Source: an uncultured Bacilli bacterium (GTDB lineage Bacteria > Bacillota_I > Bacilli_A > RF39 > UBA660). From it: 43,954 nucleotides of DNA. Of this stretch, positions 1-43,954 are shown one piece after another (the stretch's first letter is position 1; the number at the start of each line of letters is the position of its first letter). The stretch is from contig CALVRN010000002.1 of the NCBI GenBank assembly GCA_944358675.1, positions 1-43,954 of the forward strand. The letters run 5' to 3'. Both the position numbers and the translations under genes were made by a program. The notes beneath the pieces were generated by a model that had not been told where the DNA came from, searched no databases, and was given only the letters and a program-made list of their open reading frames with translations.

Positions 1-351
1 ACTCCAAAATTAAATATAAAAGAAAATATTGGTAAATACTTTGATTTGTTCATTGATAAAGTTTTTGTTAGCAAAATAAATAACGACCGCAAGCATTTGA
101 AATTACAAATGATATTTAACTTTAAAACACCAGATCAAGAAATGGAACTCGATTATAACAAAAAAGATAATAATAATTCAAACATGAATAATAAAGATGA
201 AAAAACAAAAACAAAAATTACAAATAGAGATTATAGCTTGAGATTGTCTTTTGACAATAATTTTTTAAGACAAAAGTATCTCTTGCTAGATACCAAGGAA
301 CCCAGGTTTTGTTGTCCTAGGTCAAAGACTTGGGAAAAACACATTATTTGA
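1..351 (+). CDS. C-terminal end of a probable large serine recombinase (5' end outside window)
   Basis: The reading frame is open from the first base, so the gene starts to the left of the window. The visible residues (IGKYFDLFIDKVFVSKINN, then NDRKHLKLQMIFNF) resemble the last beta-rich segment of large serine recombinases, just after their coiled-coil region. After that comes a low-complexity Asn/Lys-rich tail. From about base 296 the DNA belongs to the PBP gene in another frame, so the last ~18 residues and the stop codon come from host sequence. An integrase gene lying next to an attachment junction is the usual arrangement for such elements. The catalytic domain is not visible, so the family assignment rests on a short, weakly conserved stretch. 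Confidence 0.45.
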   Translation, partial: TPKLNIKENIGKYFDLFIDKVFVSKINNDRKHLKLQMIFNFKTPDQEMELDYNKKDNNNSNMNNKDEKTKTKITNRDYSLRLSFDNNFLRQKYLLLDTKEPRFCCPRSKTWEKHII

Positions 352-1159
352 CTATATCGATGCCTTTGGTTTTGGTAAAAAAACAGGGGTAGACTTAAAT
401 GGTGAAGCTAGTGGAATAATCTTTGACCGAAGTAAAGTCGGACCAGTTGAACTTGCAACTACCGCATTTGGTCAAGGTGTATCAGTTACACCAATTCAAC
501 AAGTTACCGCCGTAAGTGCTGCTATAAATGGAGGAACTTTATATAAACCATATATTGTGAAAAGTATCAATGAACCAGAAACAAACACAGTCATTAAAGA
601 AACAAAACCAACTAAAGTAAGGCAAGTAATCAGTGAAGAAACAAGTAAAAAAGTAAGAGAAGCATTAGAAAACGTTGTCGCAAATGGTAGTGGAAGAACC
701 TCATATATAGATGGTTATAGAGTAGGGGGTAAAACCGGAACTGCTCAAAAAGTAGAAAATGGTAGATACTTATCAAATAACTATATTTTATCATTTATAG
801 GGTTTCTCCCAGCCGATAATCCGCAGGTTGTTGTCTATATTGCTATTGATAATCCGAAAGGAACAGTTCAGTATGGAGGAACAACTGTTGGACCAATTTC
901 TAAAGCCGTTTTAAAAGATTGTATCAAAGCTTTAAACATTCCTAAAAGTGAAGGAGGCAAAGACAAAAAATACAAATGGCCTGATCCTAAAACTTATAGT
1001 GTACCTGATGTAACTGGTAAAAGTATTGAAGATGCTAAAAAAGAATTAAAAAATTTTGAAGTATCAGTTGAAGGTAATGGAAAAAAGGTTACTTACCAAT
1101 CACCAGAAGCTGGAACTAAATTAGATGAAGGAAAAACTGTTAGATTGTTTACAGAGTAG
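290..1159 (+). pseudogene. ftsI: Class B penicillin-binding protein (FtsI/SpoVD type), 3' part only, interrupted by element
   Basis: This is the transpeptidase half of a septal peptidoglycan D,D-transpeptidase. PBP homology begins at base 299 with NPGFVVLGQRLGK, the segment that starts at the Asn of the active-site SxN motif. It continues through DYIDAFGFGKKTGVDL, AFGQGVSVTPIQ and the KTGTAQ box (bases 731-748), and ends with one PASTA domain (bases ~990-1156, PDVTGKSIEDAKKEL). Just upstream, a TAG at 287-289 closes the frame, and the N-terminal domain, SxxK serine and first residues of SxN are absent. It lies 10 bp before mraY, the normal dcw order. I infer that an element inserted in the gene; a misjoined assembly or a mixed population is possible. 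As drawn, the fragment cannot make an active enzyme. Confidence 0.85.
296..300. other. Inferred right attachment junction of an integrated element
   Basis: To the left the sequence reads as recombinase-like protein in frame 1. To the right it reads as PBP in frame 2, starting at the Asn codon of the SxN motif. The change of identity falls within a few bases of 296-300. The other end of the element, and so the duplicated core, is not in the window, and the exact crossover cannot be fixed. Confidence 0.45.
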
Positions 1160-1169
1160 AGGTGATTAA

Positions 1170-2162
1170 ATGCTTATTCTAACTAAATCTATTATGGCAA
1201 TGATGATTGGTTTTATATTTGCCGCCATAATTGGATTAACAATAATTCCACTTTTAAAAAAACTTCATGCCGCACAAAGTTTAAGTATTTATTTACAAAG
1301 AACACATAAATCAAAAGAAGGTACTCCAACAATGGGAGGATTAATCTTTATAATTTCAACAATCTTAATAACATTAATTTTTATATATTTAAAAAAAATT
1401 GAAATCACCTATACTTTAATAATTATTATTTTTACTTTTTTAAGTTATGGTTTAATAGGTTTTATAGATGATTATTTAATTATAAAAAAACATAACAACA
1501 AAGGATTAACCAAAGGACAAAAATTTAACTTACAAGTAATAGTAGCTATCATCTTTTTCTATTTATTTATGAAATCGGGTAGTGAACCACTACTTTGGAT
1601 TCATAGCTTAAATATTAAAATAGATATAGGTTGGTTCTATGGTGTATTTATCTTATTCATTTTAGTTGCCAGTAGTAATGCGGTAAATTTGACTGATGGA
1701 CTAGATGGACTTGCTGGTGGACTTTCAGTTATTAGTTTCTTAACTTTTGGAATAATATCGTGGAATACTGGCTGGCTTGAAGGATATGAAGATATTGCTG
1801 TATTTGCCTTCACTTTAGTAGGATCGTTATTAGGTTTTCTTCTTTATAACACAAATAAAGCCAAAGTGTTTATGGGTGATACCGGATCTTTATCTTTAGG
1901 AGCTACCTTAGGAGCTTATGCCATATTAACAAGGCACGAATTACTATTAGTTGTCATCGGTTTAGTTTTTGTTATAGAAACATTAAGTTGTATGATTCAA
2001 ATAGTAGTATATAAATTAACCAAAAAAAGAGTTTTTCCTATGACACCCATTCATCATACATTTGAAAAGAAAGGGTGGAAAGAAACAGACATTGTCAAAC
2101 TATTTTGGACTATTGGTTTAATTGCCTCAATGTTTGCTTTAGTATATGGGGTGTGGTTATGA
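1170..2162 (+). CDS. mraY: Phospho-N-acetylmuramoyl-pentapeptide transferase MraY
   Basis: This membrane enzyme makes lipid I by transferring phospho-MurNAc-pentapeptide from UDP to undecaprenyl phosphate on the inner face of the membrane. At 330 residues it has normal family length with about ten hydrophobic segments. Diagnostic motifs are GTPTMGG, the acidic DD pair in FIDDYL, NAVNLTDGLDGLAGG, MGDTGSLSLG and the histidine-rich loop HHTFEKKGWKE. A GAGGTGAT ribosome site precedes the ATG. Its stop overlaps the ftsW start (TTATGA), so the two genes are translationally coupled. It is intact although the PBP gene upstream is interrupted, so its transcription must now come from inside the element or from the PBP remnant. 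Confidence 0.97.
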   Translation: MLILTKSIMAMMIGFIFAAIIGLTIIPLLKKLHAAQSLSIYLQRTHKSKEGTPTMGGLIFIISTILITLIFIYLKKIEITYTLIIIIFTFLSYGLIGFIDDYLIIKKHNNKGLTKGQKFNLQVIVAIIFFYLFMKSGSEPLLWIHSLNIKIDIGWFYGVFILFILVASSNAVNLTDGLDGLAGGLSVISFLTFGIISWNTGWLEGYEDIAVFAFTLVGSLLGFLLYNTNKAKVFMGDTGSLSLGATLGAYAILTRHELLLVVIGLVFVIETLSCMIQIVVYKLTKKRVFPMTPIHHTFEKKGWKETDIVKLFWTIGLIASMFALVYGVWL

Positions 2163-3232
2163 AAAAATTCAATATTTCTCTATTTATAAGTGTTATCATT
2201 TTATCCTTATTTGGACTTCTAATGGTCTATTCATCATCTAGTATTTGGGCTGAATATAAATTTTCAGATCCTTTTAAATATGTCAAAAATCAAGGAATAT
2301 TTTTAATAGTTGGAATAATAATCATGTATATTGTAAGTAAAATAGATTATAAAAAATATTATCAATATGCAAGTAAAATATTTCTTGTTTGTTTTACTTT
2401 AATCATATTAGTTTTATTTGTTGGAACTGAAAGAAATGGTAGTAAAAGTTGGTTTGGCGTTGGCTCTTTTGGTATTCAGCCTAGTGAATTTATGAAATTA
2501 GCTATGATAATTTTCACAAGTAAATATCTTTATAATAATAGAAAAGATATTGGAAACATAAAAAAAGGAGTTATGCCAATACTTGGCTTAACCTTAATTG
2601 TTTTTTTACTAATCATGCTGCAGCCAGATTTTGGAACAGGAGTAATCTTGGTCATGGGAGTAATTGGTCTACTTTTTGTTGGTGGAGTAGATTTAAAATT
2701 TTTCTTAAAAATAGGTGTTTTAGGTGTTGCTGGTATTGTTGGTTTAATTTTAGCCGCACCTTATAGATTGAAAAGAATTTTATCATTTTTAAATCCTTGG
2801 AGTGATCCTTTAGGTAGTGGATTTCAAATTATTCAATCATTATATGCTATAGGACCGGGTGGATTATTTGGCTATGGATTTGGTGGTTCAAGGCAAAAAC
2901 ACTTTTATCTTCCAGAACCTCAAACAGATTTCATTTTTTCAATAATTAGTGAAGAATTTGGTTTTATGGGTGTATTAATTGTCTCTGGTTTATTTGCCTT
3001 CATCATTTATGAAGCTATAAAGATTGCTTTAAACTGTGAAAACTTATTTGGAAAATATCTAGCTTTTGGAATAATATTCATGCTAGGATTTCAAGCTGTA
3101 TTAAATTTAAGTGTCGTAATTGGCTTAATACCAGTAACTGGTGTCACTTTACCGTTTTTATCTTATGGAGGGTCTAGTTTATTAATAACTCTAGCTTCCA
3201 TGGGTATTATCTTAAATATATCTAGACATTAA
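2159..3232 (+). CDS. ftsW: Lipid II polymerase / cell division protein FtsW (SEDS family)
   Basis: FtsW is the SEDS-family peptidoglycan glycosyltransferase that works with a class B PBP at the septum. The ATG at 2159 overlaps the mraY stop; the frame is open further upstream, but that part is only the mraY gene in another frame. The 357-residue product begins MKKFNISLFISVIILS and has about ten transmembrane segments. SEDS signatures are FGIQPSEFMKLAMI, LLIMLQPDFGTG, LPEPQTDFIFSIISEEFGF and TGVTLPFLSYGGSSLL. RodA is the closest alternative, but the position after mraY favours FtsW. Its cognate PBP would be the interrupted gene upstream, which makes the interruption notable. Confidence 0.92.
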   Translation: MKKFNISLFISVIILSLFGLLMVYSSSSIWAEYKFSDPFKYVKNQGIFLIVGIIIMYIVSKIDYKKYYQYASKIFLVCFTLIILVLFVGTERNGSKSWFGVGSFGIQPSEFMKLAMIIFTSKYLYNNRKDIGNIKKGVMPILGLTLIVFLLIMLQPDFGTGVILVMGVIGLLFVGGVDLKFFLKIGVLGVAGIVGLILAAPYRLKRILSFLNPWSDPLGSGFQIIQSLYAIGPGGLFGYGFGGSRQKHFYLPEPQTDFIFSIISEEFGFMGVLIVSGLFAFIIYEAIKIALNCENLFGKYLAFGIIFMLGFQAVLNLSVVIGLIPVTGVTLPFLSYGGSSLLITLASMGIILNISRH

Positions 3233-3234
3233 AA

Positions 3235-3270
3235 AAACATTCGAATTTACACTCGAATGTTTATTTCTTT
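3235..3270. terminator. Bidirectional terminator between ftsW and the symporter gene
   Basis: Arms ACATTCGA (3237-3244) and TCGAATGT (3253-3260) form an 8-bp stem, extended by A-T pairs. A-rich DNA precedes it and T-rich DNA follows it, so it can end both convergent transcripts. Confidence 0.85.
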
Positions 3271-4574
3271 TTTCTATTTTTTGGTTTTTCTTTAATTTCA
3301 GCTTCTAAAATTTTCTTATTATCATGGCTTTCTGTAACCCAGTCCTTACCATCAACGACTCTAGAAACAAGTAATGAACAACTTGTATCACCAACTGCGT
3401 TTAACATAGTAGCTGGAGCATCAATAACTGTCGCAATCATAGTTAAAACAGGTAAAGCAGCTACTGGATAACCCATCATCGAAATAATAACCATTTCACT
3501 AATAGTACCACCACCAATAGGTACTGCACTAATAAGTACTGATGCTACCAAAGCTGTAACAAGTATTTGAGCAACCGTTCCAGGATTAGAAATATTTGTG
3601 CCAAATAGACAAACTAAGAACATAATTTTAAATACACTACCAATCATTGACCCATCTTGGTGTAAATTAGTCGCAAGTGATATTGTAGTATCAGCAACAT
3701 CTTCAGATACATTCATTTTCTTAGCTGAATCGATATTAATTGGAATACATGCCGCAGAAGAACATGTAGCTAAAGCTGTAAAAGTTGAAGGTAAAATATT
3801 TTTCCACCAAACTTTAACTCCTTTTCCTCCTCCTGAAATAAAGGCATATAAACTATATACAATAACATAATAAGCTAAAGCAACTAATGCATATAAAATA
3901 GCTACCTTAAGGAACCCTGTTGCAATACTGGCACCTAAACTTCCTACATAAGCTGCAAAATAACAACCAATACCAATAGGAGCATAATACATAGTAATCT
4001 TAATAAAATTAAATACTACACTATGAGCACTTTCCATAACCTTTAATAAAGGTTCAGCCTTCTCACCACTCATTCTCATAGCAAATCCAACAATTAATGC
4101 ACATACTAGTAATGCTACAACATTTTCCTTAGAAAGCAAACCTGTAAAATCATCAACACTAATTAATTGAACAGTTCTCTCTAAAAAATTCAAATCAGTG
4201 TCACTAGCAACCTCACCATCAAATAATTCTTTTATTGATGAAGTTTCTCCGACATTAACTAAATCAACAAAATAAGTACTTGCAAATCCAATTATAACCG
4301 CAATCACTGAAGTAATTAAAAATACTACTACAGTTGAAACCATAATCTTTCCTAATCTTTTAGGATGTTTAACCTTCGCAACTGCAAGTGAAATAGTTAA
4401 AAATACAAGTGGTACAATAATAACAAACATTAGATTTAAAAATAAATCACCTAATGGCTTAACCACTATAGTATCTTCTTTAAATATAAGACCACATACC
4501 GCACCGATAATCATTGCTAATATTAATAAAAGCATAGTCTTATAATTTTTTAAAAAACTCTTTACTTTTGTCAT
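3261..4574 (-). CDS. Dicarboxylate/amino acid:cation symporter (DAACS / SLC1 family)
   Basis: This is a membrane carrier of the glutamate/aspartate or serine/threonine symporter family, 437 residues with the usual eight transmembrane helices and two re-entrant hairpins. Hairpin 1 is seen in the serine-rich ATCSSAACIPINI. The substrate and sodium site in TM7/TM8 is seen in ATNLHQDGSMIG and DAPATMLNAVGDTSCSLLVSR. The cytoplasmic tail is Lys/Glu-rich. A short stretch (VGETSSIKELFDGEVASD, near residue 115) lies in an extracellular loop, as in GltPh-like carriers. Substrate choice between acidic amino acids and Ser/Thr cannot be read here. It is a lone gene, convergent to ftsW. Confidence 0.9.
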   Translation of the reverse strand: MTKVKSFLKNYKTMLLLILAMIIGAVCGLIFKEDTIVVKPLGDLFLNLMFVIIVPLVFLTISLAVAKVKHPKRLGKIMVSTVVVFLITSVIAVIIGFASTYFVDLVNVGETSSIKELFDGEVASDTDLNFLERTVQLISVDDFTGLLSKENVVALLVCALIVGFAMRMSGEKAEPLLKVMESAHSVVFNFIKITMYYAPIGIGCYFAAYVGSLGASIATGFLKVAILYALVALAYYVIVYSLYAFISGGGKGVKVWWKNILPSTFTALATCSSAACIPINIDSAKKMNVSEDVADTTISLATNLHQDGSMIGSVFKIMFLVCLFGTNISNPGTVAQILVTALVASVLISAVPIGGGTISEMVIISMMGYPVAALPVLTMIATVIDAPATMLNAVGDTSCSLLVSRVVDGKDWVTESHDNKKILEAEIKEKPKNRKKK

Positions 4575-4654
4575 ACAAAAACTCCTTCCTAGTACATTAT
4601 AAGCAATTTATAATAAAATAGCCAACATGTGTATTCCACAAAAATAAAAAAAAT

Positions 4655-4698
4655 CCACCATTTTTACTCATAATATGGTATAATAGAACTGAAGTGGT
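4655..4698 (+). promoter_or_regulatory. Promoter and ribosome site of the Sel1-repeat gene
   Basis: A consensus TATAAT sits at 4679-4684 with a poor -35 in the T-rich DNA around 4660. The ribosome site AAGTGGTG lies 7-8 bases before the ATG at 4704. Confidence 0.55.
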
Positions 4699-4703
4699 GA
4701 AAT

Positions 4704-6248
4704 ATGAAAAAAAATTTTATAAAAATGAATAACAATCAAAATCAACTATCTTTAGGAAACTTTTGTAGAATCGTTAAAGAAATAGCGCAAAATAAAAGCT
4801 TTGCGAATCAGACCGAAGTTTTTTATTGCTTATTTGGGGTAAATAACGTTAGTGACTCTACTATCAATAATTATTGTATAGGTTATAGATCTATTGGAAC
4901 AGAATTTAGACAAAAATATATTATATATAAAAGAAATTATTTAAATCGACTGGAAATTTTTGATGAAGTAGTTTTAGGCTTGATGTCTATTTTAGATGGA
5001 GAAGTGTATCCAAAGTTAACTCATGAAGAAATTATATCCAAGACTAAAAATAATTATCTTTTTAATAAATTAATAAATGAACTTTATAATTTAGCTAAAA
5101 ATGATAAGACTGTTTCTGATGAATTTACTGAAAACATACATAACCAAATGGCTCAAAACGAATTATACAAACCACTATGTGATATCCTCATATATATTGT
5201 ATTAGAAAAAAAACAACCAGTATATATAGAAGTCTCCCAAAAAGAAATTGTTGAAAACATTTTAAATAATACAAACATTTCTGTTTCTGAATTAGAAAAA
5301 TTTTTAAAATTGCAGATGCAAGATGGAATCAATTATACACATGCATTAAAAAAATTAACTAAAGAAAAAAATCCATATGCTTGCTATGAAATGGGAGATA
5401 TGGAATATACTGGAAAAATGGTTGGATATCCTAGATATATTAAAAGTTATGAATATTTTAAAATAGCTGCTGAAAAAAACCATCCAAGAGCTTGTTGGCT
5501 AATAGCCCAAATGTTTTACCAAAAGAAAATTGGAGATTTATCGGCTGATGATTTAGAACTTGCGTGGTATTATTTAAAAAAAGCCGAAAAAGCTGGTAGT
5601 GTAGCAGCTATAAATACCATAGGTACTTGTTATTTAAATGGATTAGTCCCAAAGCAGAAAAAAAGTGAAACCAAAGCCATTGAATATTTTAAAAAAGCAA
5701 CCGAGTACGAATATGTATATGCTTATAATAATTTAGGCAAAATATATGAAAATAAAAAGGAATATAAAAAAGCCTTCAAATATTTCCTATTTGGAGCAGA
5801 AAAAGAAGAAAGCTGGGCTTGTAATAAAGTAGGAGAGTATTATAGACTTGGTATAACCTGTGAAAAAGACATGAAACAAGCCTTTAAATACTATAATTTA
5901 GCAACAGAAGTACCACTAAATATTTTAGATCATTGGGCATATTTTAACCTAGCTAAATACTTCTATTTAAATGGTAGTGCTGATGCGGGAATAGAAAAAA
6001 ACATTTCCAAAGCCGTAAGTTATTTTAAAAAAGCTGGTGAAGCAGGTGTTGCTGAAGCTTATGAACAATTAATATATATATACATAGATAAATATATAAA
6101 CTCAACTTCTGATTATCATTTAAATAAAATAAATGAATATTTAGATAAATTATCAAAATATAAATATTACGATAAATGTAAATCTAATTTAAAAGAAAAA
6201 ATGTCAGAAGTAGAAAAAAAACATCTTGCCTTAGTCAGATTGGTTTAA
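4704..6248 (+). CDS. Sel1/TPR-like repeat protein
   Basis: The 514-residue protein has no signal peptide or membrane segment, so it should be cytoplasmic. Residues 1-210 are unassigned and helical. From about residue 215 to 480 there are some seven Sel1-like repeats of 35-38 residues with the pattern A-x-Y-x-G...A-x-x-Y-F-K-K-A, for example AWYYLKKAEKAGSVAAINTI and AIEYFKKATEYEYVYAYNNL. Sel1 solenoids are protein-interaction scaffolds, so the partner and role cannot be read from sequence. The N-terminal part may recognise a ligand, since it opens with a conserved-looking block (LSLGNFCRIVKEIAQNKSFAN). The gene is monocistronic between its own promoter and that of the pseudopilin gene. Confidence 0.8.
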   Translation: MKKNFIKMNNNQNQLSLGNFCRIVKEIAQNKSFANQTEVFYCLFGVNNVSDSTINNYCIGYRSIGTEFRQKYIIYKRNYLNRLEIFDEVVLGLMSILDGEVYPKLTHEEIISKTKNNYLFNKLINELYNLAKNDKTVSDEFTENIHNQMAQNELYKPLCDILIYIVLEKKQPVYIEVSQKEIVENILNNTNISVSELEKFLKLQMQDGINYTHALKKLTKEKNPYACYEMGDMEYTGKMVGYPRYIKSYEYFKIAAEKNHPRACWLIAQMFYQKKIGDLSADDLELAWYYLKKAEKAGSVAAINTIGTCYLNGLVPKQKKSETKAIEYFKKATEYEYVYAYNNLGKIYENKKEYKKAFKYFLFGAEKEESWACNKVGEYYRLGITCEKDMKQAFKYYNLATEVPLNILDHWAYFNLAKYFYLNGSADAGIEKNISKAVSYFKKAGEAGVAEAYEQLIYIYIDKYINSTSDYHLNKINEYLDKLSKYKYYDKCKSNLKEKMSEVEKKHLALVRLV

Positions 6249-6262
6249 TGCATCTTTTGTTC

Positions 6263-6291
6263 TTGACTAATTTTAGAGCCTAATCTATAAT
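6263..6291 (+). promoter_or_regulatory. Promoter of the pseudopilin gene
   Basis: TTGACT (6263-6268), a 17-bp spacer and TATAAT (6286-6291) make one of the best housekeeping-type promoters in the window. It drives the pilin gene and possibly the rRNA/tRNA modification genes after it. Confidence 0.75.
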
Positions 6292-6310
6292 TTAAAGTAG
6301 GTGAAGAAAA

Positions 6311-6685
6311 ATGAAAAATAAAGCATTTACCCTAGTCGAATTATTAGGAGTTATTGTAATACTTGGAATCATTGCGACCATTACTGTACCGATAGTCCAA
6401 AGAACAATTCTTGAAAACACTGAAGAAGTCTATCAAGACCAAGTTGCTAGTTTTGAAAAAGCTGCCAAAAACTATGTCGCATCAGATGTGTATAATATGT
6501 CAACTAAATGTTTAAACAGAACTTGTACAGTATCTTTAGACACACTTCAAAAAGAAGGATTTTTACCATCGGGTGATATAATTAACCCTAAGACTGATGA
6601 AAAATTCAATATGGAAAATATTGTTGATATAACTTATAATGGTGGCAATTTTTCTTATAATTATGATGAAACCCAAGACAATTAA
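6311..6685 (+). CDS. Type IV pilin-like / ComGC-type pseudopilin
   Basis: The 124-residue protein begins MKNKAFTLVELLGVIVILG, a class III prepilin signal: a short basic leader, cleavage before Phe, the +5 Glu and a hydrophobic helix. The globular part has two Cys (CLNRTC) that could form a disulfide. Such pseudopilins build DNA-uptake or secretion filaments and need a prepilin peptidase and a PilB/PilC-type motor, none of which is in this window. The gene stands alone, not in a comG operon, with its own promoter. It could be a competence, adhesion or secretion pseudopilin. The leader assignment is firm; the process is not. Confidence 0.85.
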   Translation: MKNKAFTLVELLGVIVILGIIATITVPIVQRTILENTEEVYQDQVASFEKAAKNYVASDVYNMSTKCLNRTCTVSLDTLQKEGFLPSGDIINPKTDEKFNMENIVDITYNGGNFSYNYDETQDN

Positions 6686-6703
6686 TATAAAGTAGGTGAT
6701 ACT

Positions 6704-7426
6704 ATGTTATATAGTTCAGTAAATAATATCAAAATAAAAGAACTAGCAAAACTAAAAAACAAAAAATACCGAGATAAAGAAGGCTTATTTCTAATTGAAG
6801 GTGAACACTTAGTCAAAGAAGCTTATAATTCTGGATATTTGAAAGAATTACTTTTACTAGAAAATACAAATTTTAATTTAGAAATTGAAACTAATTATAT
6901 AACTAAAAACGTTTTAAAATATTTAACTAATGTTGAAACACCTACAGGAATTATTGGTATATGTAAAAGAAAAAATATGAGATTAAACGGTAAAAAACTA
7001 CTTGTTTTAGATAGTATTCAAGACCCTGGAAACATGGGAACAATTATTCGAAGCAGTGTCGCATTTAATATTGATACTATTATAATAAATGATAAATGTG
7101 TAGATATATATAGTGATAAAGTTATTAGATCTTCTCAAGGTATGATATTTAAAACAAATATTATAAAAGAAGATTTGCATAGCTTTATAACCAAGATAAA
7201 AGGTCAAATACCTATTTATGGAACAAAAGTTACAGGAGGAAAAGATTTAAAAACGCTTGAAAAAATTTCCGAGTTTGCTATAATAATGGGCAATGAAGGA
7301 AATGGGGTTGACCCAAAACTATTAGATTTATGTGATGAATATCTATATATTCCCATGAACAAAAATTGTGAAAGTTTAAATGTTGGAGTAGCAACAAGTA
7401 TTATTTTATATGAATTAACGAAGTAA
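6704..7426 (+). CDS. TrmH/SpoU family RNA 2'-O-methyltransferase
   Basis: This is a SPOUT-class methyltransferase acting on rRNA or tRNA with S-adenosylmethionine. At 240 residues it has an N-terminal substrate-binding domain (KNKKYRDKEGLFLIEGEHLVKEA) typical of the YsgA/RlmB-like group. The trefoil-knot catalytic domain shows motif 1 (DSIQDPGNMGTIIRSS), motif 2 (AIIMGNEGNGVD) and motif 3 (IPMNKNCESLNVGVATSIILYE). It is distinct from the rlmB at 15.3 kb. It sits 18 bp after the pilin gene and 12 bp before rimM, so it is probably cotranscribed with rimM-trmD. The exact target nucleotide is unknown. Confidence 0.9.
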   Translation: MLYSSVNNIKIKELAKLKNKKYRDKEGLFLIEGEHLVKEAYNSGYLKELLLLENTNFNLEIETNYITKNVLKYLTNVETPTGIIGICKRKNMRLNGKKLLVLDSIQDPGNMGTIIRSSVAFNIDTIIINDKCVDIYSDKVIRSSQGMIFKTNIIKEDLHSFITKIKGQIPIYGTKVTGGKDLKTLEKISEFAIIMGNEGNGVDPKLLDLCDEYLYIPMNKNCESLNVGVATSIILYELTK

Positions 7427-7438
7427 GAGGTGATGAAA

Positions 7439-7909
7439 ATGCTATATATTGGTGATTTAGTAAATACCCATGGCATTAAGGGAGAAGTCCGCATCATCTC
7501 TAATTTTAAATATAAAAACATAATATTTAAGCCATATAATGATTTATATATCAATAATGAAAAACTAAAAATAAAAACATATAGAAAACACAAAAATTAT
7601 GATATGGTTACCTTTGAAAATTATAATGATATTAATGATGTCTTAAAATTTAAAGGCCAAGAAGTTTATATAAATAAAGAAGACTATACTTTTCCAGGGC
7701 ACTTAAATGAAGAACTATATGGTAAAAAAGTTTATGATAAAAATAAATATATTGGAACATTAGAAAAAATTATAAATAATGGTGGCGGAGAATTATTAGT
7801 AGTTAAAGGAAAAAAAGAGTATCTCATACCATTTGTTGATGAATTTGTAACTAATATTGGTGATAGCATTCATTTAAATTTAATCAAAGGATTTATTGAT
7901 GAAGATTGA
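7439..7909 (+). CDS. rimM: Ribosome maturation factor RimM
   Basis: RimM binds the 30S head (S19) during 16S rRNA processing. The open frame begins at a GTG at 7430, but that GTG lies within the ribosome site AAGAGGTG. The ATG at 7439 is correctly spaced and gives the canonical start [19 protein letters not shown], 156 residues. The C-terminal PRC-barrel part is seen in [20 protein letters not shown] and [11 protein letters not shown]. Its end overlaps the start of trmD by 11 bp, as in many Firmicutes. Confidence 0.95.
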
Positions 7910-8579
7910 TATTTTAACCATTTTTCCAGAAATGTTTGATGGTTTCTTATCAACCTCAATTATAAAAAGAGCTATCCAAAAAAAATTAGTTGATATACAA
8001 ATTCACGATATTAGAAAATATAGTAAAGACCCTCATAAGAGAGTAGATGACTATGGCTTTGGCGGTGGCAGGGGTATGGTTCTAATGCCACAGCCAATCT
8101 TTGATGCTGTTGATGACTTAAAAAAAGAAAACACTAAAGTAATTCTTATGACACCACAAGGAAAAACATACAAACAAAATATAGCTTATGATCTATCAAA
8201 AGAAAAACACTTAATCTTAATATGCGGTCACTATGAAGGATTTGATGAAAGAATCAGAACTTTAGCCGACTTAGAATTAAGCATTGGAGATTATGTTCTA
8301 ACCGGTGGAGAACTTGCCAGTATGGTTATAACTGATAGTGTAGTGAGACTCATTGATGGTGTTATTGAAAAAGAATCTCATTTAAATGATTCCTTTAATA
8401 ATAATCTATTAGATTACCCTGTTTATACTAAACCAGTAGACTTTAGAGGCATGAAAGTACCAGATGTATTATTATCAGGTCACCACGCTAATATACAAAA
8501 ATTTAGAGAAGAGGAAGCATTAAAAAAAACAAAAGAACGTCGACCAGATTTATTAGAAAACGGTGAGAGAAATGGATGA
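7899..8579 (+). CDS. trmD: tRNA (guanine-N1-)-methyltransferase TrmD
   Basis: TrmD makes m1G37 in tRNAs, which prevents frameshifting. The start is the ATG at 7899 inside the end of rimM; a TTG lies just upstream in frame. The 226-residue protein begins [17 protein letters not shown]. It has the trefoil-knot motifs [15 protein letters not shown] and [15 protein letters not shown], the loop [19 protein letters not shown], and the C-terminal DNA/RNA-binding helices ([18 protein letters not shown]...RRPDLL). It overlaps the next gene by 8 bp, so translation is coupled. Confidence 0.97.
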
Positions 8580-9015
8580 AAGATATTATATTTGTGATAA
8601 AGATAATAATGAAATAGTATATGGATATATTGATTATAGCCATCTTCATGGGTTTAAAATAAAACCAGGAAACAATGTTCCTTATGAAGGAGTAGAAGTT
8701 GGAAGATTAGTTCTCGTTAAACCTTCATTAATTGAAAATGTTTTAAAAAGAAAAATTAAACACAAATTAGATGCTTATCTTACATTTCTTTTCACTGTTA
8801 TTGATGATGAAGATGAAGACCCTGATGCTTTAGAGTTAGTTATCGACGATGTCACTAGATATAAAAATATTATTATGAATAAATACTCTAAATTTTTAGA
8901 TAAAAAATATATAAAAAGATTACTAAAAAAAGTCGGAATGGTCGAATTAGAATTAAATAATAAACTAGAAGAATTAACAAAACAAAATACCAAAAAGGCT
9001 GGAAAATCAAGATAA
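8572..9015 (+). CDS. Uncharacterized protein, 147 aa, between trmD and rplS
   Basis: I do not recognise this protein. The frame opens with a GTG at 8563, but the ATG at 8572 fits the GGTGAGAG ribosome site better. It has no signal peptide or membrane segment. The N-terminal ~50 residues ([19 protein letters not shown]...[14 protein letters not shown]) look beta-rich. The middle has an acidic run ([16 protein letters not shown]), and the C-terminal third is helical and basic. It overlaps the end of trmD and precedes another unknown gene by 1 bp, so it is made with the rimM-trmD transcript. Confidence 0.7.
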
Positions 9016-9016
9016 A

Positions 9017-9403
9017 ATGAATTTAATTAGAAATCTTTTAAAACATCAAAATAAAGATAATTTACCTATAATAAAAGAACTATCCGATATAATTAAAAAA
9101 AGTAACATTCAAACTTTAGAACAATTAAAAGAATTTGAAGAAGAAATATTTAAAACTAATAATAAAAAATTAAGTAAAAAAGAAAAAATAAATTATGCAT
9201 TTGAAATAATGATTCCATCATATGATTATGAATTTTTAACTTTTGAAGAAATTCAAATATATAAAACTTACAGAAATAACATTTTAACTATGGAAAACGA
9301 TGATGAAAAAATAAAAAACTTAATTAAATTATATTCTCTTGCAAACCGCGAATTAGTTTTCCCTTTTGAAGCATATAATTTAATTATAAATGATAAGCTT
9401 TAG
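9017..9403 (+). CDS. Uncharacterized small helical protein, 128 aa
   Basis: I do not recognise this protein. It starts 1 bp after the previous gene with little ribosome-site sequence of its own (TCAAGATAAA), so coupling to upstream translation is likely. It is predicted all-helical and cytoplasmic, with charged stretches (LEQLKEFEEEIFKTNNKKL) and no motif I can name. Like its neighbour, it occupies the place between trmD and rplS that is empty in most Firmicutes. Confidence 0.6.
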   Translation: MNLIRNLLKHQNKDNLPIIKELSDIIKKSNIQTLEQLKEFEEEIFKTNNKKLSKKEKINYAFEIMIPSYDYEFLTFEEIQIYKTYRNNILTMENDDEKIKNLIKLYSLANRELVFPFEAYNLIINDKL

Positions 9404-9404
9404 C

Positions 9405-9433
9405 TTGCATTCCCACGTAAAATGTGATATAGT
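9405..9433 (+). promoter_or_regulatory. Promoter of rplS (extended -10)
   Basis: TTGCAT (9405-9410), a 17-bp spacer and TGATATAGT (-10 hexamer 9428-9433 with a TGn extension). This gives rplS a promoter of its own within the rimM-trmD block; transcription should begin near 9440. Confidence 0.7.
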
Positions 9434-9439
9434 TTAATA

Positions 9440-9508
9440 TGTCGTGATCCGATTGGTAAGCTTTAAAATTTACTTATGATCATAGATTTATGCAAAGGAG
9501 TGATTTGA
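9440..9508 (+). promoter_or_regulatory. Structured 5' leader of rplS (candidate L19 leader)
   Basis: The ~65-nt leader can fold into a two-part hairpin: GTGATC (9444-9449) with GATCAT (9478-9483), and inside it GGTAA (9455-9459) with TTACT (9470-9474). Low-GC Gram-positives often carry an L19 autoregulatory leader at this place. The position and fold fit, but I did not test the match to the Rfam model. Confidence 0.5.
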
Positions 9509-9847
9509 ATGAATTTGGTAGATAAAATAACACAAAAACAAATAAGAACAGATTTACCAGAATTTCGCGTTGGTGATACTATTAAAGTAAATGTACGTAT
9601 CATTGAAGGAAAACGTGAAAGAATTCAAGCGTTCGAAGGTATCGTAATAGCTATCACTGGTAGCGGAGTTAGTAAAAGCTACACTGTTAGAAAAAAATCT
9701 AGTGGTATCGGTGTAGAAAGAACATTCCCTTATAGTTCACCAAAGGTTGATAGCGTAGAAGTAATTAGAAAAGGTAAAGTTAGAAGAGCTAAACTTAATT
9801 ATTTACGTGACCTTAAAGGACAAGCAAAAATTAAAGAAAGAAAGTAA
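9509..9847 (+). CDS. rplS: 50S ribosomal protein L19
   Basis: The 112-residue protein matches bacterial L19 throughout: [50 protein letters not shown], and [21 protein letters not shown]19 sits at the 30S-50S interface. A strong ribosome site (AAAGGAGTGA) precedes the ATG. It has its own promoter and leader and is followed by a weak hairpin before lepB. Confidence 0.98.
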
Positions 9848-9872
9848 GGCCATTAAAGACCTTATTTTTTCA
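9845..9872 (+). terminator. Weak terminator/attenuator between rplS and lepB
   Basis: A short stem TAAGG/CCTTA (with an inner C-G pair) is followed by ATTTTTT. It is weak, so partial read-through into lepB is likely. Confidence 0.5.
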
Positions 9873-9885
9873 TAAGGGGGAAAGT

Positions 9886-10431
9886 ATGGAATTAGAAACA
9901 CCTAAAAAAACAGCAAAACAAAAAGTTAGTAGTGTATTAAATGCTACATTACCATATATTATAATTGTCATTGTAGTAGCTTTAATTAGAACCTTTATAA
10001 TAACACCAGTTCAAGTTGAAGGTATGTCAATGTATTCTACTTTAGATGACAAAGAAATTTTATTATTGAAAAAATATGATAAAAGTTATGATAGATTTGA
10101 TGTTGTTGTATTCAACTATAACAACACTAAATTAATAAAAAGAGTAGTTGGTCTTCCCGGTGATACTGTCGAATATAAAGATAATAAACTTTATATTAAT
10201 GGCAAATATATTAAAGAGAAATTTTTAAAAAACAATCAAGAAACCTATGATTTTTCTTTAGAAGACTTAGGTTATGAAACACTGCCAGATGGATATTACT
10301 TTGTCATGGGTGATAATAGAACCAATTCAACAGATAGTAGAGTAATAGGTTTAGTTTCAGCTGAAGATATTGAAGGAACTACTAATTTTGTTATTTTTCC
10401 TCTAAACAAATTTGGTAATTTCAATAAATAA
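9886..10431 (+). CDS. lepB: Signal peptidase I
   Basis: This type I signal peptidase removes Sec signal peptides outside the membrane. It has 181 residues with one N-terminal membrane anchor (about residues 22-40). The catalytic Ser is S48 in VEGMSMYSTL and the catalytic Lys is K85 in LIKRVVGLPGDTV. The box MGDNRTNSTDSR is also present. It is not an archaeal/SipW-type enzyme, because it has the Lys. A GGGGGAAAGT ribosome site precedes the ATG. Following rplS is the usual Firmicutes place for this gene. Confidence 0.95.
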   Translation: MELETPKKTAKQKVSSVLNATLPYIIIVIVVALIRTFIITPVQVEGMSMYSTLDDKEILLLKKYDKSYDRFDVVVFNYNNTKLIKRVVGLPGDTVEYKDNKLYINGKYIKEKFLKNNQETYDFSLEDLGYETLPDGYYFVMGDNRTNSTDSRVIGLVSAEDIEGTTNFVIFPLNKFGNFNK

Positions 10432-10458
10432 CTGTGCATTAAAAAATGTGCAGTTTTA
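10430..10458 (+). terminator. Terminator after lepB
   Basis: An 11-bp stem (AACTGTGCATT with AATGTGCAGTT, two G-U pairs) and an AAAA loop are followed by a T-rich tract. The upstream arm overlaps the lepB stop codon. Confidence 0.8.
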
Positions 10459-10501
10459 TTCTATAAATGATATAATAGAACTATTATAACTAGGAGGTTC
10501 T

Positions 10502-10984
10502 ATGATAACTATAATATATGAAAGTAAAGCTGGTCATACTTTAAAATATGTAGAAATGTTAAGTAAAAAATTAAATATTCCTTTTTATTCATCTAAAGAA
10601 GCAAGTAAAAAATTAAAAAGCAATGATAAAATTATTTATTTAGGTTGGATATGTGCTGGAAAAATTAAAGGTATTAATAAAATACAAAATAAATATACCG
10701 TTATTTGCTATGGAGCTGTAGGCGCATACCCATATTCAGACAAGTATATAAATGAATTAAAAATGGCTAACAGCATTGACAAACCACTATTTTATCTAAG
10801 AGGTGGCATTGATTATTCTAAACTTGGAAGGTTTTCAAAATTACTCGTTCAAATGGTTGGAAAAACAATGAAAGATATAGATGAAAAAACACAAATCATG
10901 TTTAAACAAGGATATAATTTTGTGGCTGAAGAAAACCTTGAAAAGATGATACAATATATTCAAAAAAATTCAAATAATATATAG
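10502..10984 (+). CDS. Flavodoxin-like domain protein
   Basis: The 160-residue protein starts MITIIYESKAGHTLKYVEML, a beta-strand followed by a phosphate-binding loop where flavodoxins hold FMN. YGAVGAYPYSD, in the region of an FMN loop, and the alternating strand/helix pattern also fit. It resembles the flavodoxin-domain family that includes HemG-like proteins, but no heme gene is nearby. It may act as an electron carrier or quinone/disulfide reductase. Its own promoter (TATAAT near 10471) and AGGAGG ribosome site precede it. It heads a group with the GNAT, HAD and TsaC genes. Confidence 0.7.
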   Translation: MITIIYESKAGHTLKYVEMLSKKLNIPFYSSKEASKKLKSNDKIIYLGWICAGKIKGINKIQNKYTVICYGAVGAYPYSDKYINELKMANSIDKPLFYLRGGIDYSKLGRFSKLLVQMVGKTMKDIDEKTQIMFKQGYNFVAEENLEKMIQYIQKNSNNI

Positions 10985-10999
10985 AAATGAGGTAAAAAT

Positions 11000-11455
11000 A
11001 TGTGGATAAAAAAAGCAAATAAGGAAGACATTGATAAATTATCAAATTTAAGAATTCTTCAGCAAAAAGATGACTGGAAAGATTTGTTTTATGATGATGA
11101 TTTATTTAATAAAACCAAAAACTATCTATTAAAACATTTAAATCAAGATGTGTTTATATTTATGTATCAAGAAAATGATGAGATAATTTCTACTTGCAGT
11201 ATGCAAGTTATCAGTTACTTACCACAATACAATAATAATGGAAAAGTTGGTTATTTATGTAATGCATATACAAAAAAAGAATATCGTTCGAAAGGATTAC
11301 AAACAAATTTAATAAACCATTGTATGCAGTTTGCTAAAGAAAATGAGATTTATGAGTTAGAACTATCTGCCAATAACCCAGAAGCTGCAAGCATTTATAA
11401 AAATTTAGGCTTTGTACACGATGAATGGCGTATGAGAATTGACTTAAGGAAGTGA
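11000..11455 (+). CDS. GNAT family N-acetyltransferase
   Basis: The 151-residue protein has the GNAT fold. Motif A, which binds the acetyl-CoA pyrophosphate, is YTKKEYRSKGLQTNLINHCM. The C-terminal motif is LSANNPEAASIYKNLGF. The substrate cannot be predicted. It lies 15 bp after the flavodoxin gene and 4 bp before the HAD gene, so the three are cotranscribed. Confidence 0.88.
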   Translation: MWIKKANKEDIDKLSNLRILQQKDDWKDLFYDDDLFNKTKNYLLKHLNQDVFIFMYQENDEIISTCSMQVISYLPQYNNNGKVGYLCNAYTKKEYRSKGLQTNLINHCMQFAKENEIYELELSANNPEAASIYKNLGFVHDEWRMRIDLRK

Positions 11456-11459
11456 CAAA

Positions 11460-12083
11460 ATGATAAAAAATATAATATTTGATATTGGTAATGTAATTTT
11501 AAATTTTAATTTATCTCATATACTACCAAATTTTACAGAAAACAAAAAAGACCAAGATTTCATTTTAAAGAATATTATTAACTCACCAGAATGGCTAGGT
11601 TATGCATTAATTGATACTGGTTATTTAACTAAAGCAGCCGCAATAGAAATAGTTAAAGATAGAACTAATCATCAAAAAGATGAATTGATTGATAACTTTT
11701 GGAATCACTATATAGAATATAGTTTTGTTGATAAAAAAGTTTTAGAGCTTATTCGAAAGTTAAAAGAAAATGATTATAAAATATATATATTATCAAACAT
11801 TAACCAATATGTTTACAATTTTATAAAACCTAGTGGTTTATTTGAATTGGTTGATGGTTATGTTTTATCATATCAAGTACATAAGATAAAACCAAATGAA
11901 GATATTTATAAAACACTAATTGAAAAGTATAATCTTATACCTAATGAAAGTTTATTTATTGATGATAATAAAGCCAATGTAGATACGGCAAATAAAATAG
12001 GATTAATTGGAAAACAAGTAAAACAAGATGACTATAATAGTCTAATTGAAGTTTTAGATACAAATAAAATTCATTTTAAATAA
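11460..12083 (+). CDS. HAD-superfamily hydrolase (HAD-IA, YihX-like)
   Basis: The 207-residue protein carries the four HAD motifs: I at FDIGNVILNF (the usual second Asp is Asn in DIGN, as in several HAD-IA members), II at ILSNIN, III at the Lys of KIKPNEDIY, and IV at LFIDDNKANVDTA. Its cap is a helical C1 type. It probably acts on a small phosphoester; the substrate is unknown. It begins 4 bp after the GNAT gene and ends 11 bp before the tsaC start. Confidence 0.88.
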   Translation: MIKNIIFDIGNVILNFNLSHILPNFTENKKDQDFILKNIINSPEWLGYALIDTGYLTKAAAIEIVKDRTNHQKDELIDNFWNHYIEYSFVDKKVLELIRKLKENDYKIYILSNINQYVYNFIKPSGLFELVDGYVLSYQVHKIKPNEDIYKTLIEKYNLIPNESLFIDDNKANVDTANKIGLIGKQVKQDDYNSLIEVLDTNKIHFK

Positions 12084-12094
12084 AGGTGATTTAT

Positions 12095-12694
12095 ATGAAT
12101 AAAAAGAAAATAGTAGATGAAATAAAAAAAGGTAATTTAGTAATAACACCAACAGATACTGTATATGGAATTATGGCTGATGCCACTAATATAAAAGCTA
12201 TAGAAAGAGTTTATGAATGTAAACAAAGAGATGAAAAAAAGCCATTACTATTATTAGTAGGTAGTATTAATATGTTAAAAAAGTACACTAAAAATTTAAG
12301 CCATTTAGAAGAAGAAATAATTCAAAAATATTTACCAGGGAAATTAACCATTTTACTTCATAAAAATGATAAAGTGAATGATAAAATAACCTCTGGAACT
12401 GATTTAGTAGGAATTAGAATTCCTAATAATAAAGAATTGATTCAAATAATAAATGAGATTGGTAATCCAGTCATTTCTACAAGTGCGAATATTTCTGGGC
12501 AAAACACTATAACTAATCCTAAAGAAATAAAAAAAGAGTTATTAAAACATATTTCCTATGTTGAAGATGCTGGAATAATTAATAATGAACCATCATCAAT
12601 TATTAAAATAGAAAAAGAAAAAATAACAATTATCAGAAAAGAAAGTGTTGCTATTCAAATGATGAAAGATTATCCTGATAATATAGTAGATTAA
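12095..12694 (+). CDS. tsaC: Threonylcarbamoyl-AMP synthase TsaC/Sua5 family
   Basis: This enzyme makes the activated intermediate for t6A37 of ANN-reading tRNAs. The frame is open from a GTG at 12086, but that lies in the AAAGGTGAT ribosome site; the ATG at 12095 gives 199 residues. YrdC-domain signatures are VITPTDTVYGIMADA, KQRDEKKPLLLL, LPGKLTILL, DLVGIRIPNN and VISTSANISGQ. It lacks the C-terminal Sua5 domain, so it is the short TsaC form. A terminator overlaps its stop. Confidence 0.93.
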   Translation: MNKKKIVDEIKKGNLVITPTDTVYGIMADATNIKAIERVYECKQRDEKKPLLLLVGSINMLKKYTKNLSHLEEEIIQKYLPGKLTILLHKNDKVNDKITSGTDLVGIRIPNNKELIQIINEIGNPVISTSANISGQNTITNPKEIKKELLKHISYVEDAGIINNEPSSIIKIEKEKITIIRKESVAIQMMKDYPDNIVD

Positions 12695-12710
12695 TTCTAC
12701 TTTTTCTTTT
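12685..12710 (+). terminator. Terminator overlapping the tsaC stop
   Basis: AGTAGA (12685-12690) and TCTACT (12696-12701) form a perfect 6-bp stem around the TAA, followed by TTTTCTTTT. Confidence 0.75.
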
Positions 12711-12832
12711 GCCTAAAAAATGTGATATAATTAGTTTTAAATGGGGATGCGATAAGTTTGAAAAAAAATTAATATTAATTGATTGATACTGATTTAATAA
12801 CCCCCTACATATTTAAAAAGGAGGCAAGCATA

Positions 12833-13679
12833 ATGGAAATTGTTAATAAATATACTAGTAAAACTTTTGAAGATATAAACATATTGATGAATATGGTAAC
12901 GAATATTGGTATGCACGTGAATTACAAAAAGTATTGGAGTATAAAGAGTGGAGAAACTTTAAAATAGTAATAGATAAAGCTATAACATCTTGTGAAAACA
13001 GCAATTTTAATGTACTTAATCATTTTGTTGAAACCAACAAAATGATAGAATTAGGTAAAACTGCCAAAAGAAACGTTCTTGATTATGAACTTTCTAGATA
13101 TGCATGCTATTTAATAGTACAAAATGCCGATCCAAGTAAAGATGTTGTTGCATTAGGACAAACATATTTTGCTATTCAAACAAGAAAGCAAGAAATAACT
13201 GAGCAAGAATATGATTCACTATCAGATGATGAAAAAAGATTTTATCAAAGAAAACTAACAAAACAAGGCAATTATACTTTACAAAAAGTCGCATCATCTG
13301 CAGGAGAAAAAATATGGCTGAGTTTCATAATGCGGGATATAAAGGACTATATAACGGTGAAACAGCTGATGATATTTTCAAGAGAAAAAAATTACGTTAT
13401 AGAGAAGATATTCTCGATAATATGAACGAAGATGAGTTAGTAGCTAATTTATTTAGGATAAATCAAACGAAACAAAAACTTTTAAAGGATAATGTACAAG
13501 GAGAAAAAGAAGCAAAAGATGTACATTATGAAGTTGGTAAAAAGGTAAGAAAAGCAATTGCCGATATTGGTGGTATGATGCCAGAAGAAATGCCAACACC
13601 TAAAAAGAGTTTAAAAGAACTTGAAAAAGAAAGAAACCGATTAGAAGATAAAACAAAAGAAGAATTAGAAATGAAATAG
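12833..13679 (+). pseudogene. dinD: DinD-like DNA-damage-inducible protein, two frameshifts
   Basis: Three overlapping frames together read as one DinD protein. The N-terminal piece starts at the ATG at 12833 after AAAAGGAGG. The middle piece has EYKEWRNFKIVIDKAI, ELSRYACYLIVQNADPSK and GQTYFAIQTRKQE. The C-terminal piece has AEFHNAGYKGLYNGET, ANLFRINQTKQKLL and HYEVGKKVRKAI. Each break is mended by one added base: near 12876 (restoring KHIDEYGNEYWYARELQ) and in the A-run near 13308. DinD is an SOS-linked BRO/antirepressor-like protein in enterobacteria. I see no clear LexA box. The gene interrupts the housekeeping block between tsaC and rbgA and was probably acquired. The breaks are true decay or sequencing indels. 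Confidence 0.85.
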
Positions 13680-13691
13680 GGAGTGATTTCT

Positions 13692-14555
13692 ATGAATGAA
13701 AAGTTAAATATCAACTGTTATCCAGGCCATATGGCTAAAACCAAAAGGCTAATTAAAGAAAATCTAAAATATATTGACATTATTTACGAAGTAGTTGATA
13801 GTCGTATGCCAAAGTCATCCAAAATAATCGATATTGATGAAATTACCAAAGATAAACCAAGATTAATGATTATGACTAAAGCTGATTTATGTGATAAAGA
13901 AGAAACTAATAAATGGATAAAGTACTATGAAAAAGAGGGCTATACAGTAGTACTTATAAACCTAGAAAATAATAGTAACTTAAATCAGATTTTAAATGCC
14001 ACCGAAAAACTATTAAAAGAAAAGTGGAAAAAAAGAGAAAAACAAGGTTTATTAAATAGAAAAGCTAGAGTATTAGTCATGGGAGTTCCAAATGTTGGAA
14101 AATCAACTTTGATAAATCGCTTAGCTGGTAAAAAAGTCGCCAGCATAGGCAACAAACCAGGGGTTACTAAAAACATAAATTGGATAAGAGTCAATGATAA
14201 AATTGAGCTTTTAGATACTCCGGGTGTTTTATGGCCAAAACTAGATCAAAAAGAAGCTTTAAACTTAGCAGCTTTAACAGCCATTAAAGAAGAAACATTG
14301 CCTTTGTTTGATGTAGCTTGTTATATATTATTAACCTTAGAAAAATATTATCCTAATATATTAAAAGAAAGATATAACTTAGATTCTTTAGATGAAGACA
14401 TTGTCTTAAGCATTGAAGAAATCGGTAAAAAAAGAGGATGTTTAATTAAAGGTGGAGACATTGATTATGATAAAGTAGTATCCTTAATCATCGGTGATGT
14501 TAAAAATGGATACATTAAAGGGGTAACATTTGATAGGATAGAGGAAAATGAATAG
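13692..14555 (+). CDS. rbgA: Ribosome biogenesis GTPase RbgA (YlqF)
   Basis: RbgA is the circularly permuted GTPase needed for late 50S assembly. The ATG at 13692 follows GGGAGTG; a GTG at 13683 is in frame but lies inside that site. The permuted G-motif order is visible: G4 MTKADLCD comes first, then G1 GVPNVGKSTLINRL, G2 region KPGVTKN and G3 DTPGVLWP. The start NINCYPGHMAKTKRLI is typical. The C-terminal ANTAR-like helices follow. It has 287 residues. The last 8 bp overlap the next gene. Confidence 0.96.
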   Translation: MNEKLNINCYPGHMAKTKRLIKENLKYIDIIYEVVDSRMPKSSKIIDIDEITKDKPRLMIMTKADLCDKEETNKWIKYYEKEGYTVVLINLENNSNLNQILNATEKLLKEKWKKREKQGLLNRKARVLVMGVPNVGKSTLINRLAGKKVASIGNKPGVTKNINWIRVNDKIELLDTPGVLWPKLDQKEALNLAALTAIKEETLPLFDVACYILLTLEKYYPNILKERYNLDSLDEDIVLSIEEIGKKRGCLIKGGDIDYDKVVSLIIGDVKNGYIKGVTFDRIEENE

Positions 14556-15294
14556 AGAAGAGATTTTAAATCAATTAAAAAGATACAATCTGGATAGTAA
14601 AAAAATTATTATCATAGGTTCAGCCGCTTTAGTTTTAAAAGGAATAAAAGAAAATACTCATGACATTGATATTGCACTCACAAAAGAGTATAATGATTAT
14701 CTGTTAGAGCATTTTAAATGTAAATTTGAAAAAGAAATTAATGAATATAAAGTGTATTATATTGATGATATTATAAATTTTAATACTCATTATTATAATG
14801 ATTTTAAAGGTGAATGGATAGAAGGATATTTAGTCCAAACTCCAAGTGAGGTTTTAAAACTAAAAAGAAAATTAAATAGAGAAAAAGATCAAAAAGACAT
14901 AGAACTTATTTTAAAATATTTAAATAACCTAAATATGAATTCTCTTGCTCTTGCATATTTAGGAGATGCGACTTATGAACTTTATATTCGTAAATACTTG
15001 ACTAAAAAAGGAAATTACAAAGTTAAGGACTTGCAAACAATGGCTGTAGACTATGTATCAGCCAAAGCTCAAAGTAAATTTCTAGATAAAATGACCCAAA
15101 ATAACTTTTTAAAAGATGAAGAACTAGAAATAATAAAAAGAGCTAGAAATCATAAAGTTTTATCACATCCCAAAAATACCAGTATAATTGTATATAAAAA
15201 AGCTACTGGTTTAGAAGCTTTACTCGGATTTTTAGAATTAAATAATAATAAACAAAGAATAAATGAAATTATGAAATATATAGTAGGTGATTAA
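14548..15294 (+). CDS. mrnC: Nucleotidyltransferase-like domain fused to Mini-ribonuclease 3 (MrnC)
   Basis: The 248-residue protein has two parts. Residues 131-248 are Mini-III, the catalytic-domain-only RNase III that matures 23S rRNA: SLALAYLGDATYELYIR with the catalytic Asp140/Glu144, and ATGLEALLGFLEL with Glu223. Residues 1-125 look like a nucleotidyltransferase of the AbiEii/DUF6036 kind: IIIGSAALVLKG, then the DxD of HDIDIAL (D39, D41), and a LKLKRKLNREKDQKDIEL helix. Mini-III usually starts about where Met130 lies here, and no good ribosome site precedes that codon. It therefore appears to be a true fusion. The gene order rbgA-mrnC-rlmB-sigH combines two known Firmicutes blocks. Confidence 0.88.
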   Translation: MNREEILNQLKRYNLDSKKIIIIGSAALVLKGIKENTHDIDIALTKEYNDYLLEHFKCKFEKEINEYKVYYIDDIINFNTHYYNDFKGEWIEGYLVQTPSEVLKLKRKLNREKDQKDIELILKYLNNLNMNSLALAYLGDATYELYIRKYLTKKGNYKVKDLQTMAVDYVSAKAQSKFLDKMTQNNFLKDEELEIIKRARNHKVLSHPKNTSIIVYKKATGLEALLGFLELNNNKQRINEIMKYIVGD

Positions 15295-15981
15295 ATGCAT
15301 GTATATGGTAAAAATGTAGCAAAAGAACTTTTACAAAATCCTAAGACAATAAAAAAAGCTTATATTTATGAAAATTTTAATGATGAAGAAATATTAGACA
15401 AAATAAAAAGAGAAAATATTTCTTATAAATTTTTGGATAAAAAAGCTTTAGATAAAATTGAAGAAGGAAATCATCAAGGAATCATCTTAGATATTGATGA
15501 TTATAAGTATAGTTATTTAGATAAATTATTAAATAGAGATATTATAGTTATATTAGATCACTTAGAAGATCCTCACAACTTTGGAGCCATCATCAGAACC
15601 TGTGAAGCCGCTGGAATAAATAGTATAATTATTCCTAAAGATAGAACAGTTAAAGTAAATGCGACAGTTATGAAAACAAGTGCGGGAACTTTAGAAAACG
15701 TTGATATTTGTATGGTTAGTAATATTGTAAATGCTATAAAAACACTAAAGGATAATGGCTTTTGGATCGTTGGAACTGATATGGAAGGAACAGATTATAG
15801 AAAGATAGATTATAAAGGAAAAATAGCTATTGTTATTGGTAACGAAGGAAAAGGGTTAAGTAGATTAACCGAAGAAAACTGCGATTTTATTGCTAAAATT
15901 CCAATGTATGGGAAAGTAAATAGTTTAAATGCTTCAGTTGCAGCTGCTTTAGTTATTTATGAGGCGGTGATGAATCGATGA
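15295..15981 (+). CDS. rlmB: 23S rRNA (guanosine-2'-O-)-methyltransferase RlmB family
   Basis: This SPOUT methyltransferase of the TrmH family modifies Gm2251 of 23S rRNA in its best-known member. It has 228 residues. The N-terminal L30e-like substrate domain begins MHVYGKNVAKELLQNPKTI and includes NHQGIILDIDDY. The knot motifs are DHLEDPHNFGAIIRTCEAAG, IVIGNEGKGLSRL and MYGKVNSLNASVAAALVIYE. The ATG directly follows the mrnC stop, preceded by TAGGTGAT. Adjacency to mrnC and sigH is the standard Firmicutes arrangement and supports the name. Confidence 0.94.
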   Translation: MHVYGKNVAKELLQNPKTIKKAYIYENFNDEEILDKIKRENISYKFLDKKALDKIEEGNHQGIILDIDDYKYSYLDKLLNRDIIVILDHLEDPHNFGAIIRTCEAAGINSIIIPKDRTVKVNATVMKTSAGTLENVDICMVSNIVNAIKTLKDNGFWIVGTDMEGTDYRKIDYKGKIAIVIGNEGKGLSRLTEENCDFIAKIPMYGKVNSLNASVAAALVIYEAVMNR

Positions 15982-16580
15982 ATTATGATGACATAAATGA
16001 TTATGAAGTTTTATCCATGGTTGCTGATAACGAAGATGCCACTGAATTATTATTTAAAAAGTATAAACCATTAATCATTGGTTTAGCTAAAAAAACATAT
16101 GGAATAGTTCAAAATACCGGTTATGATTTAAATGACTTGATTCAAGAAGGTATGATTGGTTTTAGTACAGCCATAAACACCTTTGATGAAAATAAAGATA
16201 CTACATTTTTTACATATGCTAAAACATGCATTGAAAGAAGATTAATTAGTTTGGTTAAATCTGCTAGTAGATTCAAACATCAACTCTTAAATGAATCATA
16301 CTTTGTTGAAGATTTAGTTAGTGATAGTACAAGTTTAGAAAATCTTTTAGAAGATAGTACAAGTAATCCTGAAAGCCAATTAATTGATAATGAAAATGCT
16401 AAAGAATTAATTAAAAATATCAAAAAATCTTTAACTAATTTAGAAAGTGCAGTATTTGAACTTAAAATAAGTGGCTTTACTTATAAAGAAATAGCCGAAA
16501 TATTAGATAAAGATAGTAAATCCATTGATAATGCCATAAGTAGAATAAAAATTAAAGTTCAAAAATATTTAAATAAATAA
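15978..16580 (+). CDS. sigH: RNA polymerase sigma factor, SigH-like
   Basis: This is an alternative sigma factor of about 200 residues. Region 2 is seen in YDLNDLIQEGMIGFSTAINTF and FFTYAKTCIERRLISL. Region 4, a C-terminal HTH, is seen in LTNLESAVFELKISGFTYKEIAEIL. Its first codons overlap rlmB by 4 bp. The mrnC-rlmB-sigH order matches Bacillus, where SigH controls competence and early sporulation. No sporulation gene is visible here, while a pseudopilin is, so a competence role is the reasonable inference. A strong terminator ends the operon. Confidence 0.88.
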   Translation: MNYDDINDYEVLSMVADNEDATELLFKKYKPLIIGLAKKTYGIVQNTGYDLNDLIQEGMIGFSTAINTFDENKDTTFFTYAKTCIERRLISLVKSASRFKHQLLNESYFVEDLVSDSTSLENLLEDSTSNPESQLIDNENAKELIKNIKKSLTNLESAVFELKISGFTYKEIAEILDKDSKSIDNAISRIKIKVQKYLNK

Positions 16581-16612
16581 AAAGCGAATTTTCAAAAATT
16601 ATTCGCTTTTTT
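16580..16612. terminator. Bidirectional terminator between sigH and murE
   Basis: A perfect 10-bp stem AAAAGCGAAT (16580-16589) / ATTCGCTTTT (16601-16610) continues into TTC on the right and A-rich DNA on the left. It ends both convergent genes and includes the last codons of murE. Confidence 0.9.
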
Positions 16613-17969
16613 CTATATATTTTAGTATTTCTTCGCTGTCATCCAAATGTACTTTTGTATGACCTAAAATTTGATAATCTTCATGTCCTTTACCAAGTAA
16701 CAAAACAATATCATCTTTTTCAATCATATCTAAAGCTTTTTTAATAGCCTCACGTCTATCTAGACAAACTTCATAATTATCTTTTTTAACCCCTTTTAAA
16801 ATATCTTTCATAATATTTTCTGGATCTTCAGTTCTAGGATTATCATTAGTAAAGATCACATAATCACTATAATTAGAAGCAATCTCTCCCATAATAGGTC
16901 TCTTCATTGGATCTCTATCTCCACCACAACCTACTAAAGTAATAACTCTGCCTTTCGCAAGTTCTTTATAAGCTGTAACTGTCTTTAATACCGCATCAGG
17001 TGTATGCGCATAGTCCACAACCGCAAAACCATCTTTTACTTTATAAGTTTCACATCTACCTTTAGGCGCTTTTAAATATTTAGTTTCTTCTATTAACTCA
17101 TTTATTTTAAACCCTAGTTCATGTAAAATACTAAACATTGTAAAATAATTATAAACATTAAATTTACTAGTTAAATTAGTTGCTACCTTATATTCTTTTT
17201 CATTAACCTTAAAAATAATATCTGTATGATCTGGATAAATATCATCACTTAAAATATCATAATCCGCATTACCATAACCAAATGTCTTAGTATTTTTAAA
17301 TCTTTCAATAAATTTTTTACTTGCTTCATCATCTTTATTTACAAGTAAAACCCCATCATTTTTAATATAATCAGTAAGTAATAATTTAGCTTTTAAATAA
17401 TTTTCCATCGTTTTATGATAATCTAAATGGTCTTCAGTTAAATTAGTAAAAGCCCCAGCTACAAACTCTAAGCCCTCAATTCTTTTTTGATCTAAAGCAA
17501 AATTACTAACTTCCATGACTACATATTCGCATTCCATTTCCTTAGATTTTTCAAGTAATTTATATGTCGTTAAAATTTCTGGAGAAGTATTTGGTAATTC
17601 TTTAAAGTAATCACCGCACATAAATCCAATTGTACCAATATAAGCCGCTTTTTTACCTAAAGCTAAAAGCATTTGATAAGTTAAATAAGCTGATGTAGTT
17701 TTACCATTTGTACCCGTAATTCCAATTAATTTTAAATCTTTAAACTCATCTTTATATTCTTTAACAAGTAATTTTTGATAGTACTCAGCTGAATTTTCTA
17801 CAACTGTAACTGGAACATCACATTTAACTTCCTTTTGAGCAATAACTGCAGTTGCTCCATTTTTAATAGCATCTTCTATATAATCATGACCATCTACTGT
17901 ATAACCTTTAATAGCCACAAAAGTCTGACCAGGTTTAATTAACCTTGAATTAGTTTCATATTTAAACAT
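16599..17969 (-). CDS. murE: UDP-N-acetylmuramoyl-tripeptide synthetase MurE (predicted meso-DAP adding)
   Basis: MurE adds the third residue of the peptidoglycan stem peptide in the cytoplasm. At 456 residues it is slightly short for the family. The ATP loop is GITGTNGKTT (near residues 83-92). Other Mur motifs are EVSNFALDQKRIEG, TNLTEDHLDYHKTM and VVDYAHTPDAV, and the C-terminal GKGHEDYQ. The residue-specificity box is DNPRTEDP (near residue 380); DNPR is the form found in meso-diaminopimelate ligases rather than Lys ligases. It lies outside the dcw cluster and is transcribed alone on the minus strand. An AGGGAGG site (reverse strand) precedes the start. Confidence 0.95.
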   Translation of the reverse strand: MFKYETNSRLIKPGQTFVAIKGYTVDGHDYIEDAIKNGATAVIAQKEVKCDVPVTVVENSAEYYQKLLVKEYKDEFKDLKLIGITGTNGKTTSAYLTYQMLLALGKKAAYIGTIGFMCGDYFKELPNTSPEILTTYKLLEKSKEMECEYVVMEVSNFALDQKRIEGLEFVAGAFTNLTEDHLDYHKTMENYLKAKLLLTDYIKNDGVLLVNKDDEASKKFIERFKNTKTFGYGNADYDILSDDIYPDHTDIIFKVNEKEYKVATNLTSKFNVYNYFTMFSILHELGFKINELIEETKYLKAPKGRCETYKVKDGFAVVDYAHTPDAVLKTVTAYKELAKGRVITLVGCGGDRDPMKRPIMGEIASNYSDYVIFTNDNPRTEDPENIMKDILKGVKKDNYEVCLDRREAIKKALDMIEKDDIVLLLGKGHEDYQILGHTKVHLDDSEEILKYIEKSE

Positions 17970-18122
17970 TTAAATTCCTCCCTAATTTATTGTATAAAAA
18001 ACCATAAAATATGTGATAAATAACCACTTATATAATAATAACATCAATTTTTCATTTATACAAACCTTCATAATTTATTAAAAAACATAAATTACTCAAA
18101 AAATCCTCAGTTGCATTTTCTG

Positions 18123-18151
18123 CGAAAAAATAATATAATTATATTGTAAAG
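18123..18151 (+). promoter_or_regulatory. Promoter of the DUF362 gene
   Basis: TTGCAT, a 17-bp spacer and TATAAT lie just before AAAGGAGG and the ATG at 18164. The 194-bp gap between murE and this gene is divergent and must hold the minus-strand murE promoter too. Confidence 0.65.
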
Positions 18152-18163
18152 GAGGTTGACACA

Positions 18164-19039
18164 ATGTCAAAAGTTTATTTTACAAAAGAAATAACACCAG
18201 AATCTTTAATTAAAATCTATGAAAAGTTAGGTGTTAAATTAGAAGGAAATGTTGCCGTAAAATTACATTCTGGTGAAAAAGGTAATCAAAACTACCTAAG
18301 GCCAGAATTTGTAAAACCATTAGTAGATCATGTAAATGGTACAGTAGTAGAATGTAACACAGCTTATGAAGGAGCTAGAAACTCTACCGAAAAACATAAA
18401 GAGTTAATTAAAGAACATGAATGGGATAAATATTTCAAATTTGATTTATTAGATGAAAAGGGACCAGACATGGTTTTAGACGTTCCGAATGGAAAAATAT
18501 TAAAGAAAAATTATGTTGGTAAAGATTTAGCTAACTATGATTCAATGTTAGTTTTATCTCACTTTAAAGGTCACGCGATGGGTGGCTATGGTGGAGCTTT
18601 AAAACAACTTTCAATTGGTTGTGCCTCTTCTGCCGGTAAATCTTTAATTCATACAGCAGGTGCTACTAACGATCAAACAAAACTTTGGGATAACCTTCCA
18701 GAGCAAGATAGATTCCTAGAAGCAATGGCCGATGCTGCTGAAAGTGTTGTAAATCATTTCAAAAATAATATTGTTTATATCAATGTCATGAAAAATTTAT
18801 CAGTAGATTGTGACTGTGATGGTAATGCATCAGCTCCTTGCATGGGTGACATCGGAGTACTTGCTAGTACTGATCCAATTGCCGTTGACCAAGCTTGTCT
18901 AGATTTAGTTTATAATTCTACTGATCCAGGAAAAGATAAATTAATCGAAAGAATTGAATCAAGACACGGTGTTCATACTATTGAAGCAGCCTCTAAACTA
19001 GGCTTTGGTGAAAGAGAGTACGAATTAATCGAATTTTAA
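18164..19039 (+). CDS. DUF362 domain-containing protein
   Basis: The 291-residue protein matches the DUF362 family: NVAVKLHSGEKGNQNYLRPEFV, VVECNTAYEGARNSTEKH, SHFKGHAMGGYGGALKQLSIGCAS, and DPIAVDQACLDLVY. Members often bind iron-sulfur clusters. Here there is only a Cys group CDCDG...APC and no CxxCxxC ferredoxin domain, so this is the short form. The family's reaction is not established. The gene stands alone with its own promoter and terminator. Confidence 0.85.
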   Translation: MSKVYFTKEITPESLIKIYEKLGVKLEGNVAVKLHSGEKGNQNYLRPEFVKPLVDHVNGTVVECNTAYEGARNSTEKHKELIKEHEWDKYFKFDLLDEKGPDMVLDVPNGKILKKNYVGKDLANYDSMLVLSHFKGHAMGGYGGALKQLSIGCASSAGKSLIHTAGATNDQTKLWDNLPEQDRFLEAMADAAESVVNHFKNNIVYINVMKNLSVDCDCDGNASAPCMGDIGVLASTDPIAVDQACLDLVYNSTDPGKDKLIERIESRHGVHTIEAASKLGFGEREYELIEF

Positions 19040-19068
19040 AAGCGAATGTTGAGTTCGCTTTTTTCTTT
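19038..19068 (+). terminator. Terminator after DUF362 gene
   Basis: The stem AAAAGCGAA (19038-19046) / TTCGCTTTT (19054-19062) is followed by TTTTC. It can also serve the convergent regulator gene. Confidence 0.88.
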
Positions 19069-19076
19069 ACAAAAAT

Positions 19077-19502
19077 TTATCTTAAAAATTCATCCATTGA
19101 TATTTTGTGATTTTTACAAATTGTATATAAAGTAAGTGTCGTAATTAAATTCATACCAATTTCATAATGACAGTAAGTAGCCCGTGAAATACCGCATTCA
19201 TCGGCTATTTTTTGCTGTGATAATCCAAGTGTTTTCCTTAAAACTTTTAATTTTTCTCCAACAATCTTTTTATCTAGTTTTATTTTATTCGAATATTTTT
19301 TATTTTCATTAGATAATCCTAAAATAAAATCTAAAGAAAATCTATATAAATTAGAAAACTTAACTAACTTTTTTAGTGGCATCGTATCATAAGCATTTTC
19401 CCAACCCCAAACAGTTGAATCACTTACTCCAAATACATTTCCAAGCTCCTTTTGTGTCATCTCTAGTTCTTCTCGGCATCTTTTTAATTTGTTTTCTATC
19501 AT
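19077..19502 (-). CDS. Tandem Xre-type HTH regulator
   Basis: The frame opens at an ATG at 19529, but the ATG at 19502 (MIENKLKRCREELEM) is better placed after GGTGAAG; that gives 141 residues. It has two Xre helix-turn-helix domains: residues ~5-60 (EMTQKELGNVFGVSDSTVWGWE) and ~78-135 (GLSQQKIADECGISRATYCHYE). No ligand domain is present. Two HTH units in one chain could bind two half-sites like a built-in dimer. It is divergent from the exported-protein gene at 19606, with about 100 bp between, so that gene is a possible target. Confidence 0.85.
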   Translation of the reverse strand: MIENKLKRCREELEMTQKELGNVFGVSDSTVWGWENAYDTMPLKKLVKFSNLYRFSLDFILGLSNENKKYSNKIKLDKKIVGEKLKVLRKTLGLSQQKIADECGISRATYCHYEIGMNLITTLTLYTICKNHKISMDEFLR

Positions 19503-19569
19503 ATACTTCACCAATATTAATTTTCCCATTAAATGTAAAGTTGATACGAAAACACCGGGTAATATACCA

Positions 19570-19601
19570 AAAATGTGATATAATAAAATAAAGGAAGTGA
19601 G
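19570..19601 (+). promoter_or_regulatory. Extended -10 promoter and start-deciding ribosome site
   Basis: TGTGATATAAT (TATAAT at 19579-19584) precedes AAGGAAGTGAG, which is spaced for the GTG at 19606 rather than the in-frame GTG at 19597 inside it. Confidence 0.65.
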
Positions 19602-19605
19602 AAGT

Positions 19606-20511
19606 GTGAGAAGAAGATTAACTAGAAGACAAAAAAATAAAAGAAATAAACAAATAATTATGTTTTCTACTATATGTTTATTGGTAGTAATGGGAGTAGG
19701 ATATGCGGCATTTCAAACTAATTTAACATTAAAAGCCAAGGGAAATATAAAGTGTAGTGGAACAATTGCAAAAGATTTACTTTTAAAAGAAGTTATAAAT
19801 AGTGGTGATGGATTATATCAAGATGAGTATGAACCAAATAGATATTTATATAAAGGAGCAAGCCCCAAAAACTATATTACATTTAATAATGAATTATGGA
19901 GAATAATATCAGTAGAAGAGGATGGAACGATAAAAATAATTAAAAATGAAAATATAGGAACTATGGTGTGGGATGAAACTGGTGGAGAAATAAATGAAGA
20001 TACAGGAGAAAAACGAGGTTCAAACGAATGGGATAGACCTTCAGATCTAAAAACATATTTGAATAATGAATATTTGAATTCAATTAATAAAAATTTTGAA
20101 AAGATAATATATAAAACTTGGAGTATAGGTGAAGTAACTTATATAAATTCAGATTTAAATGCTCAAATAATTTCTGAAAAATCGAAAGTTTCGCAAGAAG
20201 CTAAAATAGGACTAGTGACCGTGAGTGAGTATTTAAGAGCAAACACTAATAAAGAACAATGCAAAAATTTTTACTTAAATAATATAAATGTCAACACATG
20301 TTCTTTAACTAATTGGATGATTTTTGATCATTCATTTTGGACAATATCTCCTATAGGTACTTTTCAAGTGTTTAGCATTGGTCCTAACGGCTATATTGCA
20401 AGAAACAATGTAACTGCATGGCCTGGTGTAAATCCAGTTGTATACCTAAGTTCAGATATTAAACTATGTGGAACAGGTACACAGCAAGACCCTTACATTA
20501 TCCCAAATTAA
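19606..20511 (+). CDS. Exported/membrane-anchored protein with SipW-like signal segment
   Basis: The 301-residue protein starts with a very basic stretch (RRRLTRRQKNKRNKQ), then a hydrophobic helix ending GVGYAAFQTNLTLKAKGNI. This signal is common in SipW/TasA-like surface proteins of gut Firmicutes. The outer part resembles DUF6273-type domains: NYITFNNELWRIISVEEDGTIKII, NEWDRPSDLKTYLNNEYL and a C-terminal VNPVVYLSSDIKLCGTGTQQ. Such domains occur in surface proteins of unknown function. Four Cys could form disulfides. It starts with GTG. Confidence 0.72.
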   Translation: MRRRLTRRQKNKRNKQIIMFSTICLLVVMGVGYAAFQTNLTLKAKGNIKCSGTIAKDLLLKEVINSGDGLYQDEYEPNRYLYKGASPKNYITFNNELWRIISVEEDGTIKIIKNENIGTMVWDETGGEINEDTGEKRGSNEWDRPSDLKTYLNNEYLNSINKNFEKIIYKTWSIGEVTYINSDLNAQIISEKSKVSQEAKIGLVTVSEYLRANTNKEQCKNFYLNNINVNTCSLTNWMIFDHSFWTISPIGTFQVFSIGPNGYIARNNVTAWPGVNPVVYLSSDIKLCGTGTQQDPYIIPN

Positions 20512-20535
20512 CAAGCTTCTCAAAAGCTTGTTTTT
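20511..20535 (+). terminator. Terminator after exported-protein gene
   Basis: ACAAGCTT (20511-20518) and AAGCTTGT (20524-20531) form a perfect 8-bp stem followed by TTTT. Confidence 0.9.
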
Positions 20536-20655
20536 AAGTGAATAATATAATTTGATGATAAAGTTACTTTTGTTCAACAATGTTTAATGATATAATGAAT
20601 ATAGATATAAATCTAAATTCGAATTGAAAATGAGAGGCTAGGTGAAAGTTAATAT

Positions 20656-21405
20656 ATGGATATAGGAAAAATAAAACACGAACTAATTAAACAAAAAGAA
20701 TCTAAATTTAAAGGGAATATTTATCATTTCACGCAGGTTAATTTTTCTTATAATTCTAACAAGATAGAAGGTAGTAGATTAACAGAAGAACAAACAGAAG
20801 CAATATTTGATACTTCTAGCTTTATTTCAAAAAGTGATGACATAATTAAGTTAGATGATTTAACAGAAGCTAAAAATCATTTTAAGTTATTTGATTATAT
20901 GTTAGATAATGTAGATAAACCGCTTTCAAAAGAAATGATGATAGAGATGAATAAGATTTTAAAGAGAAATACTAGTGATGAAGATGATCCTAGATATAAT
21001 GTTGGTGGCTTTAAAGTAGTTCCTAATATAATAGGACTTGTAAACATCATTAAAACAAGCGACCCTAAAGATGTGGAGAAAGATATTGATGAGTTACTTA
21101 CTGATTATTTAAAATTAGATAAGGTTACTTTAGAAGATATAATTGATTTTCATATTAGGTTTGAGAGAATCCATCCTTTCGGAGATGGCAATGGTAGAGT
21201 TGGCAGAATGATAATGTTTAAAGAGTGTTTGCAAAATAATATTATGCCATTTATTATACTAGATAAAGATAGACCTTACTATATGAGGGGTTTAAAAGAA
21301 TATGATAATGATAAACAATATTTAATTGATACCATCAAGTATTCACAAGATGTATATGAAGATGTATGCAATCGGTTATTAGACTTTGAGGTTAAAGAGG
21401 ACTGA
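20656..21405 (+). CDS. Fic family protein (predicted active, class II)
   Basis: Fic proteins transfer AMP or another nucleotide part to target hydroxyls. The 249-residue protein has the complete active-site loop IHPFGDGNGRVGR (catalytic His near residue 173). It also has the N-terminal auto-inhibitory motif SNKIEG (S34...E38-G39) of class II Fic enzymes, so its activity is probably held in check by its own helix. The target is unknown; such proteins may regulate host proteins or act as toxins. A promoter with TATAAT near 20590 and a TAGGTGA site precede it. A second Fic-type gene lies 0.9 kb downstream. Confidence 0.92.
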   Translation: MDIGKIKHELIKQKESKFKGNIYHFTQVNFSYNSNKIEGSRLTEEQTEAIFDTSSFISKSDDIIKLDDLTEAKNHFKLFDYMLDNVDKPLSKEMMIEMNKILKRNTSDEDDPRYNVGGFKVVPNIIGLVNIIKTSDPKDVEKDIDELLTDYLKLDKVTLEDIIDFHIRFERIHPFGDGNGRVGRMIMFKECLQNNIMPFIILDKDRPYYMRGLKEYDNDKQYLIDTIKYSQDVYEDVCNRLLDFEVKED

Positions 21406-21515
21406 TTCATAAGAAATTTTATAAAATATACAAACAATACTAGAGAAAATTTAAACAGAAAGGATATAATACATTTAGTTATTTAATAAGAAATGATTAT
21501 ATAATGTGATGAATT

Positions 21516-22265
21516 ATGAAATTAGTTTCATGGAATGTCGCAGGCATTCGTGCTTGTATTAAAAAAGGATTTATAGATTTCTTTAATGAAGTAAATGCCG
21601 ATATATTTTGTATTCAAGAATCTAAAGCTATGGAAGATCAATTTGATTTTAGACCAGAAGGTTATGATATGTATCTATTCCCAGCTGTTCGTAAAGGTTA
21701 CTCTGGAACTTTAATTTATTCTAAGGTAAAACCTTTAAATGTAATCTATGGAAACATCGAAGAAGAATACGATGAAGAGGGTAGAACTATCACTTTAGAA
21801 TTTGAAAATTTTTATTTAGTAAATGTCTATGTTCCGAATGTCAAAAGAGATTTATCTAGAATGGATTCAAGAATGCATTTTGAAGATGTTTTTAGAAATT
21901 ATTTAAATAAATTAGATGAAAAGAAACCTGTAATAATATGTGGTGATTTCAATGTCGCCCATGAAGAAATAGATATTTGTAATGCGAAAGCAAACATTGG
22001 AAATGCTGGCTTTACTTATGAAGAAAGAAATAAATTTACTGAACTTTTAAATAGTGGCTTCACTGACACCTTTAGACACTTTAACCCTGATTTAACCGGC
22101 GCTTATACTTGGTGGAGCTATATGCCAGGAGTCAGAGATAGAAATATCGGCTGGCGTATTGACTATTTCCTAGTTTCTAATAGATTTATAAATAATGTTA
22201 AAAATGTTAAAATCTACCGTGATATTTATGGTAGTGACCACTGTCCAATTGGAATAGAAATTTAA
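21516..22265 (+). CDS. xth: Exodeoxyribonuclease III / AP endonuclease
   Basis: This is the Mg-dependent 3'-5' exonuclease and AP endonuclease of base-excision repair. It has 249 residues. Motifs are MKLVSWNVAGIRACIKKGF, ADIFCIQESKAMEDQ (metal-binding Glu), YSGTLIYSK, NVYVPNVKRDLSRMDSR, GDFNVAHEEIDI, and the C-terminal GWRIDYFLVS and YGSDHCPIGIEI (catalytic Asp-His). The C-terminal signature is close to ExoA of Bacillus. It lies between two Fic genes, with no sign of operon coupling. Confidence 0.96.
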   Translation: MKLVSWNVAGIRACIKKGFIDFFNEVNADIFCIQESKAMEDQFDFRPEGYDMYLFPAVRKGYSGTLIYSKVKPLNVIYGNIEEEYDEEGRTITLEFENFYLVNVYVPNVKRDLSRMDSRMHFEDVFRNYLNKLDEKKPVIICGDFNVAHEEIDICNAKANIGNAGFTYEERNKFTELLNSGFTDTFRHFNPDLTGAYTWWSYMPGVRDRNIGWRIDYFLVSNRFINNVKNVKIYRDIYGSDHCPIGIEI

Positions 22266-22316
22266 AAATAAGTATGATATAATTAAAAAGAATAATATTT
22301 AAGTGAGGTGTTTTAA

Positions 22317-22973
22317 ATGCAAGATAAATTTCATTTAACTAAACAGCAAAATCTTTTTCTTGCAAAAAATACTTTAGCTTTAAATATTTATAATAGTGCA
22401 AGGTTAGAAGGTATTAATACTACGTATCCAGATACCCAAACAATTTTGGAAGGAGTAAATGTTCCAACTTTAAAACTAGATGAAATTAACTGTATATTAA
22501 ATTTACGTGATGCTTGGAATTATACTCTTACAAATATAGATGCTGAAGTTAACTTAGATTTCATATGTAAAGTAAATTCCTTTGTATCTAGGAATGAATC
22601 ATTAGAGTGGGGAGTACTTAGAAATGGTAAAGTTGGTATAAATGGTGTGGATTATATACCAAATATTCCAAATGAGAAAGATATTATTAATAATATAGAA
22701 AACATTTTAAAAGAAAAAAGTACTACACTTAAAAGTATAAACCTTATGCTTTATTTAATGAGAAGCCAAATATTTTGGGATGGTAACAAGAGAACTAGTA
22801 TGATTGTCGCTAATAAAATTCTTATTCAAAATGGCTGTGGTATTATAACAGTAAAAGAAGAATGCATTGGTGAGTTTAATACACTACTAACAGAATACTA
22901 TAATACTGGAAATAAAGATAAAATCACTAAATTTTTATATGATAAATGTATATACGGATTAGAATTAAAATAA
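22317..22973 (+). CDS. Fic-fold protein with catalytic His replaced by Gln
   Basis: The 218-residue protein has the Fic fold. The core loop reads SQIFWDGNKRTSMIVAN. The DGNKRT part, which holds the phosphate-binding and metal residues, is intact, but the position of the catalytic His of HPFxDGNKRT is Gln151. An N-terminal motif SARLEG (S27...E31-G32) looks like the class II inhibitory helix, so the regulatory element is retained. It may do chemistry that does not need the His, such as phosphotransfer or de-AMPylation, or it may only bind nucleotide. It has its own TATAAT and a GAGGTG site. Confidence 0.8.
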   Translation: MQDKFHLTKQQNLFLAKNTLALNIYNSARLEGINTTYPDTQTILEGVNVPTLKLDEINCILNLRDAWNYTLTNIDAEVNLDFICKVNSFVSRNESLEWGVLRNGKVGINGVDYIPNIPNEKDIINNIENILKEKSTTLKSINLMLYLMRSQIFWDGNKRTSMIVANKILIQNGCGIITVKEECIGEFNTLLTEYYNTGNKDKITKFLYDKCIYGLELK

Positions 22974-23000
22974 GCTATAAATCAAAAAATAGCTTTTTTA
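22972..23000 (+). terminator. Terminator after second Fic gene
   Basis: AAGCTAT (22972-22978) / ATAGCTT (22989-22995) stem followed by a T run. Confidence 0.85.
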
Positions 23001-23054
23001 TTTGTAAAAAAGTCCAAACTTAGTTATAATAATTATAGATAATGGAGGGATATT

Positions 23055-23753
23055 ATGGCATATATAAAATTTGATAAAGTTGGAAAAATTTATAAAGGGT
23101 CTACACCAGTTAAAGCAGTTGATGATTGCTCATTTGAAATCGAAGAAGGTGAATTTGTTGTTGTACTAGGTCCTAGTGGTGCTGGAAAAACAACCATTTT
23201 AAATATGTTAGGTGGTATGGATAACCCAACATCAGGAAATATTTTAGTTGATGGTAAAAACATTGCTAAATTTAAAGCCAAAGATTTATTACTATATAGA
23301 AGATATGATATTGGATTTGTCTTTCAATTTTATAATCTAATTCAAAACCTAACTACCTTAGAAAACGTTGAACTCGCTTGTCAATTATCTAAAAAAGCTT
23401 TTAAGCCAAAAGAAATATTAAAGCAAGTTGGTCTAGGACATAGATTAAATAACTTCCCATCACAATTATCAGGTGGTGAGCAACAGCGTGTCGCTATCGC
23501 TAGAGCTATAGCTAAAAACCCTAAAATATTACTATGTGATGAGCCAACCGGAGCCTTAGATAGTGATACAGGAAGTAAAATTTTAGAACTTTTAAAAACA
23601 GTTTGTGATAAATACCATATCACAACTATTGTAATCACTCATAACTCGTTGGTTGCCGAAGTAGCTCATAAAGTAATAACTGTTAAAAATGGTACTGTCA
23701 CCGATATAAAAATAAATGAAAATCCAAAAGATCCAAAAGAGATTGTGTGGTGA
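23055..23753 (+). CDS. ABC transporter ATP-binding protein (MacB/LolD-like)
   Basis: The 232-residue nucleotide-binding subunit has Walker A GPSGAGKTT, a Q-loop near FVFQFYNLIQNLT, the signature LSGGEQQRVAIARA and Walker B ILLCDEPTGALD, then the H-loop TIVITHNS. This is the MacB/LolD/FtsE-like class, which works with FtsX-fold permeases. The next gene is such a permease and overlaps its end. Exporters of this kind handle peptides, lipoproteins or antibiotics, or send mechanical signals to wall enzymes; the substrate is not shown. Confidence 0.95.
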   Translation: MAYIKFDKVGKIYKGSTPVKAVDDCSFEIEEGEFVVVLGPSGAGKTTILNMLGGMDNPTSGNILVDGKNIAKFKAKDLLLYRRYDIGFVFQFYNLIQNLTTLENVELACQLSKKAFKPKEILKQVGLGHRLNNFPSQLSGGEQQRVAIARAIAKNPKILLCDEPTGALDSDTGSKILELLKTVCDKYHITTIVITHNSLVAEVAHKVITVKNGTVTDIKINENPKDPKEIVW

Positions 23754-23758
23754 AAAAT

Positions 23759-26185
23759 ATGCTATTAAAAAATACCATTAGAAAATTAAAACATTCATTT
23801 GGAAGATACTTTTCCTTATTAATAATCGTTTTAATTGGTATTGGTTTTTATGCTGGAATCCAAAGCTCAGTTCCAAGCATCAAAAGAATCCAAAACGATT
23901 ACTACAAAAACACCAATTTAATGGATTTAACAGTAAGAAGTACTCTAGGACTTACTGATGAAGACGTAAATGCTTTAAAAAAACTAGATACTGTTTCTGA
24001 TGCCATTCCATCTTATTCAGCTTATGTCTTAAATGGAGAAGAAGCTATCAAAGTTCATGCCATAACTGAAAACACAAATCAATATGAATTAATTAGTGGT
24101 AGAAAACCGGAAAACGATAATGAATGTTTAGCTGATAGTGCATTTTATAAAGTTGGTGACACCATCAAAATAACCTCAGATGAAAGCACCCTTAAAACCA
24201 AGGAATTTAAAGTTGTCGGAACAATCATTTCACCGTTATATACCGGCACTAATTATGGATATACCAATATCGGAAACGGAAAACTTCACTCATATATTTA
24301 TGTTCCTAAAACTGCATTCAATTTAGATACCTATACCGAAATATATATAACCGGTAAAAAAACAGAAGATGACATCCCATATTCTAAAGCCTATGATGAT
24401 TTCTTAGATGAATTAACAAACGAAGTAGAAAGCATTCAAAGTGAAAGGGAAGAAGCTAGATTAACCGAAGTAAAAGATGCTTTAATTAAATCAGCTATGC
24501 TAACAGGAAATACAAATGCAGAGATGACAGACTTAGATTCAAGCTGGTATATCACCGGCAGAAATGCGGAAGTAACCGGCTATAACACATTAGAAAATCA
24601 GTACTTCCAAGTAACAACCATCGCTACTATAATCCCATTAATATTTGTTTCAATTGTTTTCCTTATGACCTCAAACACTATGACTAGAATGATTACCGAA
24701 GAGCGAACTGAAATGGGTACATTTTCATCATTAGGAATATCTAACACCAGAATTACCTTAAACTATTTAGGATACGTTTTATCAGGAACAATCATTGGAG
24801 CAATTATTGGCTATTTAATAGGAACTATATTTATCCCACCGCTTGTCTATAATATCTTTCAGTTCCACATCCCAGATTTAGAATATTATTTTGATATAAA
24901 TTTATTTACCGGCTGTTTACTTGTCGCTATTACTCTTATGACTATTGTTACTGTTTGGAATTGCCGTAAATCTTTAAAAGAAAAACCAGCCAACTTATTA
25001 AGACCAGAAAGTCCTAAAAGTGGTAAAACTATATTTTTAGAAAAAATAAAATTCCTCTGGTCTAAACTATCATTTTCTTCAAAAATCACCACGAGAAATA
25101 TCTTCCGTTATAAAAAAAGAGTTTTTATGACTCTAATTGGTTCAGCTGGCTGTACTTTCTTAATCTTCATTGGCTTTGCCCTTAAAGATAGTATCAACGG
25201 AGTTGGTGATAAACAATATGGAGAACTATTCACATATGATAATATGATAATTTTAAATAATAATGTCAAAACATCTCAAGATATGACAGATATTAATGAT
25301 AAAATTAAAAATCCATTATTATTTAATCAGTATTCATATGACTTAAAATATGGTGATGATGAATCATTATCAGTATATGTCGTTATCCCTGAAAATAATA
25401 GAGAGACTTTTGAAGACTATTTTAACTTACTAGATAATAAAACAGGTGATCATTTAACTTTAAATAATGATGGTGTTATCATTACCCCTAAAATAGCCGA
25501 TAAACTAAATCTCGAAGTAGGAGACAACATAACTATTCAAAATGAAGATGCTGAAGAAAGAAAAATTAAAATAACTGGCATCGCCGAAAACTATATAAGC
25601 AATTATATATATATTTCTAAAGACTTATATAATAAAATATTTAATGAAGATATAACTTATAATATGGTCGCATCCCAAAATAAAAAAGGCACTAAAGCTA
25701 AAGATATTTTAAATACAGGTAGTGTCATGACTGTCAACTTTTCAGATGATTTGAAAGAAAGCGCCAATAATGAAATCAAAGGTTTAAACAACATTGTCAT
25801 ATTAATTGTCGTTGTATCATCTCTATTGGCTTTAACCGTTTTATATAATTTAACTTCTATCAATATTAGTGAAAGACAAAGAGAAATAGCCACTTTAAAA
25901 GTCTTAGGATTTAATGGTAGAGAATCTAATGAATATATCTATAGAGAAACATTAGTTGTCGTTATTATTGGTATTATTATCGGTCTAATAATATCAGTAC
26001 CACTTCACCGAGTAATCATTGGATTCATCGAATGCGATGACATCATGTTCTTAAAAACGGTCAAAGTTTTAAGCTTTGTCTATGCGAGTGTTTTAACTTT
26101 AGTTTTCGCTCTTGTCATGCAAGTAGTAACATACTTTAAATTAAGAAAAGTTGATATGATCGAATCATTAAAATCAGTTGAATAA
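23759..26185 (+). CDS. ABC transporter permease with two FtsX domains
   Basis: The protein of about 808 residues pairs with the ATPase just upstream. The frame is open through GTG codons at 23747 and 23750; the ATG at 23759 is the better-spaced start. An N-terminal TM (FGRYFSLLIIVLIGIGFYAG) is followed by an extracellular MacB-type periplasmic-core-like domain. The first FtsX domain spans residues ~280-410 (TEERTEMGTFSSLGISNTRI). A second TM plus extracellular domain follows, and a second FtsX domain near residues 680-808 (ERQREIATLKVLGFNGRESN). This is the fused double-FtsX arrangement of large Firmicutes exporters. Confidence 0.93.
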   Translation: MLLKNTIRKLKHSFGRYFSLLIIVLIGIGFYAGIQSSVPSIKRIQNDYYKNTNLMDLTVRSTLGLTDEDVNALKKLDTVSDAIPSYSAYVLNGEEAIKVHAITENTNQYELISGRKPENDNECLADSAFYKVGDTIKITSDESTLKTKEFKVVGTIISPLYTGTNYGYTNIGNGKLHSYIYVPKTAFNLDTYTEIYITGKKTEDDIPYSKAYDDFLDELTNEVESIQSEREEARLTEVKDALIKSAMLTGNTNAEMTDLDSSWYITGRNAEVTGYNTLENQYFQVTTIATIIPLIFVSIVFLMTSNTMTRMITEERTEMGTFSSLGISNTRITLNYLGYVLSGTIIGAIIGYLIGTIFIPPLVYNIFQFHIPDLEYYFDINLFTGCLLVAITLMTIVTVWNCRKSLKEKPANLLRPESPKSGKTIFLEKIKFLWSKLSFSSKITTRNIFRYKKRVFMTLIGSAGCTFLIFIGFALKDSINGVGDKQYGELFTYDNMIILNNNVKTSQDMTDINDKIKNPLLFNQYSYDLKYGDDESLSVYVVIPENNRETFEDYFNLLDNKTGDHLTLNNDGVIITPKIADKLNLEVGDNITIQNEDAEERKIKITGIAENYISNYIYISKDLYNKIFNEDITYNMVASQNKKGTKAKDILNTGSVMTVNFSDDLKESANNEIKGLNNIVILIVVVSSLLALTVLYNLTSINISERQREIATLKVLGFNGRESNEYIYRETLVVVIIGIIIGLIISVPLHRVIIGFIECDDIMFLKTVKVLSFVYASVLTLVFALVMQVVTYFKLRKVDMIESLKSVE

Positions 26186-26186
26186 A

Positions 26187-26217
26187 AAGCTGAAGCTTAT
26201 TTTACTTCAGTTTTTTG
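26187..26217 (+). terminator. Terminator after the FtsX-type permease
   Basis: AAGCTGAAG (26187-26195) pairs with CTTCAGTTT (26205-26213, one G-U pair), followed by TTT. Confidence 0.85.
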
Positions 26218-26230
26218 TTATAACTAATAT

Positions 26231-26262
26231 TGACATGATAAATAATTTATAATATATTATTG
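26231..26262 (+). promoter_or_regulatory. Promoter before a 24-codon ORF and the ASCH-deaminase gene
   Basis: A perfect TTGACA lies at about 26231-26236. TATATT follows with a 17-bp spacer, and other TATAAT-like hexamers overlap. Confidence 0.6.
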
Positions 26263-26297
26263 TCGTAAATATTTCGAAGAAAGGAGGGTGATTAAGT

Positions 26298-26372
26298 ATG
26301 AAAAATTTACATTTTAAAAGTAATGCAGAATTAATCATTTCTCCTGAAGGACACATTTTATATTCTTTATGA
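26298..26372 (+). CDS. Small ORF of 24 codons with very strong ribosome site
   Basis: An ATG follows AAAGGAGGGTG, the best Shine-Dalgarno match in the window, with correct spacing. The short product starts MKNLHFKSNAELII and ends SPEGHILYSL, then TGA. It has no signal or obvious toxin features. It lies 46 bp before the ASCH-deaminase gene, under a good promoter. It could be a leader peptide controlling that gene, or a small protein in its own right. I see no hairpin pair between it and the gene that would prove attenuation. Confidence 0.45.
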   Translation: MKNLHFKSNAELIISPEGHILYSL

Positions 26373-26418
26373 TATTGTATTAATTATGCATTATACAGAT
26401 TTATTATAGAGGTGAAAA

Positions 26419-27174
26419 ATGATAATGAAATTAAATATAAATGATAGAGCTGCTCTAGCTATTAAAAATAATACTAAAAGAGTAGAAATTAGAGCAAATA
26501 AACAAAATAGCGACAATGATTATAGTACTTTAAAAGAAAATGATATTATAGAATTTACAAGTAATAATATAGGAAAATTTTACGCAAAAGTGAAAGAAGT
26601 AAATCATTATTCTTCATTAGAAGAATTATTTACTATGGAAGGAACTAAATATACGACATCATCCACTAATGATAAAGAAGAAGCAATTAAAAATGTTAAT
26701 AAACTAGATGGTTATGAAGAAGCTATTCAAAAAAATGGAGTGTATGCTATTCATATACAGTATTTATATAGTGAAAATACTGTATGGGATGAATTATACG
26801 AAAAAGCAAATGCTGTTAGAAATCCCAGAGATGTTTCTGGTTTAATTAGAGCCGGTCAAGTTGGTGCAGCCATACTTACTAAAAACCATAATATCTATAC
26901 CGGTGTATGCATCGATACCGCTTCTACGTTGGGTATGTGTGGCGAGAGAAATGCCATTGCCAATATGATTACAAATGGTGAAAATGAAATTATTAAATTA
27001 GTGTGTGTTGATTCAAAAGGAAAAGCAGGTTCTCCATGTGGAGCTTGTCGTGAATACCTAATGCAATTAGATAAAAATAGCAAGAATATTGAAATATTAA
27101 AAAATGAGCAAACAAAAGAAATTGTTAGGTTAGAAGAATTAATTCCTGATTGGTGGGCCTACGATAGAGTATAA
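26419..27174 (+). CDS. ASCH domain fused to a cytidine deaminase-like domain
   Basis: The 251-residue protein joins two enzyme-like units. Residues 1-115 are an ASCH domain: LAIKNNTKRVEIRAN (the GxKxxE-like loop), then LKENDIIEFTSNNIG. Residues ~120-251 are a zinc-dependent cytidine/blasticidin-type deaminase: CGERNAI (C174-G-E176 in place of the usual CAE or HAE) and PCGACREYL (C207, C210), so the three zinc ligands and the catalytic Glu are present. ASCH domains bind RNA or modified nucleosides, and the YqfB ASCH enzyme is an amidohydrolase of N4-acetylcytidine. Nucleoside or RNA-base salvage is a plausible, unproven role. GAGGTGAAAA precedes the ATG. Confidence 0.85.
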   Translation: MIMKLNINDRAALAIKNNTKRVEIRANKQNSDNDYSTLKENDIIEFTSNNIGKFYAKVKEVNHYSSLEELFTMEGTKYTTSSTNDKEEAIKNVNKLDGYEEAIQKNGVYAIHIQYLYSENTVWDELYEKANAVRNPRDVSGLIRAGQVGAAILTKNHNIYTGVCIDTASTLGMCGERNAIANMITNGENEIIKLVCVDSKGKAGSPCGACREYLMQLDKNSKNIEILKNEQTKEIVRLEELIPDWWAYDRV

Positions 27175-27179
27175 TACTA

Positions 27180-27207
27180 AAAAGCTTACTTTTTATAGTA
27201 AGCTTTT
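27180..27207. terminator. Bidirectional terminator between ASCH-deaminase and FkbM genes
   Basis: A perfect 11-bp stem AAAAGCTTACT (27180-27190) / AGTAAGCTTTT (27197-27207) with a 6-base loop. Both orientations give a T-rich tail. Confidence 0.92.
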
Positions 27208-28129
27208 AAAGTGCAATTAAAGTAATTTCCGTTGGATAAATCATTCCGCCATGATACCTTAAATAAAATCTGTAACTTTCATCCATTTCTTTAATCATCC
27301 TAGGAATCTGCCATACATCATCATTACTGTGATAAATAGAAAATAAAAGTTTAGGGTGCTCATTCATAATATGACCTTTAGCCCCCATCAAAGCCATTCG
27401 CTCAGAGCCCTCAATATCACTTTTAATAATTGTAATCTCTTCTTTTATATCATCATCTAACGTAACCATCTGAATAGGAATATCACCATTATCACTAACC
27501 TGTGTAGAAGATAATTCGCCATTTTCCTTTAAATACATTGTTCCGTTTTCTGCACTAACGCCTTTTAATCTTAAATCTATATCTTCATAAGGTTTCAGGT
27601 TAGTCTTTAAATATTCAAAATTCTCTTTACTTATTTCATAGCAATATATCTTATTATAACTATCAGTTCCATAATTTTTTATAAAAGATAGAGTACTATC
27701 ACCAATATAAGCTCCCAAATCTACAAACACTTCCGCCTCACACTTTGGAATTAAATCCAAATCAAAATAATCATCATATAGATTTTGCATCACCGAAGCT
27801 AAATCCGTAAAATTCCAGTTGTACCAATTATCTAAAGTCCCCAGCAACACCTTCTTAGATTGATAATCACATAAATTATCGTAAAGCCATATAAAATCAT
27901 CGATATGATTTTTAAGTGTCTTGGCTTTTAACTTAAAAAATTCAAAATCCTTATTCTTAAAATCTAACTTACCCCAATACAAAAACTTATTGAAAAAATC
28001 TTCACAAGACTTTCTTGTTTTTTCACTTACAAGTAAAAAACGCTCTTTAATGTGATAAAAGATCTCTAATTCTTCCTTATCCTTTATATCATCTGTAAGC
28101 TCTTTAAACTTCTTATCAATTATATTCAT
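27206..28129 (-). CDS. FkbM family SAM-dependent methyltransferase
   Basis: The C-terminal ~170 residues of this 307-residue protein are an FkbM domain: motif I VDLGAYIGDSTLSFI, then VYCYE-like IYCYEISKENFEYLK, VTLDDDI, and IIKSDIEGSERMALMGA. FkbM enzymes methylate hydroxyls in glycans or secondary products. The N-terminal half is helical and unassigned. The start is the ATG at 28129; a TTG precedes it. The GGTGAT site before it lies in a 10-bp inverted repeat, which may regulate translation. No sugar-biosynthesis cluster adjoins it. It is transcribed against its neighbours and may be acquired. Confidence 0.85.
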   Translation of the reverse strand: MNIIDKKFKELTDDIKDKEELEIFYHIKERFLLVSEKTRKSCEDFFNKFLYWGKLDFKNKDFEFFKLKAKTLKNHIDDFIWLYDNLCDYQSKKVLLGTLDNWYNWNFTDLASVMQNLYDDYFDLDLIPKCEAEVFVDLGAYIGDSTLSFIKNYGTDSYNKIYCYEISKENFEYLKTNLKPYEDIDLRLKGVSAENGTMYLKENGELSSTQVSDNGDIPIQMVTLDDDIKEEITIIKSDIEGSERMALMGAKGHIMNEHPKLLFSIYHSNDDVWQIPRMIKEMDESYRFYLRYHGGMIYPTEITLIAL

Positions 28130-28130
28130 C

Positions 28131-28166
28131 AAATCACCATTTAATTATATTCAGTATGGTGATTTT
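28131..28166 (-). repeat. 10-bp inverted repeat at the FkbM start
   Basis: AAATCACCAT and ATGGTGATTT flank a 15-base AT loop. On the minus strand the arm next to the gene contains its Shine-Dalgarno site, so the hairpin could hide it or form an operator. It could also be a terminator for plus-strand transcripts. Confidence 0.45.
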
Positions 28167-28179
28167 TATTTAACGTTTT

Positions 28180-28262
28180 TTATAAATTTTTCTTCACTTC
28201 TTTCAAGAACCCAATCAATAGAGTATCCATAAGTTTTACAAACTTGAATTAACAATGGACTT
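28180..28262 (-). pseudogene. Possible fragment of an Xre-like protein
   Basis: The minus strand encodes a short stretch (SPLLIQVCKTYGYSIDWVL, then ERSEEKF) that resembles the end of an Xre-type HTH protein just before its stop. No start or N-terminal part is visible, and the 5' side runs into the AbiE promoter. It may be a remnant or chance similarity. Confidence 0.25.
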
Positions 28263-28301
28263 AAAATCAAAAAAATAATTTCCGACAATTTAAGATAAAT
28301 A

Positions 28302-28351
28302 CATTTACTTTTGTTCGGCAAAATGCTATAATGTATGTACGAAAGTAAATG
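28302..28351 (+). promoter_or_regulatory. AbiE promoter with 10-bp inverted-repeat operator
   Basis: CATTTACTTT (28302-28311) and AAAGTAAATG (28342-28351) are perfect inverted copies flanking TATAAT (28327-28332). AbiEi antitoxins repress their own promoter by binding inverted repeats, so this is a likely autoregulatory operator. The right arm ends at the ribosome site. Confidence 0.7.
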
Positions 28352-28360
28352 GGTGATTTT

Positions 28361-28948
28361 ATGAATAATGAAAAAACATTAATAGAATTTTTAGAAAAAA
28401 ATAATGGTTATATTACTACTGCTGAATTAGTAGACCTTAATATTTATAAGTCACAAATTCAATTTTATATTGATAAAGGAATTATAGAAAAAGTTAGTCA
28501 TGGTTTATACATGAGTACAAAAATTTTTAAAGATGAATATTATATTTTACAAAAAAACTATCCTAGTGCAATATTTTCTTATAATACAGCACTCCATATT
28601 TTAAACCTTACAAATAAGACACCATCTGTAATTGATATAACTGTACCAAGAAATAAAAAAGTTAGGGGAAATTATAATATTCATTATGTTTCAGAAAACT
28701 ATTATGAAATAGGAATTATAAAAGCGACTAGTCCACTTGGTAATCCTGTTAAAGTATATAATGCCGAAAGATGTATTTGTGATATGTTAAGATCAGAAAA
28801 AGAATTTGATTTAGAACTCCAAAATAGAGTATTAGATTATTACTTTAGTAGTAAAGATAAAAATATTGAGTTATTGTTAGAATATGCTAAAATTTTTAAT
28901 ATTTATGAAAAGGTTAATACAATTGTAGAGGTTATGATGAAATGGTAG
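28361..28948 (+). CDS. abiEi: AbiEi-family antitoxin of a type IV toxin-antitoxin system
   Basis: The 195-residue protein has an N-terminal winged-helix domain (NGYITTAELVDLNIYKSQIQ, GIIEKVSHGLYMS) followed by the AbiEi C-terminal domain (FSYNTALHILNLTNKTP, VKVYNAERCICDMLRSE). AbiEi represses its operon and neutralises AbiEii, often as part of phage defence. The ATG at 28361 follows GGGTGA; an upstream ATG at 28349 lies inside that site. It overlaps the toxin gene by 7 bp. The coding sequence is intact, unlike that of its partner. Confidence 0.9.
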   Translation: MNNEKTLIEFLEKNNGYITTAELVDLNIYKSQIQFYIDKGIIEKVSHGLYMSTKIFKDEYYILQKNYPSAIFSYNTALHILNLTNKTPSVIDITVPRNKKVRGNYNIHYVSENYYEIGIIKATSPLGNPVKVYNAERCICDMLRSEKEFDLELQNRVLDYYFSSKDKNIELLLEYAKIFNIYEKVNTIVEVMMKW

Positions 28949-29814
28949 ATATAACTGATATAAAAAGATTAGCAAAAGAAATAGAAAATAAATATAATCT
29001 TAATTATTACGAAATATTACAAAGATATATGTTTGAAAGAGTATTAGAAAGAATCTCTGTATCTCGTTATCAAGATAATTTTATCTTAAAAGGTGGATTA
29101 TTACTATCTGCTATGTTTGGTATTGGTAATAGAATGACTAAAGATATGGATGCTACAATTACGGGGATAGACGTATCAAAAAATAAAATGTTAAAAGTAT
29201 TAAACGAAATATTAAGTATTAATTTAAAAGATGGTGTTAAATTTGATGTAGTAGATATAACTGATATTAGAGAAGATGATGAGTATGGTGGAAATAAATA
29301 TCATATTGTAGGTAAATTACAAAGTTTAAAGGTTAATTTAGAAATTGATATATCTACAGGTGATAAAGTCACACCGAGAGAATTAAAATATAAATATCCT
29401 TTAATATTTGAAGATAGAACAATAATAATCAGTAGTTATAATATTGAAACAATATTAGCGTAAAAAATTGAAACAGTATTAAGACGTGGTGTATTTAATA
29501 GTAGAATGAAAGACTTTTATGATATATATTATTTCTTAACTAAATTAAGAAAAGAGATAGATATAAATATTTTAAAAGAAGCTGTGAATCATACATTTAC
29601 TAAAAGGAATTCGTTTGAATATTTAAATGACTATGAACAAATTATAGATTCTATAATTGGCAATGAAAGATTAGAAAAATTATGGAATATTTATAGTAAT
29701 AAGTATAAATACGCTAATGGTATAAATATTAATGAAATATTAAATTTATTGAAAGGTATAATCAAAAAATTAAATTTAGAGGAATTTAAAAGAGAATATG
29801 ATATCAATGTTTAG
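28942..29814 (+). pseudogene. abiEii: AbiEii nucleotidyltransferase toxin with nonsense codon
   Basis: AbiEii toxins are nucleotidyltransferases that modify tRNA acceptor ends or related RNAs. The N-terminal half has the active-site strand LKGGLLLSAMF and the paired acids in TKDMDAT (D68, D70). The frame stops at TAA (29461-29463) exactly where the family has the Glu of AEKIETVLRRG: the sequence reads ILA-stop-KIETVLRRG. The same frame then goes on through FNSRMKDFYDIYYFL to 29814. One G-to-T change explains it. The shortened 173-residue product lacks the conserved C-terminal helices and is probably inactive. An ATG at 29506 could restart a 102-residue piece. A sequencing error is the main alternative. 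Confidence 0.88.
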
Positions 29815-29818
29815 ATAT

Positions 29819-29932
29819 ATGACTAGTTTAAAGGCAATTTATGTAAGCCCTAATTGGACAACCGCTAATGCTGATGCAACCACTATGTTTACAAATAGTG
29901 GAGTATCATCAGTAACCACAGGCCAGTGTTAA
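29819..29932 (+). pseudogene. 3' fragment of a BspA-like (DUF285) surface protein gene
   Basis: The 37 codons read TSLKAIYVSPNWTTANADAT, then TMFTNSG and a short end. This resembles the last repeat of BspA-type leucine-rich surface proteins (LKTIYV...W.T..V...MF). No ribosome site or signal is present and the rest of the gene is missing. The abiE locus or another event probably replaced it. Confidence 0.55.
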
Positions 29933-30032
29933 TAGAAAAATGTAATAGATAAAATATAAAAATTTACACAAAAATTACATATTCACTAGTAAACACATAG
30001 TTATATATGATAAAATGCTTTTGGAGGTATTT

Positions 30033-30791
30033 ATGATAAAAGCAAATGATTTAAAAAAACAGTTTATTAAACAAAAAAACAAACGAGAAAAAGAAGTATT
30101 TTATGCCGATAATGGAATCTCCTTTGAAGCAAACGATGGTGAAATTATCGGTATATTGGGTCCTAATGGTGCTGGTAAAACAACATTACTAAGAATGATT
30201 GCTGGTATATTAGAACCAACCGAAGGAACCATTGAATTTGATGGCCTAAACTATAAAAATAATGAAATAGAAATTAAGGAGAATATTGCCTATCTTTCAG
30301 GTAATACCAAACTATATGATACATTATCAACCTATGAATTACTTAAAATGTGTGCGGAAATTTACGGAATAGATGATAAAAAAGCCGAAGAAAGAATCAA
30401 AGAAATAACAGATATTTTAGATATGCAAAACTTCTTAAATAGTAAAATAGGCAGTCTTTCAACTGGCCAAACCCAAAGGGTAAATATTGCGAGATGTCTA
30501 GTTCATGATCCTAAATATTATATTTTAGATGAAGCTACAACTGGATTAGATATTATCTCTAGCCAAATAATCTTAGATTTTATAAAAAGAGAAAAAGAAA
30601 GAGGGAAGACCATCCTTTATTCAACCCATTACATGGAAGAAGCTGAAAACATCTGTGATAGAGTAATCATGATTAATAAAGGTGTTGTCATAAACTCAGG
30701 TACACCTTCAAAAATAAAAGAAGATACCAATACCACTAACTTAAGAGATGCCTTTTTTGCTATGATTGGAGGTGTAACAAATGAAGAGTAA
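30033..30791 (+). CDS. natA: ABC transporter ATP-binding protein NatA-like
   Basis: The 252-residue ATPase subunit has Walker A GPNGAGKTT, signature LSTGQTQRVNIARCL, Walker B YYILDEATTGLD and H-loop YSTHYMEEAENICDRV. The ATG at 30033 follows GGAGG; an in-frame ATG at 30015 lacks a site. The next gene is an ABC-2 permease of the NatB kind and overlaps by 11 bp. NatAB exports sodium in Bacillus; related pairs export other ions or drugs, so the substrate is inferred. Confidence 0.9.
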   Translation: MIKANDLKKQFIKQKNKREKEVFYADNGISFEANDGEIIGILGPNGAGKTTLLRMIAGILEPTEGTIEFDGLNYKNNEIEIKENIAYLSGNTKLYDTLSTYELLKMCAEIYGIDDKKAEERIKEITDILDMQNFLNSKIGSLSTGQTQRVNIARCLVHDPKYYILDEATTGLDIISSQIILDFIKREKERGKTILYSTHYMEEAENICDRVIMINKGVVINSGTPSKIKEDTNTTNLRDAFFAMIGGVTNEE

Positions 30792-31929
30792 TCTATGGAA
30801 TATACTTAAAAAAGAACTTAGAGAACTATTTAGAGATAAAAAATCACTATCCATGATGCTTATCATTCCAATATTTATACCATTAATTATGCTTGGTATG
30901 TCAGCACTATTTGAATCACAAACCGAAAAAGATATTAATGAATATAACACTATTGGTTTTGCTTATAATTTATCAGAAGCAGAAAAAAATATTGCCAAAG
31001 AAATGGATATCCAAGTAGTTGAGGGTAAAGAAGATGAACTAAAAGAAAAATACGAAAATGGTGAAATCAATCTTTATGTAACCAAAGATGAAAATAAATA
31101 TACTTTAAATATTGATTCATCAGATAACACAGCATATGCCCAAAATTTAACCGAACAATATTTTAATGCCTATAAAAGTTACTTGCAGCAAAACTATCTA
31201 ACCCAAAACGGTGTTGATGCGGATAGTGTCTTAAACATCATAACCGTAGAAGAAAAAGCTTTAGAACAAGATAATTACTTTGCAGACTTCATCAAAAACT
31301 ATGCCTTTTTATTCGTTATCATGGCTATAACAGTATCTGCAACTTATCCAGCAACCGACACAACAGCCGGCGAAAAAGAAAGAGGAACATTAGAAACATT
31401 ATTAACCTTCCCAATTAAAAGTAAAGACATTATTCTAGGAAAGTTTTTGGGAGTAACCTTATCATCAATCATAACTGGTGTAATAAGTTTCATTCTAGCT
31501 ATCATTTCCTTAGTCATTGCCGAGAATATGTTCTCAATATATGATGGCTTAGATATTATGTTCACACCGCTTAGTATTGTTATGGCCTTCATTATCATCA
31601 TCGTATATTCATTCTTTATTAGTGGATTATGTATTTCAATCGCTAGTACATGTAAAACATTTAAAGAAGCTCAAAGCGCATTAACTCCACTAACATTCAT
31701 ATCATTATTCCCAGGTATGATTGCCTTTATGATAAGCATTACCACAACCCCATTGTTATCAGTAATACCATTTTTAAATTACTCATTAATCTTTACTGAT
31801 ATAAATGCAGGTAACGTAAACTGGCTAAACATTGCCTTAATGATTATATCAACCTTTATTTATATAGCAATAGTACTAGGATACATCATCAAGCAATATA
31901 AATCAGAAAAAGTATTATTTTCAAAATAA
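30781..31929 (+). CDS. natB: ABC-2 type permease NatB-like
   Basis: The 382-residue permease has an N-terminal TM (SMMLIIPIFIPLIMLGMSAL), a large extracellular domain (residues ~50-170) and five further TM segments. The ABC-2 signature TAGEKERGTLETLLTFPIKS leads into GKFLGVTL. A GGAGGTG site lies inside natA, so it is coupled to it. A near copy of its last codons and terminator lies 0.68 kb downstream. Confidence 0.9.
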   Translation: MKSNLWNILKKELRELFRDKKSLSMMLIIPIFIPLIMLGMSALFESQTEKDINEYNTIGFAYNLSEAEKNIAKEMDIQVVEGKEDELKEKYENGEINLYVTKDENKYTLNIDSSDNTAYAQNLTEQYFNAYKSYLQQNYLTQNGVDADSVLNIITVEEKALEQDNYFADFIKNYAFLFVIMAITVSATYPATDTTAGEKERGTLETLLTFPIKSKDIILGKFLGVTLSSIITGVISFILAIISLVIAENMFSIYDGLDIMFTPLSIVMAFIIIIVYSFFISGLCISIASTCKTFKEAQSALTPLTFISLFPGMIAFMISITTTPLLSVIPFLNYSLIFTDINAGNVNWLNIALMIISTFIYIAIVLGYIIKQYKSEKVLFSK

Positions 31930-31937
31930 GTAGGTTC
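31891..31937 (+). repeat. natB 3'-end repeat, copy 1
   Basis: This 47-bp stretch covers the last natB codons, stop and first terminator arm. It matches 32566-32612 at 43 of 47 positions. Confidence 0.85.
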
Positions 31938-31957
31938 AAATGAATCTACTTTTTTTA
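31929..31957 (+). terminator. Terminator after natB
   Basis: AGTAGGTTC (31929-31937) / GAATCTACT (31942-31950, one G-U pair), then seven T. The core of this terminator recurs exactly after ileS at 36278-36300. Confidence 0.88.
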
Positions 31958-32040
31958 TTGTTTAAAAGGAAATAACAACGTTTTGTCGTATATTAATATA
32001 TGAAGAAAGGTTTAGTAATAATCCAATTAAATATTATTAC

Positions 32041-32088
32041 TTACGACATTTCTTACGGCATTTCTTATGACATTTCTTACGACATTAA
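32041..32088 (+). repeat. 12-bp tandem repeat, four units
   Basis: Units TTACGACATTTC, TTACGGCATTTC, TTATGACATTTC and TTACGACATTAA lie head to tail, ending 26 bp before the AlbA_2 gene. It may be an operator or recombination-prone repeat. In one frame it reads YDIS repeated, within a 32-codon ORF from an ATG at 32000 to a stop at 32098; no ribosome site precedes that ATG. Confidence 0.85.
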
Positions 32089-32114
32089 TAGAAAGTAAAA
32101 ACAGGTGATTATTT

Positions 32115-32567
32115 ATGTTAGATGTAATTGAAGATACTAGAAATGAATTTAAAATTAAATTAACAGATAAATTTGAACAAGAAGTTATTGCTTTTTTAAA
32201 CACTGCTGGTGGAAATATCTTTATTGGTGTAAATGATAAAGGAAATATAATAGGAATAAATGGTGACATAGATTTACTTCAAAGAAAAATAAAAGATAAA
32301 ATTAAAGATAATATCATGCCATCAACACTAGGACTTTATGATGTTGTAGTACTTGAAAAAAACAATAAAAAATATATAAAAATAGTAATTGCTCGCGGAA
32401 ATGAAAGACCATACTATTTAAAGGGAATGGGAATGACTCCTGATAGTTGTTTTATCAGAGTAGGTAGCTCTATTCAAAATATGCCTAGTGAAATGATAAA
32501 TAATGAATTTAGTAAAGAAGAACAATCTTTAATTTTAAAATCACTAGATAAAATACTATATTATTAA
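32115..32567 (+). CDS. AlbA_2 (Schlafen-like) domain protein, probably truncated
   Basis: The 150-residue protein has an AlbA_2/divergent AAA-4 domain: NEFKIKLTDKFEQEVIAFLN, TAGGNIFIGVNDKGNIIGI, and RPYYLKGMGMTPDSCFIRVG. Full-length relatives have 400-500 residues with a further C-terminal domain. Here the stop TAA begins at 32565, just where the second copy of the natB 3' end starts (32566). It therefore seems cut off by recombination. A CAGGTGATTA site precedes the ATG. It may be a remnant regulator; a function for the truncated form is unproven. Confidence 0.75.
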   Translation: MLDVIEDTRNEFKIKLTDKFEQEVIAFLNTAGGNIFIGVNDKGNIIGINGDIDLLQRKIKDKIKDNIMPSTLGLYDVVVLEKNNKKYIKIVIARGNERPYYLKGMGMTPDSCFIRVGSSIQNMPSEMINNEFSKEEQSLILKSLDKILYY

Positions 32568-32612
32568 ACAATATAAATTAGAAAAAGTATTGTTTTCAAA
32601 ATAAGTAGATTC
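32566..32612 (+). repeat. natB 3'-end repeat, copy 2 (remnant)
   Basis: The sequence encodes the same terminal residues as natB (KQYKLEKVLFSK, stop) with four differences from copy 1. It has no upstream natB sequence. Confidence 0.85.
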
Positions 32613-32635
32613 CAAAAAGTATCTGCTTTTTTTGA
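32604..32635 (+). terminator. Terminator following the natB remnant
   Basis: AGTAGAT (32604-32610) / ATCTGCT (32621-32627, one G-U pair), then a T run; a diverged copy of the natB terminator. Confidence 0.75.
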
Positions 32636-32686
32636 TTTTTTCAAAAATTATAGGCAAATTTAGTATATAATTGTTTGCGAATATAA

Positions 32687-32842
32687 TTTTTTGTTCTATA
32701 CGGTATTGGTGAAATATATATTAATAACACACCAAAGAAAATAAAAACAGATGACATAATTTCTATTTGTAATAATGAAACATATTATATAAAAGGAATT
32801 AAAAATTTAAATATTATAGAGGTGCAAAAAGAAAAAAATTGA
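32687..32842 (+). pseudogene. Fragment of a cupin-domain protein
   Basis: This open stretch reads VLYGIGEIYINNTPKKIKTD, then ISICNNETYYIKG and IIEVQKEKN, then TGA. It resembles the C-terminal cupin of mannose-6-phosphate isomerase-type proteins (G.. .VY.N.....L..GD...I......I.G...L.IIEVQ). The N-terminal part and start are absent. The rest of the gap between the AlbA_2 gene and the T-box shows nothing else I can name. Confidence 0.4.
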
Positions 32843-32929
32843 ATTATAAAATACTATTTTGCAATAATTTTATATATTTTGTTATAAAATATTATTGAAA
32901 ATATATTATAGTTATGATATATTTAGATT

Positions 32930-33146
32930 AAAGCAAGTGCGAAAGACGGAAATAAATTTTGCTATTACAGAGAATCTCTGTTTGGTGTAAAGAGATATAG
33001 CAATTTATTTTGGATCACTTTCAAGTGCTCTTTATGGATAAGATAAAGACGTTTTCACGCGTTAAGTGTTCAAGTGCATGAATATATTCATGAATTAAGG
33101 TGGTACCGCGGCTAGTTCGTCCTTATTGGATAACTAGTTTTTTTAT
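32930..33146 (+). promoter_or_regulatory. T-box riboswitch controlling ileS
   Basis: The T-box sequence AAGGTGGTACCGCG lies at 33097-33110. Stem I is a long hairpin in which AAATAAATT...TGCTAT pairs with ATAGCA...ATTTATTT. The specifier loop contains ATC (33014-33016) followed by A, matching tRNA-Ile(GAU). The terminator is GCTAGTT...TCC with GGA.AACTAGT (33111-33137) followed by seven T. Uncharged tRNA-Ile would stabilise the antiterminator and switch ileS on. Confidence 0.95.
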
Positions 33147-33161
33147 GTAAGGAGGAATATA

Positions 33162-36100
33162 ATGAAATTCAAAAAGCTTGAAAAAGGACAAATAAACAAT
33201 ATAGAAACAAAATATGTAAAAAAATGGAAACAAATGAATATATTAGATAAATGTAATGAAAATAAAACTGAAAAAGATAATTGGGTTTTTTATGATGGGC
33301 CAATATATGCCAATGCTAAACCGGGACTTCATCATGTATTTGCTAAAACAATTAAAGATTCTTTCTGTAAATACCAAAGTATGAGTGGCAAGAGAGTAAT
33401 AAGAAAATTGGGACTTGATACTCATGGACTTCCTATCGAGGTTAATGTTGAAAAGAAATTTGGATTTAAGTCAAAAGCTGATATTGAAAAATTTGGAATA
33501 GAAAATTTCTGTAAAGAATGTAATGAAGAGACTATTTCAAACATCGACGAAGTTAACAAAGTTACTGATATGATGGGACAGTTTATTGATTCTAAAAATC
33601 CATATGTTACCTGTGAAAACAGTTATATCGAAACAGAGTGGTGGATTTTAAAAGAACTAGATAACAAAGGACTACTATACTACGGTAATAAAGTTTTACC
33701 ATACTGCCCTAGATGTGGAACAGAACTTGCTTCTTTTGAAGTATCACAAGGATATCAAGAAGATACTGTCAACACCGTTATTGTACCTTTTAAGTTATTA
33801 AATGATGATACATATTTGTTAGTTTGGACAACGACTCCGTGGACATTAATGGATAATGTTGCCGCCTGTGTTAATGCAGATTATGAGTATTTAAAAGTAA
33901 CATCTCATGGATATAAATTTATTGTTTGCAAAACTCTAGCAAATAAAGTATTAGGAGAAGATTATGAAGTATTAGAAACATTCAAGGGTAAAGATTTGGT
34001 TGGACTTAAATATGAGCAATTTTTACCTTTTGCCAAAGTTGATGGAAAAGCCTTTGAAGTAGTCGCTGATGACTATGTAACTGATGAATCTGGTACAGGT
34101 ATTGTTCATATAGCACCCGCTTATGGAGAAGATGATAGCCGAGTGTGTAAGACAAAGAAACTTTCCTTTGCTCAAAGTGTCGATAAAGATGGAAAATACA
34201 CAGTAGGTCCATGGACAGGTAGAGTAGTAACTGATAAAGAATTAGAATTAGATATAATTAAATATTTAAAGAAAAACGATAAATTATTTAAAAAGCAAAA
34301 AATAGTTCATAGTTATCCACATTGCTGGAGATGTAAACAACCACTTATATACTACGCTAAACCGGCTTGGTACATTGCTACCACAAAGCAAAAAAAGCAA
34401 ATCATAGATGCAAATAAAACAATTAATTGGTATCCAGATTTTGTTGGTGAAAAAAGATTTAATAATTGGCTAGAAAATATGGTTGATTGGGGAATATCTA
34501 GAAATAGATATTGGGGTTGCCCAATGCCAATATGGACTTGTTCATGTGGCCATTATGAAGTAATTGGCAGTGCTAAAGAATTACAGGAAAAAATAATTGA
34601 AGACAGCGATGTATCTAAAATGGAATTTCATAGACCATATATTGATAATCTGCACATTAAATGTCCAAAATGTGGCAAAGTTATGAATCGAATTACAGAC
34701 GTTCTTGATGTTTGGTTTGATAGTGGAGCTATGCCTTATGCCCAATATCACTATCCATTTGAAAACAAAAAATTATTTAAAAGTCAATTCCCAGCTGACT
34801 TCATAGCTGAAGGTGTCGATCAAACTAGAGGTTGGTTCTATGTACTTTTAGTATTATCAACACTTATTAGTGGTAAAGCATCATACAAAAATGTTGTAGT
34901 TAATGACATGATGTTAGACGCCAATGGTAAAAAAATGTCTAAATCTGTTGGCAATATAATTAAACCTGAAGAAATAATGAAAGAATTTGGAGCTGACACA
35001 ATAAGATTTTATATGATGTATGTATCCCCAGTATGGACACCGTTGAAATTTGATGTTGAAGGTGTTAAAGAAGTATATTCAAAATATATTTCTACATTTA
35101 AAAATGTATATTCATTTTTTGAAATGTACGCTAACGCCGATAATCTTAATCCAAGAGAATATTATATTGAAATTAAAGATAGAGAATTAATCGATAAATG
35201 GCTTTTATCTAAATTAAATAAATTAATTAAAAACGTTACCAAAGCTTATAATGAATATGACTTAAATAAAGTAACTAGACTTATTTTACCTTTCTTAAAT
35301 GATGATTTATCTAATTGGTATATCAGAAGTAATAGAAGAAGATTTTGGGATAGTGAATTTTCATTAAGTAAAAAAGCTGTATATTTAACAACTTATGAGG
35401 TTTTAGTTGCATTGTGCAAATTATGTGCTCCTATAACACCATTTATGACTGAAGAAATTTATACAAAGTTAACGGGAAAAGAATCTGTACATTTAGCGGA
35501 TTTTCCAAAATATGATACTAAATTAATAAATGAAAAAATTGAAAATCAAATGGATTTAGTTAGAGATATTTGCTCATTAGGAAGATTTTCTAGAGAAGAA
35601 GCTGGCATAAAAGTAAGACAACCAATAAGTGAAATAATTATTCCAAAATCTACTAAAAAAATCATCGGAGATTTAGATTTCATAATCAAAGAAGAATTAA
35701 ATGTAAAACATATTGATTACAGTGATGATATGACAGAGTATCTAGATTATATAGTTAAACCAAATTTTAAAATATTAGGTAAAATATTAGGCTCTAAAGT
35801 AAAATTGCTTTCAGAAGTTTTATCAAGATTAAATAACCAAGAAATAGAAAAAATAAGAAATGATAAATTAATTGTTAATCTAGATGGTGAAGACTTTGAA
35901 ATAACTGAAGATAAAGTCATTATAGATATCAAAGTTAAAGAAGGCTATGAAGCTACAAGTGATAATAAAACTGTTGTTGTTTTAAATACGACCCTAACGG
36001 AAGATTTACTTTTAGAAGGTTTAGCTCGTGAATTTGTTAGAACTGTCCAAAGTTTAAGAAAACAATTAGATTTTGTAATTACAGATCATATAATTATTTA

Positions 36101-36257
36101 CTATAACAGCAGTGACAGAATAAAAAGTATGATTGATAAATATGAAAAATACATCAAAGAAGAAACTTTATCTAATGAAATAATATCTGATAAAGACATA
36201 AAAAAAGAATATACATTAAACAGTGAAAATGTCTTTATAGATATTAAAAAAATATAA
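33162..36257 (+). CDS. ileS: Isoleucyl-tRNA synthetase, type 2 (eukaryote-like), with GxHH motif
   Basis: The 1031-residue enzyme charges tRNA-Ile. Motifs such as RKLGLDTHGLPIEVNVEK, HSYPHCWRCKQPLIYYA, MVDWGISRNRYWGCPMPIW and FPADFIAEGVDQTRGWF match the type 2 (IleRS2) group, and no C-terminal zinc domain of type 1 is present. KMSKS is at residue 591. The usual HxGH signature is replaced: the aligned residues are GLHH (55-58), that is GxHH, a natural swap known from some IleRS2 enzymes that are hyper-resistant to mupirocin. An AAGGAGG site and an Ile T-box precede it. It appears to be the only ileS in view, and hence the likely housekeeping enzyme. Confidence 0.96.
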   Translation: MKFKKLEKGQINNIETKYVKKWKQMNILDKCNENKTEKDNWVFYDGPIYANAKPGLHHVFAKTIKDSFCKYQSMSGKRVIRKLGLDTHGLPIEVNVEKKFGFKSKADIEKFGIENFCKECNEETISNIDEVNKVTDMMGQFIDSKNPYVTCENSYIETEWWILKELDNKGLLYYGNKVLPYCPRCGTELASFEVSQGYQEDTVNTVIVPFKLLNDDTYLLVWTTTPWTLMDNVAACVNADYEYLKVTSHGYKFIVCKTLANKVLGEDYEVLETFKGKDLVGLKYEQFLPFAKVDGKAFEVVADDYVTDESGTGIVHIAPAYGEDDSRVCKTKKLSFAQSVDKDGKYTVGPWTGRVVTDKELELDIIKYLKKNDKLFKKQKIVHSYPHCWRCKQPLIYYAKPAWYIATTKQKKQIIDANKTINWYPDFVGEKRFNNWLENMVDWGISRNRYWGCPMPIWTCSCGHYEVIGSAKELQEKIIEDSDVSKMEFHRPYIDNLHIKCPKCGKVMNRITDVLDVWFDSGAMPYAQYHYPFENKKLFKSQFPADFIAEGVDQTRGWFYVLLVLSTLISGKASYKNVVVNDMMLDANGKKMSKSVGNIIKPEEIMKEFGADTIRFYMMYVSPVWTPLKFDVEGVKEVYSKYISTFKNVYSFFEMYANADNLNPREYYIEIKDRELIDKWLLSKLNKLIKNVTKAYNEYDLNKVTRLILPFLNDDLSNWYIRSNRRRFWDSEFSLSKKAVYLTTYEVLVALCKLCAPITPFMTEEIYTKLTGKESVHLADFPKYDTKLINEKIENQMDLVRDICSLGRFSREEAGIKVRQPISEIIIPKSTKKIIGDLDFIIKEELNVKHIDYSDDMTEYLDYIVKPNFKILGKILGSKVKLLSEVLSRLNNQEIEKIRNDKLIVNLDGEDFEITEDKVIIDIKVKEGYEATSDNKTVVVLNTTLTEDLLLEGLAREFVRTVQSLRKQLDFVITDHIIIYYNSSDRIKSMIDKYEKYIKEETLSNEIISDKDIKKEYTLNSENVFIDIKKI

Positions 36258-36273
36258 GAATAAAATGTGATAA

Positions 36274-36301
36274 AGTGGGTTCAAATGAATCTACTTTTTT
36301 A
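36274..36301 (+). terminator. Terminator after ileS
   Basis: AGTGGGTTC (36274-36282) / GAATCTACT (36287-36295, two G-U pairs), then TTTTT. Its core matches the natB terminator exactly. Confidence 0.85.
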
Positions 36302-36311
36302 CTATAAATGT

Positions 36312-36338
36312 TATAATAGTAATAATTACAAATGGGGC
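36312..36338 (+). promoter_or_regulatory. Promoter of the ASCH-APH gene
   Basis: TATAAT (36312-36317) lies 15 bp after the ileS terminator. The ribosome site GGGGCGA is 5-6 bases before the ATG at 36345. Confidence 0.55.
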
Positions 36339-36344
36339 GATATT

Positions 36345-37610
36345 ATGAATAACAATTTAAAAACATGGAGATTTGCTTATGATAATGATAACCAAATTAA
36401 AAGAGTATTATTAGGTTGGCAAACTGCCACAACTTATTTATATAATGAAAAAAACACTCCAAATAATTATGAAGAAGTATTAGTTTTTGATAATGAAAAG
36501 AAGGCCTGCATAACTAAAACATTAAAAATAATAATAACAGAATTTAAAAACATCGATGAAAATCTTTCTAAATTAGAAGAACATGATTTTGTAAATTGGC
36601 AACAAACTCATATAAATTACTTTAAATCAGTTAATCCTAACTTTGATGAGAATACTAAAGTAGTATTCAAAATATTTGAAGTAAAAGAAAATTTAATTGA
36701 AAAAAGGTTAGAACTTGCTAATAAAATAGCAAAAGCTAATCAAGATATCTTTGGAAATATTTCAAAAATAGAAGAGGTAAATGCTGGATTTAATAATAGC
36801 ATCTTTGATGTGAATGATACATTTATTATTAAAGTTTGTGATAACATAGAAAAAGAAAAATTGTTTGATACTGAAGCTAATTTCTATAATTCTAATAAAG
36901 ATAATAATAGTATTCCAACATTATATAAATTTGATAAATCTAAAAGTGTTATACCTTATGTCTACGAAATAATAGAAAAAGTAAATGGCAAGACAGTTTA
37001 CTATCATTGGTATAAAATGAATGAACAAGAAAGAGAAAAATTAATTCAAAAAATTGTGAAAATATTACAAAAAATACATTTAAAAAATTATCCCGAATAT
37101 AACTGGAGCGAAAATATAAAAAATAAAATATTAGATAGTTTCAATCAAACTACTGACATGTTTAGGGAAGAAGAAAAAGACATAATTTTAAAATCATTAG
37201 ATAAATATGATGAAATATTATCAGATAATAAATTTTCATTAATACACAATGATTTGCACTTCGACAACATCCTAATAGATAATAATCAAAATGTAAAACT
37301 AATTGACTTCAATGATTCTATAATCGCTCCATTTGATTATGATTTGAGATTACTATATATGAGTGCAGAAACTCCGTGGAAATGGGCTAACATCGAAATG
37401 GATCCATATCAAAAACCAGAAGATTATAAACATTTATTTGAATACATAAAGAAATATTATAAAGAGTTAAATAACATTAAATACCTAGATGAAAGAATGT
37501 TAGTATATAGAATATTAGATGACTTTAAACTATTACCACGTTTTAGAGAAACAGAAGCCAAAGATAGAATCTTGTTAAATAGTAAAAAGTTATTAAAAAA
37601 GTTAAAATAA
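36345..37610 (+). CDS. ASCH domain fused to an aminoglycoside phosphotransferase-like kinase
   Basis: The frame is open from 36267, but the ribosome site and promoter select the ATG at 36345, giving 421 residues. Residues ~10-115 are an ASCH domain of the longer type: IKRVLLGWQTATTYLY, and HDFVNWQQTHINYFKSVNP ending VVFKIFEV. Residues ~140-421 are an APH/choline-kinase fold: FNNSIFDVNDTFIIKVC (ATP-binding K163), the catalytic loop HNDLHFDNIL (D303, N308) and metal-binding LIDFNDS (D321). The kinase substrate is unknown; it could be an antibiotic, sugar or nucleoside. This is the second, unrelated ASCH fusion in the window. It is monocistronic. Confidence 0.85.
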   Translation: MNNNLKTWRFAYDNDNQIKRVLLGWQTATTYLYNEKNTPNNYEEVLVFDNEKKACITKTLKIIITEFKNIDENLSKLEEHDFVNWQQTHINYFKSVNPNFDENTKVVFKIFEVKENLIEKRLELANKIAKANQDIFGNISKIEEVNAGFNNSIFDVNDTFIIKVCDNIEKEKLFDTEANFYNSNKDNNSIPTLYKFDKSKSVIPYVYEIIEKVNGKTVYYHWYKMNEQEREKLIQKIVKILQKIHLKNYPEYNWSENIKNKILDSFNQTTDMFREEEKDIILKSLDKYDEILSDNKFSLIHNDLHFDNILIDNNQNVKLIDFNDSIIAPFDYDLRLLYMSAETPWKWANIEMDPYQKPEDYKHLFEYIKKYYKELNNIKYLDERMLVYRILDDFKLLPRFRETEAKDRILLNSKKLLKKLK

Positions 37611-37626
37611 ATATCATTTAATAATT

Positions 37627-37661
37627 AGTCTTTGATATAAACGAAAAATCAAAGACTTTTT
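37627..37661 (+). terminator. Terminator after ASCH-APH gene
   Basis: A perfect 10-bp stem AGTCTTTGAT (37627-37636) / ATCAAAGACT (37648-37657) followed by TTTT. Confidence 0.92.
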
Positions 37662-37682
37662 AATTTTAATATAAAATACAAT

Positions 37683-37987
37683 ATGAGTTACACCTCAAAA
37701 GAAATTAAAAGACTAAAATTTGAAGAATTCCTTTGGACAATTTTGCCATCATTTCCCTTTTAAATATATATAAAGATAAAGTAGGGGAGGAATATGTAAC
37801 CACAAACCAAGAAATATATCAAGATAAATCAAATAAAATTTTTGAAATTAAATTAATAGTAACCTTATTAATTTATATTTACTTCTTTATTAGAAATTAT
37901 AAAGTCTTAGAAAAAACTTCTTGTCATAAAAAAAGATTATTAGGGAGTTGTTTTTTTATTGCTGATATATTATTAATATACTTTTAA
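37683..37987 (+). pseudogene. Small membrane protein with one frameshift
   Basis: From the ATG at 37683 the sequence reads MSYTSKEIKRLKFEEFLWTI, then hits a stop in that frame. In the next frame it continues FAIISLLNIYKDKVGEEY...IFEIKLIVTLLIYIYFFIRNYK and ends with a second TM (LGSCFFIADILLIYF). One extra T in the T-run near 37743 would join them into ~100 residues with two or three membrane helices. I cannot name the family. It is true decay or a homopolymer sequencing error. Confidence 0.55.
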
Positions 37988-38076
37988 ACTCATCAAGACT
38001 CGTTTGACAATTCCTAAACATTATACTTTTTCATTTTACAAAAAACGGCTTTTTTCAAAAAACGGCTGGGATTCTA

Positions 38077-38104
38077 TTGACAAATATTCAAAATATAGTA
38101 TAAT
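38077..38104 (+). promoter_or_regulatory. Promoter of tRNA-Gly
   Basis: TTGACA (38077-38082), a 16-bp spacer and TATAAT (38099-38104), 18 bp before the tRNA. Confidence 0.85.
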
Positions 38105-38122
38105 TTATATTGTCTACTAATT

Positions 38123-38196
38123 GCGGATGTAGTTCAATGGTAGAACCCCAGCCTTCCAAGCTGATTACGGGAGTTCGATTCTCCTCATCCGCTCCA
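38123..38196 (+). tRNA. tRNA-Gly (anticodon TCC)
   Basis: A 74-nt cloverleaf: acceptor GCGGATG pairs with CATCCGC, D-arm with AATGGTAGA, anticodon loop CTTCCAA (anticodon TCC), T-arm GGGAGTTCGATTCTCCT, and an encoded CCA. It reads GGA/GGG codons. It lies just left of the mobilizable element, but no partial tRNA copy is visible in the window. Confidence 0.97.
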
Positions 38197-38294
38197 GAGA
38201 CGAATCTGCTCGAACTTTCGAGCATTATGATAAATATCAAATTCAGAAATGGATTTGATTTTTTTGTGTTTAAGAAAGTGAGAGTGATTTGTTA

Positions 38295-38570
38295 ATGGTA
38301 AATGTTATTAAAAAAGAAAACCCAATTGATAATACTTTGAAAAAGAAATTAGAATTTATTTGTAGTTTTTGTAATACTACTCCTACTTTTTATAATGGTA
38401 GTATTAGAACAATTAAACATACAAATTTAATGTATGTCGAGCCTCATAGAGTGATTATTAAAGGCATTACTTTTTTAGTTTTTAATTATGATCCATATAT
38501 TTATGAAGAAAATTTAAGTAAATGTATTCCTTTAAATAAATTTGAAGAATATTTAAAAAATATAAAGTAA
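38295..38570 (+). CDS. Uncharacterized protein, 91 aa
   Basis: I do not recognise this protein. The ATG at 38295 follows GAGAGTGA. It has a CSFC pair (FICSFCNTTPTFYNGSIR) and a C-terminal YEENLSKCIPLNKFEEYL, with no signal or membrane segment. It reads with the same strand as the tRNA and the element. It may be host cargo at the element edge. Confidence 0.55.
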   Translation: MVNVIKKENPIDNTLKKKLEFICSFCNTTPTFYNGSIRTIKHTNLMYVEPHRVIIKGITFLVFNYDPYIYEENLSKCIPLNKFEEYLKNIK

Positions 38571-38807
38571 ATAAAAATAAAATCAGTCCATTTTGTTATT
38601 TTCAATATTAGAAATTTCTCTGTTTTAGGAAAATAATAAATAATTGTGAGTTAATAAAAAAAGCAAAAAAATTTTTTGACTATTTTTAGTATATTTTATT
38701 AGTATTATTTTTATATCAATTTTCGTTGATTTTAAAGGGCTTTTTTATGTTTTTGGAAAGAAAAAGTATCAGACAAAATATAAACTTTAGTATATACTTT
38801 TTGGGTA
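38571..38807. other. AT-rich gap at the presumed left edge of the mobilizable element
   Basis: No gene or RNA is recognisable in this ~237-bp stretch. It separates the last chromosomal-looking gene from the recombinase promoter, so the left attachment site most likely lies here, but no repeat or core can be identified without the other end. Confidence 0.4.
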
Positions 38808-38835
38808 TTGACAATATCAATAATACTGTTAAAAT
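38808..38835 (+). promoter_or_regulatory. Promoter of the recombinase transcript
   Basis: TTGACA (38808-38813), a 16-bp spacer and TAAAAT (38830-38835). Transcription starts ahead of a leader ORF and terminator. Confidence 0.75.
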
Positions 38836-38859
38836 AATGTAAGCTAGGAAAAAGTACGC

Positions 38860-41034
<2,175 letters not shown>

Positions 41035-41048
<14 letters not shown>

Positions 41049-41066
41049 AAATTTCGGAGTTTTTTG
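41035..41066 (+). terminator. Terminator after the recombinase operon
   Basis: ACTTCGA (41035-41041) / TCGGAGT (41054-41060, one G-U pair), followed by TTTTT. Confidence 0.8.
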
Positions 41067-41400
41067 TTTACTTTTTTTCTAAAAAAAGTAATAGCAAACG
41101 TGGCACGTTTTGTTTGCTTTAGCAAATGAAAGTGGCGATAGTTTGCATACAAAATTATGAAAATAATTGCTTACGTAGTTTGCAAATGTTTGAATAATTT
41201 TTCAAAGATAAATAAAAAGCCGTGCTTGTTATTTATCTTATAGTCTTATGAGTTTTATTACTTGTGTTTTACACTAGAATATTACGAATAAGACTAGCCG
41301 TTTCTAAGGTGGCTAACCTTAGCTCCCATATTTTGATGCCTTGCGTCAAAATATATAGGGAGTTAGAAATTTTGTCGTATCAAAATTAGTGTTAAAAGGA
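41067..41400 (+). other. Candidate oriT region with nested palindromes
   Basis: This gene-free stretch before the relaxase has several hairpins: AGCAAAC/GTTTGCT (41093-41118) enclosing AACGTG-G-CACGTT (41097-41109); CTAAGGT/ACCTTAG (41304-41322); and ATATTTTGA/TCAAAATAT (41328-41354) extended by CTCCC/GGGAG. GTGTTTTACAC lies at 41264-41274. TAGTGTTA (41387-41394) recalls a MobV nic site. Position and structure fit an origin of transfer; the nick site is a guess. Confidence 0.55.
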
Positions 41401-41410
41401 GTGTGATTTA

Positions 41411-42790
41411 ATGCAAGAATTATCTTACTCATTTCATATAGGAAATGATAAAAATAAAAGTAAACGTTCAAGACAAGTAATGAAAAACAAAAATGTAAAA
41501 GATAATATATTTAATAATAATGCTATTCAAAATGCAAGAGCTTTATCAAAAGTAAATAAACATAATTTAAGAAAATACGATAATAACGTAGAGCTTATAA
41601 CTATTCTTCGTGGTAGTAATAATTTATATGAAGATGTTAAAGAATTATATAAGCAAGAATTTGAAGAAGCTAGATTAGAATATAATAAAAAACAAACTAG
41701 AAATGATAGGAAAATAGATGACTACTTTACCCATATTTCCAACAATAAAAAATCGGATCTAGCTTGTGAAATTATCATTGAACTTGGCGATATGTTTTAT
41801 TGGAAAGATAAAGAAGAAAATTATAAAAAGAAAATGAATTTAGTCTTTGAAGAACAATTATTAGATTTAGAAAATATTGTTCCAACTTTTAAAATAGCTT
41901 CGGCAGCAGTCCATTATGATGAAAGCTCCCCTCACTTACATATTGTAGGTGTTCCAATTAAAAATGGTCGAAAAAATGGTATGAAAAAACAAGTTGGTAA
42001 ATCTAATATATTTACTAAAGATTCTCTAAAACTTATACAAGAAAAAATGAGAGTTAAATGTATTTCTTCATTTAATAAAGTCTATAAAACTAACATGAAA
42101 TTAAAAGCCAAAGAGTTAGGAAGAAATGAAGATATACAAGTTCAAAATATGAAAAAATATTGTGAACTAAAAAAGCAAAATGAAGCCAATAAAAAAAGAT
42201 TAGAAGATGTTAATCAAAAATCTAATGATACCATTAAAAAATCTAATCAAGTAAAAGAAATCATTAATAATTTAAAACCTACTCTTATCAACAAAGAGAA
42301 TTTTACCATAAATCAAAATCAGCTTAACGAAATAAACAACTACATTGAGCAAGTTAATAATAATGTTAGTGATATTAAAAATGTATATGACTTAACGGTT
42401 ATACTTAATGATTTTGAAAATGATTTACAAAATCATGATAAGCAAGTACAAAAATTACAAGACACCATTGATAAACAGCAAGAGGAAATACAAACTTTAA
42501 ATCTGAGAAATAGAAACACCAAATACCAGTTAAACTCTAAAAATATGGAAATTAAAGAATTAAATAAAAAAATATCTAAACTAGAGCAAATAATTCAAAT
42601 TTGGCAAAAATTATGGCAAAAACTTTTAGACTTTTTTCAAGATAAATTTTATAGTTCAAACCACAAAGATAAGATATATGAAAACGTAATTTCTGATATG
42701 CTAGATAAAGATATTTTAAATAATGAAGATATTAATTATATTGAAAATGGCTATACTGTTTCAAATGAAAATGATAGTTTAGAAATGTAA
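41411..42790 (+). CDS. Relaxase / mobilization protein, Pre/Mob (MobV-like) family
   Basis: The 459-residue protein nicks oriT to start plasmid-like transfer. The N-terminal relaxase domain includes DDYFTHISNNKKSDLACEII and the metal-binding motif HYDESSPHLHIVGVPI (H168), the HxDExxPHxH form of MobV enzymes. The usual start motif (MSYAVAR...) is diverged; it begins MQELSYSFHIGND. Residues ~230-410 are a long coiled coil (KLQDTIDKQQEEIQTLNLRN), as is common for Pre/Mob dimerisation. An AAAGGAGTG site precedes it. It would use a helper conjugation apparatus, since no transfer genes are visible. Confidence 0.82.
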   Translation: MQELSYSFHIGNDKNKSKRSRQVMKNKNVKDNIFNNNAIQNARALSKVNKHNLRKYDNNVELITILRGSNNLYEDVKELYKQEFEEARLEYNKKQTRNDRKIDDYFTHISNNKKSDLACEIIIELGDMFYWKDKEENYKKKMNLVFEEQLLDLENIVPTFKIASAAVHYDESSPHLHIVGVPIKNGRKNGMKKQVGKSNIFTKDSLKLIQEKMRVKCISSFNKVYKTNMKLKAKELGRNEDIQVQNMKKYCELKKQNEANKKRLEDVNQKSNDTIKKSNQVKEIINNLKPTLINKENFTINQNQLNEINNYIEQVNNNVSDIKNVYDLTVILNDFENDLQNHDKQVQKLQDTIDKQQEEIQTLNLRNRNTKYQLNSKNMEIKELNKKISKLEQIIQIWQKLWQKLLDFFQDKFYSSNHKDKIYENVISDMLDKDILNNEDINYIENGYTVSNENDSLEM

Positions 42791-42806
42791 TTCCAACTAT
42801 CATTTT
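42768..42806. terminator. Bidirectional terminator between relaxase and regulator
   Basis: A perfect 12-bp inverted repeat AAAATGATAGTT (42768-42779) / AACTATCATTTT (42795-42806) spans the ends of the two convergent genes. Confidence 0.85.
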
Positions 42807-43111
42807 AAGAAATCACTAATATCTCTATCAAATAAAACTACTACTTTTAAAAATAGTTTAATAGATATAGGCTTTGTTTTATCAAAACTTTCAAGTCTTT
42901 TATAATATTCATGACTAATACCAAGTAACTCTGCAATAGACTGTGAAGAATAAGGGTTTTTCATATTATTTTCTTTATAATAATGTTTATATTCATCATA
43001 TAAATCTTTTCTTATTCGTTTTATATTTCTACATATAGTTGCTTGATAATCAGACAAATTAAAGTTTTTCATCTTTTCTTCTAGCTCTTGAAAAGTCGGC
43101 GTTTTTGTCAT
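42800..43111 (-). CDS. Small Xre-like HTH protein, 103 aa
   Basis: The protein has a helical N-terminal part (FQELEEKMKNFNLSDYQATI) and a central HTH (NPYSSQSIAELLGISHEYYKRLE), followed by LKVVVLFDRDISDFLK. It resembles Xre/Cro-type regulators but with a longer first segment between helix 1 and the HTH. It probably controls the element. The start follows GAGGTGATGAG on the minus strand. Confidence 0.75.
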   Translation of the reverse strand: MTKTPTFQELEEKMKNFNLSDYQATICRNIKRIRKDLYDEYKHYYKENNMKNPYSSQSIAELLGISHEYYKRLESFDKTKPISIKLFLKVVVLFDRDISDFLK

Positions 43112-43213
43112 CTCATCACCTCATACTAAAATTTTCTCACAAACGCCATTTTAAAAAAGTAAGCTAGTTTTACAAAAAAGTAATTTATTTTTACTAGTAA
43201 TATGATAAAATAA

Positions 43214-43238
43214 AAATAACCCTATGCTAGAGTTATTT
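43214..43238 (-). terminator. Terminator of the second regulator gene
   Basis: AAATAAC (43214-43220) / GTTATTT (43232-43238); on the minus strand it is followed by a T-rich tail. Confidence 0.7.
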
Positions 43239-43526
43239 ACGACTATCTACTCGAGCCTTTAGATTAAAGTTACGTTCTTTAAATAATTCTTCAGGCTTTA
43301 CATTGAACACTCGGCAAAGTCTCTCAATGTAATCAGTAGAAGCATTTCTTTTCGCATTTTCTATTTGCGATAAATAGCCTTTATCAGAATTCATCTGTTG
43401 GGCTAAAGTATCTTGCGATAATTGACGTAATTGGCGAAAATATACAATGTTTTTACCTAACAAAATGCTTGTTCTATTAGGCTCTAATTTTTTGTTTATT
43501 TCAACCACCTCACAATCAATAATCAC
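43233..43526 (-). CDS. Xre-family HTH transcriptional regulator, 97 aa
   Basis: A standard Xre HTH: NIVYFRQLRQLSQDTLAQQM, NSDKGYLSQIENAKRNAS and LCRVFNVKPEELF. The open frame starts with a GTG at 43526, which has no ribosome site. A strong GAGGTG lies inside the frame and has only an ATA codon at proper distance in frame, so the true start is uncertain. It is divergent from the last gene and likely represses one or both promoters in the 103-bp gap. Confidence 0.85.
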   Translation of the reverse strand: MIIDCEVVEINKKLEPNRTSILLGKNIVYFRQLRQLSQDTLAQQMNSDKGYLSQIENAKRNASTDYIERLCRVFNVKPEELFKERNFNLKARVDSRK

Positions 43527-43629
43527 TATTATTATGGTAAAAGGAATTGAAAAATATGTAAATTAGACTATATAACAACAAAGTCTCCTCTAGTATAGGG
43601 CTTTTTAATAGAATAGAAAGGAACTTTAT

Positions 43630-43926
43630 ATGAGGAAAAAAAGTGAAGAAAAGGACACAGCTACTAAACTAATAGATTTATGTATAATAAACGAAATTAA
43701 CGAATCAAACCAATACATATTACTATTAGGAAAACAAGCAGAATTCTATCAAGATTATTTATTACATCTAGAAGATACAAAACCTTTTTTCTTTCAAAAG
43801 AAAAAATTAAAAAAGCACCAAGAAGAAATAGATAACTGTCAAAATAAGATTATGGAATTATACAAAAAAATGGAAGAAGAAATTGATACTGTTTATGAAA
43901 TGCAGAAAAGTTTAAAAAATAAATAA
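43630..43926 (+). CDS. Uncharacterized coiled-coil protein, 98 aa, in the element
   Basis: I do not recognise this protein. The ATG follows AGAAAGGA. It is all-helical, with heptad-like stretches (KKHQEEIDNCQNKIMELYKK) and no membrane or signal segment. It is the first gene of a rightward transcript that leaves the window. Given its place after an Xre regulator, it is probably an element backbone gene. Confidence 0.65.
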   Translation: MRKKSEEKDTATKLIDLCIINEINESNQYILLLGKQAEFYQDYLLHLEDTKPFFFQKKKLKKHQEEIDNCQNKIMELYKKMEEEIDTVYEMQKSLKNK

Positions 43927-43954
43927 CATTTTGCTTTTAAATAACATTAAAATA

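Follow-up and report, generated by a model that had tools for sequence, protein, structure and literature searches.

Large serine recombinase elements interrupt a predicted spoVD gene in an uncultured Bacilli bacterium and in its gut relatives

Results and discussion

A split gene at the start of the contig

The window analyzed here comprises 43,954 nucleotides, positions 1–43,954 of contig C2 of the genome under study (G000), and begins at the contig start. A second contig of this genome, C22, also enters the analysis; related genomes and the loci taken from them carry G and L numbers, respectively. Judging by named matches, the lineage belongs with Candidatus Coprosoma, Candidatus Faecimonas, and Bacillales UBA660. 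On the forward strand, the window opens within a large serine recombinase (LSR) gene and contains its C-terminal tail (1–301), which is recognized by identity to homologs and toward the end of which lies the right arm of an attP inverted repeat (275–287). A four-base crossover core, AACC (299–302), is followed by the 3′ half of a class B PBP gene (299–1159; PF00905, 7e-53; PF03793, 2.2e-14), identified below as spoVD. This half encodes residues 349–634 and the stop codon, and includes the end of the transpeptidase domain, the KTG motif, and one PASTA domain. Next on the same strand come mraY (1170–2162, taken from the ORF listing and identified from sequence and gene order) and an ftsW/spoVE-type gene (2159–3232, start approximate), both intact, as a preliminary description of the window had reported. 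The latter scores 403 bits against TIGR02614, over the cut-off, and 436.6 bits against the spoVE model TIGR02615, for which the cut-off is 448.8.

Read base by base, the AAC of AACC is the Asn codon of an S-C-N motif, exactly the SxN position at which the preliminary description had placed the junction. The spoVD frame continues past AACC to the stop that ends at 1159, and neither our reading of the sequence nor Pfam finds PBP sequence to the left of position 299. A Transpeptidase search of G000 matched the missing part at C22:6533–6850 on the minus strand, and the whole 5′ half (residues 1–349) occupies C22:6539–7585, also minus, ending in ...ENSCN before element sequence begins. At the junction, C22 reads GAAAACTCATGTAACC followed by TAGTAG, and the C2 window reads CCAAGG followed by AACCCAGGTTTTG. 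AACC is common to both ends, and the flanks rejoined in silico give a single in-frame ORF of 634 codons whose seam reads ENSCNPGFVVLG. The junction is a real recombinase attachment site, with attR in the window and, on C22, the attL and 5′ half for which a search of other contigs had been suggested.

Identity of the interrupted gene

spoVD is required for spore formation and not for growth, and in B. subtilis it lies in the order pbpB-spoVD-mraY-spoVE. The corresponding order in G000 is mraZ, rsmH, ftsL, a PBP2b-like gene, several other genes, and the split gene on C22, with mraY and the ftsW/spoVE-type gene on C2; the split gene also encodes a single C-terminal PASTA domain. Scored separately against TIGR02214, the two halves reach 361.6 bits (positions 5–346) and 366.1 bits (347–634), where the curated cut-off of 688 bits is for a full-length match; an intact ortholog (L008) exceeds it at 762.1 bits. 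On this sequence evidence, the interrupted gene is spoVD and not a septal or division PBP gene.

The preliminary description had taken it for the septal transpeptidase gene and had argued that splitting it should be lethal. Since the gene is a sporulation transpeptidase gene, vegetative lethality is not expected, and we discarded the argument once spoVD was recognized. The second class B PBP that had been put forward as a way around lethality does exist: an intact PBP2b/PBP2X-like gene, the division paralog, lies at C22:13705–15876, between ftsL and the spoVD locus.

Genes for Spo0A, SpoIVA, and sigma-E-like and sigma-K-like factors are present in G000, and spore formation is predicted for the UBA660/RF39-type family. 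For RF39, spore formation has been predicted in the literature, yet spoVD was found reduced or absent (PMC10868615); this reduced presence may in part reflect splits that were missed. In B. subtilis, spoVD is bound by SpoIIID and belongs to the mother-cell programme (PMC517825).

Recurrence across the family

Using the joined G000 protein as query, we took a census of 193 sampled genomes of the UBA660/RF39-type family. By row count, spoVD is full-length in 104 of the 193 and partial in many others, and at least 47 genomes, about a quarter, carry it split at one or more of three sites. Site 1, within SxN (SCN/P, the slash marking the boundary), is occupied in at least 22 genomes, site 2 (VTPI/QQ) in at least 26, and site 0, within SxxK (STFK), in at least 4; the total comes to at least 47 because five genomes (G050, G081, G133, G180, and G192) are occupied at both sites 1 and 2. 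Some of these assignments derive from alignment boundaries and others from junctions that were read, and the remaining census genomes are truncated at contig ends, unclear, or without the gene. At one locus, L124, all three sites are occupied. In Bacillus, Paenibacillus, and similar genera, all 18 loci are intact. Within the genus, spoVD is split in 9 cases and intact in 25, and the division paralog is split in none of 42 (Fisher p = 0.0004). In L222 (G134) the 3′ part begins near residue 405 (FGQG), which is a possible fourth site; the element end that precedes it resembles those of site-1 elements.

The search of relatives for the same insertion point, which the preliminary description had proposed alongside a check for misassembly, found an identical boundary in many independent relatives, and the G000 junction is neither a misassembly nor a chance match. 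An assembly or binning artefact, in which unrelated contigs were joined at a conserved motif, might have been suspected from the error-prone nature of MAGs and from the placement of the halves on different contigs in G000 and most relatives. It is refuted by eight genomes in which 5′ half, element, and 3′ half follow one another on a single contig, and it could account neither for a boundary that recurs across different assemblies in dozens of genomes nor for the attP dyads described below, which a chance join does not produce; we regard it as extremely improbable.

The recombinases

The sequence to the left of the junction had been described as recombinase-like. The 100 amino acids encoded by window positions 1–300 are identical at 100 of 100 positions to residues 483–582 of a complete LSR from the sister species G208 (L046:5942–7687, minus strand), and 61.6% identical to the site-1 LSR of G019. 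Pfam run on window positions 1–351 did not match a recombinase, so the profile check that had been proposed fails for the tail itself and the identity comes through the complete homologs; in relatives, the complete LSRs found at this site carry PF00239 (Resolvase), PF07508 (Recombinase), and PF13408 (zinc ribbon). The tail belongs to the last gene of the element, on the same strand as spoVD, and its reading frame enters spoVD out of frame to stop at 349–351. These homologs bear out the earlier proposal that an LSR element sits at a conserved motif of the active site.

Only this C-terminal tail of the G000 LSR was assembled, the N-terminal, catalytic part falling between C22:1 and C2:1. A resolvase-domain search of G000 gave as its sole match a second, unrelated LSR (window 38972–39412), which puts the catalytic domain of the spoVD element in the assembly gap. 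That second LSR is complete, with 636 amino acids at window positions 38909–40819. Toward the end of C22, a SHOCT-like ORF is followed by a degenerate LSR start, which has no catalytic Ser after RV, and by the beginning of a further copy. Read from the sequences, the catalytic Ser of the RVS motif is present in 17 of 18 complete LSRs; in that of G208, the closest complete one to G000, Leu replaces it. Given the unassembled N-terminus, the degenerate upstream copy, and the Leu in G208, the catalytic domain of the G000 recombinase may have decayed, and this element may be unable to move unless help is supplied in trans.

In a tree of 18 LSRs, three clades correspond perfectly to the three sites (branch supports 100/100, 96/98, and 100/100). 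The site-2 LSRs of G020, G184, and G185 are 82–85% identical to one another, compared with 60–63% for their spoVD genes (85.4% versus 60.0% for the pair G020/G184), and this higher identity of the LSR in several pairs indicates that the elements spread horizontally.

Other genes of these bacteria also adjoin LSRs. In G207, spoIVA is split at a conserved HTPW motif by about 44 kb (C9:17442–62234; L057, L158, L159), with an LSR as the last gene in the same orientation, and contig C41 of G193 (L160) has one split and one intact spoIVA copy. In L185, what appears to be the 3′ half of an ABC ATPase gene begins at the signature motif (QRVALIRTLAI) directly after an LSR; judged from this sequence, LSRs of the family may split further genes at conserved motifs. 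A sample of 30 LSR loci, chosen by domain score, lies mostly beside non-sporulation genes and shows no general preference for sporulation genes, so the LSRs collectively have no specificity for them.

Element structure and cargo

The G000 element is longer than 6.8 kb, with its left 6.5 kb on C22 and its last 0.3 kb at window positions 1–301. Its ends form a perfect 13-bp inverted repeat, AGCAAGAGATACT on the left (C22) and AGTATCTCTTGCT on the right (window 275–287), and the attP dyad, with 19 of 28 possible pairs, is centered on the AA of the AACC core. A similar right arm occurs at the right end of the elements in G019, G050, G048, and G147. Dyads across elements have 16–20 of 28 pairs, with AA at the center in 7 of 8 site-1 elements and CA in all five site-2 elements examined; at the right end of G123/G193 the dyad is missing. 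Elements recovered contiguously (G020, G184, G185, G123, G019, G035, two in G050, and G153) span 3.9–15.5 kb and carry unrelated cargo, and in each the LSR is the last gene, on the spoVD strand. A SHOCT-like ORF of 39–100 amino acids, a candidate recombination directionality factor (RDF) gene, lies immediately before the LSR in all 18 elements, and an ORF of 144–183 amino acids is common to the G000 and site-2 elements.

In the G000 cargo, a 153-amino-acid secreted protein (L006:5250–5711) precedes three membrane proteins and an ABC ATPase (L006:2173–5172), a set reminiscent of bacteriocin export. Rfam gave no match to the element and its flanks, and the attP patterns of sites 1 and 2 found none in viral contigs.

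In G208 (L046:5734–5961) and G211 (L053), a fossil piece of spoVD covering residues 349–412 lies apart from the intact or main gene, with the right end of a site-1 element on one side and the left end of a site-2 element on the other.

Signs of a working, reversible split

All 13 split genes that we rejoined yield 632–636 codons, have no stops, and keep the SxxK, SxN, and KTG motifs; for G019 and G185, the join is one codon off at the seam. Between G000 spoVD and the intact gene of G205, dN/dS is 0.035, from which the insertion is recent, or the gene still in use, or both. This low ratio and the lack of stops speak against a pseudogene heading for loss while a second, intact spoVD serves elsewhere in the genome, and genome searches of G000 found no second copy. 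The reported reduction or absence of spoVD in RF39 (PMC10868615) and the intact gene beside a fossil piece in G208 lend that account some substance; we consider it improbable.

Three relatives preserve both states of the gene. In G211, the intact and inserted contigs have exactly 77 nt in common, ending at the CA core, and diverge from there; in G209, the intact contig stops exactly 77 nt beyond the point where the AACC core starts; and in G092, the 3′ contig begins exactly at AATC and overlaps the intact contig by 87 nt. We read these ends as forks in the de Bruijn graph that fall on the att core and show the coexistence of intact and inserted alleles. The mixed population suggested in the preliminary description is thus supported in these three genomes and not in G000. 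We infer excision as the source of the mixed alleles, with which they are compatible as they are with strain mixture alike. Contig breaks in G001, G087, and G120 were considered as further mixed alleles and rejected, since they fall off the att cores. Likewise, attP-like junctions in G179 (L213), G180 (L212), and G041 (L210) were rejected as excised circles on reading: that of G179 is a tandem array whose LSR is interrupted by a transposase-like insertion, and those of G180 and G041, between element sequences, apparently belong to composite elements.

Upstream of spoVD, a sigma-E/K-like −10 sequence, CATAnnnT, lies at −22 to −26 before the start in 63 of 93 regions. Three site-1 LSRs (G035, L124, and G166) are preceded by a sigma-A-like promoter, TTGACA-N17-TAACAT, and not by a sigma-E one, so timed regulation would need a timed directionality factor. 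In C. difficile skin, the LSR is constitutive and the RDF supplies the timing (PMC5025042); by analogy, the sigma-A-like promoters fit such an arrangement, as they do simple constitutive excision.

These promoters also suit a plainer account, in which ordinary LSR elements merely tolerate spoVD as a site, excise constitutively at a low rate or hardly ever, and leave sporulation lost or delayed, with no developmental timing. The LSR of G208 without its catalytic Ser, the many other genes that family LSRs adjoin elsewhere, and the intact spoVD of most genomes in which the gene was typed, consistent with a facultative parasite, point the same way. This account sits poorly with the two or three insertions that persist together in single genomes, with the intact alleles that coexist in three MAGs, and with the stop-free, motif-complete halves of all 13 split genes, which recent insertion could also explain. 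We hold it to be unlikely, although less so than loss of the gene or an artefact.

Proposed mechanism

Taken together, we favor, at a probability of roughly 0.7, skin-like LSR elements with a new target, spoVD, whose precise excision restores the gene, likely during sporulation. An LSR-borne integrative element would enter spoVD by attP × attB recombination at an AA/AACC core within the SxN coding sequence, and spoVD would be tolerated as a landing site because it is needed for sporulation and not for growth. A precise attL × attR reaction would then restore the intact 634-codon gene. By analogy with skin in sigK, the most likely setting is the sporulating mother cell; the gene probably needs to be stitched back before a spore can form. 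The features of skin-like elements recur here: insertion within the coding sequence of a sporulation gene, which is restored precisely and in frame (in silico), and a recombinase of the element's own with dyad att sites, complete in relatives and partly in the gap in G000.

A bolder extension, which we advance tentatively and with more doubt than conviction, is that spoVD is, in the DNA itself, a gene in pieces, with up to four coding segments separated by independent LSR elements at SxxK, SxN, and VTPI/QQ that would all have to be removed precisely in sporulation for the cortex transpeptidase to be made, ordered multi-element excision acting as a developmental checkpoint.

The splits suggest a reason for the reduced or absent spoVD reported for RF39 (PMC10868615). 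The favored mechanism also makes a concrete prediction on how the spore cortex is built in UBA660/RF39-type bacteria.

Comparison with known intervening elements

To our knowledge, the elements known to intervene in sporulation genes have been isolated examples from cultured Bacillus and Clostridium. The closest likeness is to skin in sigK of B. subtilis and Clostridioides difficile (PMC5025042, PMC517825), where an LSR element likewise interrupts a sporulation gene within its coding sequence and excision restores that gene in frame. Here, by contrast, the target is spoVD (once spoIVA), three sites are used, the cargo is unrelated, and the timing of excision is putative; moreover, the LSR gene lies at the 3′ end of the element, whereas in skin it directly follows the host gene's 5′ half. 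A site-specific recombinase and a short shared att core are likewise features of yin in yabG (PMC10747680), of vfbin in spoVFB and gin in gerE (PMC5595907), and of SPbeta in spsM (PMC4191935). Each of these was described at a single site, whereas in spoVD three LSR clades act on one gene, sometimes together, and across many genera. The known targets of intervening elements are sigK, spsM, spoVFB, gerE, and yabG, and spoVD is not among them (PMC10747680); we found no report of a native spoVD element in the open-access literature.

A mobile element has been seen inside spoVD in B. subtilis, where ICEBs1 inserted there; this was a secondary ICE site in a strain without the primary attB, and excision was undetectable (PMC3715440). 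SCCmec/Ccr-like LSR elements at conserved coding motifs resemble the present ones in the LSR, in the att dyad, and in tandem accretion at one att site (G179; compare also the attP-like junctions of G180 and G041). Their target genes differ, and the only match of the Ccr models is to the window's second LSR, with a score well under cut-off. Set against all of these, the novelty here is that one gene of a large uncultured gut family is targeted recurrently at three motifs by three dedicated LSR clades, with several insertions per gene; together these provide a natural set of LSRs with known attachment sites in coding sequence.
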